Of a stretch of DNA of 64,000 nucleotides, positions 1 to 64,000 are shown in pieces. The number at the start of each line of letters is the position of its first letter. The stretch's first letter is position 1. The stretch covers positions 1-64,000 of the forward strand of contig RECU01000038.1 of assembly GCA_007693855.1 (NCBI GenBank). The letters are read 5' to 3'. The notes beneath the pieces were generated by a model. It did not search any database and was not told the origin of the DNA. It saw only the letters and a list, made by a program, of their open reading frames with translations. This DNA is from Gammaproteobacteria bacterium. Lineage in GTDB: Bacteria; Pseudomonadota; Gammaproteobacteria; Steroidobacterales; PWYM01. Both the position numbers and the translations under genes were made by a program.

Positions 1-2
1 TG

Positions 3-371
3 GCGCAGCTGTCACTGCAGGCCCAGGCCTGGTTCCACGTCACCCGCCCGGGCGGCTCGTTCGTGGCCCACAACCACCCGATGGCCTCGTGGTCGGCGGT
101 GTACTGCGTGCGCGCGGGCGAACCCTCGGCGGTCCGCCGCGACAGCGGCATGCTGCGCTTTCTCGACCAGCGTCCGGGGGCGAACATGTATCTGGATGCC
201 GGCAATGCGCGGCTGCGCCAGCCGTACAGCTTCGGGCATTTCGCCCTGCGCCTGCAGGCCGGACAACTGGTGATCTTCCCGGCCTACCTGATGCACGAAG
301 TCGCCACCTTCGTCGGCGAGGACCTGCGCATCACGGTCGCGGCGAACTGCTGGTTTCCGCGCCCCGGCTAG
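3..371 (+). CDS. Putative 2OG-Fe(II) oxygenase (TIGR02466-like), 5'-truncated by window edge
   Basis: Open frame from the window edge: AQLSLQAQAWFHVTRPGGSFVAHNHPMASWSAVYCV...GQLVIFPAYLMHEV; HxH...H-type pattern. Confidence 0.75.
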   Translation, partial: AQLSLQAQAWFHVTRPGGSFVAHNHPMASWSAVYCVRAGEPSAVRRDSGMLRFLDQRPGANMYLDAGNARLRQPYSFGHFALRLQAGQLVIFPAYLMHEVATFVGEDLRITVAANCWFPRPG

Positions 372-378
372 ATACCGA

Positions 379-1581
379 TCAGGCGTCGACGCGCTCGAGC
401 ACGATCGCCGAACCGATCCCGGACGCCGCTGCTGCCACCACCAGACCGGTGCGCGCCTCGCGCGCGTCCATTGCATCCAGCAGCGTCGACAGCAGGATCG
501 CACCACTGGCCCCCAGCGGATGGCCCTTGGCGACATGGCCACCGAGGACGTTGACCCGGGCCGGGTCGACGTCGCAGTCACGCAGAAACAGCGCGGGCAC
601 GACGGCGAAGGCTTCCATGTATTCGATGACGTCGATCTCACCCAGTGTGAGGCCGGCGGCCGCCAGCACGCGTTCCATCGCTGTCCGCCCTGCTGTCAGG
701 CCCAGCACCGGATCGCCGCCCGCCTCGGCATGGGCGCGCACCCTGAAGGCCGGCCGCAGACCGGCGCGGCGACCCGCCTCCGCCGATCCGAGCAGCGCAA
801 GCCCCGCGCCGTCAGCCATCCCCGGGCAATGCACCACGGCGTGGCGCGCGGCCAGGGCCTCCAGGCCCAGCGCCGATTTGAGCACCGGTGCATAGGCCTT
901 GATCAGCCCGCCGAAGGCCGGCTCGAAGCCGGCCAGCGCCTCGGCACTCAGGCCATCGCGCACGTATTCGTCGCGCGCGAGCACCACCGTGCCCTCGGCC
1001 CCGGTCACCGGGATGCGGCGGCCCTGATGGCCTTCGGTCTCGGCACTCACCGCACGGGCATGCGAGGCCAGCGTGATGGCATCGAGTGCTGCGCGGTCGA
1101 GGCCCTCGCGGTCGGCCAGCAGGTCGGCCGACAGCGCCGGTGGCAGGTAATGCAGCGACGCGGAGAACGCCGGATCGCTGTAGTAACTCGCCTTGTCGCC
1201 CATGAAGGGCACCTGCGACATGTTTTCCACACCGCCGGCCAGGGCGAGACCGACTGAGCCCGCGGCGATGCGATCCGCGGTGGCGGCCACGGCCGTCAGG
1301 CCCGAGGTGCAGTAGTTGTTCAGCGACCAGGCGCTGGCCTGCTCCGGAAGGTTGGCGTAGAGCTTGCTGACCAGTGCGATATGCCCGCCCTGGGCGCCCA
1401 CCTGGCCGACGCAGCCGAGTGTCAGGTGCTCGACCTCGCAGGCCGCCTCGCCATGGCGCTCGCGCAGGGCACCGACGAGCTGGCGGACCAGCTCGACCGG
1501 CGCGACGTCTGCAAGCGTCCCCGCTTCGCGGGCCTTGCCCCTGGGGGTACGCAGGGCCTCGTAGATATAGACCTCAGTCAT
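379..1581 (-). CDS. Thiolase / acetyl-CoA acetyltransferase family protein
   Basis: 400 aa; NNYCTSGLTAVAATADRI (active Cys), GGVENMSQVPF, GGHVAKGHPLGASGA motifs. Confidence 0.9.
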   Translation of the reverse strand: MTEVYIYEALRTPRGKAREAGTLADVAPVELVRQLVGALRERHGEAACEVEHLTLGCVGQVGAQGGHIALVSKLYANLPEQASAWSLNNYCTSGLTAVAATADRIAAGSVGLALAGGVENMSQVPFMGDKASYYSDPAFSASLHYLPPALSADLLADREGLDRAALDAITLASHARAVSAETEGHQGRRIPVTGAEGTVVLARDEYVRDGLSAEALAGFEPAFGGLIKAYAPVLKSALGLEALAARHAVVHCPGMADGAGLALLGSAEAGRRAGLRPAFRVRAHAEAGGDPVLGLTAGRTAMERVLAAAGLTLGEIDVIEYMEAFAVVPALFLRDCDVDPARVNVLGGHVAKGHPLGASGAILLSTLLDAMDAREARTGLVVAAAASGIGSAIVLERVDA

Positions 1582-1583
1582 GC

Positions 1584-3812
<2,229 letters not shown>

Positions 3813-4144
3813 GGTTCTCTCCCCAACTGCGGTCGCCGACAAGCGCCGCGACGGATGTGTGACCTGTCACCGGGAGCGGCCCGGATCCGTAAAACATGGC
3901 GGGAGGGCCTGGCGCCACAGCGACGCGGCAGGCTTGCACGGCAACAGGCATCCAGGCCCGTGCGGCGCAGTGGACTCTCCCCCAAGGCGACTGCAGGCGT
4001 GACCTGCTGCACCTCGTTCGTTGCATCGACGCGCCGCGACAGCCCCGGCTAGTCTCGTTATGCAATGAACGGCTGAAGTATGGAATCGCGCTCACTGGGC
4101 TGTCAAGACGCGCTGCCGCATGGCCACCTGGCACCCAACCGGCC

Positions 4145-5098
4145 TCAGCGCTGTTGCGAGCGCGCCACGCTGGGCGCCGCAGCAACAGGAGCGATGTTGT
4201 GACTGTCGAGCAAGCCGCCGCAGGCGCTGCACACCACCTGCGGGCGCAGCACCGCGCCGCAGGATCGGTGACTCAGAATCACCGGCACGCCCGCTGCAGG
4301 CGCATACCAGCGATCGCCCCACTGCATCAGCGCCAGCAGAATCGGATAGAACGCCCTGCCCTTGTCGGTCAGCCGGTAGTGGAGGCGTTGCGGGCGCGCC
4401 TGGTAGACCTCGGTGCGGAAGATGCCGAGTTCGACCAGGCGCCGCAGCCGGTCGGCCAGGATGTTCGGCGCCAGCTCGAGCGCCTCGCGCATGTCCTCGA
4501 AGCGCCGCAGCCCGAAAAACGCGGTCGCCGCGACCTGCGGCGTCCAGCGATCTCCCAGCATTTCGAGCAGTTCGTGGGAGACGAGGGTGCGGGTGGCCGG
4601 CTGGCCTTCGACGGTGCTGCGCCGCCGGCGAGGCGCACGCGAGGCGATCTCCCGGGCACCCGGGCCCAGCGCATAGTCGACCTCGCGCGGATCCACTTCG
4701 CCAGCACAGTGGGCGCAGCTCATGCGCGGCGTGGTGAGCTTGCCGCAGTCGAGATGCCGCAGCTGCACCAGCGCCTGCCCTGTGGGCGGCGCCCAGCGCT
4801 GCTGCCAGGCCAGCGACATCATCGCCGCAGGGTAAAGATCGCGCCCCTTGACACTCAGCCGATACTCGTAGCGGCGCGGGCGGTCACTGTAGGCTTCGCG
4901 TACCAGCACCTCGTGGTCCAGCAGGTGCTTCAGCCGGTTGGTCAGCGTGCTGCGGGCCAGCTCCAGCCGGGCCTGGAAGTCATCGAAGCGGCGGACCCCG
5001 AACCAGGCCTGCTGCAGGATCATGATCAGCCAGCGATCGCCGATCACGTCGAGAGCCCGGTTGACCGAGCTTGCCCTGATGTAGGCACTGTCGAACAT
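4145..5098 (-). CDS. Tandem HxlR-family winged-helix transcriptional regulator (two fused HxlR domains)
   Basis: Two repeats: DVIGDRWLIMILQQAWFGVRRFDDF... and EMLGDRWTPQVAATAFFGLRRFEDM..., each followed by C-x9-C-x2-C. Start chosen at MFDSAYIRAS. Confidence 0.88.
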   Translation of the reverse strand: MFDSAYIRASSVNRALDVIGDRWLIMILQQAWFGVRRFDDFQARLELARSTLTNRLKHLLDHEVLVREAYSDRPRRYEYRLSVKGRDLYPAAMMSLAWQQRWAPPTGQALVQLRHLDCGKLTTPRMSCAHCAGEVDPREVDYALGPGAREIASRAPRRRRSTVEGQPATRTLVSHELLEMLGDRWTPQVAATAFFGLRRFEDMREALELAPNILADRLRRLVELGIFRTEVYQARPQRLHYRLTDKGRAFYPILLALMQWGDRWYAPAAGVPVILSHRSCGAVLRPQVVCSACGGLLDSHNIAPVAAAPSVARSQQR

Positions 5099-5209
5099 GC
5101 GGTCCCCTGATGTCACCACGTCGTCTCTCGCTTCACAGCCAAACTTGCAAACCCCGGGGCGCATTGCTAGCTTCCAGTCTCTTTACGAAAGTGACACGTC
5201 AGGGAACCT

Positions 5210-6154
5210 ATGTCCACTCCAGCCGAACACCTGAAACAGCGCCTGCGCCTGCCCGCCATTGCGGCGCCCATGTTCCTGATCTCCGGGCCCGAGCTGGTGA
5301 TCGCCGCCTGCCGCGCCGGGATCATCGGGTGTTTTCCGGCACCCAACGCACGCACGCCAGAGATCCTCGAGGCGTGGCTCGCGCGCATTGCCGGCGAGAT
5401 TGGCGCGGACGACGCCCCCTGGGCCGCCAACCTGGTCATGCACAAATCTTACGCGCGGCGGGACCAGGACCTGGAACTCGTGGTGCGCCATCGCGCGCCC
5501 GTGGTGATTACCGCGCTGGGCAGCCCGCGCGATGCAGTCGAGGCCGTCCACAGCTACGGCGGGCTGGTCTTTGCCGATGTCAACAGCATCGATTTCGCCG
5601 CCAAGGCGGCCGAGACCGGCGTCGACGGCCTGGTGCTGGTGGCCGCCGGCGCGGGGGGGCATACCGGCCAGGTCACCGGCTTTGCCTTCGTCGAGGCGGT
5701 GCGCGAGTTCTGGGACGGCATCATCGTGCTCGGCGGGGGCATCAGCACCGGGCGTGGCGTGCGCGCCGCCGAGGTGCTGGGCGCCGACCTCGCCTACCTG
5801 GGCACCCGCTTCATCGCCACGCGCGAGAGCATGGCCAGCGACGACTACCGCCAGATGCTGGTCGACTGCACCGCCCGCGACATCGTCTGCTCGGCGGCGA
5901 TCTCCGGGGTGCCGGCGAACTGGCTGCGCCCGAGCCTCGAGCGGGCGGGCTACGATGCCGACGCGCTCGCCACCGCCAAGCCGGTCAACTTCGGCGATCC
6001 ACAGGAAGGCAACAAGGCCTGGAAGAACGTCTGGTCGGCCGGCCAGGGCGTGGGCATGGTGCATGAAGTCATGGGCGTGGCCGAACTTGTCGACCGCCTG
6101 ACAGCCGAATACCACGACGCCAGTGCGCTGCCGGCCAGCGGCCGCGCCGCCTGA
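5210..6154 (+). CDS. Nitronate monooxygenase / 2-nitropropane dioxygenase family
   Basis: LRLPAIAAPMFLISGPELVIAACRAGIIGCFPA...GAGGHTGQVTGFAFV...VLGGGISTGRGVRAAEVLGADLAYLGTRFIAT. Confidence 0.9.
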   Translation: MSTPAEHLKQRLRLPAIAAPMFLISGPELVIAACRAGIIGCFPAPNARTPEILEAWLARIAGEIGADDAPWAANLVMHKSYARRDQDLELVVRHRAPVVITALGSPRDAVEAVHSYGGLVFADVNSIDFAAKAAETGVDGLVLVAAGAGGHTGQVTGFAFVEAVREFWDGIIVLGGGISTGRGVRAAEVLGADLAYLGTRFIATRESMASDDYRQMLVDCTARDIVCSAAISGVPANWLRPSLERAGYDADALATAKPVNFGDPQEGNKAWKNVWSAGQGVGMVHEVMGVAELVDRLTAEYHDASALPASGRAA

Positions 6155-6183
6155 ACGCAAATCCACCAATGGGGGAGAACCAC

Positions 6184-7863
6184 ATGACGCCTTCCAGGGA
6201 AGCACGAATCCAGGAGTTCACCGGCCGCGGCTGGTGGGGCACCGACACACTGGACACACTCTTCCGCGCCGCGGTCGAGCAACATGGCGAGCGCGAAGCA
6301 CTGGTCGATCAGCCCAATCGCAGTGAGCTCTGCGACGGCGAGGCGCTGCGACTGACGTATGCCGAACTCGAGCGCCACGTCTCGGCGTGGACACGGGTGC
6401 TCGCGAAGCGCGGCATCGGCAAGGGCGACATCGTGGTGGCGCAACTGCCGAACATCGCCGAGTTCGTGATTCTGTATCTGGCGATCGCGCGGCAGGGCGC
6501 CGTGATCAGCCCCCTGCCCGTGCAGTACGGGGCCCACGAGCTGCGCATGGCCTCGCGGACGGTCACCGCGCGGGCCTACATCACCGTCACCCGCCTCAAG
6601 GACCAGCCCTACGGCGCGCAGGCCTTTGCCGACGGCGTAGCGCTTGGCGCGAGACTGTTCCTGGGCCGCGACGTGCCCGAGGGCGGCGAGGGTCTGGACG
6701 CCGAACTCGCGGCGGCACTGGCCGAGGGCGGCAGCGCGCCGGCCGCCGAGGTCGATGCAAACGACGTCTACACCATCTGCTGGACCTCCGGCACCACGGG
6801 CACGCCCAAGGGCGTGCCGCGCACCTACAACCAGTGGCTGGCCATCGGCTGGGCGACCTATGATGCCGCCGAGCTGCGCGACGGCGATGTGCTGCTCAAC
6901 CCTTTCCCGTTCGTGAACATGGCGAGCATCGGCGGCTTCCTGTTCAACTGGCTGCGCTGCGGCGCCAAGATGGTGCTGCACCATCCGCTGGACCTGCCCG
7001 TGTTCCTGCAGCAGATCGCCGCGGAGGGCACTACCTTCACCATCGCACCGCCGGCACTGCTGAACATGCTGCTCAAGCAGGAAGTGCTTGCCAAGATCGA
7101 TCTCTCCCGGCTGCGCGCGATCGGCTCAGGCTCCGCACCGCTGTCACCCTGGATGGTCAAGGGCTTCGCGGAACAGCACAACGTCCACATCATCAATCTC
7201 TTCGGTTCCAATGAAGGCATCTCGCTGGTCAGCGGGCCGCGCGAGATCCCTGATCCGGAGGCGCGAGCCGTGCTGTTCCCGCGCTTTGGCGTCGCGGGCA
7301 TCGAGTGGGACAACCGCGTGGCGGCGATGGTGCAGACCCGCCTCGTCGATCCGGACAGCGGCGAGATCATTACCGCGCCCGGACAGGTGGGTGAACTGCA
7401 GATTGCCGGCGCCACCATTTTCGACGGTTACCTCGGCGATGCCGCCGGCAGCACCACCTTCACCGATGACGGTTACTTCCACACCGGCGACCTGTTCGAG
7501 ATCGCCGATGACGAAGACCCGCCGCGCCACTATCGTTTCGTCGGGCGACGCAAGGAAATCATCCTGCGTGGCGGCTACAACATCTCGCCGGACGAACTCG
7601 ACAGCCTGCTCGCCGCCCATCCCAAGCTCACCGAGGCGGCCACGGTCGGCTATCCCGACGACACGCTTGGCGAGCGGGTCTGCGTGTTCGCGGTGCCGAA
7701 GGCGGGCGAGACGGTCACCCTCGAGGACATCACCGGCTTTCTCGCCGCCCAGGGCCTGGCGAAGTTCAAGCTGCCCGAGCGCCTGGAAATCACCGACGTG
7801 CTGCCGCGCAACGCGCTCGGCAAGGTCGTGCGTGGCGAGTTGCGGGCGCAACTGGACGGTTGA
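6184..7863 (+). CDS. AMP-dependent synthetase/ligase (class I adenylate-forming, DHB-AMP ligase-like)
   Basis: WTSGTTGTPKGVPRTYNQW, YFHTGDLFEI, GRRKEIILRGGYNISPDELD, NALGKVVRGEL. Confidence 0.9.
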   Translation: MTPSREARIQEFTGRGWWGTDTLDTLFRAAVEQHGEREALVDQPNRSELCDGEALRLTYAELERHVSAWTRVLAKRGIGKGDIVVAQLPNIAEFVILYLAIARQGAVISPLPVQYGAHELRMASRTVTARAYITVTRLKDQPYGAQAFADGVALGARLFLGRDVPEGGEGLDAELAAALAEGGSAPAAEVDANDVYTICWTSGTTGTPKGVPRTYNQWLAIGWATYDAAELRDGDVLLNPFPFVNMASIGGFLFNWLRCGAKMVLHHPLDLPVFLQQIAAEGTTFTIAPPALLNMLLKQEVLAKIDLSRLRAIGSGSAPLSPWMVKGFAEQHNVHIINLFGSNEGISLVSGPREIPDPEARAVLFPRFGVAGIEWDNRVAAMVQTRLVDPDSGEIITAPGQVGELQIAGATIFDGYLGDAAGSTTFTDDGYFHTGDLFEIADDEDPPRHYRFVGRRKEIILRGGYNISPDELDSLLAAHPKLTEAATVGYPDDTLGERVCVFAVPKAGETVTLEDITGFLAAQGLAKFKLPERLEITDVLPRNALGKVVRGELRAQLDG

Positions 7864-7865
7864 GC

Positions 7866-8300
7866 ATGCGCGCCGACCAGCTGATCGGTGCCTGGGACCT
7901 GGTGGACTGGCGGATCGACTACGACGATGGTCGACCGCCAACCCACCCCTTCGGCCAAGACGCCAGCGGCCAGATCAGCTACACCGCAGACGCGCGGATG
8001 AGCGCGGTGATCCAGCGGGCGGGGCGCCGGCCGCTCAGCACCGCCTCACCGCGTCAGGCGCCGGCCGAGGAATGCCGCGAGGCCTATACCAGTTTCTTCT
8101 GTTATGCAGGCCACTGGACGCTCGAGGGCGATACGCTGATCCATCACCTGACGCTGGCCTTGAATCCCGCGATGCTCGGCACCGAACAGCGCCGGCGCGC
8201 GCAACTGCAGGACAATGTGCTGGAGCTCTCCGCTGCCGAACCCCTCGGCGGCGGCCGCACGCGCACCCACCGGCTGCGCTGGCGCCGCGCCGGCAGCTGA
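7866..8300 (+). CDS. Lipocalin-like domain protein
   Basis: MRADQLIGAWDLVDWRIDYDDGR...GQISYTADARMSAVIQ...; start nearly abuts stop of upstream ligase. Confidence 0.72.
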   Translation: MRADQLIGAWDLVDWRIDYDDGRPPTHPFGQDASGQISYTADARMSAVIQRAGRRPLSTASPRQAPAEECREAYTSFFCYAGHWTLEGDTLIHHLTLALNPAMLGTEQRRRAQLQDNVLELSAAEPLGGGRTRTHRLRWRRAGS

Positions 8301-8351
8301 CGCCGACGCACAGCGCGGCCACATCCAACCCGTTGCAAGGGACCCCGAACC

Positions 8352-10052
8352 ATGAGCACCGATCACTTCGATACCCACCGCAAGCGCCTTGAAGACGCAC
8401 AGGCCGCGCTGGCCACGCGCAGCGCCCACACGGCGTTTCGTGAATCCCCCAGCACCCGGGTGCATGGTGAGGAAGCACCACGCGCCGGCAAAGCTGCCTT
8501 CGAGGCCCGGCTGGGGCAGCGCTTCGCGATCGATCAACCCGGCACCATCGACTGGATCGGCGAGGAAATCTCGCCCTATACCGGGGAGGCCCTGGGCATC
8601 AGCTACCCGCGCTGTGACGTCGATACGCTGTTCGGTGCGGCCCGCGCGGCCATGCCGGCCTGGCGTGACGCCGGCCCGCGCGCGCGGGTGGGCCTGTGCC
8701 TGGAGATGCTGGCGCAGCTGGCGGACCGGGCGTTCGAGAATGCCCATGCCGTGATGCACACGGCCGGACAGAGCTACGCCATGGCCTATGCGGGCTCCGG
8801 GCCGAACGCGCTCGACCGCGGGCTCGAGGCCCTGGCGCTCGCCTGGCAGGCGCAGCAGCAGGTGCCCGGCGAGGCCCGCTGGCAGAAGCGCTTCGGCAAG
8901 GATGAGGTGGTGCTGGAAAAACGCTACCGGATCATGCCGCTGGGCCCTGCCGTGGTGTTCTGCTGCGCCACCTTCCCGACCTGGAACGCCCATCCCGCGA
9001 TCTTTGCCAACCTCGCCACCGGCAATCCCGTGCTGGTCAAGCCACATCCCGGCTGTGTGCTGCCGATGGCGATCACGGTCGAGACGCTGCGAAAAGTCCT
9101 TGCAGACAATGGCCACGACCCGAACCTCGTACAGCTGTGCGTCGACTCCACCACCGCGCCACTGGGCAAGGTGCTGGTCGAGCATCCCCAAGCGGCCATC
9201 ATCGACTTCACCGGCAGTGCGCGGTTCGGCAGCTGGGTCGAGGCGCATGCCGGGGGGCGGCCCTGCTACACCGAAACCTCGGGCGTGAACTCGGTGGTCA
9301 TCGAGTCCTGCGATTCGCTGCCGGCCATGGCGGCGGCCATCGCCGGCTCCGTCTGCCTGTTCTCCTCGCAGATGTGCACCAGCCCGCAGAACATCTACGT
9401 GCCTGCCGGTGGCATCGACAGCGCCGCCGGACACCATTCGGCCGACGAGGTGCGCGCCGCCATCGTCGCCGCCATCGACGCGATCGCCGAGGCCCCGGCG
9501 CGGGCGGCCAGCGTGATGGGCACGATCCAGTCCCGCGACACCCTGCGGCTCATCGAGCACTGGCAGCAGCGCGGCGCCGAGGCGGGCACGGTGCTCAGGC
9601 GCTCGGCGGCCTACCTGCATCCGGAGCATCCGCAGGCCTGGACGGCGACGCCGCTGGTCATCGGCCTGGGCATCGATCGCCACGAACTGTATTCCGATGA
9701 GGTGTTCGGGCCGATCGCCTTCATCATCGAGGCAGCCGACGCCGACCAGGCACTCGCCCAGGCCACGCGTGACGCCCGCGAGCACGGTGCCATCACGGCG
9801 TTTGCCTACTCGGCCAACGAGGCCTGGCTGGAACGCGCGGAGGCCGCGTTCGCCGAAGCCGGCGCCGCACTGACCGAGAACCTCACCGGCGCCATGCCCC
9901 TGAACTTCGCGGCCGCCTACAGCGACCTGCACGTCAGCGGCTTGAACCCGGCAGGCAATGCCAGTCTCGCCGACTGGTCGTTCGTCGCCGGGCGCTTCCG
10001 CATTGCCCAGGCCAGGCGGCCGGTATCGGCCCGCGCGCAAGCCGCGGGCTGA
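8352..10052 (+). CDS. paaN: PaaN-like aldehyde dehydrogenase family protein (phenylacetate degradation PaaN type)
   Basis: 566 aa; GPAVVFCCATFPTWNAHPAIFANLATGNPVLVKPHP...FTGSARFGSWVE...CLFSSQMCTSPQNIYV. Confidence 0.7.
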   Translation: MSTDHFDTHRKRLEDAQAALATRSAHTAFRESPSTRVHGEEAPRAGKAAFEARLGQRFAIDQPGTIDWIGEEISPYTGEALGISYPRCDVDTLFGAARAAMPAWRDAGPRARVGLCLEMLAQLADRAFENAHAVMHTAGQSYAMAYAGSGPNALDRGLEALALAWQAQQQVPGEARWQKRFGKDEVVLEKRYRIMPLGPAVVFCCATFPTWNAHPAIFANLATGNPVLVKPHPGCVLPMAITVETLRKVLADNGHDPNLVQLCVDSTTAPLGKVLVEHPQAAIIDFTGSARFGSWVEAHAGGRPCYTETSGVNSVVIESCDSLPAMAAAIAGSVCLFSSQMCTSPQNIYVPAGGIDSAAGHHSADEVRAAIVAAIDAIAEAPARAASVMGTIQSRDTLRLIEHWQQRGAEAGTVLRRSAAYLHPEHPQAWTATPLVIGLGIDRHELYSDEVFGPIAFIIEAADADQALAQATRDAREHGAITAFAYSANEAWLERAEAAFAEAGAALTENLTGAMPLNFAAAYSDLHVSGLNPAGNASLADWSFVAGRFRIAQARRPVSARAQAAG

Positions 10053-10064
10053 CCCCTGCAGCCC

Positions 10065-10092
10065 TTGCTTTGTGCAGCGCCGGGCGTATGAT
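10065..10092 (+). promoter_or_regulatory. Candidate sigma70 promoter for the C39 / ATP-grasp / GCS2 operon
   Basis: TTGCTT-16 nt-TATGAT, 42 nt upstream of the ATG at 10134. Confidence 0.5.
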
Positions 10093-10133
10093 CCGCGCAC
10101 GCGCGCTGTTGCCGTATTGCCGGTGGCACCCTC

Positions 10134-10865
10134 ATGACCCGCCCTCCGCTGGACGTCGAGCTGCAGGTCCCCCTGCTCGCCCAGCCTGACGATTCGACCT
10201 GCGGTCCGACCTGCCTGCATGGCCTGTACGGCTATCACGGCGAAGACATCCCCCTGGAGCAGGTGCTGGCGGAGACGCGGCGCCTCGACACCGGTGGCAC
10301 GCTGGACGTGTTCCTCGCCAACCACGCCCTGCGTCGCGGCTACGAGGCGACCATCTACACCTACAATCTGCGGGTCTTCGATCCGACCTGGTTTGGCATC
10401 GGTGACGGCCACGTCGCCAGGCGGCTGCTCGCCCAGGCCGAGGTCAAGAAAGACCGCAAGCTCGCCACGGCAACCCGCGGCTACCTGGAATTTCTCGCCC
10501 TCGGTGGCGAACTGCGCTTTGAAGACCTGACGGCCAAGCTGCTGCGACGCCTGCTGCGCCAACGCCTGCCCGTGCTCACCGGGCTGTCATCGACCTACCT
10601 GTACCGCGAGGCCCGCGAGTTCGGCCCGAACGACGATCCCGACGACCTCCGCGGCGAACCCGCCGGGCACTTCGTGCTGCTGGTCGGGTATCGCAGCGAG
10701 CAGCGCAGTGTGCTGGTTGCCGATCCGATGCACCCGAATCCGCTGTCGCCCGCCCACCGCTACGAGGTCGGCATCGAGCGGCTGATCTGCAGCATTCTCC
10801 TGGGCATCCTCACCTACGATGCCAACCTTCTGGTGATCCGTCCCCCACCCCATCCCCGCCACTGA
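10134..10865 (+). CDS. C39-like papain-fold cysteine peptidase
   Basis: QPDDSTCGPTCLHGLYGYHG (Cys), GHFVLLVGY (His), VADP (Asp) catalytic pattern. Confidence 0.8.
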   Translation: MTRPPLDVELQVPLLAQPDDSTCGPTCLHGLYGYHGEDIPLEQVLAETRRLDTGGTLDVFLANHALRRGYEATIYTYNLRVFDPTWFGIGDGHVARRLLAQAEVKKDRKLATATRGYLEFLALGGELRFEDLTAKLLRRLLRQRLPVLTGLSSTYLYREAREFGPNDDPDDLRGEPAGHFVLLVGYRSEQRSVLVADPMHPNPLSPAHRYEVGIERLICSILLGILTYDANLLVIRPPPHPRH

Positions 10866-10878
10866 CCGGCAGACCCCC

Positions 10879-12351
10879 GTGAACATTCTGTTCGTCGTCA
10901 CCCGCCCCGAGGACTGGCCGCTCGATGTCCCCGGCGTCGAGGTCGTGCCCGCGCGCGCCTATCTCACCGACCCGGCCTTCAGCCGTGAGCGCACGGCGCG
11001 GGTCTTCAACCTGTGCAAATCCTACCGCTACCAGAGCGTCGGCTACTACGTGTCACTGCTCGCCGCCGCACGCGGTCATCGTCCGCGCCCGAGCATCACA
11101 GCGATCCAGGACATGCGCTCGCAGCGCGTGGTCCGGCTGCTGTCGGCGGAGATCGATGAGCAGGTGCGCCGCGCGCTCGGTCACCTGCAGTCGGAGCGGT
11201 TCATCCTCAGCATTTATTTCGGTCGCAACATCACGGCCCGCTACAACGCCCTGGCCGGCAGCCTGTTCGGCCTGTTCGAAGCCCCCCTGCTGCGCGCCGA
11301 GTTCGAACGCCGCGAGGGGGAATGGCAGCTGCGTGGCGTGCGCCCGATCGCCGCGGCCGACATCCCGGAGCATCATCGCGACTTCGTCGTCGAGGCGGCG
11401 ACACGGTATTTTGCCGGGCGTCAGCGCCGCTACCGCCGGCGCACTGCCACCCGCTACGATCTGGCCATCCTGCACGACCCCGAGGATCCGGAGCCCCCCT
11501 CCGATGCCCGCGCGCTGGCGCAGTTCGTGCGGGCCGCAGAGAGTGTCGGCATGAGTGCCACGCTGATCACCCGTGAAGAGGCCGGCAGGCTGGCCGAGTT
11601 CGACGGCCTGTTCATTCGCGAGACCACCGCAGTCAATCATCACACCTACCGCATCGCGCGGCGCGCCGAGGCCGAGGGCATCGTGGTGATCGATGACCCG
11701 GATTCGATTCTCAAGTGCACCAACAAGGTCTACCTGGCGGAACTGCTCGAGCAGCACGAGATTCCCGCGCCACGTACGCTGATCGTCCACCGTGACAACG
11801 CCGGCGAGATCGCCGCCACGCTCGGCCTGCCGGTGGTGCTGAAGCAGCCGGACAGCGCCTTCTCACGCGGGGTGATCAAGGTGGACGACGAGACGGCGCT
11901 CGCCGAGACCGTCCGCAACATGCTGGAGCAGTCGGATCTGGTGGTCGCCCAGGAATTCCTGCCGACCGCCTTCGACTGGCGCGTCGGCATTCTCGACGGC
12001 CGACCGCTGTACGTCTGCAAGTATTTCATGGCACGGCGGCACTGGCAGATCATCCGCCGCGACAGCAGTGGCCGCGCACATGCGGGCAATGCGCAGACGA
12101 TGGCCGTGGGCGAGGCGCCGCCGGAAGTGGTGCGGACGGCGCTGCGCGCCGCCAACCTCATTGGCAATGGCCTCTATGGCGTGGATCTCAAGCAGATCGG
12201 CCGACGCTGCCATGTGATCGAGGTGAACGACAACCCGAGCATCGATGCCGGCGTCGAGGACGCCGTGCTCAAGGGCGCGCTGTATCGCGAAATCATGGGC
12301 GTTTTTCTCAATCGCATCGAGGCGCGCAAGCGCCCACCGGAACACACGTGA
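10879..12351 (+). CDS. RimK-like ATP-grasp ligase with RLAN-type N-terminal domain
   Basis: GTG start; N-terminal MNILFVVTRPEDW...RVFNLCKSYRYQSVGYYVSLLAAARGH; ATP-grasp core PVVLKQPDSAFSRGV, YGVDLKQIGRRCHVIEVNDNPSID. Confidence 0.85.
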   Translation: MNILFVVTRPEDWPLDVPGVEVVPARAYLTDPAFSRERTARVFNLCKSYRYQSVGYYVSLLAAARGHRPRPSITAIQDMRSQRVVRLLSAEIDEQVRRALGHLQSERFILSIYFGRNITARYNALAGSLFGLFEAPLLRAEFERREGEWQLRGVRPIAAADIPEHHRDFVVEAATRYFAGRQRRYRRRTATRYDLAILHDPEDPEPPSDARALAQFVRAAESVGMSATLITREEAGRLAEFDGLFIRETTAVNHHTYRIARRAEAEGIVVIDDPDSILKCTNKVYLAELLEQHEIPAPRTLIVHRDNAGEIAATLGLPVVLKQPDSAFSRGVIKVDDETALAETVRNMLEQSDLVVAQEFLPTAFDWRVGILDGRPLYVCKYFMARRHWQIIRRDSSGRAHAGNAQTMAVGEAPPEVVRTALRAANLIGNGLYGVDLKQIGRRCHVIEVNDNPSIDAGVEDAVLKGALYREIMGVFLNRIEARKRPPEHT

Positions 12352-13592
12352 ACACCGATTCCTCTCCCCTGCAGGCCTTTGCCGGCTACGGCATCGAGAT
12401 CGAGTACATGCTCGTCGAGCGGCGCAGTCTCGATGTCGCCCCCCTCAGCGATCGGCTGATCCACGAGGTCGCCGGCGCCTACCTGAGCGAAGTCGACAGA
12501 GGGCCGCTGGCCTGGTCGAACGAGCTGGTGCTGCACGTGCTCGAACTCAAGACCAACGGCCCGGCACCGCGGCTCGACGCGCTGCCTGCACTCTTCCAGG
12601 ACGAGGTCACACGCATCAACCGCATGCTGGCGGCACATGACGCGCGCCTGATGCCAGGGGGCGCCCACCCCTGGATGGCACCGCTGACGCAGACCCGTCT
12701 CTGGCCGCACGAGTACGATATCGTCTATGAAGCCTACGACCGTATCTTCGGGTGTCGGGGGCATGGCTGGTCGAACCTGCAGAGTGTCCATATCAACCTG
12801 CCGTTCGCCGACGACACGGAATTTGCGCGGCTGCATTCGGCCGTGCGCCTGGTGCTGCCCCTGCTGCCGGGCCTGGCGGCGAGTTCACCGTTCCTGGAGG
12901 GTCGCTTCACCGGTCTGCTGGACGCCCGCCTGGAGGCCTACCGCCACAACGCCCAGCGCATCCCCAGCATCACCGGCGCGGTCATCCCCGACGTGGTCGG
13001 CTCGCGCGCCGCTTACGAGGCGCGGATCCTCGGGCCCATGTATCGCGATATCGCCGCATTCGATCCGGATGGCGTGCTGCAGCACGAATGGCTGAACTCC
13101 CGCGGAGCCATCGCGCGTTTCGACCGCAACGCCATAGAGATCCGCCTGCTCGATGTCCAGGAAGCGCCGCAGGCGGATCTTGCGGTGGTCGCGGCGGTGG
13201 TCGGCCTGGTCCGGGCGCTCTACGACGGCCCGCTCGCCGACACCGCCGCCCAGGACGCGGTCACCACCGACGCGCTGGCCCGCATCCTGCTCGCGGCCAT
13301 CCGCGACGGTGAGCGCGCGATCGTCGACGACCGCGCCTTGTTGGGCTGTCTTGGCCTGCCACCCAGCCCGCTGACGCTGCAGGCGGTGTGGCGGGCACTG
13401 CTGGCACAGCAGCTCACCCTGCCCCCCGGGGACTGGGCGGCGCCGCTTGAACTGATCCTCGAACAGGGGCCGCTGGCCCGCCGCCTGCTGACCGCCGCCG
13501 GAGACACGCCCACACCAACCCGCCTGCGCGCCATCTACCGTGAACTCTGCCAGTGTCTGCAGCGCGGTGAGCTGTTCAACCCGGAGGGCTGA
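12348..13592 (+). CDS. GCS2-type carboxylate-amine ligase (glutamate-cysteine ligase family 2)
   Basis: FAGYGIEIEYMLV start motif, NELVLHVLELKTNGP, GCRGHGWSNLQSVHINLPF, AIEIRLLDVQE; ATGA overlap with upstream ORF. Confidence 0.82.
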   Translation: MNTDSSPLQAFAGYGIEIEYMLVERRSLDVAPLSDRLIHEVAGAYLSEVDRGPLAWSNELVLHVLELKTNGPAPRLDALPALFQDEVTRINRMLAAHDARLMPGGAHPWMAPLTQTRLWPHEYDIVYEAYDRIFGCRGHGWSNLQSVHINLPFADDTEFARLHSAVRLVLPLLPGLAASSPFLEGRFTGLLDARLEAYRHNAQRIPSITGAVIPDVVGSRAAYEARILGPMYRDIAAFDPDGVLQHEWLNSRGAIARFDRNAIEIRLLDVQEAPQADLAVVAAVVGLVRALYDGPLADTAAQDAVTTDALARILLAAIRDGERAIVDDRALLGCLGLPPSPLTLQAVWRALLAQQLTLPPGDWAAPLELILEQGPLARRLLTAAGDTPTPTRLRAIYRELCQCLQRGELFNPEG

Positions 13593-13598
13593 GCCCCG

Positions 13599-14339
13599 AT
13601 GCCCGCGCACGCGCCAGGGCTGCTGATCACCTGCGAACATGGCGGCAACCGCGTGCCTGCGCGGTATGCGGCACTGTTCGCCGGGCAGCAGGCGCTGCTC
13701 GAGTCTCACCGCGGGCTGGACATCGGCAGCCTGGTCATCGCCCGACAGCTCGCCCACCGCCTGGAGGCGCCACTGGTCGAGGCCACCGTGACCCGGCTGC
13801 TGGTGGACCTGAACCGCTCGCCGGGACGCGGTCGACGGTATTCGGAGATCACCCGCGGGCTGCCGGCGGCGGCGCGCGAGACGCTGGTCCAGCACTACTG
13901 GGCACCCTACCGCGGGCAGGTCGACGCCAGCCTCGCGCGCCTGCTGGCGCAGCATGGGCGGGTGGTGCATGTGTCGGTGCACACTTTTGCCGCGGTCCTC
14001 GACGGGGTGCGCCGCACGGCCGACATCGGGCTGCTCTACGACCCCCGGCGCGCGCCCGAGCGCGCGTTCTGCGAGCAGTGGCAGCAGACCCTGCGGCACA
14101 GCGCGCCAGCGCTCTCGGTACGCCGCAACTACCCCTATCTCGGCCGTGCCGACGGCCTCACCACGGCGCTGCGCCGGCGGCACCCGCCGAGCACCTACAT
14201 CGGCATCGAACTCGAGATCAACCAGGCCATCACCGCCCAGCCCGAGGCCGCCTGGGCAGGACTTCGCCAACAGCTGGCGGACAGCCTCGCGGCGGCACTG
14301 GTGGCCGCGCCCGCCCAGGTTTGGCAGACTCCGGGGTAA
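13599..14339 (+). CDS. N-formylglutamate amidohydrolase family protein
   Basis: LLITCEHGGNRVPARYAALF, HRGLDIGSL, LLVDLNRSPG, VVHVSVHTF, TYIGIELEINQ. Confidence 0.85.
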   Translation: MPAHAPGLLITCEHGGNRVPARYAALFAGQQALLESHRGLDIGSLVIARQLAHRLEAPLVEATVTRLLVDLNRSPGRGRRYSEITRGLPAAARETLVQHYWAPYRGQVDASLARLLAQHGRVVHVSVHTFAAVLDGVRRTADIGLLYDPRRAPERAFCEQWQQTLRHSAPALSVRRNYPYLGRADGLTTALRRRHPPSTYIGIELEINQAITAQPEAAWAGLRQQLADSLAAALVAAPAQVWQTPG

Positions 14340-14362
14340 CTCAACGCCCCGGAGACTGCCCC

Positions 14363-16513
14363 ATGCTTGTACGGTCCCTCGCGCTGCTGGCGCTGCTGCT
14401 CGGCCTGCCGGCCCTGGCCGGTGATGGCCCACGACCGATCACCCATGAGGACCTGTGGCTGATGCCGCGGGTCGGCCAGCCGGAAATCAGCCCCGACGGC
14501 CGACAGGCCATCGTCGAGGTGACCCAACCTGCCTACGACAGCGACGAGCAGGCCTCGCACCTGTGGCTGGTGACCACCGACGGGTCCGGTCCGCCCCGCC
14601 AGTTGACCTTTGCGCGCAGCCGCGAGAGCGGCGTGACCTGGAGCCCGGACAGCCGACGAATCGCCTTCACAACGCGCCGCGACGGTGACAAGGCCAGCCA
14701 GGTCTATGTGCTGGACCTGGTCGCCGGGGGTGAGGCCGAGCGCGTAACCTCGGTCAGCACGGGTGCACGCGCGCCGCGGTTCTCGCCGGATGGCAACCGC
14801 ATCGCCTTCACCAGCGATGTGCCTCCGGGAGCCATGGATGACGAGGACAGTGCCCGCCTCCTCGAGGAGGAATCAGCGCGCAAGCATGAGGTCTACACCT
14901 ACACCGGCTTCCCGATCCGCAACTGGGACCGCTGGCTGCCCGAGCGTCAGCCGCGACTGCTGGTCCAGACCCTGGGCGAGGACGCCGCCATCGACCTGCT
15001 CGCCGGCAGCGAGCTCGTCACCCTGCCCGGCTACGGCGGGCGCAGCACGCCGGGCGGCAGCGAACTCGATGCGGTCTGGGCGCCGGATGGCGAGTCGCTG
15101 GTGTTCGTGGCCACCCGCAACCGCGACCGTGCCGCCTTCGACTTCACCAACACCGAGCTCTGGCAGGTGCCGGCCACGGGCGGCGAACCGCAGCGCCTCA
15201 CCGGCCACGACAGCGCCGAGGGCGGCGACAGCTGGGGGGCACCCGCGTTCAGCCCGGATGGCGCCAGCCTGTATGCCCTGCGCGTGCCGCGAACCGACCG
15301 CGTCTACAACGCCGCCCGCCTGGTGCGGCTGGACTGGCCGAGCGCCGAGCCGCGCGTCGAGATCGAGCTGCCCGAGGCGCGGGCCGTGCTGGAATACAGC
15401 ATCTCCCCGGACAGCCGCGAGGTCTTCATGCTCGCCGACGATGCGGCCCACGTGAAGCTGTTCCGCGCCGACAGCCGCGGCCGGGATATCCGCCTGGCCT
15501 TCGACATGGACAGCGGGATCTACACCGGGCTCTCCGGCGCGCGCCTGGGCAACCGGCCGCTGCTGCTGGCGAGTTTCCAGAGCGCAGTCAGTCCACCCGA
15601 GGTGGTGCGTCTCGACCTGCGCCGCGGGGGCCACCAGGCACTCACCCGCTTCACCGCCGAGCGGGTGGCCGAACTCGATCTCCAGCCGGTGGAGAATTTC
15701 TGGTTCGAGAACGCGGCCGGCGCGCAGGTGCACAGCATGCTGGTCCGCCCGGCAAACTTCGATCCCGAGCGTCGCTATCCGCTGTTCGTCATGATGCGCG
15801 GTGGGCCACACCTCAATTCCCGCGACTACTTCTTCCTGCGCTGGAACTACCACCTGCTGGCCGGTACCGACGTCGTGGTGCTGATGACCAACTACACCGG
15901 CTCCACCGGCTTCGGCGAGGCCTTCGCCCAGGCCATCCAGGGCGACCCCCTGGCCGGCCCGGCCGAGGACATCAACCAGGCCGCCGACGAAGCCATCGCC
16001 CGCTTCGACTTCATCGATGGCGAGCGCCAGTGCGCGGGCGGCGCGAGCTACGGCGGCCATCTGGCCAACTGGATGCAGTCGGCCACCGACCGCTACCGCT
16101 GCCTGGTCAGCCACGCGGGCCTGGTCAACCTCGCCACCCAGTGGGCCACCAGCGACGTGATCTACAGCCGTGAAGTGAACCTCGGCGGCCCACCGTGGCT
16201 GGACGAGGAATTCCCCGTCTGGCTGGAGCAGAATCCGATCCGCTTTGCCGAGAACTGGCAGACGCCGGTGCTGGTGACCATCGGCAAGCTGGATTACCGC
16301 GTACCCCTGGCCAACGTGCTCGAGTACTGGTCAGCACTGCAGCGCCAGCAGATCGAGAGCCGTCTGCTGGTCTACCCGAAGGAAAATCACTGGATTCTGA
16401 ACGGCCACAACAGCCGGCATTTCTACGGCGAGGTCACCGACTGGCTGGCACGCTGGCTGCTGGAGTCGCCGGAAGAGGCGATGGAAACAGCCGAGGCCGA
16501 ACCCGCCCAGTGA
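14363..16513 (+). CDS. S9 family prolyl oligopeptidase / dipeptidyl aminopeptidase, secreted
   Basis: Signal peptide MLVRSLALLALLLGLPALAGD; WD-like propeller; GGASYGGHLANWM nucleophile, GKLDYRVP, ENHWIL. Confidence 0.92.
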   Translation: MLVRSLALLALLLGLPALAGDGPRPITHEDLWLMPRVGQPEISPDGRQAIVEVTQPAYDSDEQASHLWLVTTDGSGPPRQLTFARSRESGVTWSPDSRRIAFTTRRDGDKASQVYVLDLVAGGEAERVTSVSTGARAPRFSPDGNRIAFTSDVPPGAMDDEDSARLLEEESARKHEVYTYTGFPIRNWDRWLPERQPRLLVQTLGEDAAIDLLAGSELVTLPGYGGRSTPGGSELDAVWAPDGESLVFVATRNRDRAAFDFTNTELWQVPATGGEPQRLTGHDSAEGGDSWGAPAFSPDGASLYALRVPRTDRVYNAARLVRLDWPSAEPRVEIELPEARAVLEYSISPDSREVFMLADDAAHVKLFRADSRGRDIRLAFDMDSGIYTGLSGARLGNRPLLLASFQSAVSPPEVVRLDLRRGGHQALTRFTAERVAELDLQPVENFWFENAAGAQVHSMLVRPANFDPERRYPLFVMMRGGPHLNSRDYFFLRWNYHLLAGTDVVVLMTNYTGSTGFGEAFAQAIQGDPLAGPAEDINQAADEAIARFDFIDGERQCAGGASYGGHLANWMQSATDRYRCLVSHAGLVNLATQWATSDVIYSREVNLGGPPWLDEEFPVWLEQNPIRFAENWQTPVLVTIGKLDYRVPLANVLEYWSALQRQQIESRLLVYPKENHWILNGHNSRHFYGEVTDWLARWLLESPEEAMETAEAEPAQ

Positions 16514-16556
16514 GTCGGCCGCCGAGTGAGTCAGCCGCCCAGCGAGTCGGCCGCCG
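16509..16556. repeat. 16-bp tandem repeat x3 spanning the stop codon of the S9 peptidase
   Basis: AGTGAGTCGGCCGCCG / AGTGAGTCAGCCGCCC / AGCGAGTCGGCCGCCG. Confidence 0.9.
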
Positions 16557-16583
16557 GGGAGTCTCGATTCGCGCCGGCGGCGC

Positions 16584-18452
16584 TCAGCCGCCGCCGGCCT
16601 CGATCCAGTCGTCGACCACGCCATCGAGCAGCGCGAGCGGCATGGCGCCGGCATCGAGCGCCACCCGATGGAAATCGCGGATATCGAAGGCCTCACCGAG
16701 GGTCTCGGCCGCGCGCGAGCGCATCGCCTCCATCCGCTGCATGCCCACCTTGAAGGCGCAGGCCTGGCCGGGAATGACCAGATAGCGCTCGATCTCGGCG
16801 ACGACATCGCTCATCGGCATGCCGGTCACCCGGTGCATGTAGTCGATCCCCTCCTCGCGGGTCCAGCGCAGCTGATGCATGCCGGTGTCCACCACCAGCC
16901 GCACGGCGCGAAACAGCTCGGCCTGCAGGCGCCCGAGGTTGTCGAACGGGTCGTCGTGCAGGCCCATCTCCCAGGCCAGCTTTTCGGCGTATAGCGCCCA
17001 GCCCTCGGCATGGGCGTGCAGGCTGAGAGTACGGCGGAAGTCCGGGATGTCGGGGATGGCCTGCATGCGGCTGATCTGCAGATGATGCCCGGGAATGGCC
17101 TCGTGGTAGGCCAGCGTGCGCAGACCGAAGCGCGGGTGCTCTTCGACCGAGCGAAGATTGACGAAGAACATGCCCGGGCGCGAGCCGTCGATGGCCGGGC
17201 GCGAGTAGTAGGCGAGAAAAGCCGTGGGCTCACGGTATACGGGCACCCGATGCACCTCGACCTCGCCGACCGGCCCACGGTGAAACCAGCCCTCCAGGGC
17301 ACCGGCGGCTTCCTCGACGATCTCGCGGTACGCGGCGAGGATGGCCTCGCGTCCCGCATCACTGTCCTCGAACAGGAACCGCGACTCGGCATTCAGGGCC
17401 ATCATGCGCGCACCGACTTCCCCTTCGCAGTAGCCTTCGGCGCAGAGAATGGCGTCCATTTCGGCTTCGATCCGGGCCACCTCGGCCCGCCCCAGCGCGT
17501 GGATCTCCTCCGCGGTGAGCTCGGTGGTGGTGTGGCCGCGCAGCAGCCAACGGTAATAGGCTTCGCCCTCCGGCAACGCCCACACGCCGTGGTTGTCCTC
17601 AGCCTGCTCGAGCAGCCCGTCCAGCGACTCGATCAACAGACCATAGGCCGGCACCACATGCGCGCGCACCGCTGCAGCCAGTTCGGCCTCGAGCCCCGCG
17701 AGGCGCTCGGCCGACAGCACGCCCGTGCGCTCGGCGCGGGCGATCAGTTCGGTGACCAGCGGATTCGCGGCTGCAGGCCCGTCGATGAACGCCCGGCTGT
17801 CACGCAGCGTCTTCTCCAGCGCGAAGCGCGGCGGCAGCAGGCCCAGGCCTGCGCGATGCTCCACCACCTCGACGGTACCGGCGAACGCCGCGGGAAACTG
17901 CGCCAGCCGCTCGAGGTAGAAGTCGAGATCCCGCTCGTCGCGCAGCGGGTGCTGGGCGGTCATGAAGCCCGGCAGCAGGTTGTGGATCGCCATCAGCTGG
18001 TTGACCGGGTAGTCGTGCCACAGCCAGGGCGCGCCGGCGATCTGCTGATCCAGGATCCAGGCGAGGATGTCCAGCGACAGCTGTGCCTGCGCTGAAAGGC
18101 CGGGCTGATCGAAATCCGCGAGCGCCTCGCGGTGCCGACGGGCCAGTTCGAGCTCGGCCTTGGTCCGGGCCACTGAGGGGACGTCCAGCAGGCCGAGGAA
18201 GTCCGCCTCGCGCGGCGTCCCGGCCGTGGCCGCAGCCATGGCCTGGGGGCTGAAGGCCCGCCGCTCCTCGGCGACGCGCTCGAAAAAGGTCTCCAGGGCA
18301 ACCTCCAGAGCGGCGCCGCCAGCCGTCGCCGACATGACGTCCACCGACCCCGTGGCATCCTCCGTGACGACACCCTCTGTGGGCGCCTGACTACAGCCGG
18401 CGCACAGCAGCAGGCAGGCCAGGAGCAGGCCAGGGAAAGGCTGGGTATGCAT
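16584..18452 (-). CDS. DUF885 family lipoprotein (putative metallocarboxypeptidase-like)
   Basis: Lipobox MHTQPFPGLLLACLLLCAGCSQ; FVNLRSVEEHPRFGLRTLAYHEAIPGHHLQI; start corrected from the 875-aa ORF. Confidence 0.85.
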   Translation of the reverse strand: MHTQPFPGLLLACLLLCAGCSQAPTEGVVTEDATGSVDVMSATAGGAALEVALETFFERVAEERRAFSPQAMAAATAGTPREADFLGLLDVPSVARTKAELELARRHREALADFDQPGLSAQAQLSLDILAWILDQQIAGAPWLWHDYPVNQLMAIHNLLPGFMTAQHPLRDERDLDFYLERLAQFPAAFAGTVEVVEHRAGLGLLPPRFALEKTLRDSRAFIDGPAAANPLVTELIARAERTGVLSAERLAGLEAELAAAVRAHVVPAYGLLIESLDGLLEQAEDNHGVWALPEGEAYYRWLLRGHTTTELTAEEIHALGRAEVARIEAEMDAILCAEGYCEGEVGARMMALNAESRFLFEDSDAGREAILAAYREIVEEAAGALEGWFHRGPVGEVEVHRVPVYREPTAFLAYYSRPAIDGSRPGMFFVNLRSVEEHPRFGLRTLAYHEAIPGHHLQISRMQAIPDIPDFRRTLSLHAHAEGWALYAEKLAWEMGLHDDPFDNLGRLQAELFRAVRLVVDTGMHQLRWTREEGIDYMHRVTGMPMSDVVAEIERYLVIPGQACAFKVGMQRMEAMRSRAAETLGEAFDIRDFHRVALDAGAMPLALLDGVVDDWIEAGGG

Positions 18453-18674
18453 ACTGAATTCTCCAGGGTCAGCGGGGCGACGGACCCTGCAGGCGCCACG
18501 CCGACCCGTCATGCGATAGCTGGCCAGTGTAGCGACCAAACCTCGTGGCTGCTTGCGCACGATCGCTCGGCTGCCTACCCTTGCGAGGCCGCTCGGGTCC
18601 GGAGTCGTGGCCGCCTTGTCGTGCAAGGCCCTGGGATCTCGTGCTGGCGGTCTTGACACCATAGGAGAATCCCG

Positions 18675-19055
18675 ATGAGAACGCCTTTCAACCTGCTCTC
18701 CGGCCTGCTCATCAGCCTCGCGCTCATCACCGGGGGCACAGCCAGCGTGGCTCATGGCGCGCTGCTCGACAGCAGCGGCCTGCTGGCTTTCGAGCAACGG
18801 ACCCAGCATCTGGCCAGCGTGGAACAGGCGCTCGCACAGGAGGCGCTGGCCGCACGGCTCGCGGCCATGGGCGTGGACGCGGCGGCGGTGAGCGCCCGGC
18901 TTGGCCAGCTCACCGACGAGGAATTGCAGCTGCTCGCCGAGCGACTGGATCAGCTGCCGGCCGGTGCCGGACTGCTGGAAATCATCGGCATCGTCTTCGT
19001 CGTGCTGCTGATCCTCGAGCTCGTGGGTGTCACCGACATCTTCAAGGCGATCTGA
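18675..19055 (+). CDS. PA2779-family membrane protein
   Basis: 126 aa, N-terminal signal, HLASVEQALAQEALAARLAAMGVD, C-terminal TM GIVFVVLLILELVGVTDIF. Confidence 0.75.
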   Translation: MRTPFNLLSGLLISLALITGGTASVAHGALLDSSGLLAFEQRTQHLASVEQALAQEALAARLAAMGVDAAAVSARLGQLTDEELQLLAERLDQLPAGAGLLEIIGIVFVVLLILELVGVTDIFKAI

Positions 19056-19059
19056 GACC

Positions 19060-20064
19060 GTGCGCCGTCTACCCGGCAGCGGCCGGGTATGGCGGCGCGC
19101 CGCGCCGCTGAGTGTCCTGCTGCTGGCGGGCTGCGCCACCGGACCGCCTCCATTGATCGAGCACCTGCCGGAAGCGGCGCGCAGTGCCGGGCGTCTGCAG
19201 CAGGAGATCACGGCCGTGCCCTTCCATCCCCAGGCCGACTACCAGTGCGGCCCGGCGGCGCTGGCGACGGTACTCGGCTGGAGCGGCGTGCAGACCACGC
19301 CCGAGGCACTCGTGCCGCGGGTCTATCTGCCGGGCCGACAGGGGTCTTTGCAGCCGGAGATCCGCGCGACCGCGCGCGCTTTCAACCGACTGGCCTATGA
19401 GCCGGAACCCAGACTCGCCGCGCTGCTGGCCGAACTCGACGCCGGCCATCCGGTGCTGGTATTGCAGAAACTCGGCGTCGGCCCATGGCCGGGCTGGCAC
19501 TATGCCGTCGTCATCGGCTATGACGCGGTTGCGGAGGCGTTTCTGCTGCGCTCCGGGACTGAGTCTAGACTTCGCGTGTCCAGCCGACGTTTTCTGACGA
19601 GCTGGATCCGCGGTGGCACCTGGGCGCTGGTGGTCCTGCCCCCGGGGACGCTTCCGGCCTCTGCGGACGCCGCACGCTACCAGCATGCCGCCGCCGATCT
19701 CGAAGCCACCGGCAGCCCGGCGGCAGCAAGGGCCGCCTGGGCGGCCGGCGTCACCCGCTGGCCCGACGCCCCGGCCATGTGGTTTGGCCTGGGCAATACC
19801 GCCTACCGGCAGGACGACATAGCGGCTGCGCTGGCGGCTTTCCAGCGCGCCGTGGCGGTAGCGCCAACCCATGCAGCCTCGCACTACAACCTCGCCAGGA
19901 TTCACCTTGAGCACGGCTGTCTCGACCAGGCGAAAACCCACCTGGCAGCAGCCGAAGACGCTCTCGACGCCCTCCCGGGCCTGGCGCCGCTGGTCGCCGA
20001 TGCCCGCGAGGCGCTGGCGCGCGAGCGCGCGCGACCCATCGCACCGATCTGTCAGCTGCCCTGA
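19060..20064 (+). CDS. PA2778-family lipoprotein: C39-like peptidase plus TPR
   Basis: GTG start; lipobox VLLLAGCATG; VPFHPQADYQCGPAALATVLGWSG, GWHYAVVIGYD; C-terminal TPR-like repeats. Confidence 0.82.
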   Translation: MRRLPGSGRVWRRAAPLSVLLLAGCATGPPPLIEHLPEAARSAGRLQQEITAVPFHPQADYQCGPAALATVLGWSGVQTTPEALVPRVYLPGRQGSLQPEIRATARAFNRLAYEPEPRLAALLAELDAGHPVLVLQKLGVGPWPGWHYAVVIGYDAVAEAFLLRSGTESRLRVSSRRFLTSWIRGGTWALVVLPPGTLPASADAARYQHAAADLEATGSPAAARAAWAAGVTRWPDAPAMWFGLGNTAYRQDDIAAALAAFQRAVAVAPTHAASHYNLARIHLEHGCLDQAKTHLAAAEDALDALPGLAPLVADAREALARERARPIAPICQLP

Positions 20065-20191
20065 ACCGCATGCACCTGCCGTCGAGGCGCGCCTGTCAAC
20101 CCGCGGTCGGCTGGTGCGTTCTGTTAGGGTGCTGACCATGGAAGAGCGCTGACCTGGGTCGGGCCCCATTTGAAATCAACGGTGAATCATT

Positions 20192-21655
20192 ATGTTAAGA
20201 ACAGCAGCCACCCTGGGCATTGCCGCGATGGCAGTGCTGCTCACCGCCTGCGGCGGCTCGTCGTCGCCAGGTGACACGCTCGGTACGCCCCCCGACACGT
20301 CGGCGCCGCCCCCGACCACCGGCACCGTGGGCATCCTGTTCACCGACGGTCCCACCGACGAATTCGACCGGATTCTGATTACCGTCAATGAAGTGAGCCT
20401 GCTGCCAGCCGACCGGGATGCCGATCCGATTGAGATCTTCAGCGGCGAAGAGACCTTCGACCTGCTCGAGCTGCGCGACTTCACCGACTTTTTCGCGGTC
20501 GCCGAAGAGGTGCCGGCTGGCGACTACCGCAAGGTCCGCATGCGCATCTCCAACATCGATCTGGTCGCGCTGGACGCCGACGGCGAGGTCGAGCGCGTGG
20601 TCAATCCTCGCCTGACCGGCAACGGCAAGCTGGACCTGAACCCGCGCAGTGGGGGTCCGATCAGCCTGGAGGGTGGCGAGACCCTGCTGGTCCGCCTCGA
20701 TCTCGATGCAGAGAAGTCCTTCCTGGTGATCCGGGCCGGCGCGTCCGGCCAGTACATTTTCCGCCCGGTGGTCTTTGTTGACATCGAGGGCGAGCTGCGC
20801 GATCGGCTGGTGCGTCTGTTCGGCACGATCGGTGACATCGACGATGCAGAACCCCGCTTCGAACTCTGCGAACTGCAGCGCATCCAGGGCGAAGGCACGG
20901 CCTGGCGCGGTTGCGTGGTGATTCGCACCGACGATGACACCGGCCTGTTCGGCGCCGACGGTCTGCCGATCGCCTTCTCCACGCTGCAGAGCGGGGAAAC
21001 CGCCACCGCCATCGGCTTCTTCGTGGATGAGCGCATCGACGAGCTGCGCGTGCTCGATGCCCTGGTCGTCCAGTACGGCCCGCGGCTGGACAGCGGCAGC
21101 TCGGCCAGCCGCTACAGCGGCTTCACCAATACCAGCATCGACGGCAGCGGCCGGTTCAACCTGCTGCTCGATCCGCCCGGCCAGGGCCTCGCGGAAGACA
21201 CGCTGGACGTCGCCCTGCAGACCGGCGCGGCACTGATCACCCGTGAAGGCGAGCGCCTGTTGGCCGGTGACATCGGCGTGGGCGCCGAGGTGATCAGCGA
21301 GGGCATCCTCTCCGTGGGCGACGGCGAGCTGCGCGCCTCACTGCTGGTGGTCAATGTCGACGGCGAGGCTGAGCAGGTGCTCGAAGGCACCCTGGCAAGC
21401 GTCGATGTCGATGCGCGCGAGCTGACGGTCACTGTCGAACTCGAGGGCGACCGCTGCGTGCGCGTGGCCGAAGACGCCGATATCACGCGGATCGTGCCAG
21501 GTGACGACGACGGTACGGTCACTGATGTCATCTCACTGGGTGACCTCGAGGAAGGTGACCCGATCGAGGCCTTCGGTCTGCCGGCATTCGACGGCTGCTT
21601 CGAGGCCAGCGCAATCGTGGTGGACGAGACCCAGGCGGTCGACGAGGCGGCCTGA
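20192..21655 (+). CDS. DUF4382 domain-containing lipoprotein
   Basis: Lipobox MAVLLTACGGSSSPG; GTVGILFTDGPTDEFDRILITVNEVSLLPA...; acidic repeat-like C-terminus. Confidence 0.8.
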   Translation: MLRTAATLGIAAMAVLLTACGGSSSPGDTLGTPPDTSAPPPTTGTVGILFTDGPTDEFDRILITVNEVSLLPADRDADPIEIFSGEETFDLLELRDFTDFFAVAEEVPAGDYRKVRMRISNIDLVALDADGEVERVVNPRLTGNGKLDLNPRSGGPISLEGGETLLVRLDLDAEKSFLVIRAGASGQYIFRPVVFVDIEGELRDRLVRLFGTIGDIDDAEPRFELCELQRIQGEGTAWRGCVVIRTDDDTGLFGADGLPIAFSTLQSGETATAIGFFVDERIDELRVLDALVVQYGPRLDSGSSASRYSGFTNTSIDGSGRFNLLLDPPGQGLAEDTLDVALQTGAALITREGERLLAGDIGVGAEVISEGILSVGDGELRASLLVVNVDGEAEQVLEGTLASVDVDARELTVTVELEGDRCVRVAEDADITRIVPGDDDGTVTDVISLGDLEEGDPIEAFGLPAFDGCFEASAIVVDETQAVDEAA

Positions 21656-21692
21656 CGCCACGCGCCCGTCTCGACGGGCGTCCCCGTTGACC

Positions 21693-21730
21693 AAGGCCCG
21701 CCCCGGTACCCCCGGGGTGGGCCTTTTTTT
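21693..21730. terminator. Rho-independent terminator between convergent genes
   Basis: AAGGCCCGCCCCGGTACCCCCGGGGTGGGCCTTTTTTT hairpin and T-tract. Confidence 0.85.
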
Positions 21731-22812
21731 CAGACGGCGCCCGCGTCCTGCGCGAAGCGCCAGGCCATCTCGGCCAGCGGCCGGACCTGGGCGGCCATGA
21801 CTTTCGCATGCGCGCTGGTCGCCGTGCCATCGCGTACCCGCCCGGCAATGCCCTGGAGAATGGCGGCCAGGCGGAAGAAGTTGTAGGCGAAGTAGAAGTC
21901 GCGGTTCTCGATACCGTCGCGCCCTGTGCGCTCGCAGTATCGCGCCACGTAGTCGTCCTCGCTGGGAATGCCGAGGGCGGCAAGATCGGCGCCGGCCAGG
22001 GTGCTGATGCCGAAGCCCTCGATGTTCGGCAGCCGCCACTGCATCAGGTGATAGGTGAAATCGCCCAGCGGATGGCCCAGCGTCGAGAGCTCCCAGTCGA
22101 GCACGGCCAGCACCTCCGGGCGCTCGGGGTGCAGGATGAGGTTGTCGAGGCGGTAGTCGCCGTGGACGATGCTGGTGGCCTCGTCGTCGGGGATGTTGTC
22201 GGGCAGCCAGGCGATCAGCCGGTTCATCTCGGGGATGGACTCGGTCTCCGAGGCCTCGTACTGGCGTGACCAGCGGCCGATCTGGCGGACAAAGTAGTTC
22301 CCCGGCTTGCCGTAGTCGGCCAGCCCGATGGCGGCGTAATCCAGCGTATGCAGCCGCGCCAGCGTCGCGTTGACCGCATCATAAATGGCAGCACGCTCGG
22401 CAGGCGTGCTCTCGGGCATCGAGGCCTCCCAGACGATTCGCCCGGGCACGTACCCCATGACGTAGAACATGGTACCGACGATGCTCTCGTCCTCGCACAG
22501 GACCACGGCTTCCGGCACCGGAAAACCGGCTTCTCCGAGCGCCTTGATGATGCGGTATTCGCGATCCACGGCGTGCGCCGAGGGCAGCAGCTTGCCCGGT
22601 GGCTTGCGCCGCAGCACCCAGGCGCCGGAGGGCGAGCGCAGACGGTAAGTCGGATTGGACTGGCCGCCCTTGAACTGCTCGACGGTGAGCGGCCCGCGGA
22701 AGCCCGGGATGTGCGCCGCCAGGTAGGCCTCCAGCCGCGCCTCATCGAAGCGGTGGCCCTCACTGACGGGCTTGACCCCGCTGAACTGATCCTGCCGGCT
22801 GGCCTCGCTCAT
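21730..22812 (-). CDS. Phosphotransferase (APH/ACAD10-like) family protein
   Basis: FKGGQSNPTYRLRS, VLRRKPPGKLLPSAHAVDREYRII, IVHGDYRLDNLILHP, VLDWELSTLGHPLGD. Confidence 0.92.
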   Translation of the reverse strand: MSEASRQDQFSGVKPVSEGHRFDEARLEAYLAAHIPGFRGPLTVEQFKGGQSNPTYRLRSPSGAWVLRRKPPGKLLPSAHAVDREYRIIKALGEAGFPVPEAVVLCEDESIVGTMFYVMGYVPGRIVWEASMPESTPAERAAIYDAVNATLARLHTLDYAAIGLADYGKPGNYFVRQIGRWSRQYEASETESIPEMNRLIAWLPDNIPDDEATSIVHGDYRLDNLILHPERPEVLAVLDWELSTLGHPLGDFTYHLMQWRLPNIEGFGISTLAGADLAALGIPSEDDYVARYCERTGRDGIENRDFYFAYNFFRLAAILQGIAGRVRDGTATSAHAKVMAAQVRPLAEMAWRFAQDAGAV

Positions 22813-23444
22813 GCCCCGACCTCGCCGGCCGCCGGCAGCGTCGAGGTCATGGCGCGCTGCCAGGCCGGGCGGGCGCGTACCCGGGCGAAGTAGGCCTGCA
22901 CATTCGGCGTGCTCTCGTCGAGCATCTTGATAAAGGCCGTCAGGAACACCGTGTAACCCAGCATCACGTCGGCGGCCGAGAACTCGCCAAGCAGCCACTC
23001 GCGATCGGCCAGGCTGTCGTCCACCAGCTTCATCTGCTCGGCATACTTCTGGCGCCCGTAGGCGATCATGCCGGCGTTACGCTGGTCCTCCGGCGTGAAC
23101 ACCAGCTGGCCGATCAACATGCCCACGGGCACCATGAGCGACGCCTCGGCAAAGTGGATCCAGTTGAGAAACTCGCCGCGCTCAGGCGTGCCGATGGCCG
23201 GCTGCAGTCGCCCCTCGGCATAGGTCTCGAGGATGTACTGAACGATCGCGCCGGACTCGTGCATCACGAGCTCGCCATCCACCAGCGCCGGGACGCGGCC
23301 CAGCGGATTGACCCGACGGAACTCCGCGGACTTCAGCGCCTGAGGGCCGAAGGGCAGTTCTTCGAGCTGGTACTCGACGCCCAGCTCCTCCAACAGCCAA
23401 CGAACGCGCACCGAGCGCGAACCGGCACAGTGATACAGCTTCAT
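22809..23444 (-). CDS. Glutathione S-transferase family protein
   Basis: MKLYHCAGSRSVRVRWLLEELGVEYQLEEL...GRVPALVDGELVMHESGAIVQYI. Confidence 0.9.
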   Translation of the reverse strand: MKLYHCAGSRSVRVRWLLEELGVEYQLEELPFGPQALKSAEFRRVNPLGRVPALVDGELVMHESGAIVQYILETYAEGRLQPAIGTPERGEFLNWIHFAEASLMVPVGMLIGQLVFTPEDQRNAGMIAYGRQKYAEQMKLVDDSLADREWLLGEFSAADVMLGYTVFLTAFIKMLDESTPNVQAYFARVRARPAWQRAMTSTLPAAGEVGA

Positions 23445-23482
23445 GCCTGTTCTCCTTGCAAGACCATGGCCGCCGCACGGCC

Positions 23483-24313
23483 TCAGCCGCGCGGTTCGAC
23501 GAAGAAATCCGGGGCGAGCTCGGCGTCGGGATCCACGGCATAGGACGTGAGATCGGTGATGCCCACCGATTCCAGCACTTCATCATCGACGCAGAAATGG
23601 CCGGTGAACTCACGCGCGGGACGCGTGAGGATCACATGGGCCGCATCGGCCATGATCTCCGGTTTGCGCGAGCGACGAACCAGCTCGTCACCGCCGATGA
23701 CGTTGCGGATCGCCGCCGTGGCGATGGCCGTACGCGGCCACAGCGCATTGAAGGCGACACCCTGGCCGCGGTACTCCTCGGCCATGCCGAGCACGCACAG
23801 GCTCATGCCATACTTGGCCATACTGTAGGCCACGTGCGGCGCAAACCACTTCGCCTCGAAGTTCAGCGGCGGCGCCAGGTTCAGCACGTGCGGGTTGTCC
23901 GCCGCGAGCAGGTGCGGCAGGCAGGTTTTCGAGACCAGGAAGGTGCCGCGCAGATTGATCTGATGCATCAGATCAAAACGCTTCATGTCGGTCTTGAGCG
24001 TCGGCGTGAGCGAGATGGCGCTGGCGTTGTTCACCAGGATATCGATCCCGCCGAAGGCCTCGACGGTGGCAGCGACTGCCGCCTCGACCTGAGCCTCGTC
24101 GCGGATGTCGCAGACCAGTGGCAGGGCCTTGCCCCCGGCCGCTTCGATCTCCCGGGCAGCGGTATGGATGGTGCCCGGGAGTTTCGGATGCGGCTCGGCG
24201 GTCTTGGCCGCGATCGTCACGTTGGCGCCGTCGCGGGCCGCGCGGCAGGCGATGGCCAGGCCGATGCCTCGACTGCCACCGGTGATAAAGACTGTCTTGC
24301 CAGCGAGACTCAT
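23483..24313 (-). CDS. SDR family oxidoreductase (HSDL2-like)
   Basis: MSLAGKTVFITGGSRGIGLAIACRAARDGANV; NNASAI; YSMAKYGMS. Confidence 0.9.
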   Translation of the reverse strand: MSLAGKTVFITGGSRGIGLAIACRAARDGANVTIAAKTAEPHPKLPGTIHTAAREIEAAGGKALPLVCDIRDEAQVEAAVAATVEAFGGIDILVNNASAISLTPTLKTDMKRFDLMHQINLRGTFLVSKTCLPHLLAADNPHVLNLAPPLNFEAKWFAPHVAYSMAKYGMSLCVLGMAEEYRGQGVAFNALWPRTAIATAAIRNVIGGDELVRRSRKPEIMADAAHVILTRPAREFTGHFCVDDEVLESVGITDLTSYAVDPDAELAPDFFVEPRG

Positions 24314-24327
24314 GTGCATGCGCTCCG

Positions 24328-25500
24328 TCAGCGGCCCAGGCGCCGGGCGATCGACCAGCGATGAACTTCGCTCGGGCCGTCGTAGACGCGGAAGGCGCGC
24401 ACGTCACGGTAGATGCGCGCAACCTCGGTGTCATCGGACAGCCCCAGCCCCCCCATCACCTGCATCGCCCGGTCGGCGATCCGATAGATGGCCTCGGCGC
24501 AGTATACCTTGGCCATGCTCGACTCCCGCGAGGCGCGCTCGCCACGATCGAGCAGCCAGGCGGTATGCCAGATCGCCAGACGCGCCTGGCGCAATTCGAT
24601 CTCGTTATCGGCCAACTGGAAGCCCACGCCTTCGTGATCGATCAGCCGCTGGCCGAAGGCCTCGCGCCGCCGGGTGTAGTCGACCGCGATGTCGTGCGCG
24701 CGCCGGGCCGCCCCCAGCCAGCGCATGCAATGGGTGAGGCGGGCGGGCGCAAGACGCACCTGGGCATACCGAAAGCCTTCACCGAGCTCGCCGAGCACGG
24801 CATCGCGCGGCACCCTGAGGCCTTCGAAGGCAAGCTCCGCATGGCCCCCGGTAAAACTGGCGTCCATGGTGTCGAGCACGCGCACCAGGCGGATACCGGG
24901 CACATCCATCGGCGTGAGGAACATCGAGGCACCAAGGTCTCGCCCCTCGGCATCGATCGTGCGGGCCATGATGATCGCGAACGCCGCACCGTCGAAACCG
25001 GTGATCATCCACTTGAGACCGTCGATCACGAACTCGTCGCCCTCCTGGCGGGCAGTCGTGGCCAGCGCCGCAGGGTCGGAGCCCGCGCCAGGCGCAGGCT
25101 CGGTCATGCAGAAACACGAGCGCCCGCCCCCGGCGGCCAGCGGGCGGAGGTACCGCTCTTTCTGCGTAGCACTGGCAATGCGCTCGAGCATGTGCATGTT
25201 CGCCTCGTCGGGCGCGGCAATGTTCATCGCCACGGGACCGAGCATCGAATAGCCGGCCTCCTCGAACACCAGTGCAGCGGTGCGATGATCGATACCCTTG
25301 CCACCGTATTCGGCGCTGACGTGCAGGCTGAGCAGGCCGGCCTCCCGGGCCATCGCCACCAGGTCGCCGCGCAGCGCCTCGGTGGGGCCATGCGCCGTGC
25401 GCCGCGGGTCGCCTTCCATGGGGATCACCCGCTCCCGGATGAACTCGCGCACCTGCGCCACCAGGGCCGACTGCTCCGCTGTCGGTTCGAAATCGATCAT
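24328..25500 (-). CDS. Acyl-CoA dehydrogenase family protein
   Basis: FCMTEPAPGAGSDPAAL, KWMITG, QVMGGLGLSDDTEVARIYRDVRAFRVYDGPSEVH. Confidence 0.92.
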   Translation of the reverse strand: MIDFEPTAEQSALVAQVREFIRERVIPMEGDPRRTAHGPTEALRGDLVAMAREAGLLSLHVSAEYGGKGIDHRTAALVFEEAGYSMLGPVAMNIAAPDEANMHMLERIASATQKERYLRPLAAGGGRSCFCMTEPAPGAGSDPAALATTARQEGDEFVIDGLKWMITGFDGAAFAIIMARTIDAEGRDLGASMFLTPMDVPGIRLVRVLDTMDASFTGGHAELAFEGLRVPRDAVLGELGEGFRYAQVRLAPARLTHCMRWLGAARRAHDIAVDYTRRREAFGQRLIDHEGVGFQLADNEIELRQARLAIWHTAWLLDRGERASRESSMAKVYCAEAIYRIADRAMQVMGGLGLSDDTEVARIYRDVRAFRVYDGPSEVHRWSIARRLGR

Positions 25501-26375
25501 CGCTGGAGACTCCGTTGTGTCACTGGGGAAGCCCGTGTCGGCGGCGCCGACGAGGCGAGAAACTCGAGGACCGCGGCAGTGAAACGGTCATTACGATCAC
25601 CGGCCACCATGTGCGCGGCATCGCTGACCGACGCGTAGCGGGCGTGGGGCACCAGCGCGAGAAAATCCCGGGCGCCCGCCTCGCTCAGCACGTCGCTCAG
25701 GCCACCCCGCACCAGCAGGGTCGGCTGGTGCAGGCGCGCGGCTGCGGCGCGCAGCCGCGGCTCCCAGGCCTCGGGAGGCTCGGCGCGCGCGGCGTGCAGA
25801 AAGCGCGGATCCCAGTGCCAGTACCAACGTCCGTCCTCGCGGCGACGCAGGTTCCGGGCCAGACCCGCACTGCGGGCGGGACGCGGCCGGTGTGGCAGGT
25901 AAGCCGCCACCGCCGCAGCCGCCTCATCAAGACTGCTGAAGCCGTCGTCATGCGCCTCCATGAACGCCAGCACGCGATCGACACCATGCGGCTCGGGCCG
26001 CACCGCGATATCGACCAGCACCAGGGCCTCGACGCATTCCGGGGCCAGTTCGCCGGCCACCATCAGCGCGGCCAGTCCACCGAGCGAGGCACCCACCAGC
26101 ACCACCGGTTGCGCAAGGCTGCGGACCGCTGCGGCAAGATCCTCGCCGTAGCATTCGAGCCGGTAGTCCTGCTCCGGCGGTGCCCAGTCGCTGTCGCCAT
26201 GACCGCGCTGGTCAATGGCGATGGCCTGCCACCCGGCCGTGGCCAGACGGGCGGCGGTCGGCCCCCAGGCATGGCGGGTCTGGCCACCCCCGTGGAGCAG
26301 CAGCACCGGCAGACCGTCGCCGACACACTCGCCGGCAAGGCGCAGGCCATCGGCGCCCGGCAGGCTCAAATTCAC
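25497..26375 (-). CDS. Alpha/beta hydrolase
   Basis: VLLLHGGGQTRHAWGPTAARL, VLVGASLGGLAALM, DAAHMVAGDRNDRFT; ATGA overlap with neighbours. Confidence 0.9.
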   Translation of the reverse strand: MNLSLPGADGLRLAGECVGDGLPVLLLHGGGQTRHAWGPTAARLATAGWQAIAIDQRGHGDSDWAPPEQDYRLECYGEDLAAAVRSLAQPVVLVGASLGGLAALMVAGELAPECVEALVLVDIAVRPEPHGVDRVLAFMEAHDDGFSSLDEAAAAVAAYLPHRPRPARSAGLARNLRRREDGRWYWHWDPRFLHAARAEPPEAWEPRLRAAAARLHQPTLLVRGGLSDVLSEAGARDFLALVPHARYASVSDAAHMVAGDRNDRFTAAVLEFLASSAPPTRASPVTQRSLQR

Positions 26376-27043
26376 TGACTGGCGCGGCTGCGCGCCGGCT
26401 GGGCCGACGGGGCGAGTTCGCGCAGCTTCTCCTCGAGGTAGGCCAACAGACGCCGATCACGCTCAGTCGGATCGTGGGTCATGAAACTCACGGCCATCCC
26501 CTCCATGAGGCAGCGCGAGAGATCGAGGGCCAGATCGAAGGCCTCGGGATTATCCTTCCACTCCGGAAACACCTCCCAGGCCGTCTGGTGCCAGGCCTCA
26601 TCGAAGGCGGCCTGCGCCGGCTGCAGAATCGAGCGCAGCTCGGCGTCCGTGCGGGCGGCGACTGAGAGCTCGAAAAAAGCCATGAACCAGGGGTGATTGA
26701 CCTGCTGCCAGTACGCCTCGACGCTGAAGCGCACGCGGTCCTCGTCGGGACCGATGGCGGCCACCGCCCGGCGAAAGGCCTTCAGGCGCTTGGCGTGCAG
26801 ATAGTCGACGGCGGCACGCACGATGTCGATCTTGGAAGGAAAGTGATGCAGCATCGCACCCCGCGACAGTCCCGCCATCTCGGCGATCCGTGTCGTGGTG
26901 GTCTGGGCATAACCAAGTTCGACGAAACAGCGGATGGCCGCCTCGATGATCAGCCCTCGCGTTGACGCGCTTTTCTGGGCCTGCCAGCCCCCGCTGACGA
27001 CCTCTTCCTGGCGCCGCGCAACGCGCTGGTTGCGCTTGCTCAT
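26372..27043 (-). CDS. TetR/AcrR family transcriptional regulator
   Basis: GLIIEAAIRCFVELGYAQTTTTRIAEMAGLSRGAMLHHFPSKIDIVRAAVDYL. Confidence 0.92.
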   Translation of the reverse strand: MSKRNQRVARRQEEVVSGGWQAQKSASTRGLIIEAAIRCFVELGYAQTTTTRIAEMAGLSRGAMLHHFPSKIDIVRAAVDYLHAKRLKAFRRAVAAIGPDEDRVRFSVEAYWQQVNHPWFMAFFELSVAARTDAELRSILQPAQAAFDEAWHQTAWEVFPEWKDNPEAFDLALDLSRCLMEGMAVSFMTHDPTERDRRLLAYLEEKLRELAPSAQPARSRASQ

Positions 27044-27140
27044 GACCTGTCTCTCCCCTGCACGCCCGTCTGAGGTGGGGCGGTGTGACAAGAGTGTCGC
27101 GGAGACCAGGAAAAGTCAAAGATGATTGAAACCAGCACGC

Positions 27141-27157
27141 CTGACTGCTAGCGTCAG
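27141..27157. promoter_or_regulatory. Candidate operator in the TetR / SDR divergent intergenic region
   Basis: CTGAC-TGCTAGC-GTCAG inverted repeat. Confidence 0.35.
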
Positions 27158-27206
27158 CGCCGGTCGCAGCATACCGCTGCATCATCACACAGTCAGGGGG
27201 AGAATC

Positions 27207-27971
27207 ATGGGTCGCGTACAAGGCAAGGTCGCATTGATCACCGGAGCCGCCTCCGGTCTTGGCAAGGCGGACGCAGAACTGCTGGCCGCCGAGGGCGCCG
27301 ATGTGGTGGTGACCGACGTCAACCTCGAAGCCGCCGAAGCCGTGGCCGAGGCGATCAACGCCCGCGAGGGCGGCCGCGCGCTGGCGCTGGCACTCGACGT
27401 GCGTGACCAGAGCGCATGGGCGGACGCTGTTGCCGCCGCCGAGAGCCGCTTCGGCGGGCTCGATGTGCTGGTCAACAACGCCGGAGTAGTGATCGTCGCC
27501 ACCCCGGAAGACACCACACTCGAGCAGTTCCGCTTCGCCAATGCGGTGATGAACGAGGGTGTGTTCCTGGGCATCCAGGCCGCCCTCCCGGCGATGAAAA
27601 AGCGCGGCGGTGGCTCGATCATCAACATGTCGTCAGTCGCCTCGCACCTGGGCTATCCGGTATTTTTTGCCTATACGGCAGCCAAGGGCGCGGTGCGCAG
27701 CATGACCAAGTCGGTGGCGGTGCACTGCCAGATGAACGGTTACAACATCCGCGTGAACTCGATCCACGCCGGGGCTATCGAGACGCCGATGATCGCCACC
27801 GCCAACGCCGCGCTTGGCGTCTCCGATGAAGACGCCAAGGCGGCCTCAGGCCACGTCGGCGTGGGCAAGCCCGAAGACGTGGCCTGGATGGTGGTGTATC
27901 TCGCCTCCGATGAAGCCCGCTTCGTCAACGGCGCGGAACTCATGCTGGACAACGCGCTGACGGTGCAATAA
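27207..27971 (+). CDS. SDR family oxidoreductase (3-alpha/20-beta HSD-like)
   Basis: MGRVQGKVALITGAASGLGKADAELLAAEGADVVVTDVN; NNAGVV; YTAAKGAV. Confidence 0.92.
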   Translation: MGRVQGKVALITGAASGLGKADAELLAAEGADVVVTDVNLEAAEAVAEAINAREGGRALALALDVRDQSAWADAVAAAESRFGGLDVLVNNAGVVIVATPEDTTLEQFRFANAVMNEGVFLGIQAALPAMKKRGGGSIINMSSVASHLGYPVFFAYTAAKGAVRSMTKSVAVHCQMNGYNIRVNSIHAGAIETPMIATANAALGVSDEDAKAASGHVGVGKPEDVAWMVVYLASDEARFVNGAELMLDNALTVQ

Positions 27972-27977
27972 CCCCCC

Positions 27978-28019
27978 GCGGGCACCACGCCGGCGCGCTT
28001 CGCTGGCGCGAGTGCCCGC
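27978..28019. terminator. Hairpin between convergent SDR and ferredoxin genes, possible bidirectional terminator
   Basis: GCGGGCAC ... GTGCCCGC outer arms with additional internal GC pairing; no T-tract. Confidence 0.4.
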
Positions 28020-28022
28020 CGG

Positions 28023-28340
28023 TCACTCCTCGGGTGCGATGGTCAGGCGAATCCCGTCGAGCGCTTCGGTGAACTCCACCTGGCAGGTGAGCCGGGATGT
28101 CTCGGCGCGATAGCTCTCACCCTCGGCGAGCAGCTCCTCCTCGTCGTCCTGGCGACGCGGCAGCTGCGCAAACCAGGCCGGCTCGATGTAGCAGTGGCAG
28201 GTGCAGCAGGAGCACATGCCACCGCACAACGCTTCCACGCCATTCTCGAGCTCACGCAGGGTTTCCATGATGGACAGGCCAACCTTGCCGTCCACCTCGT
28301 GGGTCGCGCCTTCGCGATCCGTCACGATCATCTTTGCCAT
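28023..28340 (-). CDS. 2Fe-2S plant-type ferredoxin
   Basis: MAKMIVTDREGATHEVDGKVGLSIMETLRELENGVEALCGGMCSCCTCHCYI...SRLTCQVEFTEALDGI. Confidence 0.9.
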   Translation of the reverse strand: MAKMIVTDREGATHEVDGKVGLSIMETLRELENGVEALCGGMCSCCTCHCYIEPAWFAQLPRRQDDEEELLAEGESYRAETSRLTCQVEFTEALDGIRLTIAPEE

Positions 28341-28387
28341 CGTCTCTTCGCCTCCCGGGGTATGCACGCGGCCTTTTGAAACAGAAA

Positions 28388-28405
28388 AAACAGTCAAGAC
28401 TGTTT
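28388..28405. promoter_or_regulatory. 18-bp palindromic operator candidate, copy 1
   Basis: AAACAGTC-AA-GACTGTTT; 20 nt before a -10-like TATACT (28426-28431); same arms recur at 62256-62273. Confidence 0.7.
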
Positions 28406-28526
28406 GTCCGCTTCCGCAGGCAGAGTATACTCGACCCGGAACGGTCGCGGCGTCGGCCGGAAGATACCAGTGTCACGCGGCGGCCGACAGCGCGCTGCCG
28501 CCAGGAACCACCAGGGGAGCACGCGC

Positions 28527-29288
28527 ATGGATCTCGGACTCAAGGGCAAGAAAGCCATCGTCACCGGCTCGACAAAAGGCATCGGCCGCAGGATCGTCGA
28601 CCTGCTGGCCGACGAAGGCGTCGACGTGGGCGTGTGTTCGCGCGACGAGGACGAGGTGGCCGAGACGGTTGCGGCGCTCAAGGCCAAGGGCGTCAATGCC
28701 GTGGGCGGCGCGGTCAACGTGCGCGATGGTGATGCCTACAAGGCCTGGCTCACCGCAACGGCCGAAGCCCTGGGCGGGGTCGACATCTTCGTGCCCAATG
28801 TCAGCGGCGGCGGCGGCATGGATTCCGAGAAGAACTGGTGGAAGTGCTTCGAGATCGACATCCTCGGCACCGTGCGCGGCGTGGAGACCTTGATGCCGCA
28901 GCTCGAGCAGTCCGAGGCCGCCGCGGTGGTGATCATCAGCTCCACCAACGCGGTCGAATTCTTTGCCGGTCCGATGGCCTACAACGCCATGAAAGCGGCG
29001 CTGCTGAACTACAGCAAGCAGCTTGCGCTGTTCGTCGCCAGGAAAGGCATCCGCGTCAATGCGGTCTCGCCAGGGCCCGTGTACTTCGAAGGCGGCGCCT
29101 GGGAGATGATCGAGGGCACGATGCCGGATTTCTACAAGGCCACCCTGAAGCAGATCCCCGCCGGGCGCATGGCCACGCCCGAGGAAATCGCCCGGGTAGT
29201 CGCCTTTGCGGCCAGCCCGGCGGGCAGCGTGCTGCAGGGCGCCAACATCGTGGCGGACCTCGGCTTCACCAACCGCGTGCAGTACTGA
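28527..29288 (+). CDS. SDR family oxidoreductase
   Basis: MDLGLKGKKAIVTGSTKGIGRRIVDLLADEGVDVGVCSR; YNAMKAALLNYSKQLA. Confidence 0.9.
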   Translation: MDLGLKGKKAIVTGSTKGIGRRIVDLLADEGVDVGVCSRDEDEVAETVAALKAKGVNAVGGAVNVRDGDAYKAWLTATAEALGGVDIFVPNVSGGGGMDSEKNWWKCFEIDILGTVRGVETLMPQLEQSEAAAVVIISSTNAVEFFAGPMAYNAMKAALLNYSKQLALFVARKGIRVNAVSPGPVYFEGGAWEMIEGTMPDFYKATLKQIPAGRMATPEEIARVVAFAASPAGSVLQGANIVADLGFTNRVQY

Positions 29289-29331
29289 GCCGTCCGCGAC
29301 CGTCGAACGCCGTCAAGCGAGGCCGAACCCC

Positions 29332-30711
29332 ATGAACAAGCTGGACAAGGTCGAGGCCAGTTTCGTCCGTTCCTACGCGAAGCTGGATAAGGTTCGCGAG
29401 GTCAAGGTGCCCCGCGTCGACCCCGAGGACAGCCCGGAGACGCCAGCGGAGAAAGCTCCGGACCCGGAACTGGGCACCGAGGTCATCCCCGCGTCCCGTT
29501 ACACCAGCGCCGAATTCATGCGCCTGGAATGGGAACACATCTGGAGCAAGGTCTGGCTGCTCGGCTGCCGGGAAGACGACATCCCGGAGCCTGGCGACTA
29601 TGCCTGCACCGAGATCGGCCGCGAGTCGGTGCTGATCGTCCGCCAGCCCGACGGCGGCGTGCGCGCCTTCTACAACGTCTGCCAGCACCGCGGCAACCGC
29701 CTGCGCTCGCCCGGCTACGGCAGTGCCAACACCTTCAAGTGCTCGTATCATCACTGGGAATACCGGCTCGATGGCAGCATCGAGAACATTCCCGATGTCG
29801 ACACCTTCCCGCAGGGCGCGCCCTGCAAAGGCCTGACCGAGATCCCCTGCGACACCTGGGGGAGCTTCGTCTGGTTCAGCCTGAACCCGGCGGTCGAGCC
29901 GCTGCTGGCATTCCTCGACCCGATCCCGAAGCATCTCGAGGCCTACAATTTCTCGCGCATGGCCCTGACGCGTGACGTCACCATCGAGTGGCACTGCAAC
30001 TGGAAGGCCTCGGTGGATGCCTTCAACGAGAGTTACCATGTGCAGGGCATCCACCCGCAACTGCTCTGGTACCTCGACGACTACAACATCCAGATCGACT
30101 GCTACGCGCGTCACAACCGCTATCTCATCCCCTTCGCCACCATCAGCCCGCGGGTCAAGCTGCCACCGGACATTCCGCCCGCCATCAAGCACATCATGCT
30201 CGAGGCCGGCATGGATCCAGCCGACTACGATGGCAAGATCAAGGACCTGCGCGTGAACATCCAGAAATTCAAGCGCAAGCATGGCGCCGAACAGGGCAAG
30301 GACTATTCGCGGCTGAACGATGACCAGCTGACCGACGACTACCACTACATGATCTTTCCGAACGTCACACTGAACATCCACGCCGACGACCTGATGCTGT
30401 TTCGGCAGCGACCGCATCCCACCGATCCCGACAAGATGCTCTTCGACGTGCAGACCTACGAGCTGATTCCGGAGGGCGGTGAGTGGCCGGAGCGCCCGGA
30501 GCACGCCACCTATCCGCACGGCGACAAGTCCATCGGCCTGGTGCTTGACCAGGATGCCCACAACCTGCCCGGCGTGCAGCAGGGCATGCACTCGGCAGGG
30601 TTTCGTGGCCTGTGGCTGGGCAAGCAGGAACTGCGCATCCGGCATTTCCACAAGGTCATCGACGACTATATTTTCGGGCCGGGAGGCAAACCCGCCGACT
30701 CGGAGTTCTGA
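29332..30711 (+). CDS. Rieske-type aromatic ring-hydroxylating oxygenase, alpha subunit
   Basis: YNVCQHRGNRLRSPGYGSANTFKCSYHHWEYRLDG Rieske motif; WKASVDAFNESYHVQGIHPQL mononuclear iron region. Confidence 0.93.
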   Translation: MNKLDKVEASFVRSYAKLDKVREVKVPRVDPEDSPETPAEKAPDPELGTEVIPASRYTSAEFMRLEWEHIWSKVWLLGCREDDIPEPGDYACTEIGRESVLIVRQPDGGVRAFYNVCQHRGNRLRSPGYGSANTFKCSYHHWEYRLDGSIENIPDVDTFPQGAPCKGLTEIPCDTWGSFVWFSLNPAVEPLLAFLDPIPKHLEAYNFSRMALTRDVTIEWHCNWKASVDAFNESYHVQGIHPQLLWYLDDYNIQIDCYARHNRYLIPFATISPRVKLPPDIPPAIKHIMLEAGMDPADYDGKIKDLRVNIQKFKRKHGAEQGKDYSRLNDDQLTDDYHYMIFPNVTLNIHADDLMLFRQRPHPTDPDKMLFDVQTYELIPEGGEWPERPEHATYPHGDKSIGLVLDQDAHNLPGVQQGMHSAGFRGLWLGKQELRIRHFHKVIDDYIFGPGGKPADSEF

Positions 30712-30716
30712 TGACA

Positions 30717-30742
30717 GTCGGGCGGCCTGCCGGCCGCCCGAC
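30717..30742. terminator. Strong intercistronic hairpin, possible attenuator
   Basis: GTCGGGCGGCC-TGCC-GGCCGCCCGAC, perfect 11-bp stem, followed by GCTTTCTC. Confidence 0.5.
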
Positions 30743-30763
30743 GCTTTCTCTGGGGGAGAACGC

Positions 30764-32728
30764 ATGGAACGCACCAGCCTGAGCAGCATCGCAGCGGTAA
30801 CGCTGACCTCGACATTGGCACTCGGGGGCTGCGGCAGCCCGGCAGACACCTCATCGGCCCCCGGGACGGCAGCGAGCACAGAGGCTCTGGCCGCGGCGCC
30901 GGTGACCGACATCGACGGCGCCGGGATCTACCAGCAGTTCTGTGCCAGCTGCCATGAGGGCGGGGTCGCGCGCTCTCCGCATCGCGAGTTTCTCAACCTG
31001 ATGGCGGGCGATGTCATCCTCGCCTCGTTGACTGACGGGGTCATGCGCCAGCAGGCGGCGATGCTCTCCGAAGCGCAGAAGATCGCGGTCACCGATTACC
31101 TGGCGCTGGAAATCCCGCTGGGCGCGGAGTCGCGCTATCCGCCGCCGCCGCGCTGTGACACGGACCGCATGGCTTTCGATTTCTCCCAACCGCCGATGCA
31201 GCGTGGCTGGGGCGGCGTCGATCCCTTCAACTCCCGCTTCTCGCCTGCCGACCATGCCGGCCTGACCGCCGAGGAGGCCTCACGCCTGGAGCTGAGCTGG
31301 GCGTTCGCCCTGCCGAACGCCAACCGGGCGCGCTCCCAGCCTTCGGTGGCCGGCGGTGCGGTGTACCTCGGCAGCCAGGACGGTACGGTCTACGCACTGG
31401 AAGAGCAGACCGGCTGCCTGCGCTGGAGCTTCCGCGCCAGCGCAGAGGTGCGTACTGCGGTGAGCATCACCCCCTGGGAGGCTGGCGATGAGTCCGCGCG
31501 CCCGATCGGGTTCTTCGGCGACTTCCAGGCCCGGGTGTATGCCGTGGATCTCCAGAGCGGCGAGCTGCTGTGGGTCACCCGGCTGGATGACCACGCGAAT
31601 GCCACCTCGACCGGCTCACCGGTCTATCACGAGGGCCGGGTCTACGCGCCGGTCTCCTCACTCGAAGTGACCGCCGCCGCCGACCCCGACTATGCCTGCT
31701 GCACCTTCCGCGGCTCGGTGGTGGCGCTGGACGCCGCCACCGGAGACACGCTCTGGAAGGGCTATACCATTCCCGAGCCACCCGCGGAATTCGGCGTGAC
31801 CACGGTGGGCACCACCATCTACGGGCCGAGCGGCGCGCCGGTCTGGAACGCCCCGACCCTCGACCCCGAGCGCGGGCAACTCTACATCGGGACCGGCCAG
31901 AACTACTCCTCGCCCGCCGATGGCCACAGCAATGCCATCATCGCCTTCGACCTGGAGACCGGTGAGCAGCGCTGGGTCTTCCAGGCGCTGGCCGGCGATG
32001 CCTGGAACATGGGCTGCTACGACTACTACGGCGGCGACCCGGGCCCGAACTGCCCGGAGGAGAATGGCCCGGATCTCGACTTCGGCGCCGGAACGCTGCT
32101 CTCGGCCGACGGCAGCACCGTGCTCGCCGGCCAGAAGTCAGGAGATGTGTGGGCGCTGGACCCCGATACCGGTCGCGTGAAGTGGTTCCACAAGCTCGGC
32201 CGCGGCGGCATCCAGGGCGGCATTCATTTCGGCATGGCCAACGATGGCGATGTGCTGTATGTGCCGATCTCGGACATGGACGACGGGCTGACCTACGAAC
32301 ACCCCGATCGCCCCGGACTGTTCGCGGTGGATGTGGCCAGTGGCGAGGTGCGCTGGCACTACGCCTACGAGGATCGCTGCGACGGCAAGGCCTATTGTGA
32401 CCCGGGCATCTCCGCGGCCATCTATGCCTTCCCCGGCGCCGTGGCCGCGGGGGCGATGGACGGCACCCTGCGCATCCATGCGCGCGACACCGGCGAGGTG
32501 CTCTGGCAGTTCGATGCCCTGCGGGAATTCACCACCGTGTCGGGCGCGACGGCCAGCGGCGGTTCGTTCGGCGGGCCGGGGCCGGTGATCGTCAATGGCG
32601 CGCTGTACGTCAACTCCGGCTACGGGATCTACTACCACCTGCCGGGTAACGTGTTCCTCAGGTTCGCGCCGGCAGACGCTGACCGTCCGGAGGAGGTCAC
32701 CGCAGCCGCGCAGGCCGCCGGCCGCTGA
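30764..32728 (+). CDS. Quinohemoprotein: N-terminal cytochrome c plus PQQ beta-propeller, PVA-dehydrogenase-like lipoprotein
   Basis: Lipobox TLALGGCG; GAGIYQQFCASCHEGG (CxxCH); repeats such as GTVYALEEQTGCLRWSF, GSVVALDAATGDTLW, GDVWALDPDTGRVKWFHKLG. Confidence 0.85.
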   Translation: MERTSLSSIAAVTLTSTLALGGCGSPADTSSAPGTAASTEALAAAPVTDIDGAGIYQQFCASCHEGGVARSPHREFLNLMAGDVILASLTDGVMRQQAAMLSEAQKIAVTDYLALEIPLGAESRYPPPPRCDTDRMAFDFSQPPMQRGWGGVDPFNSRFSPADHAGLTAEEASRLELSWAFALPNANRARSQPSVAGGAVYLGSQDGTVYALEEQTGCLRWSFRASAEVRTAVSITPWEAGDESARPIGFFGDFQARVYAVDLQSGELLWVTRLDDHANATSTGSPVYHEGRVYAPVSSLEVTAAADPDYACCTFRGSVVALDAATGDTLWKGYTIPEPPAEFGVTTVGTTIYGPSGAPVWNAPTLDPERGQLYIGTGQNYSSPADGHSNAIIAFDLETGEQRWVFQALAGDAWNMGCYDYYGGDPGPNCPEENGPDLDFGAGTLLSADGSTVLAGQKSGDVWALDPDTGRVKWFHKLGRGGIQGGIHFGMANDGDVLYVPISDMDDGLTYEHPDRPGLFAVDVASGEVRWHYAYEDRCDGKAYCDPGISAAIYAFPGAVAAGAMDGTLRIHARDTGEVLWQFDALREFTTVSGATASGGSFGGPGPVIVNGALYVNSGYGIYYHLPGNVFLRFAPADADRPEEVTAAAQAAGR

Positions 32729-32752
32729 CGTCATGCGCACACCGGGCTGGCA

Positions 32753-33658
32753 TCAGGTCGCCTCGAGGGCATCGAAACGCCGGGCGAGATGGTCGACCAG
32801 CGCGCGCACCGACGGCAGCAGCCCCCGGCGCGAGGGGAACACGGCGTGGATGATTTCCGGGCGGGGGGCCCAACCCGGCAGCACTCTGACCAGCTGACCA
32901 CGCTCGAAAGGCTCGCCGAGGATCATCGTCGGCAACTGCACGATGCCCACGCCGGCCTCTGCCGCCGCACGCAGCGCGAGCATGCCGCGGGTAATCAGCC
33001 GCGGCTGGTGCTCGATGCGTGCCACGGCGCCGTCGGGTCCGACCAGGGTCCATGTCGCCCGCTGCTGCGGCGTGCCGAGCTCGAGACTGGGATAGCGCGT
33101 GAGGTCTGCCGGCACCCGCGGCGTACCTAGTGCCGCCAGCAGCCCGGGGCTGGCCACCAGACACTGCGCGCGGTCGCCGAGCACGCGCAGCACCAGGTCG
33201 CTGTCCTCCAGCGGCGGGGGGCGGACCCGGAGGGCGAGATCGACCCCCTCGCCCACCACGTCGACGCGCCGATTGGTGGCCTCCAGATGCAGCTCCACCT
33301 GTGGATGCAGGGCCAGAAAGTCCGCCAGCATGTCACCGACGGTGGCCTCGAGCAGCGTGACCGGACAGGTCAGCCGCACCACCCCGGAAGGCTCGGCACG
33401 GCTGCGGTCGATGGCCTCCTGCGCGGCCTCCGCCTGCACCAGCATCGCCTTGCAGTGGGTGTAGTAGGCGTAGCCGAGCTCCGTGACCGCAAGGCGCCGC
33501 GTCGTGCGCTGCAGCAGCCTGACGCCCAGGCGTGCCTCGAGCGCCGCGACCCGCCGCGAGAGCCGGGACTTCGGCACGCCAAGCGCCCGGCCGGCCGCGG
33601 CGAACCCGCCATGGTCGACCACCTGCACGAAGAAATAGAGGTCATTCAGATCCTGCAT
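32753..33658 (-). CDS. LysR family transcriptional regulator
   Basis: MQDLNDLYFFVQVVDHGGFAAAGRALGVPKSRLSRRVAALEARLGVRLLQRTTRRLAVTELG. Confidence 0.94.
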   Translation of the reverse strand: MQDLNDLYFFVQVVDHGGFAAAGRALGVPKSRLSRRVAALEARLGVRLLQRTTRRLAVTELGYAYYTHCKAMLVQAEAAQEAIDRSRAEPSGVVRLTCPVTLLEATVGDMLADFLALHPQVELHLEATNRRVDVVGEGVDLALRVRPPPLEDSDLVLRVLGDRAQCLVASPGLLAALGTPRVPADLTRYPSLELGTPQQRATWTLVGPDGAVARIEHQPRLITRGMLALRAAAEAGVGIVQLPTMILGEPFERGQLVRVLPGWAPRPEIIHAVFPSRRGLLPSVRALVDHLARRFDALEAT

Positions 33659-33664
33659 GGGCTT

Positions 33665-33686
33665 ATCGTCTCAAATTTGGAACGAT
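33665..33686. promoter_or_regulatory. Palindromic LysR-type binding site candidate in the LysR / pirin divergent region
   Basis: ATCGTCTCAAATTTGGAACGAT, 9 of 11 symmetric pairs. Confidence 0.5.
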
Positions 33687-33786
33687 GAGTCCGATTTAAG
33701 CCGACTACCCGCGAAATACCAACAATGGAATACTGAATCGAACGTCAACCTACCCATGGCCTCACGGCTCACCTGAGGGTCCCCAC

Positions 33787-34653
33787 ATGAAGAAAATACT
33801 CGGTGTCTACAGCGCCCCGCCGGGCCACTGGGTCGGCGACGGCTTCCCGGTACGCTCGCTGTTTTCCTACCATAGCCATGGGGCGCATGTGAGCCCCTTC
33901 CTGCTGCTCGACTACGCCGGGCCGGCGGAATTCGCGCCAGCGGCCCGCCCGCGCGGCGTGGGTGAACACCCGCACCGCGGGTTCGAGACCGTGACCATCG
34001 TCTATCAGGGCGAGGTGGAACACCTCGACACCACCGGTGCAGGGGGACTGATTGGACCCGGCGACGTACAGTGGATGACCGCTGCCGCGGGCATCCAGCA
34101 CCACGAGTTCCATTCCCAGGCCTTCACGCGCCAGGGCGGTACGCTGGAGATGGTCCAACTCTGGGTCAATCTGCCGGCACGCGACAAGATGTCCGAGCCA
34201 GGCTACCAGACGCTGCTGGCAGCCGACATTCCCGTGGTCGCCCTGCCGGCAGATGCCGGCAAGCTACGGGTGATTGCCGGGGAATACGCGGGCCTTCAGG
34301 GCCCGGCGACCACGCGCACGCCCATGGCCGTATGGGATCTGCGGCTCACCCAGGGGCACAGCCTCGAGCTGCCCCTCCCAGAGGGCTGGAACGCGCTGCT
34401 GGTGGTCCTCAAGGGCGCCCTGCGCCTCAACGGCCAGCACGCCCTGCGCGAGGCACAGTTCGCACTGCTCGACCCCGCCGGACAGGCTGCACACCTCGTG
34501 GCGGACACCGATGCCACCGTGCTGGTGCTCGCCGGCGAGCCGATCGACGAGCCGATCGTCGGTCACGGCCCGTTTGTCATGAACACGCGCGACGAGATCC
34601 GTCAGGCGATCGCCGACTTCAACAGCGGACGGTTCGGCCAGCTGCCCGGCTGA
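33787..34653 (+). CDS. Pirin family protein
   Basis: VSPFLLLDYAGPAEFAPAARPRGVGEHPHRGFETVTIVYQGEVEHLDTTGAGGLIGPGDVQWMTAAAGIQHHEFHS. Confidence 0.94.
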   Translation: MKKILGVYSAPPGHWVGDGFPVRSLFSYHSHGAHVSPFLLLDYAGPAEFAPAARPRGVGEHPHRGFETVTIVYQGEVEHLDTTGAGGLIGPGDVQWMTAAAGIQHHEFHSQAFTRQGGTLEMVQLWVNLPARDKMSEPGYQTLLAADIPVVALPADAGKLRVIAGEYAGLQGPATTRTPMAVWDLRLTQGHSLELPLPEGWNALLVVLKGALRLNGQHALREAQFALLDPAGQAAHLVADTDATVLVLAGEPIDEPIVGHGPFVMNTRDEIRQAIADFNSGRFGQLPG

Positions 34654-34698
34654 ACACCACGCCGCTGATCGGACGGCCATGCCCGATCGAAAGCGTCG

Positions 34699-35835
34699 CT
34701 ACTCGGGTCGCAACCGCAGCAACGGCGCTGCCGGGCCGTCGGCCAGCACGTATATCAGTCCGTCCTCCGGGCCGATGGCGACGTCCCGGATCCGCAGATT
34801 CTCGCCGTCCAGCAGCCGCGCGACTTCGCGAAGACCACCGTCGCTCTCCGCGAACAGGCCGAGATAGCGATGATAGAGATTGCCGATCAGCAGGTGGCCA
34901 CGCCAGTCCGCAAAGGCCTCGCCGGTATAGAACACCATGCCCGAGGGCGGGAAATGCGCCGTGCGTCCCGCAGGCCAGTGGTGCACCGGCGCGATGAAAC
35001 CGTCACCCGGCGTATGCGGCGGCGAGAAGCGGCTGCCGTCGCGGTAATTGACGCCGAAGCTGGCCAGCGGCCAGCCGAAGTTCCCGCCGCGCTCGACCCT
35101 GTTGACTTCATCGCCACCGGCTTCGCCGTGCTCGGCGAGCCAGATCGCGCCCGTCTCGGGATGCACGGTCATCGCCTGGATGTTGCGATGACCGTAGGAC
35201 CAGATGGCCCCCGCCGCGCCGTCACGGTCGACGAAAGGGTTGTCCGCCGGAATGTCGCCCTCGAGGGTGATGCGGATCACCGAGCCATTCTCGCTGCTCA
35301 GGTCCTGCGAGATGTGATTCGCCGAGAAATCCTTGCTGTTGCGGTCGCCGAAGCCGGCGAATAGAAAACCGTCATGGAACACGATGCGCGCGCCGAAATG
35401 TCCCCCGCCGGCCATCCCCGGACTCACAGCATGCAGCACCTCGAGATCGGTCAGTGCGCCTGCGGCGCGATCGAGCCGCGCGCGACCGACATGCGTCGTG
35501 GTCCCGCCTTCGGCCCGATCCACCCAGGCCAGATAGACAAAGCCGTGCTCGGCGAAGTCCGGGCCCACAGCGACATCCAGCAGGCCACCCTGACCGCTAC
35601 TGACCACCCGCGGTGCGCCCCCGATCTCGGTGATACCGTTCTCCGCATCCCACAGCACCAGCGTGCCGCCGCGCAGGGTAATGATCAGGTCTCCCCGATC
35701 AGGCAGAAACGCCATCCCCCAGGGCCGATCCAGCCCTTCGGCAAGCCGCTCCACCGCGTACCCGTGGACGGACTGTGCAGGGGCAGCAAGCAACAACGCC
35801 GCGGCCAACGGCAAGAGGGCCCGGAAATATCGCAT
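34699..35835 (-). CDS. PQQ-dependent soluble aldose/sugar dehydrogenase family
   Basis: GLDRPWGMAFLPDRGDLIITLRGG, YGHRNIQAMTVHPETGAIWLAEHGEAGGDEVNRVERGGNFGWPLASFGVNY. Confidence 0.92.
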   Translation of the reverse strand: MRYFRALLPLAAALLLAAPAQSVHGYAVERLAEGLDRPWGMAFLPDRGDLIITLRGGTLVLWDAENGITEIGGAPRVVSSGQGGLLDVAVGPDFAEHGFVYLAWVDRAEGGTTTHVGRARLDRAAGALTDLEVLHAVSPGMAGGGHFGARIVFHDGFLFAGFGDRNSKDFSANHISQDLSSENGSVIRITLEGDIPADNPFVDRDGAAGAIWSYGHRNIQAMTVHPETGAIWLAEHGEAGGDEVNRVERGGNFGWPLASFGVNYRDGSRFSPPHTPGDGFIAPVHHWPAGRTAHFPPSGMVFYTGEAFADWRGHLLIGNLYHRYLGLFAESDGGLREVARLLDGENLRIRDVAIGPEDGLIYVLADGPAAPLLRLRPE

Positions 35836-35891
35836 GGGGAGACTCCTTCGGATCAACGCTGCATTTTCGATGGATCAAGCCTACCCGAACA

Positions 35892-36731
35892 TCAGCGACG
35901 AGACATGTCTCCCGCGGACGACGGCGCGGACGCCACCGAGCGCCGGCGCAGCAGCCACCAACTCACCAGCGCCGCCAGCAGCACGAACGCGATCAGCAGC
36001 GTCGCCAGGGCATTGACCTTCGGGCTCACGCCCAGGCGCACACTGGAGAACACCACCATCGGCAGGGTCGTGGCACCCGGGCCGGAGGTGAAGCTCGCGA
36101 TCACCAGATCATCCAGTGACAGCGTGAAGGCGAGCAGCCAGCCGGCAACCAGCGCGGGCGCGATCACCGGCAGCACCACCTGGGTAAAGGCTTTGAAGGG
36201 GGTTGCCCCCAGATCCAGCGCTGCCTCGTAGAGTGCGCGATCGAACTGGGCCAGCCGTGCAGCGACCACCACCGTGACAAACGCCGTGGCAAAGGTGACA
36301 TGCGCGATCCACACCGTCAGCATGCCACGCTCCGCGGGCCAGCCCACCAGCTGCCCCATGGCGACGAACAGAAGCAGCAGCGACAACCCCGTGATCACCT
36401 CGGGAATCAGCAGCGGCGCGGTGACCAGCATGCCCAGTACGCTGCGACCCCGAAACGCGCCCAGCCGGGTAAGCGCGATCGCAGCGAGCGTACCGAGCAC
36501 CACCGCCGCGCTGGCGGCCATGACGGCCACCCGCAGGCTCACCCACAGCGCCGACATCATCTGCTGATCGCGAAACAATTCGCCGTACCAGCGCGTCGAA
36601 AAACCTGCCCAGACCGTGACCAGCCGGGAGTCGTTGAACGAGTAGATCACCAGCAGCAGCATCGGGGCGTACAGGAACACGAGCACGGCGACCATCGCCG
36701 CACGCAGCGCCGGCGAGGGCCCGCGGATCAT
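35892..36731 (-). CDS. potI: Polyamine-type ABC transporter permease (PotI-like)
   Basis: MIRGPSPALRAAMVAVLVFLYAPMLLLVIYSFNDSR...; EAALDLGATPFKAFTQVVLPVIAPALVAGWLLAFTLSLDDLVIASFTSGPG. Confidence 0.88.
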   Translation of the reverse strand: MIRGPSPALRAAMVAVLVFLYAPMLLLVIYSFNDSRLVTVWAGFSTRWYGELFRDQQMMSALWVSLRVAVMAASAAVVLGTLAAIALTRLGAFRGRSVLGMLVTAPLLIPEVITGLSLLLLFVAMGQLVGWPAERGMLTVWIAHVTFATAFVTVVVAARLAQFDRALYEAALDLGATPFKAFTQVVLPVIAPALVAGWLLAFTLSLDDLVIASFTSGPGATTLPMVVFSSVRLGVSPKVNALATLLIAFVLLAALVSWWLLRRRSVASAPSSAGDMSRR

Positions 36732-37624
36732 CGTCCCATCCCCATGCTGCGGGCCTGCTGGTGGTGGAACAGCCACAGCGGCGCCAGCAGCAGCGCCAGC
36801 AGCACCACCGCCACCGCCGAGGCCAGCGGCCAGGCGCGGTTGTTGAAAAACTCCTGCCAGAGCACCTTGCCGATCATCAGCGTATCGGCGCCGCCGAGGA
36901 GCTCGGGGATCACGAACTCGCCGAGCGCGGGAACGAACACCAGCATGCAGCCGGCAAGGATGCCACCCGCAGCCAGCGGCAACACGATACGCAGGAACAC
37001 CGTCGCCGGCCCCGCGCCAAGATCGGCTGCCGCCTCGAGCAGCGCGGGCTCGATGCGCACCAGCGTCGCGTACAGCGGCAGCACCATGAACGGCAGATAG
37101 GCATACACGATGCCCACGTACACCGCGAAGTCGGTGCGCAGCATCACCAGCGGCCGGTCGATGAGGCCCAGCCCGAGCATCAGGGTATTGATCACGCCGG
37201 TGTTGCCGAGAATCCCCATCCAGGCATACACGCGGATGAGAAACGACGTCCAGGACGGCACGATCACCAGCAGCAGCAGCACGGCCTGCCACTGCGGCGA
37301 GGCCCGCGCGATGCCCAGCGCCAGCGGAAAGCCCAGCAGCAGACAGACGACCGTGGAAATCGCCGCGATCTTCAGCGAACTGAGGTAGGCGGCCACATAC
37401 AGGTTGTCGGTCAACAGGAAACGGAAATTGGCCAGGGTGGCGTTGAGCCAGCGGTCCTCCATGCCAAACCAGGGCTGGAACGGCGGGATGGCCACCGCAG
37501 CCTCCGACAGACTGATCTTCAGCACGATGCCGAATGGCAGCAGGAAAAACAGGGTCAGCCAGACCGCCGGAATGCCGATCACCAGCCAACGGCCCCACGG
37601 CCAGCGGGCACGCGGCCCCGTCAT
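36728..37624 (-). CDS. potH: Polyamine-type ABC transporter permease (PotH-like)
   Basis: VWLTLFFLLPFGIVLKISLSE...; EAAADLGAGPATVFLRIVLPLAAGGILAGCMLVFVPALGEFVIPELLGG. Confidence 0.88.
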   Translation of the reverse strand: MTGPRARWPWGRWLVIGIPAVWLTLFFLLPFGIVLKISLSEAAVAIPPFQPWFGMEDRWLNATLANFRFLLTDNLYVAAYLSSLKIAAISTVVCLLLGFPLALGIARASPQWQAVLLLLVIVPSWTSFLIRVYAWMGILGNTGVINTLMLGLGLIDRPLVMLRTDFAVYVGIVYAYLPFMVLPLYATLVRIEPALLEAAADLGAGPATVFLRIVLPLAAGGILAGCMLVFVPALGEFVIPELLGGADTLMIGKVLWQEFFNNRAWPLASAVAVVLLALLLAPLWLFHHQQARSMGMGR

Positions 37625-38685
37625 GCCTCCGGGTCCAGCGCGACCGCGTCCTCGGCACACCAGTCCAGCCACACCCGGGTGCCGACCGGCGGACTCTTCT
37701 GGGCACTGCCGCCGATGATCACCGCGAGCGGCGCCAGCCCGGCCACAGCAACCTCCAGCACACGGTGTGCACCCATGTAGTCGACCCCGCTGACCGTACC
37801 TTCCAGGGCCTGGCCGTGCGTCGGCGAGGACAGGTGCAGATCGATGTCCTCGGGGCGCACGGCGATCGTCGTGAGTGTCCCCGCCGCAGCGCCGCGGGTC
37901 GGCAACAGGCGTCCCGCTACGCAGATCCGCTCCGCGGCGTCGGCCACGCCCTGCAGCAGGTTCACCTGGCCGAGGAACTCGGCGGCGAAGCGCGTGCGCG
38001 GACGGTCATACACCTCTTCGGGCGTACCGACCTGCACCAGCCGCCCGCGCTGCATCAGCCCGATGCGGTCGGCCATGGTCATCGCCTCGTCGCGATCGTG
38101 CGTGACCAGCACACAGGTGATCTCAATGGCGCGGAGAATCTCCCGCAGCTCGCGCTGCATCTGCACGCGCAGTTGACGGTCCAGCGCGGCCATCGGCTCG
38201 TCGAGCAGCAACAGCTTGGGCGCGCGGGCAAGACTGCGTGCCAGTGCCACGCGTTGCTGCTGCCCTCCGGAGAGCTGGTGCGGGCGGCGGGCGGCGTGCT
38301 CACTCATCCGCACGAGCTCGAGCATCTCCTGGACGCGGCTGCGGGCACGCGCGCCCTTCATGCCCATCTGCCGGAGCCCGAAGGCGACGTTCTCCGCCAC
38401 GCTCAGGTGCGGAAACAGCGCATACGCCTGGAACATCATGTTGACCGGCCGCGCATGCGCTGGCCGGCCGTCGAGCAGCTCCCCGTCCAGCCAGATGCTG
38501 CCGGCATCGACGCCCTCCAGCCCGGCCAGCATGCGCAGCAGCGTCGATTTGCCGCAGCCCGAGGGTCCAAGCAGGGCGAAGACCTCACTGCGATGGATGT
38601 CCAGATCGACGGCCGCGACGGCGGCGACGCCAGCGAAGCGGCGCTCGAGCGCGCGCAGCGAGAGAAATCCCTGTGCAGGGCTCAC
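37621..38685 (-). CDS. potG: Spermidine/putrescine-type ABC transporter ATPase (PotG/PotA-like)
   Basis: LLGPSGCGKSTLLRMLAGLE, LSGGQQQRVALARSLARAPKLLLLDEPMAALD, TOBE-like C-terminus. Confidence 0.93.
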   Translation of the reverse strand: MSPAQGFLSLRALERRFAGVAAVAAVDLDIHRSEVFALLGPSGCGKSTLLRMLAGLEGVDAGSIWLDGELLDGRPAHARPVNMMFQAYALFPHLSVAENVAFGLRQMGMKGARARSRVQEMLELVRMSEHAARRPHQLSGGQQQRVALARSLARAPKLLLLDEPMAALDRQLRVQMQRELREILRAIEITCVLVTHDRDEAMTMADRIGLMQRGRLVQVGTPEEVYDRPRTRFAAEFLGQVNLLQGVADAAERICVAGRLLPTRGAAAGTLTTIAVRPEDIDLHLSSPTHGQALEGTVSGVDYMGAHRVLEVAVAGLAPLAVIIGGSAQKSPPVGTRVWLDWCAEDAVALDPEA

Positions 38686-38725
38686 GGCGTAGCGGACAGC
38701 GCGGCCGCGCGCGAAAGGCTGCGCG

Positions 38726-39841
38726 TCATCGACGGGTCTTGATCTCGGTCCACACCCGCGTCATGACGCGATCGAGCGCCGGCTCCCGCGCCTCGACGGC
38801 GAACAGTCGGGCGCGGACCTCGGGGGGCGGATAAATGCCCGGATGCTCGCGCACCTCGGGCGCCAGTAGCGCTGTGGCTGGCAGGTTGGGGTTGGCGTAG
38901 AACACCGTATTGCTGACCTCTGCGATCACCTCCGGTCGCAACAGGAAATCGATGAACGCATGCGCGCCCTCGACATTACCGGCGTCGCGAGGGATGGCCA
39001 GCAGGTCGAACCAGACACTGCTGCCCTCGGCCGGCACGGCGTACTCGATCTCCACCCCCCGCCCGGCCTCGGCCGCACGATCGGCGGCCTGCAGGATGTC
39101 GCCCGACCACCCCAGCGCCACGCAGATCTCACCATTGGCCAGATCGTTGATGTACTGCGATGAATGGAAGTAGCGGATGTGCGGCCGGATCGCCATGAAG
39201 GCGTCGCGCACCGGCCCCTGGTAGTCGGCGGGTTCCGCGGAATTCGGCTCGAGACCGAGATAGTTCAGCACCAGAGGAAACACCTCAGCCGCCGAATCCA
39301 GCAGGGCCACGCCGCAATCGGCCAGGCGCTCGATGTTTTCCGGCACGAACAGCAGATCGAGACTGTCCGCCGGCGCGCCTTCCGGGAAACGCGCCTCGAG
39401 CATCGCGACGTTGACCCCGATCCCGGTCGTGCCCCACAGATAGGGCACCCCGTAGGCATTGCCCGGATCGACCGTCTCGAGGAAGCCGAGCAGCTCCGGA
39501 TCCAGGTTCACGTAGTTACTCAGCCGCTCGCGCTGCAGCGGCTGGAACGCCTCAGCGCCGATCTGTCTGGCGATCGCATCACTGCTGGGCACCACCACGT
39601 CATAACCGCTCGCACCCGACAGCAGCCGGGCCTCGAGCACCTCCTGACTGTCGAACACGTCATAGACCGTGCGCAACCCGGTCTCCGCACTGAAGCGTGC
39701 CAGGGTATCGGCGGCGATGTAATCCGACCAGTTGAAGACGCGGACGGTCTCGGCACGCCGCTCCGGCGCATCCGGACTGCCGCAGGCCACGAGGCTCAGG
39801 CAGCATGCGAGCACGGCAAGGGTCCGGCGAATCGGGATCAT
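38726..39841 (-). CDS. potF: Polyamine-type extracellular solute-binding lipoprotein (PotF-like)
   Basis: MIPIRRTLAVLACCLSLVACGS lipobox; VRVFNWSDYIAADTLARFSAETGLRTVYDVFDSQEVLEARLLSG. Confidence 0.9.
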   Translation of the reverse strand: MIPIRRTLAVLACCLSLVACGSPDAPERRAETVRVFNWSDYIAADTLARFSAETGLRTVYDVFDSQEVLEARLLSGASGYDVVVPSSDAIARQIGAEAFQPLQRERLSNYVNLDPELLGFLETVDPGNAYGVPYLWGTTGIGVNVAMLEARFPEGAPADSLDLLFVPENIERLADCGVALLDSAAEVFPLVLNYLGLEPNSAEPADYQGPVRDAFMAIRPHIRYFHSSQYINDLANGEICVALGWSGDILQAADRAAEAGRGVEIEYAVPAEGSSVWFDLLAIPRDAGNVEGAHAFIDFLLRPEVIAEVSNTVFYANPNLPATALLAPEVREHPGIYPPPEVRARLFAVEAREPALDRVMTRVWTEIKTRR

Positions 39842-39984
39842 GCTGGAGTCTCCTGTCACGGGGGCTGGGCGCCGCGCGCGGTCAATGATGCGAAGCGCGG
39901 ACCGAGCCGTCAATTCGAACGCTGTCCCGCCCCTGCCAGGGTCGGTCGCTGGCGAGCTCCGACAGCGCCCGGCACAATAGGGCC

Positions 39985-41703
39985 ATGCGCAAGGAGGCTC
40001 GCGAAACGCCGGTCAGTCTGCTGCCGGCCTGGCTCAGTGGCGGGCCGGTGGCCCTCTCCACCATCGGCCTGATCGTCGGCACACTGTTTTTCGCCGCCTC
40101 GCTGTCACCAAGCCTGGTTCCAAGGACCTGGAGCATGCAGGGTGTGCTCTCCGGGCTGTCGCTGGCCGCCGGCTATGCGACCGGGGTGGCGCTGCGCTGG
40201 TGCTGGGCCTATCTGGAGCTGCCCGTGCCTTCACGGCCGGTGCAGCGACTGCTGCTGGCGCTGGCCGCCCTGGTCTGCCTGGTGGTGGCGGTGATTTTCC
40301 TGCGCCAGGCGTCGGAGTGGCAGAACTCGATCCGGGTGCTGATGGAAATGGACACGGTCGACACGGCCCGTCCGTTCCGGGTGGCCATGCTGGCACTGCC
40401 GCTGTTCGCGCTGATCCTGGTGTTCTCCCGCGCGTTTCTGTTCACGTTCCGGCTGATTTCCGCGCGCCTGCATCGCTATGTGCCCCGCCGGATTTCCCAC
40501 GGGCTCGGGGTGGTGCTCGCCGTCGCCCTGTTCTGGTCGGTGATCGATGGCGTACTGCTGACCGCGCTCATGCGCGGGCTCGACAGCTCCTTCCAGCAGA
40601 TCGACGCGCTGATGGAACCGGAAGTCGCGGCACCGGATGACCCGACCCGCACCGGCAGCATCGCCTCGCCGGTCGCCTGGAGCACCCTGGGGCGGACGGG
40701 CCGGAACTTCGTGTCCTCCGGGCCGAGTCTCGAGGACCTGCGGGCGTTCCATGGCGCGGCGGTCCGCAAGCCCATCCGTATCTACATCGGCCTGAATTCG
40801 GCGGACGACATCCAGACGCGGGCCCGGCTCGCGGCCGAGGAACTCGAACGCACCGGGGCGTTCGAGCGGGCAGTGCTGGTCATCGCCACACCCACCGGCA
40901 CCGGCTGGCTCGACCCCTCGGCGATCGATACGCTGGAATACCTGCACCGCGGCGACGTGGCCACGGTGGCCCTGCAGTATTCCTACCTGCCGAGCTGGCT
41001 GTCCCTGCTGTCGGAGGAAAACTATGGCGCAGAGAGCGCGCGCGCCCTGTTCGAGGCGGTCTACGGCCACTGGACCCAGCTCCCCCGCGAGGCGCGGCCG
41101 CGTCTGTACCTCCACGGCCTGAGTCTCGGCGCGTTGAATTCCGAGCGCTCGGCCGATCTCTTCGACGTCATCGCCGATCCGTTTCACGGAGCGCTGTGGA
41201 GCGGCCCGCCGTTTCGCAGCCAGGCCTGGCGCACCATCACCGCCAGCCGTGAACCCGGCTCGCCGGCATGGTTGCCACGCTTTCGTGACGGTTCGATCGT
41301 CCGCTTCACCCACCAGCACAACGCCCTGGATCTGCCCGGAGCCCGCTGGGGGCCCATCCGCATCGTCTATCTGCAATACGCCAGCGATCCGGTGACCTTC
41401 TTCGAACCCCAGGCGTTCTTCCGGCAGCCGGAATGGATGCAGTCGCCGCGCGGGCCCGATGTGTCCGACCGGCTGCGATGGTATCCGGTGGTCACGATGC
41501 TGCAGCTCGCGATCGACATCACCGCGGCGGATGAGGCGCCCATGGGCTTCGGGCACCGCTACGCGCCCGAGCATTACATCGACGCCTGGCTCGAGGTCAC
41601 CGCACCGCCGGACTGGCGGGCAGAGGATATCGATCGCCTCAAGGCCTGGTTTTATCTCCGGAGTGGTCGTGGGACGCCTGACGCGACGGTTTCACGCCCG
41701 TGA
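39985..41703 (+). CDS. Membrane alpha/beta-hydrolase family protein (Abhydrolase_9 type)
   Basis: N-terminal TM segments; LYLHGLSLGALNSERS, IVYLQYASDPVTFFEPQAFFRQPEWM. Confidence 0.82.
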   Translation: MRKEARETPVSLLPAWLSGGPVALSTIGLIVGTLFFAASLSPSLVPRTWSMQGVLSGLSLAAGYATGVALRWCWAYLELPVPSRPVQRLLLALAALVCLVVAVIFLRQASEWQNSIRVLMEMDTVDTARPFRVAMLALPLFALILVFSRAFLFTFRLISARLHRYVPRRISHGLGVVLAVALFWSVIDGVLLTALMRGLDSSFQQIDALMEPEVAAPDDPTRTGSIASPVAWSTLGRTGRNFVSSGPSLEDLRAFHGAAVRKPIRIYIGLNSADDIQTRARLAAEELERTGAFERAVLVIATPTGTGWLDPSAIDTLEYLHRGDVATVALQYSYLPSWLSLLSEENYGAESARALFEAVYGHWTQLPREARPRLYLHGLSLGALNSERSADLFDVIADPFHGALWSGPPFRSQAWRTITASREPGSPAWLPRFRDGSIVRFTHQHNALDLPGARWGPIRIVYLQYASDPVTFFEPQAFFRQPEWMQSPRGPDVSDRLRWYPVVTMLQLAIDITAADEAPMGFGHRYAPEHYIDAWLEVTAPPDWRAEDIDRLKAWFYLRSGRGTPDATVSRP

Positions 41704-42277
41704 GCCGGTGACGCTGGCGCGGGCCCTGCTCGGCCAGGTGCTGGTGCGGGTGCTCGACGACGGTGAACGGCTTGCCGGGCGCATCGTCGAAACCGAAGCC
41801 TACCTCGGCGTGATCGATCGCGCCGCCCACACCTATGGCGGGCGGCGCACACCCCGTACCGAGTCGATGTGGGGCCCGGCGGGCCATGCCTACATCTATT
41901 TTCTCTACGGTATGCATCACTGCATGAATGTCGTGGCCGAAGGCCCCGGACAGCCGACCGCGGTGCTGATCCGGGCCCTGGAGCCGCTGGAGGGGATCGC
42001 GCGCATGCGCAGGCACCGTGCCGGACGTATCCCGCCCCCCCGGCTGCGCGACACCGACCTGTGCTCCGGCCCGGCCAAGCTGGCCCAGGCCCTGGCGCTG
42101 GATCGGCACCTCGATGGCACCGACCTGGTCGACGGCGACCGGCTATTCCTGGAGCGCGGCCGACGCGTGCGCGCCGAGGACATCCTCGCAGGGCCACGCA
42201 TCGGCATCGCCTATGCCGGCGACTGGGCACTGAAGCCGCTGCGCTTCACCCTGCGCGGCAATCCGCACGTCAGCTGA
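41669..42277 (+). CDS. DNA-3-methyladenine glycosylase (AAG/Mpg family)
   Basis: GTG start (41663 or 41669); GRIVETEAYLGVIDRAAHTYGGRRTPRTESMWGPAGHAYIYFLYGMHHCMNVV. Confidence 0.92.
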   Translation: MGRLTRRFHAREPVTLARALLGQVLVRVLDDGERLAGRIVETEAYLGVIDRAAHTYGGRRTPRTESMWGPAGHAYIYFLYGMHHCMNVVAEGPGQPTAVLIRALEPLEGIARMRRHRAGRIPPPRLRDTDLCSGPAKLAQALALDRHLDGTDLVDGDRLFLERGRRVRAEDILAGPRIGIAYAGDWALKPLRFTLRGNPHVS

Positions 42278-43226
42278 GCCTGTTCGACTCGATCGCCGCG
42301 GAGGTGCTCACCAGCTCACCACACGCCAGAACATCTTCCGCGGATCGATCCGTAGACTCGCCAGTCACCCGTGCAATGAAGGCGGCGACATCCTGGTCAC
42401 TGCGACCCGCGAACGACAGCGGCGGAGCCAGCGCCGCAGCAATCCGCATATGCCCCACACCGGGGTAGACAATCACCTCGGCCGTGCCACCAGCCTCGCA
42501 CAACCGGTCGAACAGCTGACGACTGTTCTCGGCCGAGACCACGCGATCATTCTCACCGTGCAGCAGCAAGGCCGGGGGCGCATCGCCACGTGCGAAGTTC
42601 ATCGGCTGGCTGTCGCCCTGGCCATCGTCGGCAGCGAAGATCTCGGCCAGGCGTCCGCTGTCGGTATCGAACCGGTAGGGGCCGGCCAGCCCGATCAGGC
42701 CACGCGGTATGGCACGGGTGACCCCCTGGGCCAGGAGATAGCGTTCGTCCAGCGCCAGCAGCGCGGCGATGTGCGCGCCGGCCGAGTGGCCCATGACCAG
42801 TACCTGGTCCGGGTCGCCGCCGAACGCCTCGATATGCTGCTCGACCCAGGCCAGCACGGCAGCCCCATCTTCGACAAAGCCGGGAAACCGCACCTCCGGA
42901 TACACCCGGTAATCCGGCACCACCGCCACCACGCCGAGATCCGCGAGGTAGCTGCCCACGAACGCGTACTTGCCGCGATCACCGCGTTGCCAGGAGCCGC
43001 CATAGAAAAACACCACCACGGGCGAGCCCGTTGCGGCGGTCGCTTCGTTGGGACGGTAGATGTCGAGCTGCTGGCGAGGATGCGTGCCGTAGGCGATTGC
43101 CGGGGCGCGCTCGAGATGGGAGGTCGGGCTGAGGGTCGAGACCACCCGCGTGGGGCTGCAACCGGCGGTCAGCAGTGACGCCGCCAGCAGGCCGATGCCC
43201 GCCCAGACCAGGGACGGCGAAGGCAT
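42270..43226 (-). CDS. Alpha/beta hydrolase (carboxylesterase-like lipoprotein)
   Basis: Lipobox LLTAGCSPT; VVVFFYGGSWQRGDRGKY, VLVMGHSAGAHIAALLALDERYL. Confidence 0.9.
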   Translation of the reverse strand: MPSPSLVWAGIGLLAASLLTAGCSPTRVVSTLSPTSHLERAPAIAYGTHPRQQLDIYRPNEATAATGSPVVVFFYGGSWQRGDRGKYAFVGSYLADLGVVAVVPDYRVYPEVRFPGFVEDGAAVLAWVEQHIEAFGGDPDQVLVMGHSAGAHIAALLALDERYLLAQGVTRAIPRGLIGLAGPYRFDTDSGRLAEIFAADDGQGDSQPMNFARGDAPPALLLHGENDRVVSAENSRQLFDRLCEAGGTAEVIVYPGVGHMRIAAALAPPLSFAGRSDQDVAAFIARVTGESTDRSAEDVLACGELVSTSAAIESNRLS

Positions 43227-43230
43227 GCGC

Positions 43231-43833
43231 TTACAGGCGCCCACGTATGCTGCGGATCGCCCGACCGACGAACGGCAGGTGCTCGAAGAAATTGCCGCCC
43301 GAATCCCAGAAGTCCTTGTGGATCAGCAGTCGCCCCTGCTCGTCGAAACGGAACTGCGACACCCCATAGGAGACCAGCGGCTCATCGGCCAGGCGCGGCG
43401 CCTCGATGGTCATGCGCCAGCGGACATAGACATCCATCCCGGTGGCCGCGTAGGACAGGAACTCCACGCGCACGGCATCGGTATTGCCGGCCGTCTCATA
43501 AAAATACTCTTCGATGGCCTCGGCGCCGGTGATCACCTTCAGGGTGTCGTTCAGGTAGCCATCAGGCGCGTAGGTCTCGCGTGTCAGGTCGCGTACCGAC
43601 TCCTGGGTGATGTCCCTGAAATACGCCTCGGCGCGCGCCACGAACGCAGCAAGTCGCTCGGGGTCCTGGTCGAGATCAGCAACGGCCTGCGCTTCGCTGG
43701 CGACCAGCGCCTGCTCGTAACTGGCGATCAGCTCCGCGCTGCCCACGCCGGGGCCGGCGCAGCCCGTCAACGCGCCGCCGAGCAGGGCAAGCATGCCTCC
43801 GGCCAACCACCCCTTCCGGTCTCTGATGTACAT
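43231..43833 (-). CDS. NTF2/SnoaL-like lipoprotein
   Basis: Lipobox LLGGALTGCAGPG; YFRDITQESVRDLTRETYAPDGYLNDTLKVITGAEAIEEYFYETAGN. Confidence 0.7.
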   Translation of the reverse strand: MYIRDRKGWLAGGMLALLGGALTGCAGPGVGSAELIASYEQALVASEAQAVADLDQDPERLAAFVARAEAYFRDITQESVRDLTRETYAPDGYLNDTLKVITGAEAIEEYFYETAGNTDAVRVEFLSYAATGMDVYVRWRMTIEAPRLADEPLVSYGVSQFRFDEQGRLLIHKDFWDSGGNFFEHLPFVGRAIRSIRGRL

Positions 43834-43958
43834 GGTGTTCCCCTTTGTCTCGAGCGTCTTGTTCATTGGCAGCGTGGACTGGCCTGCCCGCAGGCCGGGT
43901 GACCATTCCGTCGGACTTCTGTTATGGTCTCATCGTGTTCAGGTGACCGGGAGTTCTC

Positions 43959-44141
43959 ATGGGTCTCGAAATCGGCGGCATTCTGGGTCTGCTATGGCTG
44001 GTCCTGGTGATCTACGCCATCGTCAAGACCGTCGACAGTGGCGCCACCACCGGTGCCAAGGTTCTCTGGATCGTCCTGATTCTCGTTCTGCCGGTGATCG
44101 GTGTGATCCTCTGGCTGCTGCTCGGTCCCAAGCGGCGCTAG
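43959..44141 (+). CDS. PLDc_N-domain small membrane protein
   Basis: 60 aa: MGLEIGGILGLLWLVLVIYAIVKTVDSGATTGAKVLWIVLILVLPVIGVILWLLLGPKRR. Confidence 0.85.
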   Translation: MGLEIGGILGLLWLVLVIYAIVKTVDSGATTGAKVLWIVLILVLPVIGVILWLLLGPKRR

Positions 44142-44165
44142 TGCACATGATAAGGAAACCGTAAA

Positions 44166-44197
44166 CAGGACGCTGCGCTCAAAGGCGCAGCGTCCTG
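44166..44197. terminator. Perfect 13-bp hairpin between convergent genes
   Basis: CAGGACGCTGCGC-TCAAAG-GCGCAGCGTCCTG; weak T-runs on either side. Confidence 0.65.
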
Positions 44198-44258
44198 ATG
44201 TTTCCGGTGACCTGCGGACAAAAAACTCTCCTGCCCGCGGCACGTTGGCCACACATCG

Positions 44259-44756
44259 TTACGGCAGAATCACCTGGTCGATGACGTGAATGACGCCGTT
44301 GCTGGCTTCGACGTCGGCCTGGATGACCGTTGCGCCGTCGATTTTCACCGCGCCATCTTCGACCGCAATGGTGACGCTGGCGCCATTCACGGTCTCCGCC
44401 GAGGTGAGATTCACCACGTCCGCCGCCATCACCTTACCGGCCACCACATGATAGGTCAGGATCGCGACCAGCTGATCGCGGTTTTCCGGCTGCAGCAGGC
44501 TCTCGACCGTGCCCTCGGGCAGCGCCGCGAAGGCCTCGTCGGTCGGCGCGAAGACAGTGAACGGACCCTCGCCCTGCAGCGTTTCCACCAGACCGGCAGC
44601 CTGCACCGCAGCCACCAGCGTCTCGAAGGCCCCGGCTGCAACCGCCGTCTCGACGATGTCCTGGCCGTGATCGTGCGCGTCGTGCGCCTTAACGGCGGGG
44701 CTGCCGGCGAGCATCATCACCGCAGCAAACGCCATCACACCTGTCATGATCTTCAT
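44259..44756 (-). CDS. Fasciclin-domain secreted protein
   Basis: [24 protein letters not shown] signal; [41 protein letters not shown]. Confidence 0.94.
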
Positions 44757-44856
44757 ATAGTGCTCTCCGTGTAAATTGGGTTGGGTCATCCTGCACGCCA
44801 TCCACTGACGTCACCCACCACTACGCGCGGGAGGTACAGTCGGATGCAGACCGGGT

Positions 44857-45858
44857 TCAGACAGCCCAGGCCGGCGCCGGCCCGAGCCGGGCGCGATCAT
44901 GCGGTCGATCGAGGTCGAGTACCGGCCCCCGCGGCACGACCCGCGTGGGATTGATCATGTCATGGCTGTAGTAGTAATGCGTCTTGATGTGGTCCATGAC
45001 CACCGTGTCGGCCACGCCCGGCAGCTGGTAGAGATCGCGCAGATAGTTCGAGAGCGCCGGGTAATCCTCGATGCGCTGGCGGTTGCACTTGAAGTGGCCC
45101 ACGTAGACGGCATCGAAGCGCACCAGGGTGGTGAACAGTCGCCAGTCGGCCTCGGTGAGGGTATCGCCCACCAGGTAGCGCTGCCCGGAAAGCCGCTGCT
45201 CGACGCGATCGAGTGCGGCGAACAGCGCATCGAAGGCCTCCTTGTAGGCCGACTGGGTGGTGGCGAAACCGCTGCGATACACACCATTGTTGATGCTCTC
45301 GTAGACGAACGCGTTGATCTCATCGATCTCGCGGCGCAGCAGAGCCGGGTAAAAATCGATGGTATTGCCGGTCAGACCGTCGAACGCCGAGTTGAACATC
45401 CGGATGATGTCGGCCGACTCGTTGCTGACGATGGTGTCACGCTCACGGTCCCAGAGCACCGGCACGGTGACCCGCCCGGTATAGTCGCTGCGGGCGCGCT
45501 GATAGAGCTCGTAGAGATGGGCCACGCCGTGCAGGGGATCGACGTTCTCGGCGAACCTGCCTGAAAAACACCAGCCACGCTCGAGCATCTCCGCGTCGAC
45601 GACCGACACGCCGACATGCTGCTCCAGGCCTTTGAGTCGCCGGAAAATCAGCGTGCGGTGCGCCCACGGACAGGCCCAGGACACGATCAGATGGTAACGC
45701 CCGGAGGCGGCCGGCCAGGCCTCATGGCCGGGCGGCGCCGCGGCGCCCGGGGCCACCACCCAGTCGCGGAACCCGGCATCCTCGCGCTGGAATTCTCCGC
45801 CGCTTGCATCGGTGTCGTACCAGTCGGTATGCCACTCGCCGTTTTTCAACAGGCCCAT
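44857..45858 (-). CDS. yqjG: Glutathionyl-hydroquinone reductase / Omega-class GST (YqjG/ECM4 type)
   Basis: ASGRYHLIVSWACPWAHRTLIFRRLKGLE; NNGVYRSGFATTQSAYKEAFDALFAALDRVE; RFDAVYVGHFKCNRQRIEDYPALSNYLRDLYQ. Confidence 0.92.
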   Translation of the reverse strand: MGLLKNGEWHTDWYDTDASGGEFQREDAGFRDWVVAPGAAAPPGHEAWPAASGRYHLIVSWACPWAHRTLIFRRLKGLEQHVGVSVVDAEMLERGWCFSGRFAENVDPLHGVAHLYELYQRARSDYTGRVTVPVLWDRERDTIVSNESADIIRMFNSAFDGLTGNTIDFYPALLRREIDEINAFVYESINNGVYRSGFATTQSAYKEAFDALFAALDRVEQRLSGQRYLVGDTLTEADWRLFTTLVRFDAVYVGHFKCNRQRIEDYPALSNYLRDLYQLPGVADTVVMDHIKTHYYYSHDMINPTRVVPRGPVLDLDRPHDRARLGPAPAWAV

Positions 45859-45885
45859 GGAATCGCCTCCCAAAGGTCTGCAAGT

Positions 45886-47196
45886 CTACTGCACCTCGGG
45901 TAGACGCACCGCGAGCGCGGCGGCGGCGAGCGAAACCAGCGCCAACAGCAGGATCAGGCCGCCAGCGCCCAGCGGCCCACCGAGCAGACCGACCGTGCTC
46001 GCGAGCAACAAGGCGATGCCGATCAGCGTATTGCTGAGCGCCACGTAGGCTGCGCGGGTCGACTGGTCGGCCATGTCGACGAGGTAGGTCTTGCGTCCAA
46101 TCCTCACACCACTGTGTGCCACCCCAAGCACGAAAAACAGCATGGCAAACACCGCGGCGGAATGCGTCGTGTCCACCCGGCCGTAGCCGAAAGCAAGGAT
46201 GCCGGCGGTGCCGGCGATCACCGCCGCAGCCACCAGCACCCACCGGCTGGAACGATCAGCCAGACGCCCCCACACCGCCGAGGACAGGAGCGAGGCCAAG
46301 CCGGTGGCGATGATCATCAGGCCCAGGGCACCGATACTGCTGTCGGTGAGCTCGCGGGTCAGTACGACGTAAAACGGCGCCGTCAACGCGGTCGACAGCA
46401 GCAGGGTACGCACGTAGAGAAAGTGACGCAGCCTGGCATCCTCGCGCAACAGGCGCAGGCTGCGCCAGGCCTCCGCCAACGCGCTCGCCCCGCCCTCGGT
46501 AGCCCCTTCGGGCTCGAGTACCTGGGCGTAGACGACCGCTGCGAACAGCCACAGCACGCCTGCCCCGATCAACAGCCACGCGAACACCGCCAGCGACTGG
46601 CTCTCCGTCCCGCCGAAGTGCAGCCAGCCGCCGACCAGCAGCGAGACCACACCGGCGGCGGACGAGGCATAGCCGCTGACCGAGCCACGCCGGGTCTTGG
46701 AGACGGTCTTGCCCTCGACGTCCTTGAGCGAGACCGAACACACGCCGCGCGCCAGCGCGAACACCACGAGCAGCGCGAGGATCAGCCCGCCAGCCACAGC
46801 CCCTTCGAAGGCCAGTACCACCGGCACCATCGCCAGCACCGCCACACCCTGCACCACGCTGCCAGCCACCCAGAACCACTTGCGCAGCCGGTACCGACGC
46901 ATCACCCCGGCCACGGCCAGCTGCGGCAGCAGCGACAGGGACTCGCGGATCGGCACCAGCATCGCGATCATCACCGCAGGCGCCCCCAGCGTGGCGAGGA
47001 TCCAGGCCAGTACCGTCTTGACGTCCATCAGCAGATCGCCGGCCTTGGTGGCGATCAGCGCGACGATATGGGCGAAGTAATTCCGGGGCTGGTGGCGGCA
47101 GGCATCGTCTGGAATGTCGCGACAGACCCGCGCGTCCTCATCGCCGGTCGCGAGGTCGTAGAGGCGTGTGAGCAGTTCCTTCGATGCTCTGGTCAT
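45886..47196 (-). CDS. MFS transporter
   Basis: About 12 hydrophobic segments; start at MTRASKELLTRLYDLATGDEDARVCRDIPDDACRHQPRNYFAHI. Confidence 0.8.
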   Translation of the reverse strand: MTRASKELLTRLYDLATGDEDARVCRDIPDDACRHQPRNYFAHIVALIATKAGDLLMDVKTVLAWILATLGAPAVMIAMLVPIRESLSLLPQLAVAGVMRRYRLRKWFWVAGSVVQGVAVLAMVPVVLAFEGAVAGGLILALLVVFALARGVCSVSLKDVEGKTVSKTRRGSVSGYASSAAGVVSLLVGGWLHFGGTESQSLAVFAWLLIGAGVLWLFAAVVYAQVLEPEGATEGGASALAEAWRSLRLLREDARLRHFLYVRTLLLSTALTAPFYVVLTRELTDSSIGALGLMIIATGLASLLSSAVWGRLADRSSRWVLVAAAVIAGTAGILAFGYGRVDTTHSAAVFAMLFFVLGVAHSGVRIGRKTYLVDMADQSTRAAYVALSNTLIGIALLLASTVGLLGGPLGAGGLILLLALVSLAAAALAVRLPEVQ

Positions 47197-47426
47197 GGGC
47201 GCGTCCCTGGCCGATGGCGCAGCTTGCGGCTGACCGCAAGGCGGTGGTGCCCGGCCCGCGCCGCAGGGCACGGACTGACGCGACCCCTGTGGCTGCGCTA
47301 ATATAGAAGGCTTAAGGGGTCGGCGGCGACAAGCGCGTAGTATATCGGGCTTCGTCATCGTCGATGGAATGACACGGAAGGGCAAGGCACCATGTCGGAG
47401 CCTCCCGCGGTCGAACAGGAGACACC

Positions 47427-48038
47427 ATGAGCTACCAGCTACCCGCGCTTGACTATGATCTGAAGGCCCTCGAGCCGCATCTCTCCAGCGAAATCCTCGA
47501 GCTGCACCACGGCAAGCATCATGCCGCCTACGTGGCCGGTGCCAACACCACGCTCGAGAAGCTGGCCGAGGCCCGCAAGGCCAAGGATTTTGGCAAGATC
47601 AACCAGCTCTCCAAGGACCTGGCCTTCCACCTCTCCGGCCACGTGCTGCACGCGCTGTTCTGGAAGAACCTCGGCCCGAATGGCGGCGGCGATCCGACCG
47701 GCGCGCTGGCCGAGCAGATCAACCGCGACTTCGGCTCACTCGACGGCTTCCGCGAGCAGTTCACCGCCGCGGCCATGGGGATCCAGGGCTCGGGCTGGGC
47801 CGCACTGTCCTGGGAGCCGATTGCCGGCCACCTGCTGGTCCACCAGGTCTATGACCACCAGACCAACTTCGGCCAGGGCACCACGCCGATCCTGGTGCTG
47901 GACATGTGGGAGCACGCCTTCTATCTGCAGTACCGCAACGTCAAGGCGGACTGGGTGAAGGGCTATTGGAACATCGTCAACTGGCAGGACGTGGGCGATC
48001 GTCTGGCCAAGGTCAGCAAGGGCCCTGCCGCCGTCTGA
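47427..48038 (+). CDS. Fe/Mn superoxide dismutase
   Basis: [85 protein letters not shown]. Confidence 0.96.
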
Positions 48039-48061
48039 TCCGGGCCGCCCTGAGCGCCTCC

Positions 48062-48090
48062 AAAAAGCGGCCTGCGGGCCGCTTTTTTTA
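48062..48090 (+). terminator. Rho-independent terminator downstream of SOD
   Basis: AAAAAGCGGCCTGCGGGCCGCTTTTTTT. Confidence 0.9.
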
Positions 48091-48110
48091 TGCGTCCTAT
48101 TGTGGGTGAC

Positions 48111-49298
48111 TCACTGCAACAGGGCCCGCTCGCAGGCCAGCGCGTCGAGCAGGCGCGCGATGTCCTCGTCGTTGTTATAGAAGTGAAACGAAGCGCGCAC
48201 GTTGCCATCGCGGCAGGAGGTCACGATCCCGTGGCGCGCCAGCGCCGCCACCAGTGCCGCATCGTCACGGGCCCGGATCGCCACCGTCGCGCCGCGCCGC
48301 GCGGGCGCCGCCGGCGTGGCCACCGCCACCCCCTGGTCGGCCAGCGCCGCCAGGCATCGGGTCACCAGCGCCTCGACCCTGGCACCGATCGCCGCGAGCC
48401 CGATGTGATCGAGGATCGCCGCCCCGGCGGCGGCCGCCTGGAAGGCTGCGACGCCCGGGGTACCGGCCTCGAAACGGCGGGCATCAGGCGCCGGCGCATG
48501 CCGCGTGATGTCCATCGCCGCCACATCCGCCTGCGCCAGCCAACCGGTCGCCAGCGGCTCGAGCCCAGGCACCAGCGCATGACGCACGAACATGAAGCCC
48601 GTACCCGAGGTGCCGAGCAGGTACTTCATCATCCCGCCCACGGCAAAATCGACACCCAGCGCGGCGAGATCCAGCGGTTCCGCACCCACCGACTGATAAC
48701 AGTCCAGCAGCACGCGCGCGCCGCGGGCATGGGCCAGCTCGGCGATCGCCGGGATATCGAGGCGTGCGCCGTTGCGATAGCAGACGTGGGTCACGGCCAC
48801 CAACGCTGTGTGCTCATCGATCAGGCGTTCGAAATGCGCAAGCGGCACCTCGTCGCCCGCCGCCGTGGTCGGCACATGCACCACTTCGACGCCGCGACGG
48901 GCCTGGGCATGCCAGATCTGGGCGCTGGTCGGAAATTCGAAATCGCTGACCACCACCCGACGCCGGTCGCCGACGAAGTCGAGCGCACTGGCCAGACTGT
49001 TGAGCCCGGCCGAGGCCGAGGCGGTCAGCGCAAGCTCACCGGGCTTCACACCCAGCAGCCCGGCCAGCGAGGCCCGCAGGGCTTCGAGTCGGCCGAGCCA
49101 CAGTCCCCAGTCCGCCCCTTCGTGCATGCGCAGTTCGAGGTAGTCCTCGATGGCCGCGCGCACCGGCAGCGACAGGGCACCGCAGGAACCTGAGTTCAGA
49201 TAGGTCCGCCGCCCGAGCACGGGGAACTGCGCCCGCCAGCCTGCCCAATCGGCGGGTGCCGGCCAGGCGCTGCGTGACGGCCAGGTCTCGTGTCCCAC
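48111..49298 (-). CDS. Class-V PLP aminotransferase / kynureninase-like enzyme
   Basis: GTG start 1 nt after upstream stop; YLNSGSCGALSLPVRAAIEDYL, LLDCYQSVGAEPLDLAALGVDFAVGGMMKYLLGTSGTGFMFVR (PLP Lys). Confidence 0.82.
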   Translation of the reverse strand: MGHETWPSRSAWPAPADWAGWRAQFPVLGRRTYLNSGSCGALSLPVRAAIEDYLELRMHEGADWGLWLGRLEALRASLAGLLGVKPGELALTASASAGLNSLASALDFVGDRRRVVVSDFEFPTSAQIWHAQARRGVEVVHVPTTAAGDEVPLAHFERLIDEHTALVAVTHVCYRNGARLDIPAIAELAHARGARVLLDCYQSVGAEPLDLAALGVDFAVGGMMKYLLGTSGTGFMFVRHALVPGLEPLATGWLAQADVAAMDITRHAPAPDARRFEAGTPGVAAFQAAAAGAAILDHIGLAAIGARVEALVTRCLAALADQGVAVATPAAPARRGATVAIRARDDAALVAALARHGIVTSCRDGNVRASFHFYNNDEDIARLLDALACERALLQ

Positions 49299-49299
49299 C

Positions 49300-50496
49300 T
49301 CAGCCGACCTGCGCGGGCGGCTGCAGGGTAGCGCGCAACTGCGCGAGCTCGCGGTGACGGGTCGGGATGTCGTCCCGCGGCGCCGCCCGGCGCAGATCGC
49401 GCAGCCGCTCCAGTGCCGGCAGCAGCACGGACAGCGGCGGCCCGCTGGCGGTGACATCCCCCTGTGCGTCCTCGGGCAGCGTCTGGGCCGGCAGCTCGAT
49501 GAACCGGCGCACCAGCTGATCGTGGTGCTGGGTCGCGGTCTCGCCATGCCGGGCACAGACCTCGAGGTAGCGCGCGACCACCGCCTGGAACCAGGGTCGA
49601 TCGGCCGCCTCGGGTGCCGCGTCCAGCAGGGCGTCGAGCAGGCTGCGACGGCGCATGCAATCCCGCAGCCGCTGCTGGTCCTCGGGCAGCATGTAGAGAA
49701 ACTTGTCGACCAGCAGCTGCGAGTACTCGGGATGGTCGGCACGACACAGGCCGAGCAGCAGGTCGATCTCGTTGATCCCGGCGAAGTCGCCAGCGTTGGC
49801 GCCACGATAGACGTGCGGGCCGACCCGGTAGGGCTTGAGGTAAGGCCGTACGCAGTAGAAGAACCGGTCGACGTCCAGCGCGGCGAACAGCGCCTCATTG
49901 CTACGCTGGACATCAACGAGCGCCGCGGCGGTGTCGTCGAGCAGCTGCAGCACCGCGGGATGGGAGATGCCCATCGGCAGGATGCGGACCAGCGCATCGG
50001 CTGCCCGCTTGTAGGCCAGAATGCCGCGGGTGTTGTAGTCGAAAAAGACCCGCTCAGCCTCCAGCCGCGTGAAGCGCTTGTAGATGCCGTCCCGGGCTGG
50101 ATTGTGGGTGGTGAGGTGGCTGGTGGCGAAGCGCGGCGTCACGCCCAGCGAGGCGCCGAGGTGCAGCGCCAGTGCCGAGGCGGCCTGCAGCGGCGAGTTT
50201 TGCGCCTGCGCCGGGTCGCTCAACCCATGCCGGCGACAGGCCGCCATGAACATGCCCAGATTCCCCAGCAGGTCGAAGGCCGCTTCGAAGCCTTCATCGG
50301 TATTGCCCTCGGCGAGCAGCCGGGACACGTGGACATGGCCGCTCTCCAGCAGCTCCTGACGCAGCGCCTCCCCTTCGGCAGGAATCACGTTGCGGTCCGC
50401 CTGGGCGAAATACAGTTCCTCGAGCTCGGAATTGATATCAACGAAGCGGTCACGGATCCAGTCGTCGAACGCGCGGGCATTGGGTGTCATGTGCAT
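49300..50496 (-). CDS. DUF1864/PrnB-like protein (IDO/TDO heme dioxygenase superfamily)
   Basis: FDDWIRDRFVDINSELEELYFAQADR...TSHLTTHNPARDGIYKRFTRLEAERVFFDYNTRGILAYKRAADALVRILPMGISHP; family recalled, not searched. Confidence 0.6.
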   Translation of the reverse strand: MHMTPNARAFDDWIRDRFVDINSELEELYFAQADRNVIPAEGEALRQELLESGHVHVSRLLAEGNTDEGFEAAFDLLGNLGMFMAACRRHGLSDPAQAQNSPLQAASALALHLGASLGVTPRFATSHLTTHNPARDGIYKRFTRLEAERVFFDYNTRGILAYKRAADALVRILPMGISHPAVLQLLDDTAAALVDVQRSNEALFAALDVDRFFYCVRPYLKPYRVGPHVYRGANAGDFAGINEIDLLLGLCRADHPEYSQLLVDKFLYMLPEDQQRLRDCMRRRSLLDALLDAAPEAADRPWFQAVVARYLEVCARHGETATQHHDQLVRRFIELPAQTLPEDAQGDVTASGPPLSVLLPALERLRDLRRAAPRDDIPTRHRELAQLRATLQPPAQVG

Positions 50497-50631
50497 AGGT
50501 CATCCGGGTGCGCCGCCGATAGGCAGGCGCCGTCTGTAGGCGAGACAGCACTCTAGCAGCTACGCCTGGCAGGAACCCTGCAAGATCAACCATGAAATGA
50601 CGTAAATTGAGTGGAATCCTGCGCCAGAAGC

Positions 50632-51789
50632 TTAAAAAGCTGATTTTCCGGTCAGTGCCTGACCCACCACGAGCTGGTGGACGGTCTCCGTGCCTTCATA
50701 GGTGATCACGCTCTCAAGGTTCAACATGTGCCGGATGGCCTGGTGGCAGCTGGTGATGCCGGCCGCGCCGAGCAGGTCGCGACACTCGCGTGCCACCGCC
50801 AGCGCCATGCGCACGTTGTTCCACTTGGCGAGCGACACCTGCACGGGGGACAGTTCGCCGGCCTGCTTCAGCCGGCCGAGGTGCAGGGCCAGCAGCCTTG
50901 CGGTCGCGAGCTGTCGCGCCATGTCGGCCAGCCGCTGCTGCACGGACTGGGTGTGCGCCAGCGGGCGGCCGAACAGTTGACGATCGCCGGTATAGGCCAG
51001 ACTTTCGGTCAGGCAGGCCGCCGCTGCACCGGTCGCGCCCCAGCAGATTCCGTAACGCGCCTCGGTGAGGCAGCTGAGCGCGGCGCGAAGCCCCAGCGCG
51101 CCCGGCAGCCGCTGCTCTTCCGGCACGCGCACGGCGTCGAGATGCAGTGTCGAGGTCACCGCCGCCCGCAGGCTGTACTTGCGGCCGATGTCCGTGGCGG
51201 TGAACCCGGGGGTGCCCCGCTCCACCAGAAAGCCCCGGACACCCTCTTCGCTCCTCGCCCACACCAGTGCGCAGTCGGCAATCGAGCCGTTGCTGATCCA
51301 GGTCTTGCTGCCGTCGAGGATCCAGTCGCTGCCATCGCGGCGCGCCCGCGTGCGCATGTTCGCCGGGTCCGAACCGCCCTCGGCCTCGCTCAGACCAAAA
51401 CAGCCGATCGCCTCGCCACGCGCCAGGGCCGGCAGCCAGCGCGCCTTCTGCGCCTCCGACCCGTACGCATGGATCGGCCACATGACCAGGCTGGACTGCA
51501 CCGACACGAAGCTTCGCAATGCCGAGTCGCCGCGCTCGATTTCCTGGCAGATCAGCCCATAGGCGACGGGACCGAGACCCGGGCAGCCCCAGCCCGCCAG
51601 GCTGCTGCCGAGCAGCCCGAGTTCCGCCATGGGCCTGACGAGTTCCCGCGGAAACCGTCCGGCATCGAAGGCCTCGCCGATGATCGGCAGGACTTCGGCG
51701 GAGACGAAGCGTGCAACGCTGTCTTCCACCGCGCGCTCTTCATCGCTGAGCTGCCCACGGACATCGAGCAGATCGAGCGGATCGCCCAC
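50632..51789 (-). CDS. Acyl-CoA dehydrogenase family (glutaryl-CoA dehydrogenase-like)
   Basis: LLGSSLAGWGCPGLGPVAYGLICQEIERGDSALRSFVSVQSSLVMWPI; CFGLSEAEGGSDPANM; VITYEGTETVHQLVVGQALTGKSAF. Confidence 0.93.
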   Translation of the reverse strand: MGDPLDLLDVRGQLSDEERAVEDSVARFVSAEVLPIIGEAFDAGRFPRELVRPMAELGLLGSSLAGWGCPGLGPVAYGLICQEIERGDSALRSFVSVQSSLVMWPIHAYGSEAQKARWLPALARGEAIGCFGLSEAEGGSDPANMRTRARRDGSDWILDGSKTWISNGSIADCALVWARSEEGVRGFLVERGTPGFTATDIGRKYSLRAAVTSTLHLDAVRVPEEQRLPGALGLRAALSCLTEARYGICWGATGAAAACLTESLAYTGDRQLFGRPLAHTQSVQQRLADMARQLATARLLALHLGRLKQAGELSPVQVSLAKWNNVRMALAVARECRDLLGAAGITSCHQAIRHMLNLESVITYEGTETVHQLVVGQALTGKSAF

Positions 51790-51796
51790 TGCGGGA

Positions 51797-53059
51797 CTAT
51801 TCCCAGTCGTGGCGGTAGACCTGGCCGCCCTTCATCACGAAGCCTATGCTGCGCAGCGCCGAGATGTCCGCAAGCGGATCGCCTTCGATGGCCACGATGT
51901 CGGCATGCTTGCCCGGAGACAGCGAACCGATACTGTCGTCCATGCCGAGCATACGGGCCGATGCCAGCGTCGCCGAGCGCAACGCCTGCAGCGGTGTCAT
52001 TCCCGCCTCGACGTAGTACTCCGCCTCGCGCACGGTGGCGGTGGTGCCATCATTGGGCTCATAGGGAAACTGGTCGGTGCCGAGCGCGATGTTCACACCC
52101 TCCTCGACGGCCATCTCCAGGGCACGCCAGTGGTCCTGCCCCACTTCATAGACGCGGGCCATGTACCACGGCGGTGAACCGATGCGCTCGAAGAAATCGA
52201 AACTGGCCGGCTGGCTGACCACGATGGTGGGCACGTACCACGTCCCGCGCTCGGCCATCAGCTGCAGGGTCGGACGCTGCAGGAAATAGCCGTGCTCGAC
52301 CCCGTGCACCCCCAGCTCGACGGCCTCGCGGGTGGCATGATCCGAACCCGAGTGTGCCGTGACCTTGATGCCATGGCGCTCGGCGATGTCCACCACCGCC
52401 GAGATCTCGTCTGGCGTCATCAGGCCCTGGCCGATACCGCCCACCGGCGTGGCGATCCCCCCGGAGATGGCGATCTTCAGCCACTGCGCCCCTGCGCGAA
52501 CCTGCAGGCGCGCAGCCTTGCGCATCTCGTAGGGCCCGTCGTAGTGCGTACCCATGCTCGCCCCGTGGCCCCCGGTGATGTTGAGCATCTCGCCGGAGGA
52601 GACGATGCGCGGCCCTGGCAGGACCCCACGATCGATCGCCCGCGCCAGCGCGATGTCGGCATGACGCCGGTCACCGGGCTGGCGGATCGTGGTCACCCCG
52701 GCGTAGAGGCTCTGGCGCGCGTTGTCGGCCATGCGCAGCACCAGCTGCGCATCGCTCTCGGTAGCATGCTCCGCGGCCATGAGCCCGGGCAGGATCAGGC
52801 CAAGATGGACATGCATGTTCATCAGGCCTGGAATCAGCCATTTGCCCTCGAGATCGATACGCTCGGCATCTTCCGGCACCGGTGTCTCGGCCGCCGGCCC
52901 CGCGGCGGTGATCCGTCCGTCACGGATCACCACCACGGCATCGGGGATCACCTGACCCTCGATGACATCGACCAGCGCCGCACCGACAATGGCGCGGGTC
53001 TCGCCAGCGAGCAGCGGCTGACAGACCAGACACGCCGCGAGCAGCAGCAGTATTCTCAT
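51797..53059 (-). CDS. Amidohydrolase family protein (secreted imidazolonepropionase-like)
   Basis: WLIPGLMNMHVHLGL, GVTTIRQPGDRRHADIALA, VTAHSGSDHATREAVELGVHGVEHG, ALGTDQFPYEPND. Confidence 0.92.
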   Translation of the reverse strand: MRILLLLAACLVCQPLLAGETRAIVGAALVDVIEGQVIPDAVVVIRDGRITAAGPAAETPVPEDAERIDLEGKWLIPGLMNMHVHLGLILPGLMAAEHATESDAQLVLRMADNARQSLYAGVTTIRQPGDRRHADIALARAIDRGVLPGPRIVSSGEMLNITGGHGASMGTHYDGPYEMRKAARLQVRAGAQWLKIAISGGIATPVGGIGQGLMTPDEISAVVDIAERHGIKVTAHSGSDHATREAVELGVHGVEHGYFLQRPTLQLMAERGTWYVPTIVVSQPASFDFFERIGSPPWYMARVYEVGQDHWRALEMAVEEGVNIALGTDQFPYEPNDGTTATVREAEYYVEAGMTPLQALRSATLASARMLGMDDSIGSLSPGKHADIVAIEGDPLADISALRSIGFVMKGGQVYRHDWE

Positions 53060-53072
53060 ACCCGAGCCTCCG

Positions 53073-55400
53073 TTACAGCCGCACCGTCAGGCGTACCCCG
53101 TAGTTGCGGAAAGACGGCACGACATGCAGTCCGCCAAAGAAGGCTTTCTGGTAGGAGTTGGTGAAGAAATTGTTGTCGAACACGTTCTCCACGTAGGCGC
53201 TCACATCCCAGCGCTCGGTACGGATCCCTGCGCGCAGGTTCACCTGGTTGAAGCCCGGCACCTCCCAGGGGAAGCCTTCACGGACCAACGAGTTGATGTT
53301 GGCCACGTTGCGGCTGCGCGCAAACCACTCGCCACGCACGTAGGCGTCGTTGCCGTTGCCAAGCTCGAAGTTGTACTGGGCATCGGCGTTGGCGGTCAGC
53401 CGCGGGGCGTTCGGGATCCGACGGTCGGTGAGGTCGACGAACTGGCCGTCGATGAACGCGCCATCGAAGCTGTCGAACTTGGCGCTCAGATAGCCCACGC
53501 CGAGACCCACCACCAGGTTGTCGGTCACCAGTGCCAGGGCATCGACCTCGACGCCGTAGTTGCGTGCTTCGGCCGCATTGAGAATCGCGGCAATGAAGGC
53601 GATGTTGCCGTCCGGACGCTGCACACCAACGGCAGTGTTCACCTGCATGTCTTTCCAGTCCATGTAGAAGGCTGCAGCGTTCAGGCGCAGGCGCCGATCG
53701 AACAGCTCCGACTTGACACCGATCTCGTAGCTCCAGACCGTCTCCTCGTCGAAATCCTCACGCTCGCCTGCGCCCGCCAGCGCGATGTTCGTCTGGATAC
53801 CGCCGCTCTTGTAGCCCCGCGCCACGCTGCCATAGACGTTGATGTCGTCGCTCAGCGCGAAGGTCAACGCCGCCGAGGGCGAGAAGTCCGTGTAGCGGGT
53901 CGAGCCCTCGGCAAAGGCGGTGATTACGGGAGGATCACCGGAGGTGCGGAAGGTCAGCGAGTCGATCTCGTCGCGGGTCACGCGGGCGCCGAGCTTCAGC
54001 GACAGCTGATCGGTGATGTCGTAGAACAGCTCGCCGAAAACGGCATAGCTTTCGAACTCGCCGTTTGACCCCGAAGAGGTCACCTGCTGTCCGGGGAAAA
54101 ACGGCAGCCTGCTCACGAACTCATTGCCCGGATCGTTCGGATCGAAGGCGTTGCCGGCGAAGGTGAACTGGTCCTGGCTGCCGCGATCGCGCGCGTAGAT
54201 CACGCCGGCCGTCCAGTTCAGCGGGCCGTCGAGCGCCGAGACCAGGCGGAACTCCTGGGTGAAGGAGTCACGGAACAGCGGCTTGGTTTCAAAGAAAGCA
54301 TCGACGCTGCCGCCATCGATATCACCGCGCAGGAACTCGTCCTTGTCGATGTAGCCGGTGATGCTGATCAGCGAGAGATCATCCCAGTCGTACTGGGCGC
54401 GCGCCATCAGGTAATAGAACTTGTTGCCGACGCTCTGGCCGCGGTTGAAGTTCACCCGATTGCGGTTCTCGGGGAAAAAGCCCACGCCGTCGGGATTGGC
54501 CTCCGGCCCGAACAGGAAGGCACCGAAGGTGGACATCACGCCCGAGGGGACGCCTTCGCGCATGCCGACTTCCTCGTCGACATAGGTGCCGCTGACATCC
54601 AGGGTGAAGCGCTCGCTGGGCGTCCAGCGTACCGTGCCGCGCAGATACTGGTACTTGGAATCGTTGCCGCCACCGATGGGGTTGATATTGCGGATGTGGC
54701 CATCGGTCTGGGCGAACTTGCCGGCGAAGCGCACGGCCAGCGTGTCTTCGATGATCGGCACGTTGAGCACCGACTCGACATCGATGGAATTGAACCGCGC
54801 GTAGCCTACCGAGTTCTCCATGAACAGCTCGTTGTCAGGCTTGCGGGTCACCAGGTTGATCGCGCCACCGACCGCATTGCGGCCGAAGCCGGTGCCCTGC
54901 GGACCCCGCAGCACCTCGATGCGCTCCATGTCCAGGATCGGTGGGTTGACGGTCGCCTGGACCACGTTGAACTCGTCGACATAGAAGCCGAAGGACTGGG
55001 GGCGCACATCGATATCGCGCGAGACCTGGTTGGTCACCCCGCGGATACTGAGCTCACGGCGGTCGCGCGAACCTTCCTGGATGAAGCTCACGTTGGGTGT
55101 CCGGAAGAAGAAATCATCCACGCCCTGGATGTTCGAGAGCGTGATGTCTTCGGCCGTGAAGGCCGTGAGGCTGATCGGCACGTCCTGCGCCACGTCTTCG
55201 CGCCGCTGGGCGGTGACCACCACCTCGTCGAGCACCCGCGCGCCCTGCTGGGCGTTCGCGGGCACCTGCCAGCCGGCAGCCAGCAGCGTGACGCCGCAGA
55301 GTGCGGCGACCTGGCGTCTGAGGTGACGACGGCCGTCGCTGACGGCGGGCGGGGTGGACTCCTGGATGTTGCTCACGGTTTCTCTCTCCAACTGAAGCAT
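53073..55400 (-). CDS. TonB-dependent receptor
   Basis: TonB box DEVVVTAQRREDVAQDVPISLTAFTAEDI; VLRGPQGTGFGRNAVGGAINLVTRKP; C-terminal YGVRLTVRL. Confidence 0.93.
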   Translation of the reverse strand: MLQLERETVSNIQESTPPAVSDGRRHLRRQVAALCGVTLLAAGWQVPANAQQGARVLDEVVVTAQRREDVAQDVPISLTAFTAEDITLSNIQGVDDFFFRTPNVSFIQEGSRDRRELSIRGVTNQVSRDIDVRPQSFGFYVDEFNVVQATVNPPILDMERIEVLRGPQGTGFGRNAVGGAINLVTRKPDNELFMENSVGYARFNSIDVESVLNVPIIEDTLAVRFAGKFAQTDGHIRNINPIGGGNDSKYQYLRGTVRWTPSERFTLDVSGTYVDEEVGMREGVPSGVMSTFGAFLFGPEANPDGVGFFPENRNRVNFNRGQSVGNKFYYLMARAQYDWDDLSLISITGYIDKDEFLRGDIDGGSVDAFFETKPLFRDSFTQEFRLVSALDGPLNWTAGVIYARDRGSQDQFTFAGNAFDPNDPGNEFVSRLPFFPGQQVTSSGSNGEFESYAVFGELFYDITDQLSLKLGARVTRDEIDSLTFRTSGDPPVITAFAEGSTRYTDFSPSAALTFALSDDINVYGSVARGYKSGGIQTNIALAGAGEREDFDEETVWSYEIGVKSELFDRRLRLNAAAFYMDWKDMQVNTAVGVQRPDGNIAFIAAILNAAEARNYGVEVDALALVTDNLVVGLGVGYLSAKFDSFDGAFIDGQFVDLTDRRIPNAPRLTANADAQYNFELGNGNDAYVRGEWFARSRNVANINSLVREGFPWEVPGFNQVNLRAGIRTERWDVSAYVENVFDNNFFTNSYQKAFFGGLHVVPSFRNYGVRLTVRL

Positions 55401-55441
55401 GATGGGATGCGATAGGGCTGCCCGGGCAGCGCGAAGCTTGC

Positions 55442-55906
55442 TTAAGGTGCCGGCGTGCCGACGAAATTGATCAGGGCGATCCGCCCGTCGGTGATCAGCG
55501 CGTAGCCGACCACGCGCTCCCGGTGTTCCACGCCGTCACGACGCGAGTGCACCAGGTGCGAGGTGAAGGTCCGGGAGCCTGCGGAAAACCCCTGGTCGAA
55601 CGGCAGTTCGATTTCCACCGCCTCGGTGGCCGCCTGGATATTGCGGAAATGGCGGGCAAGCGCAACGGGGCCCACGCCGCGCAGGTTACCGTTGATGATC
55701 ATCACCGCGTCTTCGGTGTAATAGCGGGCAAAGGCCTCCGGGGTGAAGCCTTCAGGATCCTGATAGGCCTCGTTCCACCACTCGAACATCGCCTCGAGCA
55801 CCCGGCCCGGGTCTTCCTCGGCGCGCGCACTACCGAGCGACAGCAGCGACAGCAGCGACAGCAGCAGCACCAGCCACACTGCCCGCCATGCGAGTTTTCC
55901 ATCCAT
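55442..55906 (-). CDS. NTF2/SnoaL-like secreted protein
   Basis: MDGKLAWRAVWLVLLLSLLSLLSLGSARAEE; MFEWWNEAYQDPEGFTPEAFARYYTEDAVMIINGNLRG. Confidence 0.82.
   Translation of the reverse strand: MDGKLAWRAVWLVLLLSLLSLLSLGSARAEEDPGRVLEAMFEWWNEAYQDPEGFTPEAFARYYTEDAVMIINGNLRGVGPVALARHFRNIQAATEAVEIELPFDQGFSAGSRTFTSHLVHSRRDGVEHRERVVGYALITDGRIALINFVGTPAP
55731..55789 (-). repeat. Left arm of a 59-bp near-identical inverted repeat (pairs with 56209-56267)
   Basis: Reverse complement ATGTTCGAGTGGTGGAACGAGGCCTATCAGGATCCTGAAGGCTTCACCCCGGAGGCCTT; one mismatch to right arm. Confidence 0.92.
55837..55863 (-). repeat. 9-bp x3 tandem repeat in signal-peptide coding region
   Basis: GCGACAGCA x3, encoding the LSLLSLLSL stretch on the minus strand. 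Confidence 0.85.
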
Positions 55907-56112
55907 GAATCCCACTCCCTGCCGAGAATTCCGGCTGCGTCCCCTGCCGCCAGGGGCTGTCGCAGCCTGCCAACAGTGCGCTAGCAAACAACAAAAGCTG
56001 GCATTACGCAATCCGGATCGCGAGAATCTCGGCGAGGGAGACCCATCCGCTCCACGAGGAGGACGCAGCAGCGATTCCGCGTGGCGCGTGAACAACACTC
56101 ACGGAGGACATC

Positions 56113-58323
56113 ATGATGCGGCGGACACTGGTGCTGGGGGCCTGGCTGCTGGTCACGCCCGTATTTGCCGCGGCGGAGCCGCCTCGCCCGGGAGACGTGC
56201 TGGTGGGCATGTTCGAATGGTGGAACGAGGCCTATCAGGATCCTGAAGGCTTCACCCCGGAGGCCTTCGCGCGGTTTTTCGATGACGACGCGGTGATGGT
56301 CATCAACGGCAACGCCCGTGGTCCGGGGCCGGTGGCCATCGCCCGGCATTTCCGTGCCATTCAGGCCGCCGTCGACGAGGTCGAAATCCTCCTGCCGTTC
56401 CGCGAGGGCTTCGATGAGGGCGCGCGCAGTTTTACCTATCACTACACGCGTGCCGAGGTCGACGGTGAGACGCGGTACTCCCGCGTCATGGGCTATGCGC
56501 TGGTCCGCAACGGACGCATCGCGCTGATCGATTTCATCAACCTGCCAATCGAAGGGGTGCCCCCGCCGGCGCTCGGGCATGATCGCGGGGCCGATGCCCA
56601 TCTGCTCTGGCTGCTGGAGGCCCTGTTCGAGGAGTTGCTGGAAGCCAGCCCCATGCTGGCGGCCCGCCTCGACCGCGGCGTCCCCCGCGGCGAATGGGAC
56701 GGGTTCTCCGCCGCGGCCCGTGCCGCCGAGGCCGAGCGCCTGCAGCGCTGGCAGGCCCGACTGCAGGCTGAGGTCGACCGCAGCACACTCTCGCCGCGTG
56801 CCGCGCTGCAGCTCGACGTCGCCCTCGAGGAACTGGCGCTCAGGCTCGAACGGCTCGACTGGTGGGCCCAGAGCTACCCGCTCAACCAGATCGTCGGCCT
56901 GCATGTCGAGATTCCGAACCTGCTGATCAACCACCATCCCATCAGCAACGAAGCCGATGCGCGAGCCTACATCCAGCGCCTCGAGGGGGTCGGCCCCCTG
57001 CTCCGGGAGTTCGTGGCCGACATGGCGCTGCGCGAGGAGGCCGGTGTGCTGATGCCACGGGCGGTCTACCCGCGACTGATCGAGGCGACGCGCTCGCTGC
57101 TCGGCGGCGCACCGCTCGAGGCGGGTGAGGCCCACCCGCTGTGGCGCGACTTCCAGCGCAAACTGGCCGCGCTGGAACTCCCGCCCGCGCGCGAACAGGC
57201 GCTCATGGCCGACGCCGAGGCCGCCCTTCGCGGCGAATTCCGCGCCGGCTATGGCGCCTTGCTGGCACGTCTCGAGGACGAAGCCGCGCGCACCCCAATC
57301 GACGGCGGTGTGGGCCAGCTCCCTGACGGCGACGCCTATTACCGGTTCCTGCTCCGGCTGTTCACCACCACCGACATCAGCCCGGAGGAGGTGCACGCGC
57401 TGGGCCTGGCGGAAGTTGCCCGCATCCGCGAGGAGATGCGGGCGCTCATGCGTGAAGTCGGCTTCGAGGGGGAACTCGCGGAGTTCTTCACACAGTTGCG
57501 GGAAGACGAGCGGTTCCTGCTGCCGGATGACGATGAGGGTCGCGAGGCCTATCTGGCCCTCGCCCGCGAGCTGGTCGCCGGCGCGATGGCCCGCCTCGAC
57601 GAGGTGGTCACCGTGCCGCCCGACAGCGACGTGGTGGTTCGGCGCTTCCCGGCCTACCGCGAAGCCGGTGCGCCGGGAGGCTTTTACTCGGCACCCGCCG
57701 AGGACGGTTCGCGCCCTGGCATCATCGAGCTCAATCTCGCCAACATGGCCTCCAACCCGCTGTATGCCCTCGACGCACTGATCTACCACGAAGGCCCGCC
57801 CGGACATCATCTGCAGATCGCCAGCATGCTCGCCGACCCGGCGATCCCGCAGCTGCGCAAGGTCTATGTCTGGTGGTTGAATACCGCGTTCATCGAGGGC
57901 TGGGCACTGTATGCAGAACTGCTGGCCTCGGAGATGGGGCTGTACCGCGATGACTACGCCGAGTTCGGGCGGCTGTCCGCGGAGCTCTGGCGCGCGGTGC
58001 GCCTGGTGGTCGACAGCGGTCTGCACAGTCGCGGCTGGACCCGCGAACAGGCGCTCGACTACATGGCCGACACCCTGCCCGCGACCGCAGAGGCGAACGC
58101 GCGCGAGGTCGATCGTTATCTGGCCGTGCCCGGCCAGGCCACGGCCTTCAAGATCGGCATGCAGCGGCTGCTGGAACTGCGCGCACAGGCCCGCCAGACA
58201 CTGGGCGAGGACTTCGACATCCGGGCGTTCCACGACGAGATTCTGGCCCACGGCAACGTTCCGTTATGGGCGATAGAACAGGCCATCGCGCAGTGGTTGG
58301 AGGCGCAACAGGTGGCGCAGTGA
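56113..58323 (+). CDS. NTF2-like domain fused to DUF885 protein, secreted
   Basis: Signal peptide MMRRTLVLGAWLLVTPVFAAAE; NTF2 domain MFEWWNEAYQDPEGFTPEAFARFFDDDAVMVINGN; DUF885 region IIELNLANMASNPLYALDALIYHEGPPGHHLQIASM. Confidence 0.88.
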   Translation: MMRRTLVLGAWLLVTPVFAAAEPPRPGDVLVGMFEWWNEAYQDPEGFTPEAFARFFDDDAVMVINGNARGPGPVAIARHFRAIQAAVDEVEILLPFREGFDEGARSFTYHYTRAEVDGETRYSRVMGYALVRNGRIALIDFINLPIEGVPPPALGHDRGADAHLLWLLEALFEELLEASPMLAARLDRGVPRGEWDGFSAAARAAEAERLQRWQARLQAEVDRSTLSPRAALQLDVALEELALRLERLDWWAQSYPLNQIVGLHVEIPNLLINHHPISNEADARAYIQRLEGVGPLLREFVADMALREEAGVLMPRAVYPRLIEATRSLLGGAPLEAGEAHPLWRDFQRKLAALELPPAREQALMADAEAALRGEFRAGYGALLARLEDEAARTPIDGGVGQLPDGDAYYRFLLRLFTTTDISPEEVHALGLAEVARIREEMRALMREVGFEGELAEFFTQLREDERFLLPDDDEGREAYLALARELVAGAMARLDEVVTVPPDSDVVVRRFPAYREAGAPGGFYSAPAEDGSRPGIIELNLANMASNPLYALDALIYHEGPPGHHLQIASMLADPAIPQLRKVYVWWLNTAFIEGWALYAELLASEMGLYRDDYAEFGRLSAELWRAVRLVVDSGLHSRGWTREQALDYMADTLPATAEANAREVDRYLAVPGQATAFKIGMQRLLELRAQARQTLGEDFDIRAFHDEILAHGNVPLWAIEQAIAQWLEAQQVAQ
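56209..56267 (+). repeat. Right arm of the 59-bp inverted repeat
   Basis: ATGTTCGAATGGTGGAACGAGGCCTATCAGGATCCTGAAGGCTTCACCCCGGAGGCCTT. Confidence 0.92.
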
Positions 58324-58408
58324 CACCGGCGCGAGCCGGCGCCTGGCTGCCGTCGCCGGCATCCTCTACACTGCGCCGCGGTCCGGAGACAGCAGCGGGG
58401 ATGCACGT

Positions 58409-59779
58409 GTGACAGTACAGGGCGACAGACAGTGGTCCTCGGGCCTGATGTTCCTCGCGGCGGCCATCGGCAGCGCCGTGGGCATCGCCAACATCTGGAA
58501 GTTCACCTACGTGGCCGGCGGCAACGGCGGCGGTGCGTTCGTGCTGATCTACGTGCTGGCACTGTTCGGTGTGGCCCTGCCGGCGCTGGTCGCGGAGCTG
58601 ATGATCGGGCGCCGTGGCGGGCGCAGCGTGGTCGGCACCATGGCGGTGCTGCGCCAGCGCGAAGGCATCGGCCGCGGCTGGAAGGCCTATGGCGTCATGG
58701 CGGTGACCACGGTGTTCATCGCCCTGTCGTTTTACTGCGTAGTGGCGGGCTGGACCATCGACTATTTCCGCGTCGCCCTGTCCGGGGCGTTCCGCGACAT
58801 GAACGCCACGAGCTCCGGTGCTGCGCTCGCGGCCATGCATGCCAGCCCGCTGCGGATGATCCTGTTCCAGACGCTGTTCATCGGCCTGACCGTCTGGATC
58901 GTCGCCGCGGGCATCCATGCCGGCCTCGAGCGCGCGCTGAAACTGCTGACCCCCGGGCTGTTCCTGATCCTCCTGATCATGCTGGGCTACGCGATGATCG
59001 CCGGCGATGCCGCCGCGGGACTGACGTTTCTGTTCCGACCGAACTGGAGTGAGCTGACGCCAGCGGTGGTGCTGTTCGCGGTGGGCCAGGCGTTCTTCTC
59101 ACTTGGCGTCGGTGTCGGCGTCATCATGACGATCGGCGCCTACATGGACCGCAACATCCCGATCGTGCCCTCCGGCATCGTGATCGCGGCGGCCGACGGC
59201 GCAGTCGCGCTGATCGCGGCCATGGTGATGTTCCCGATCGTCTTCGCCCAGGGCCTGTCCCCCGCGCAGGGCCCCGGGTTGATCTTCGCGACCCTGCCCG
59301 TGGCCTTCGGCCAGATGACCGGTGGCGCGATCCTCGGGCCGATGTTCTTTCTGCTGATGGCCTTCGCCGCGCTGTCCTCCTCGATCACGCTGCTGGAGAG
59401 CATCATCGCGACCCTGGAGGACTACACGGGGCTTACGCGCATCCCGCTGGCGCTGCTCACGGGGCTGGCGCTCTGGCTGGTCGGCCTGGGGACGGTGTTC
59501 TCGTTCAACCTCTGGGCGGATGTCTACCCACTGGGATTCATCACGGCGCTGGAAGGTCGCACGATCTATGACCTCAAGGGACTGGCCGTGGCGAACGTGC
59601 TGATGCCCGCCGGCGGCATCCTGCTAGCGGTCCTCGCCGGCTGGATCATTGCCAGGCGCAGCTCCGCGGAAGAACTGGGCATGCGCCGTGAGTGGGCGTA
59701 TCGCGGCTGGCGGCTGCTGGTACGCTGGGTCGTGCCCTGCGTGGTGATCCTGGTGTTCGCGGTCAACCTGCTGGCCTGA
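58409..59779 (+). CDS. Sodium-dependent (NSS/SNF family) transporter
   Basis: GTG start; WSSGLMFLAAAIGSAVGIANIWKFTYVAGGNGGGAFVLIYVLALFGVALPALVAELMIGRRG. Confidence 0.95.
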   Translation: MTVQGDRQWSSGLMFLAAAIGSAVGIANIWKFTYVAGGNGGGAFVLIYVLALFGVALPALVAELMIGRRGGRSVVGTMAVLRQREGIGRGWKAYGVMAVTTVFIALSFYCVVAGWTIDYFRVALSGAFRDMNATSSGAALAAMHASPLRMILFQTLFIGLTVWIVAAGIHAGLERALKLLTPGLFLILLIMLGYAMIAGDAAAGLTFLFRPNWSELTPAVVLFAVGQAFFSLGVGVGVIMTIGAYMDRNIPIVPSGIVIAAADGAVALIAAMVMFPIVFAQGLSPAQGPGLIFATLPVAFGQMTGGAILGPMFFLLMAFAALSSSITLLESIIATLEDYTGLTRIPLALLTGLALWLVGLGTVFSFNLWADVYPLGFITALEGRTIYDLKGLAVANVLMPAGGILLAVLAGWIIARRSSAEELGMRREWAYRGWRLLVRWVVPCVVILVFAVNLLA

Positions 59780-59828
59780 GCCGCCGCACGCGCACAGACA
59801 CGCGCGTCGGCTCAGCGCCTGTCCCCGC

Positions 59829-60122
59829 TCAGGCGCCCAGGACGTCGAAGAACTGCAGATCCATCTCCTCGGCCAGGCAGTCGAGGATCGGCGGCACGAG
59901 CTCGTCATGGAAAGACGAGGCCATGTGCGCATCGAAGGCCGCCTGGTCCTTGAAACTCGAATACACCACGTAGGTGTTCGGCGCGTCCCGGTGGCGGATG
60001 AGGTCATAGACCAGCGTATCGGGCTCGTGCGCATGCGTGAGCTGCTTGAGCTTGATCTGCAGCGCCTCGAATTCGGCCGCCTTCTCGGGCTTGACCACCA
60101 GTTTCGCGATGAATGCCATCAT
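59829..60122 (-). CDS. ABM / putative quinol monooxygenase family protein, copy 1
   Basis: MMAFIAKLVVKPEKAAEFEALQIKLKQLTHAHEPDTLVYDLIRHRDAPNTYVVYSSFKDQAAFDAHMASSF. Confidence 0.85.
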   Translation of the reverse strand: MMAFIAKLVVKPEKAAEFEALQIKLKQLTHAHEPDTLVYDLIRHRDAPNTYVVYSSFKDQAAFDAHMASSFHDELVPPILDCLAEEMDLQFFDVLGA

Positions 60123-60143
60123 GGGGAGCGTCTCCTCGGGGGT

Positions 60144-61802
60144 TCAGCCGGCCTGCTTCAGACCGAGCTCCTCGATGAGCCCGTCGCGCAACCGGAATTT
60201 CTGGATCTTGCTGGTGGACATCGGCCATTCGCGCACGAAACGCACATGGCGCGGCACCTTGAAGCCGGCAATCTGGCCCTTGCAGTAGTCGATGAGGGCC
60301 TGCTCGGTGACTTCTTCGCCGGTTTCGAGTTCGATGAAGGCCGCGGCCACTTCCTGCAGGCGCTCATCCGGCACGCCGACCACCTGGGCCAGCTTCACCG
60401 CCGGGTGGCCGGCCAGGAAGGCCTCGATCTCTGCCGCGGCAACGTTTTCCCCGCCGACCTTCAGCATGTCCTTGAGACGACCGTAGAACATGATCTGGCC
60501 TTCACGATCCAGCGAGCCGATATCGCCGGTGTGATACCAGCCCTCGGCATCCAGCGCCTCGGCCGTCTTCGCCGGATCCTTGTAATAGCCCTCGAAGAGG
60601 CTGTAACCGCGCACCAGGATTTCCCCGCGCGCGCCGGTCGGCATCTCGTCACCGCTGGCCGGATCGATGATCCGCACTTCCAGACCGGGCAGTGGCACGC
60701 CGAGCCGGCTGGTGCGCGCCGCCAGCGGATCGTCCAGGCGACTGGTACAGACGGTACCGGCCGTTTCGGTCATGCCGAAGGTGCCGACATAGACGGTATC
60801 GGGCATCGCCTTCAGCATCGCCTCCCGAATCCAGTCCGGTTGCACGGCGAAATTCGAATTCATCAGCCGGATGCGCGACAGGTCGGTCTTCTCGAAGTCA
60901 GGGTGCTTGATCAGATCCGCCATGATGGTGACGAAACAGGGATAGGTCGCGGTGACCTGCTCGCCCTCGAGCATCCCCAGCGCAACCCCGGCATCGAAAT
61001 GCGCCATGGTGAGGTAGGTGCCGCCCACGTCGAAGATCGACACCATCGGCAGGATGGCGGCGATATGGAACATCGGCAGCGGCGACCAGAAACGGTCTTC
61101 AGCGGTGAGCTGATAACGGTGCCGGCCGAGTGCGATGGAGTTGCGCACCATCGCCTCGTGGGTGATGGGGCAGCCCTTCGGATTGGCCGTGGTCCCGGAG
61201 GTATAGAGCATCAGTGCCGGGTCGCGCAGGCGAACGCGCGAGCGGATCTCCATGATCTCCTCATGCGCGATGGTCTCGGCGCGGGCACGGAAGTCGTCCT
61301 CCGGCAGGAAGCCCGGCGCCTGGTCGGGCCCCAGCAGTACCAACCGCCGCAGTTGCGGGGCCGTGGCGAGTGCCAGTGCCACGGGATCCGGCCCATCGGC
61401 GAGCTCGGGGAAGGCACCGGTCAGGCGCTCGACGAAATTCACATGATCGTTCACCCGCGAGGTGGTGATCACTGCGACGAGATCGGCGTTGCCGATGACA
61501 TAGGCCAGCTCGGCCGACTGGTAGCGGGCGTTGATCGGCACCGCCACCGCACCACACAGCGAGATCCCGAAAAACAGTTCCGGGAAATCCATGCAGGTGG
61601 GCATCAACAGGCCGACATGATCACCCGGTGCCACCCCCAGCGCGCGCAGCGAGCGCGCGTGGGCCAGCGCACGCTCGGCGAGATCGCGATAGTTGACCCG
61701 TTCCTCCGGAAAAACGATGGCGTCGGTGGCCGGGTAGTGTTCCGCAGCCTGCAGCAGCAGGTCACCCAGCGTGGTGACGTTGATCCAGGGCGTCTTCGAC
61801 AT
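60144..61802 (-). CDS. AMP-binding acyl-CoA synthetase / ligase
   Basis: LMLYTSGTTANPKGCPITHEAMV, GWYHTGDIGSLDREGQIMFYGRLKDMLKVGGENVAAAEIE. Confidence 0.94.
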   Translation of the reverse strand: MSKTPWINVTTLGDLLLQAAEHYPATDAIVFPEERVNYRDLAERALAHARSLRALGVAPGDHVGLLMPTCMDFPELFFGISLCGAVAVPINARYQSAELAYVIGNADLVAVITTSRVNDHVNFVERLTGAFPELADGPDPVALALATAPQLRRLVLLGPDQAPGFLPEDDFRARAETIAHEEIMEIRSRVRLRDPALMLYTSGTTANPKGCPITHEAMVRNSIALGRHRYQLTAEDRFWSPLPMFHIAAILPMVSIFDVGGTYLTMAHFDAGVALGMLEGEQVTATYPCFVTIMADLIKHPDFEKTDLSRIRLMNSNFAVQPDWIREAMLKAMPDTVYVGTFGMTETAGTVCTSRLDDPLAARTSRLGVPLPGLEVRIIDPASGDEMPTGARGEILVRGYSLFEGYYKDPAKTAEALDAEGWYHTGDIGSLDREGQIMFYGRLKDMLKVGGENVAAAEIEAFLAGHPAVKLAQVVGVPDERLQEVAAAFIELETGEEVTEQALIDYCKGQIAGFKVPRHVRFVREWPMSTSKIQKFRLRDGLIEELGLKQAG

Positions 61803-61816
61803 CGTGTGCTGGCCCG

Positions 61817-62125
61817 TCACGGCTCGAGGGGGTCCAGGTACTCGCGCACGTAGGGTCCGTCCAGGCAATCGACCAGACCGGGCGCCAGCGCCTTGAAGTG
61901 CTCGGTGTTCTGGTGCTCGTGCTCGGCCTGCTCACTGGTGAACGATTCCACCACGGCAAAGCGGTGGGGCTCGCGCAGACGATAGAACTGGTAGATCAGT
62001 GTGTCGGGCTCGTGCGCGTGCACCTTTTCCGTGAGCGCCTTGGCCAGGCGGATGAACTCCGCTTCCTTCTCGGACTTGACGGTCATGCGGGAAATGAAAG
62101 ACATGCGTGCGGTCTGCTCGCTCAC
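61817..62125 (-). CDS. ABM / putative quinol monooxygenase family protein, copy 2
   Basis: MSFISRMTVKSEKEAEFIRLAKALTEKVHAHEPDTLIYQFYRLREPHRFAVVESFTSEQAEHEHQNTEHFKAL; alternative start 62104. Confidence 0.85.
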   Translation of the reverse strand: MSEQTARMSFISRMTVKSEKEAEFIRLAKALTEKVHAHEPDTLIYQFYRLREPHRFAVVESFTSEQAEHEHQNTEHFKALAPGLVDCLDGPYVREYLDPLEP

Positions 62126-62255
62126 GGCCTGGCTCCTCGGTCAAAGGTCTCGCCGAATTGCGGAGCGCGTGCCGCGATCGTGACCCGGCCAGTCCGCCGC
62201 CATCACGCCCTCCCCCAAGAGTGTGCCGATCATAGCACCGCGCTGCCCGCCGAAG

Positions 62256-62273
62256 AAACAGTCATGACTGTTT
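62256..62273. promoter_or_regulatory. 18-bp palindromic operator candidate, copy 2
   Basis: AAACAGTC-AT-GACTGTTT, 21 nt before a minus-strand -10-like TATGAT (62229-62234). Confidence 0.7.
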
Positions 62274-62309
62274 ATTTTGGCGTCCGCATGCGCTCCTTGC
62301 GGCCAGCCC

Positions 62310-62969
62310 CTAGCGGTACTCGACTTCCAGCTGCCACTGGTCGCGCGGCTGCACGTGCAGCTTCCAGTACTCCTCGGCGATCGTGTCCGGGTCGAAGCGG
62401 GTGCCGGGATTGATGTGGTCAAAGATGGTCACCGTGGCCACGTGCACGTCGTGATACGCCAACTCGCGGGCCAGGCTGAAACAGAGGTTCCGCAGCCCGG
62501 CCTTGCCGATCCCCAGGGCCGCTACCTGCACCGGAGGATCTATGGCGGATCCCCCCCCGGTGAACAGAATAGTGCCGCGGCGCTTGTAGCGCATGTCGGC
62601 GACGACCTGGCGGACGCAGTGCAGCGCACCGACGACGTTGACGCGCACACTGTCCAGAACATCGAGTTCGGTCAGCAGGCTGGGGGCGCTGGTGCGGCGC
62701 AGAAAGGCGTTGAAGATGAGCACTTCCGGCGCGCCATGGTCCTGTCCGATCCGCTGGAAGGCGGTTGCCACCGCCTTGCGATCCGTCACGTCGGCGACGT
62801 AGGCGGAACACTCGATCCCCTCTTCGCGGAGCTGCTCCTGGATCTCGCTCAGGCGCGCCGCCGTGCGCCCGAGCATCGCCACGTGGAAACCCTCGCGCCC
62901 GAACCGACGGCACAGGGCCAATCCCATGCCGGGGCCGACGCCGGCGATCGCACAGACTTTCTTGTCCAC
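62310..62969 (-). CDS. SDR family oxidoreductase
   Basis: MDKKVCAIAGVGPGMGLALCRRFGREGFHVAMLGRTAARLSEIQ. Confidence 0.85.
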   Translation of the reverse strand: MDKKVCAIAGVGPGMGLALCRRFGREGFHVAMLGRTAARLSEIQEQLREEGIECSAYVADVTDRKAVATAFQRIGQDHGAPEVLIFNAFLRRTSAPSLLTELDVLDSVRVNVVGALHCVRQVVADMRYKRRGTILFTGGGSAIDPPVQVAALGIGKAGLRNLCFSLARELAYHDVHVATVTIFDHINPGTRFDPDTIAEEYWKLHVQPRDQWQLEVEYR

Positions 62970-63077
62970 CCCACCCTCGCATGCACGCCCGGTGACTCCA
63001 GGGCGCTATGCTATCATCGCCGCCGCCCGAAGGCGGTGCAGGATTGCGCCGCACAGGCCGACAGGGATGAGAGCATC

Positions 63078-63395
63078 ATGAGCGAGCCCCAGTACCACCT
63101 GCTGATCCAGGCCGACGAACTGCCGGTCGGCAAGACCCGCTGTTTCGAAATCGGTGAGCACCCCATCCTGCTCTGCCATACCAAGGAAGGCTTCTTTGCG
63201 GTGCACAACATCTGCTCGCACGCCTATGCACGGCTGGACGAAGGTCGGTTACGCGGCACGCGGGTGATCTGCCCGCTGCACGGCGCCTCTTTCGACGTGC
63301 GTGACGGCAGCGTCAAGGGTCCGCCGGCCTATGAGGGCATTCGCAGTTATCCGCTGCGCGTGATCGACGGCCGCGTCGAAGTCGCCCTCGACTGA
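63078..63395 (+). CDS. Rieske 2Fe-2S ferredoxin
   Basis: MSEPQYHLLIQADELPVGKTRCFEIGEHPILLCHTKEGFFAVHNICSHAYARLDEGRLRGTRVICPLHGASFDVRDGSV. Confidence 0.95.
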   Translation: MSEPQYHLLIQADELPVGKTRCFEIGEHPILLCHTKEGFFAVHNICSHAYARLDEGRLRGTRVICPLHGASFDVRDGSVKGPPAYEGIRSYPLRVIDGRVEVALD

Positions 63396-63428
63396 CGGCC
63401 GCGGCCCGCGCAGCGGCCCATCGCGGGG

Positions 63429-64000
63429 CTAACGGCGCTGATCGAAACGCCGGCCCACCAGCGCCGAGGCGATGTTGGTTTTCTGAATATCCACCGCCCC
63501 GCCGGCAATGCCCCAGCCCCAGGCATCGCGTAACCGCCGCTCCATCGGGTAGTCCTTTGAATAGCCATAACCGCCCATGAGCTGCACGGCATCGCCGGTC
63601 ACCGTGCGGGCGATCTCGTTGGCGAAGCACTTCGCCACCGAAGACTCCAGCACGCTCGGCAGCCCATCCTGGGCGTTACTCGCCGCCCGCCAGATGAGCA
63701 GCCGCGCCGCATCGACCCGCATCTTCATCTCCGCAAGCTTCAGCTGGACGGCCTGGAAGTCGACGATCGGCTTGCCGAACTGCTCACGCTCCTGCACATA
63801 GGTCAGCACGTCCTCCAGCGCGCCGGAGGCCTGACCGAGCGCCATGGTGGCATTGCCGCAGCGCTCCAGGTCGAAGGCTTCCATCAGCTTGCGGAAGCCA
63901 CCCGCCGGCACGATGACGTTGTCCGCCGGCACCTCGACACCATCCAGGTAGAGGTCCGAGGACGGTACACCGCGAAAGCCCATCAGCTCTTCCTGTGCGC
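63429..64000 (-). CDS. Acyl-CoA dehydrogenase family protein, truncated by window edge (N-terminus missing)
   Basis: Frame stays open to the window edge (AQEELMGFRGVPSSDLYLDGVEVP...); YVQEREQFGKPIVDFQAVQLKLAEMKMRVDAARLLIWRAA, VQLMGGYGYSKDYPMERRLRDAWGWGIAGGAVDIQKTNIA. Confidence 0.92.
   Translation of the reverse strand, partial: AQEELMGFRGVPSSDLYLDGVEVPADNVIVPAGGFRKLMEAFDLERCGNATMALGQASGALEDVLTYVQEREQFGKPIVDFQAVQLKLAEMKMRVDAARLLIWRAASNAQDGLPSVLESSVAKCFANEIARTVTGDAVQLMGGYGYSKDYPMERRLRDAWGWGIAGGAVDIQKTNIASALVGRRFDQRR

Follow-up and report, generated by a model that had tools for sequence, protein, structure and literature searches.

The window analyzed here, a stretch of 64,000 nucleotides of contig RECU01000038.1 (assembly GCA_007693855.1), encodes a series of five genes on its forward strand. 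The first gene (10134..10865) specifies a C39-like, papain-fold cysteine peptidase or amidase of 243 amino acids (aa) with a Peptidase_C39_2 domain, and it is followed by genes for an RLAN plus RimK-type ATP-grasp carboxylate-amine ligase (10879..12351; 490 aa), a GCS2-family carboxylate-amine ligase (12348..13592; 414 aa), and a putative metal-dependent amidase of the N-formylglutamate amidohydrolase (FGase) family (13599..14339; 246 aa). An S9-family peptidase with a hydrophobic, signal-like N terminus is encoded at 14363..16513, outside the conserved cassette described below. Both ligase genes start with GTG, and the intergenic gaps from C39 through RLAN, GCS2, and FGase to S9 are 13, −4, 6, and 23 nucleotides (nt). 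A first-pass annotation had described five open reading frames (ORFs) on one strand with gaps of 23 nt or less, and all of them were found on the forward strand as claimed; the overlap between the two ligase genes, given there as ATGA, reads GTGA. The family assignments were borne out as well, with Pfam scores above the curated cut-offs for Peptidase_C39_2 (42.6 bits), RLAN and RimK in one fused protein (164.9 and 32.6 bits), GCS2 (95.3 bits), FGase (98.1 bits), and Peptidase_S9 (157 bits).

Upstream of the cassette lie a PaaN gene (8352-10052) and an AMP-ligase gene (6169-7863). They adjoin it within the genus only and were rejected as cassette parts. A terminator-like hairpin at 10046-10064 coincides with the PaaN stop codon, and a promoter-like element, TTGCTT-N16-TATGAT, was read directly from the forward strand at 10065..10092. 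This element had been called a sigma70-like promoter; its position is as claimed, but it matches the consensus at only 8 of 12 bases and went unreported in a consensus scan. In an alignment of five congeneric loci, TTGC and GGCGTAT were kept with a 16-nt spacer between them, while the bases on either side have diverged at the two remoter loci. Because the elements and their spacing persisted against this divergence, the sequence is plausible as a candidate promoter.

A four-gene cassette conserved across phyla

A search with the GCS2 protein identified clear orthologues in 15 other genomes of the same order, in which the order and strand of the C39, RLAN, GCS2, and FGase genes are kept wherever the contig reaches. 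The exceptions within the order are a congener in which the C39 gene is reduced to its two ends and one locus (L134) at which FGase was undetected. In a collection with one genome per species, at least 578 stretches encode a GCS2 relative, and the best 80 of these were analyzed. The pairing of the two ligases, to which the first-pass annotation had drawn attention, recurs in this set without exception, RLAN adjoining GCS2 at 80 of the best 80 loci. At the same loci, C39 is adjacent in 72 of the 75 with upstream room and FGase in 59 of the 75 with downstream room, and the median spacings within the cassette are tight (1, −7, and −10 nt). The carriers, Pontibacter, Noviherbaspirillum, and Nitrosomonas among them, belong to at least nine phyla, as assigned by the titles of the records and by the RLAN tree, including Pseudomonadota, Acidobacteriota, Bacteroidota, Gemmatimonadota, Planctomycetota, Thermodesulfobacteriota, Hydrogenedentota, Verrucomicrobia, and Eisenbacteria. 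Thus, the conserved unit is a cassette of four genes encoding the C39-like, RLAN plus RimK, GCS2, and FGase proteins, and their conservation together across phyla ruled out chance adjacency. Since about one-fifth of the cassettes have no adjacent FGase gene, FGase is not locally essential.

The five-gene operon of the first-pass annotation is therefore one gene too long. The S9 gene follows the cassette only in three close congeners (L121, L122, and L123) and is absent from that place in a further congener (L124) and in other genera, so that it was rejected as a fifth member and regarded as a lineage-specific neighbor. The same distribution bears on a peptide salvage operon, in which the hydrolases, S9 included, would degrade imported peptides and the ligases would be incidental. 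Such a role fits the co-directional position of S9, 23 nt downstream in the genus, but S9 is missing outside the close congeners and both ligases are always present; salvage is thus largely refuted, and we consider it extremely improbable.

In the neighborhoods of the listed relatives, any further gene accompanying the cassette is shared within single genera only. Within Pontibacter, genus-level synteny places an M20-like peptidase gene and an argininosuccinate-lyase-like gene upstream of it. No small ORF or carrier-protein gene beside the cassette is conserved outside single genera, nor is any precursor-peptide ORF or transporter gene conserved next to it; with no conserved candidate at the cassette loci, a carrier protein or a precursor peptide was dropped as a cassette part. 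The latter result weighs against a specialized peptide product, graspetide-like or antibiotic, for which the C39-like enzyme would serve as leader peptidase. C39 peptidases do process leader peptides, and graspetides are macrocyclized by ATP-grasp ligases (PMC8939145), both of which speak for such a product. The missing precursor and transporter genes, together with a housekeeping-like spread over many phyla in vertical-looking clades, which would be atypical, make it very improbable. An anti-phage defense system was also dismissed, as the PADLOC defense models gave zero matches to the five proteins.

Predicted active sites of the cassette enzymes

All four cassette enzymes look catalytically competent, as judged from conserved residues whose roles are known from their families. 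In the C39-like protein, the Gln-Cys-His-Asp catalytic set of the C39/papain fold is present as Q17, C23, H179, and D197, all invariant among 39 relatives. Its AlphaFold2 model (pLDDT 93.9) matched C39 domains in a Foldseek search and, more weakly, pseudomurein endoisopeptidase and bacterial phytochelatin synthase. The FGase protein carries E13, H14, H124, H128, E204, and E206, invariant among 44 relatives, and its profile matches the structure 2odf (Atu2144) with an E value of 4.7e-36, the invariant residues being aligned. It scored 28.4 bits against the HutG N-formylglutamate deformylase equivalog, for which the cut-off is 278.75, and is therefore not assigned to that enzyme. None of the first four proteins is an NCBIfam equivalog of any named enzyme. 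A search of the PDB with profile A1 gave a lectin match only, which is spurious.

The RLAN ligase shares the ATP-grasp fold with RimK, LysX, and ArgX, and residues corresponding to the RimK ATP/metal ligands (K283, K322, D436, E448, and N450) are invariant among 42 relatives. The best Foldseek matches of its AlphaFold2 model (pLDDT 89.1) were Ddl, ArgX, LysX, and RimK, and the best sequence matches among solved structures were RimK and LysX/ArgX. It differs from these enzymes in its extra RLAN domain, in having no LysW or S6 link, and in the region of the RimK segment GEFRSNLHRGG. The score against the S6 ligase equivalog PRK10446 was 30 bits, far below the cut-off of 331, and a LysW-like carrier gene, as would go with LysX/ArgX-type enzymes, was not found among the conserved small ORFs beside the cassette. 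In the RLAN family, FRSNLHRGG is replaced by a segment with an invariant HWQ motif (H388, W389, and Q390), and glutamate is therefore not to be assumed as the substrate.

These kinships raise the question of protein tagging, in which the RLAN ligase would attach amino acids to a housekeeping protein, at its C terminus or at a side chain, GCS2 would cap the addition, and the C39-like enzyme and FGase would remove it. RimK itself adds amino acids to ribosomal protein S6, LysX and ArgX modify protein C termini, and the C39 fold also resembles isopeptidases. On the other side, no gene for a target or carrier protein is linked to the cassette, the family-specific HWQ segment leaves room for a substrate other than RimK's, and metal-dependent relatives of FGase act on small N-acyl amino acids. 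Weighing these points, we consider tagging rather unlikely.

The GCS2 protein carries the metal-site motifs of its family, namely GxExE (E17 and E19), later glutamates (E59 and E66), H148, and E-x-R (E264 and R266), all invariant among 15 relatives. It shares the fold family and the metal-site glutamates with YbdK-type enzymes and glutamate-cysteine ligases, and most of its invariant residues align with motifs of a second, YbdK-type GCS2 protein of the genome, the correspondence of E59 and E66 being judged by eye. The cassette protein is longer than this second protein (414 versus 380 aa) and diverges from it in its C-terminal part. Against the NCBIfam YbdK subfamily it scored 62 bits (cut-off, 176), and it falls far under the cut-off of every glutamate-cysteine ligase equivalog; the single sequence gave weak PDB matches to plant glutamate-cysteine ligase and YbdK. 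A GCS2 and an FGase gene are also paired elsewhere in the genome, on contig C48, in the company of no other cassette genes. This separate pair supports a direct link between the two activities, in which the bond made by GCS2 would be the one cut by FGase.

The first-pass annotation had considered a glutathione-like product, and by analogy with GshA and GshB, GCS2 followed by RLAN might make a low-molecular-weight thiol or redox cofactor. GCS2 and ATP-grasp enzymes are indeed the fold pair of plant-type glutathione synthesis, and the C39 fold resembles that of bacterial phytochelatin synthase, which cuts glutathione. However, canonical GshA (PF04262) and GshB (TIGR01380) are encoded elsewhere in the window genome and are present in 15 of 15 cassette genomes of the same order, GshB scores above its cut-off in 26 of 29 cassette genomes, and the cassette GCS2 is remote from glutamate-cysteine ligases by the scores given above. 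Given these separate enzymes, the cassette ligases are not the genome's only candidates for the GshA and GshB steps; the glutathione pathway itself was therefore rejected, and a glutathione-like thiol appears distinctly unlikely.

A sister RLAN form with a GNAT partner

RLAN genes were found in 72 of 399 sampled Pseudomonadota. At 60 other RLAN loci of this phylum, the neighbor is neither GCS2 nor FGase, and a GNAT acyltransferase gene is present at 59 of them; roughly half of the loci have it on the RLAN strand, the others on the opposite one. The GNAT protein carries a C39-like C-terminal domain at 40 of these 60 loci, such a domain being undetected at about one-third of the GNAT-type loci. 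This fused domain is homologous to the C39-like protein of the cassette (hhalign probability, 97.4; E value, 1.5e-11). No GNAT gene belongs to the cassette, where GCS2 and FGase stand instead; the cassette therefore represents the other RLAN form, distinct from the GNAT form, which is the commoner of the two.

In the RLAN tree, the two forms fall into separate clades, each with an SH-aLRT support of 100. Conservation reaches 93% or more in each form at a shared set of 70 positions, among them the ATP/metal residues and the HWQ motif. No genome with both forms was encountered among 28 cassette genomes and the 63 RLAN-bearing genomes of the class. Exactly one RLAN gene is present in each of the 28 cassette genomes, and a single one in all 63 genomes of the class sample, 14 of which also carry the cassette GCS2; in two of the sampled drafts (G620 and G621), the RLAN and GCS2 genes lie on different contigs. 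Mutual exclusion of the two forms is statistically weak and suggestive only, because just about 2.5 double carriers would be expected in the class sample under independence, against 0 observed, and phylogeny confounds the comparison.

Separate clades, the same active-site residues, and the lack of a genome carrying both forms led us to reason that GCS2 plus FGase replaces GNAT. Since a GNAT gene, often with a fused C39-like domain, holds the place of GCS2 and FGase in the sister form, both forms probably share the ATP-grasp reaction and differ in the cap. We infer that the substrate or product of the ATP-grasp enzyme is capped by GNAT in one form and by GCS2 in the other, with C39 and FGase cleaving or transferring, although the two cappers might not be equivalent in their job. 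One ATP-grasp enzyme with two cappers predicts two related products that differ only in the cap.

Possible product and relation to known systems

The first-pass annotation had proposed that these genes make and trim a conjugate of an amino acid or short peptide. The S9 peptidase is no component of such a pathway. The remainder of the proposal is supported in part: two amide-forming ligases, unrelated in fold, and two hydrolases make up a strictly conserved neighborhood and keep their catalytic residues, and from these sequence features a conjugate made and trimmed by the cassette genes appears to be the most natural reading. Of the outcomes that were to refute the proposal, a lack of co-occurrence elsewhere and a loss of ligase catalytic residues were checked, and both checks came out in its favor. 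We therefore propose, at a probability of roughly 45%, that a small conjugate, an N-capped amino acid or short peptide, is made and recycled by the four-gene cassette. The RLAN ATP-grasp enzyme would convert a carboxylate to its acyl phosphate and couple it to an amino acid. GCS2 would form another amide, probably by capping an amine with a gamma-glutamyl-type group or some other carboxylate. The C39-like cysteine enzyme would then cleave or transfer one bond, and FGase, probably metal dependent, would take off the acyl cap, making the parts reusable. The sequence in which the reactions run, the identity of the cap as gamma-glutamyl, and the direction in which the hydrolases work have been guessed from what the families typically catalyze. 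With neither a carrier nor a target gene linked to the cassette, we favor a small molecule over a protein tag as the product.

On a wider scale, we tentatively suggest that the RLAN system may lead to an undiscovered, widespread small metabolite of bacteria. A single ATP-grasp reaction would build it, and its cap would come from GNAT acylation in one lineage and from an amide made by GCS2 and removable by FGase in the other. A parallel in principle is offered by glutathionylspermidine synthetase/amidase, in which a papain-fold amidase and an amide-forming, ATP-grasp-like ligase make and cleave one conjugate; the protein families differ from those described here.

In the Pfam note on RLAN (PF14401), the neighbors of this domain reportedly include GNAT-papain fusions and GCS2. 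RLAN neighborhoods, including some with GCS2, were reportedly predicted in the 2009 amidoligase survey by Iyer et al. An RLAN plus RimK enzyme with a papain-fold peptidase is common to those predictions and to the present locus, where the C39-like gene is adjacent. Calling the locus an undescribed system was thus too strong, even if the literature searched yielded neither an experimental characterization of the cassette nor a paper devoted to it. Operon linkage of ATP-grasp ligases to a second ligase, such as COOH-NH2 ligases, or to GNATs, is treated as a recognized theme in a passage of PMC4431377 that cites Iyer et al. 2009. The cassette is a further case of the predicted kind, and the partner swap is its new and testable part. 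What was measured here is the fixed C39-RLAN-GCS2-FGase arrangement, the separation of its RLAN clade from that of the GNAT form, and the non-overlap of the two forms. Were the cassette solved, bacterial metabolism would gain a new amide conjugate, and RLAN proteins would receive a function together with one subfamily each of GCS2 and FGase; the breadth of the system is conveyed by the at least 578 stretches and at least nine phyla noted above.

Surroundings of the cassette and a second GCS2/FGase pair

Immediately upstream of the cassette, genes for an AMP-dependent acyl ligase and a PaaN-like aldehyde dehydrogenase occupy window positions 6169-10052; the dehydrogenase scored 600 bits, above the PaaN cut-off, and the two genes adjoin the cassette only inside the genus. 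Elsewhere in the same genome, on contig C48 (locus L218, 2494-3636 and 3669-4556), a GCS2 of the YbdK type is encoded next to a protein of the FGase family; both genes of this second, separate pair lie on the minus strand with 32 nt between them, and RLAN and C39 are both missing from it.

A shortened C39 gene and a second C39-type protein

In a relative of the same genus (genome G415, locus L122), only the two ends of the C39 gene, coding for residues 1-22 and 229-243, are left between PaaN and RLAN at about 4635-4740; either the middle of the gene has been deleted or the sequence was misassembled here. The window also encodes a second C39-type protein with TPRs (19027-20064), which scored above the NCBIfam cut-off for the PA2778 family and, by its position, bears no relation to the cassette.

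Plasmid-labelled records and GNAT-type loci

The 9-kb circular record NZ_LR134436.1 (L224), carrying RLAN, GCS2, and FGase together with fur, bamE, and dapF, looks like chromosomal DNA, though it is labelled a Legionella adelaidensis plasmid. A GNAT-type RLAN gene was also observed on a Pseudomonas aeruginosa plasmid (NZ_CP133752.1, L225), where it has no adjoining GNAT and lies next to glutamate transporter and pagP genes; this part of the plasmid is apparently a chromosomal segment. About 11 GNAT-type RLAN loci, which have a GNAT acyltransferase instead of GCS2 and FGase, are followed downstream, mostly on the opposite strand, by a gene (e.g., L057, 11082-12215) whose 377-aa product begins with a DUF2817-like stretch and is a possible M14-type hydrolase.

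Follow-up and report, generated by a model that had tools for sequence, protein, structure and literature searches.

KstR and KstR2 are TetR-type regulators of the cholesterol catabolism regulons of mycobacteria (PMC3068626), and EdcR, the TetR-type estrogen repressor of Caenibius tardaugens, was found to repress because an edcR deletion strain grows faster on the substrate (PMC8700777). CymR, the helix-turn-helix repressor of the cumate switch, governs two aromatic-degradation operons, p-cym and p-cmt, via similar operators (PMC1654148). In this work, we have analyzed a 64,000-nucleotide stretch of DNA (the window), which forms part of contig C41 (76,996 bp) in a draft gammaproteobacterial genome of 3.28 Mb and 114 contigs, and we describe a palindrome shared by several promoters of catabolic genes. 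Sequence comparison makes it likely that the TetR-family regulator encoded at 26372..27043 (minus strand) binds this palindrome and thereby controls genes for Rieske oxygenation, CoA activation, and uptake jointly, most likely through repression relieved by an inducer.

Two copies of AAACAGTC-NN-GACTGTTT are present in the window: at 28388..28405 on the plus strand, as AAACAGTC-AA-GACTGTTT (AAACAGTCAAGACTGTTT), and at 62256..62273 on the minus strand, as the fully palindromic AAACAGTC-AT-GACTGTTT (AAACAGTCATGACTGTTT). An earlier note on this DNA had reported two identical palindromes here, with 8-bp arms and a 2-nt spacer, which proved exact to the base, and its -10-like boxes are where it had placed them: TATACT (28426..28431, plus strand), 20 nt beyond copy 1 in the SDRa-Rieske promoter, and TATGAT (62229..62234, minus strand), 21 nt beyond copy 2 in the ABM-ligase-ABM promoter. 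The gene neighborhoods that it described were also recovered. Copy 1 separates a divergent 2Fe-2S ferredoxin gene (28023..28340, minus strand; TIGR02007, E=2.3e-10, below cut-off) from SDRa (28527..29288, plus strand; domain search), the first gene under this operator, and from RO1, a Rieske oxygenase alpha subunit of the Ring_hydroxyl_A type (29332..30711, plus strand; PF00848, E=1.4e-30, and PF00355). Copy 2 precedes three minus-strand genes, namely ABM-like monooxygenase 1 (61817..62125; called from its ORF and translation, with a congener ortholog under a site), an AMP-binding acyl-CoA ligase (60144..61868; PF00501, E=1.4e-75), and ABM monooxygenase 2 (59829..60122; PF03992), and SDRd (62310..62969, minus strand; domain search) ends just upstream of it. 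In alignments, the footprint of copy 1 is kept in three congeners with diverged flanks, and copy 2 is identical at 18/18 positions in three congeners; the -10 segments AGTATACT (copy 1 promoter) and GCTATGATC (copy 2 promoter) are each invariant in four species. At both promoters, the operator and the -10 are kept and the spacer between them drifts.

Other inverted repeats were seen in the window, including many palindromes with 8-bp arms, a perfect 22-bp palindrome, TTGATCTGATGCATCAGATCAA, at 23955-23976 within an SDR gene, and a strong intergenic hairpin at 44166-44197 (13-bp arms, 6-nt loop) that is possibly a terminator.

A scan of the whole 3.28 Mb genome with the relaxed motif AAACANNCNNGNNTGTTT gave four exact matches, all on C41 (28388, 62256, 67714, and 76234), plus a near-match with one mismatch at 76109; the reversed motif, used as a control, gave 0 exact matches in the same genome. 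All four exact matches fall in promoters at catabolic genes rather than at random or intragenic positions, as the earlier note had expected of such a scan. The sites at 67714, 76109, and 76234 lie just beyond the window, between a GST-like gene (minus strand) and a Rieske/ketosynthase/thiolase/SDR operon (plus strand) and between a TonB receptor gene (minus strand) and a third Rieske gene (plus strand). The site-bearing promoters on C41 are those of ferredoxin/SDR-Rieske, ABM-ligase-ABM, GST/Rieske-ketosynthase-thiolase-SDR, and TonB receptor/Rieske, and each of the three Rieske alpha genes on this contig carries a site. The third is truncated by the contig end at position 76996, and the regulon may therefore continue elsewhere in the assembly. 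With a position weight matrix trained on the five C41 sites and those of relatives, the five sites, which are thus within the training set, scored 22.6-37.5, and no other position on the contig exceeded 2.9. Contig C18 has weaker sites ahead of two further Rieske genes. One, AATCAAACGAGACTGTTT, is 66 bp upstream of the ORF and is kept at 18/18 positions in two congeners with changed flanks; the other, the weaker of the two, precedes a paralog of RO2. C18:203222, at a distance of 34 bp from the Rieske gene that follows it, is poorly conserved in congeners, and we keep it only as a possible site; C75:78335 (AAACAAGCGTGACGGTTT), with no regulon gene nearby, was left aside.

Together, the target genes encode an acyl-CoA ligase, Rieske oxygenases with ferredoxin, SDRs, a thiolase with a ketosynthase/ChsH2-like protein, and a TonB receptor, and an acyl-CoA dehydrogenase gene adjoins them. 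This set suggests import of a ring compound, its CoA activation and oxygenation, and thiolytic cleavage of a side chain or ring; no substrate could be identified from the PDB and NCBIfam matches.

The protein encoded at 26372-27043, the probable binder of the operators, carries a TetR_N helix-turn-helix (PF00440, E=1.1e-13, above the curated cut-off). Its predicted structure (pLDDT 83) is all-helical, with TetR proteins as the best Foldseek matches among solved structures (Rv0078, EthR2, EilR, AmtR, and FadR; E to 9e-6, TM ~0.5-0.6), and the model resembles ligand-binding TetR repressors in general. The named NCBIfam TetR equivalogs (ScbR, FasR, BetI, AcrR, RutR, MftR, PsrA, and FadR) all scored far below cut-off, matching mainly the N-terminal HTH.

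Putative palindromic operators adjoin the gene of this regulator in many genomes, as would be expected of a TetR/AcrR protein, and its own intergenic region holds a tandem pair. Divergent from it lies SDRb, a short-chain dehydrogenase gene (27126..27971, plus strand; adh_short/adh_short_C2) whose real start is probably near 27208, and around the annotated start are two degenerate plus-strand operators, A (27110..27127, GAAAAGTCAAAGATGATT) and B (27129..27146, AAACCAGCACGCCTGACT), with a 19-bp period conserved over several families. Operator B scored 2.2 and operator A weaker still, versus 22-37 at the target sites, which speaks against the proposed model; in Woeseiaceae, both tandem copies are near-consensus. 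A possible SDRb -10, TAGCGT (27149..27154, plus strand), would start 21 nt beyond operator A, leaving operator B to fill the promoter spacer. The tandem suggests weak autoregulation or control of SDRb.

A second TetR gene lies on contig C50 of the same genome (locus L158:8973-9687, also L159 and L160), and its product is 51% identical to the 26372 TetR. Its cluster comprises SDRs, acyl-CoA dehydrogenases, and a TonB receptor, with a site, AAACAAATCAACCTGTTT, that is identical in three species. The conserved AAACA-N8-TGTTT site at the paralog's own operon differs in its inner bases (AAACA-AATCAACC-TGTTT), and the cluster probably forms a sister regulon whose operator has changed in its inner bases.

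The palindrome and the 26372 TetR travel together. Three congeners (G001, G003, and G004) have sites before the same genes as the window genome, and a fourth genome of the genus (G002) has neither motif nor TetR ortholog. Among 296 genomes of the order, scored for TetR orthologs at E<=1e-40 (40 genomes) and for the motif AAACANNCNNGACTGTTT (36 genomes), 35 have both, 5 only the TetR, 1 only the motif, and 255 neither (p=6e-39), counts that are not independent because the genomes are related by descent. The association also holds within genera (both/TetR only/motif only/neither: 6/0/1/56 in g6, 4/1/0/17 in g30, and 5/0/0/4 in g33). Two of the TetR-only genomes, G192 and G254, have a diverged site, AAACCGTCAGGCTTGTCT. 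G132 was set aside as a case of motif without TetR, being a probable chance match with no labelled regulon gene beside it. At Rieske loci, a site is present in 29 and absent from 15 with the TetR nearby, versus 4 and 28 with none nearby (p=5e-6). Plasmid clusters of Paracoccus and Niveispirillum that lack the TetR have 0 sites; the Croceicoccus plasmid pCME4A9I and the Sphingobium plasmid pBSY17_1 carry the TetR module and 8 sites each (<=1 mismatch) in 31 kb. Since the motif occurs almost only where the TetR gene is present, across hundreds of genomes, it is very probable that this TetR governs all of the site-bearing promoters.

Woeseiaceae, Steroidobacteraceae, and other Gammaproteobacteria show the same arrangement, TetR - SDRb - ferredoxin - site - SDRa - RO1, and Sphingomonadales have related blocks with shifted half-sites (e.g., AAACAT[TGA]C). 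In two loci, L085 and L097, ABM-ligase-ABM lies just beyond RO1 with its own site, which supports the proposal of the earlier note that the two window clusters form one split pathway. The sites thus stand at promoters of linked genes and are conserved together with the factor, as in a multi-operon regulon. Across the class, the exact motif was found in 3/369 genomes, the window's own included. The sole match outside the order, in the unrelated gammaproteobacterium G495, is a site (L265:8110-8127) upstream of a TRAP-transporter operon. One gene of this operon codes for a TetR (9371-10099) whose recognition helix, SRGALLHHYPSK, is close to SRGAMLHHFPSK of the 26372 TetR, the two proteins being 27% identical. 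On these sequences, G495 is an independent link of the recognition helix to the palindrome, and the operator would there be used for a different transport system.

To describe promoter geometry, we used 119 non-redundant sites with 237 flanks. Strong -10-like boxes start 16, 17, 18, 19, 20, and 21 nt beyond the site in 7, 8, 28, 6, 41, and 22 cases (112 counts in 237 flanks), with peaks at 18 and 20-21 nt, and are rare elsewhere. This clustering implies that the palindrome spans about -50 to -33, in line with the overlap with the expected -35 region that had been noted at the two window copies. When a -35 is sought at 16-18 bp spacing, the best match is just 2/6 in 46/63 promoters, which is poorer than the shuffled expectation. 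Among asymmetric one-sided sites, the promoter-facing half has TTG over CTG in 26/28 (the sequences are related and any p-value is only a guide), which suggests that sigma also reads these bases.

We propose that a TetR dimer, possibly a pair of dimers, binds the 18-bp AAACA-N8-TGTTT over the -35 region of the SDRa/RO1, ABM-ligase-ABM, GST/RO2-ketosynthase-thiolase-SDR, and TonB receptor/RO3 promoters, and would also bind the weaker tandem operators between the TetR and SDRb genes. When the substrate is absent, bound TetR most likely bars RNA polymerase from these promoters; TetR would be released by the compound once imported, or by an intermediate derived from it, and the genes for uptake, for CoA activation and ring oxygenation, and for thiolytic cleavage would be turned on together. 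The earlier note had assigned both clusters to one repressor, possibly of TetR type: shared control by the 26372 TetR is strongly supported, given the clustering of sites, their intergenic placement, the footprints, and the co-occurrence in 296 genomes, and repression is favored rather than shown.

How sure one can be of each part of this model depends on what else could read or explain the palindrome. A chance or non-regulatory element, such as a hairpin, a terminator, or a mobile-element end, has in its favor that short palindromes are common, those with 8-bp arms abounding in the window, but only 0.07 matches at <=3 mismatches were expected there from shuffles, and 0/100 shuffles held two. 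The sites are, moreover, conserved across families at promoters and not at gene ends, and only 2/119 lie within a labelled gene, both apparently over-extended GST start calls; with the co-occurrence and footprints also contradicting it, we regard this account as scarcely credible. It is a good deal less far-fetched, yet still improbable, that another regulator reads the sites and that the 26372 TetR is a mere neighbor. A LysR-like gene lies near RO1 (32753-33658), and the C50 paralog, which has a similar recognition helix and whose operon carries an AAACA-N8-TGTTT site, could cross-bind, which counts against the 26372 TetR as the sole binder. The paralog's site, however, differs inside, and paralogs of 50-52% identity (E<=1e-40) occur only in G000 (the window genome), G001, and G004, whereas genomes such as G013, G046, and G120 have the TetR ortholog together with the motif; the palindrome is of the kind that TetR proteins bind, and the 26372 TetR has tandem copies of it in its own intergenic region. 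The identity of the regulator is strongly supported on computational grounds.

The sign of control is a closer matter. With no consensus -35 and a site centered near -41.5, the 26372 TetR could be a class II-type activator that recruits RNA polymerase to promoters without a proper -35, one palindrome driving one or two divergent promoters with its promoter-facing half tuned to TTG. The clustering of the -10-like boxes and the poor -35 matches fit such a role, and promoters under simple repression do not usually have so weak a -35 at normal spacing, which counts against repression. Most TetR-family proteins, however, are repressors; operator B would sit between the -35 and -10 of SDRb, the distance from site to -10 varies over 6 bp, and the TTG preference points to sigma reading the promoter-proximal half. 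On the family prior, the SDRb spacer, the TTG bias, and the position of the operator on the -35 region, repression is favored, and we consider activation unlikely, though worth keeping in view. If true, class II activation would set this regulator apart from the usual TetR protein, and many gammaproteobacterial families would have retained this mode.

With repression by the 26372 TetR as the preferred reading, the analysis gives a probable regulator, its operator, and a target list (several Rieske oxygenases, SDRs, ligase, thiolase, and TonB receptor) for a catabolic pathway found repeatedly in uncultured Gammaproteobacteria and also in Sphingomonadales, large plasmids included. In any genome that carries the pathway, its remaining genes can be sought by means of the operator, and a reporter made from the TetR and its promoter could reveal the inducer and, through it, the substrate. 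In the open-access literature, we found no earlier description of the motif or of a TetR + Rieske regulon; the regulon is apparently undescribed before and of a known kind.

Ibuprofen (ipf) type pathways comprise a CoA ligase, a Rieske oxygenase, a thiolase, and an OB-fold protein, and are like the present regulon in the kinds of enzymes, a likeness of enzyme kind and not of sequence. CymR belongs to the TetR family, and the letters of its operator are presumably similar to those of the present palindrome. It resembles the proposed system as a helix-turn-helix repressor that acts through similar operators at two aromatic-degradation operons (PMC1654148). PheR was dropped as a comparison, being of the IclR family (PMC13273656). 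KstR and KstR2 offer the same TetR-type control of a catabolic regulon, in other bacteria and with other targets (PMC3068626), and the 26372 TetR matches KstR2 (PDB) over the HTH only (E about 1.5e-5). EdcR is likewise a TetR protein, and several promoters within a single catabolic cluster carry its related palindromes, but its operator, TnnCnnTACnAnTnGTAnnGnnA, lies over the -10, whereas AAACA-N8-TGTTT here lies over the -35 (PMC8700777).
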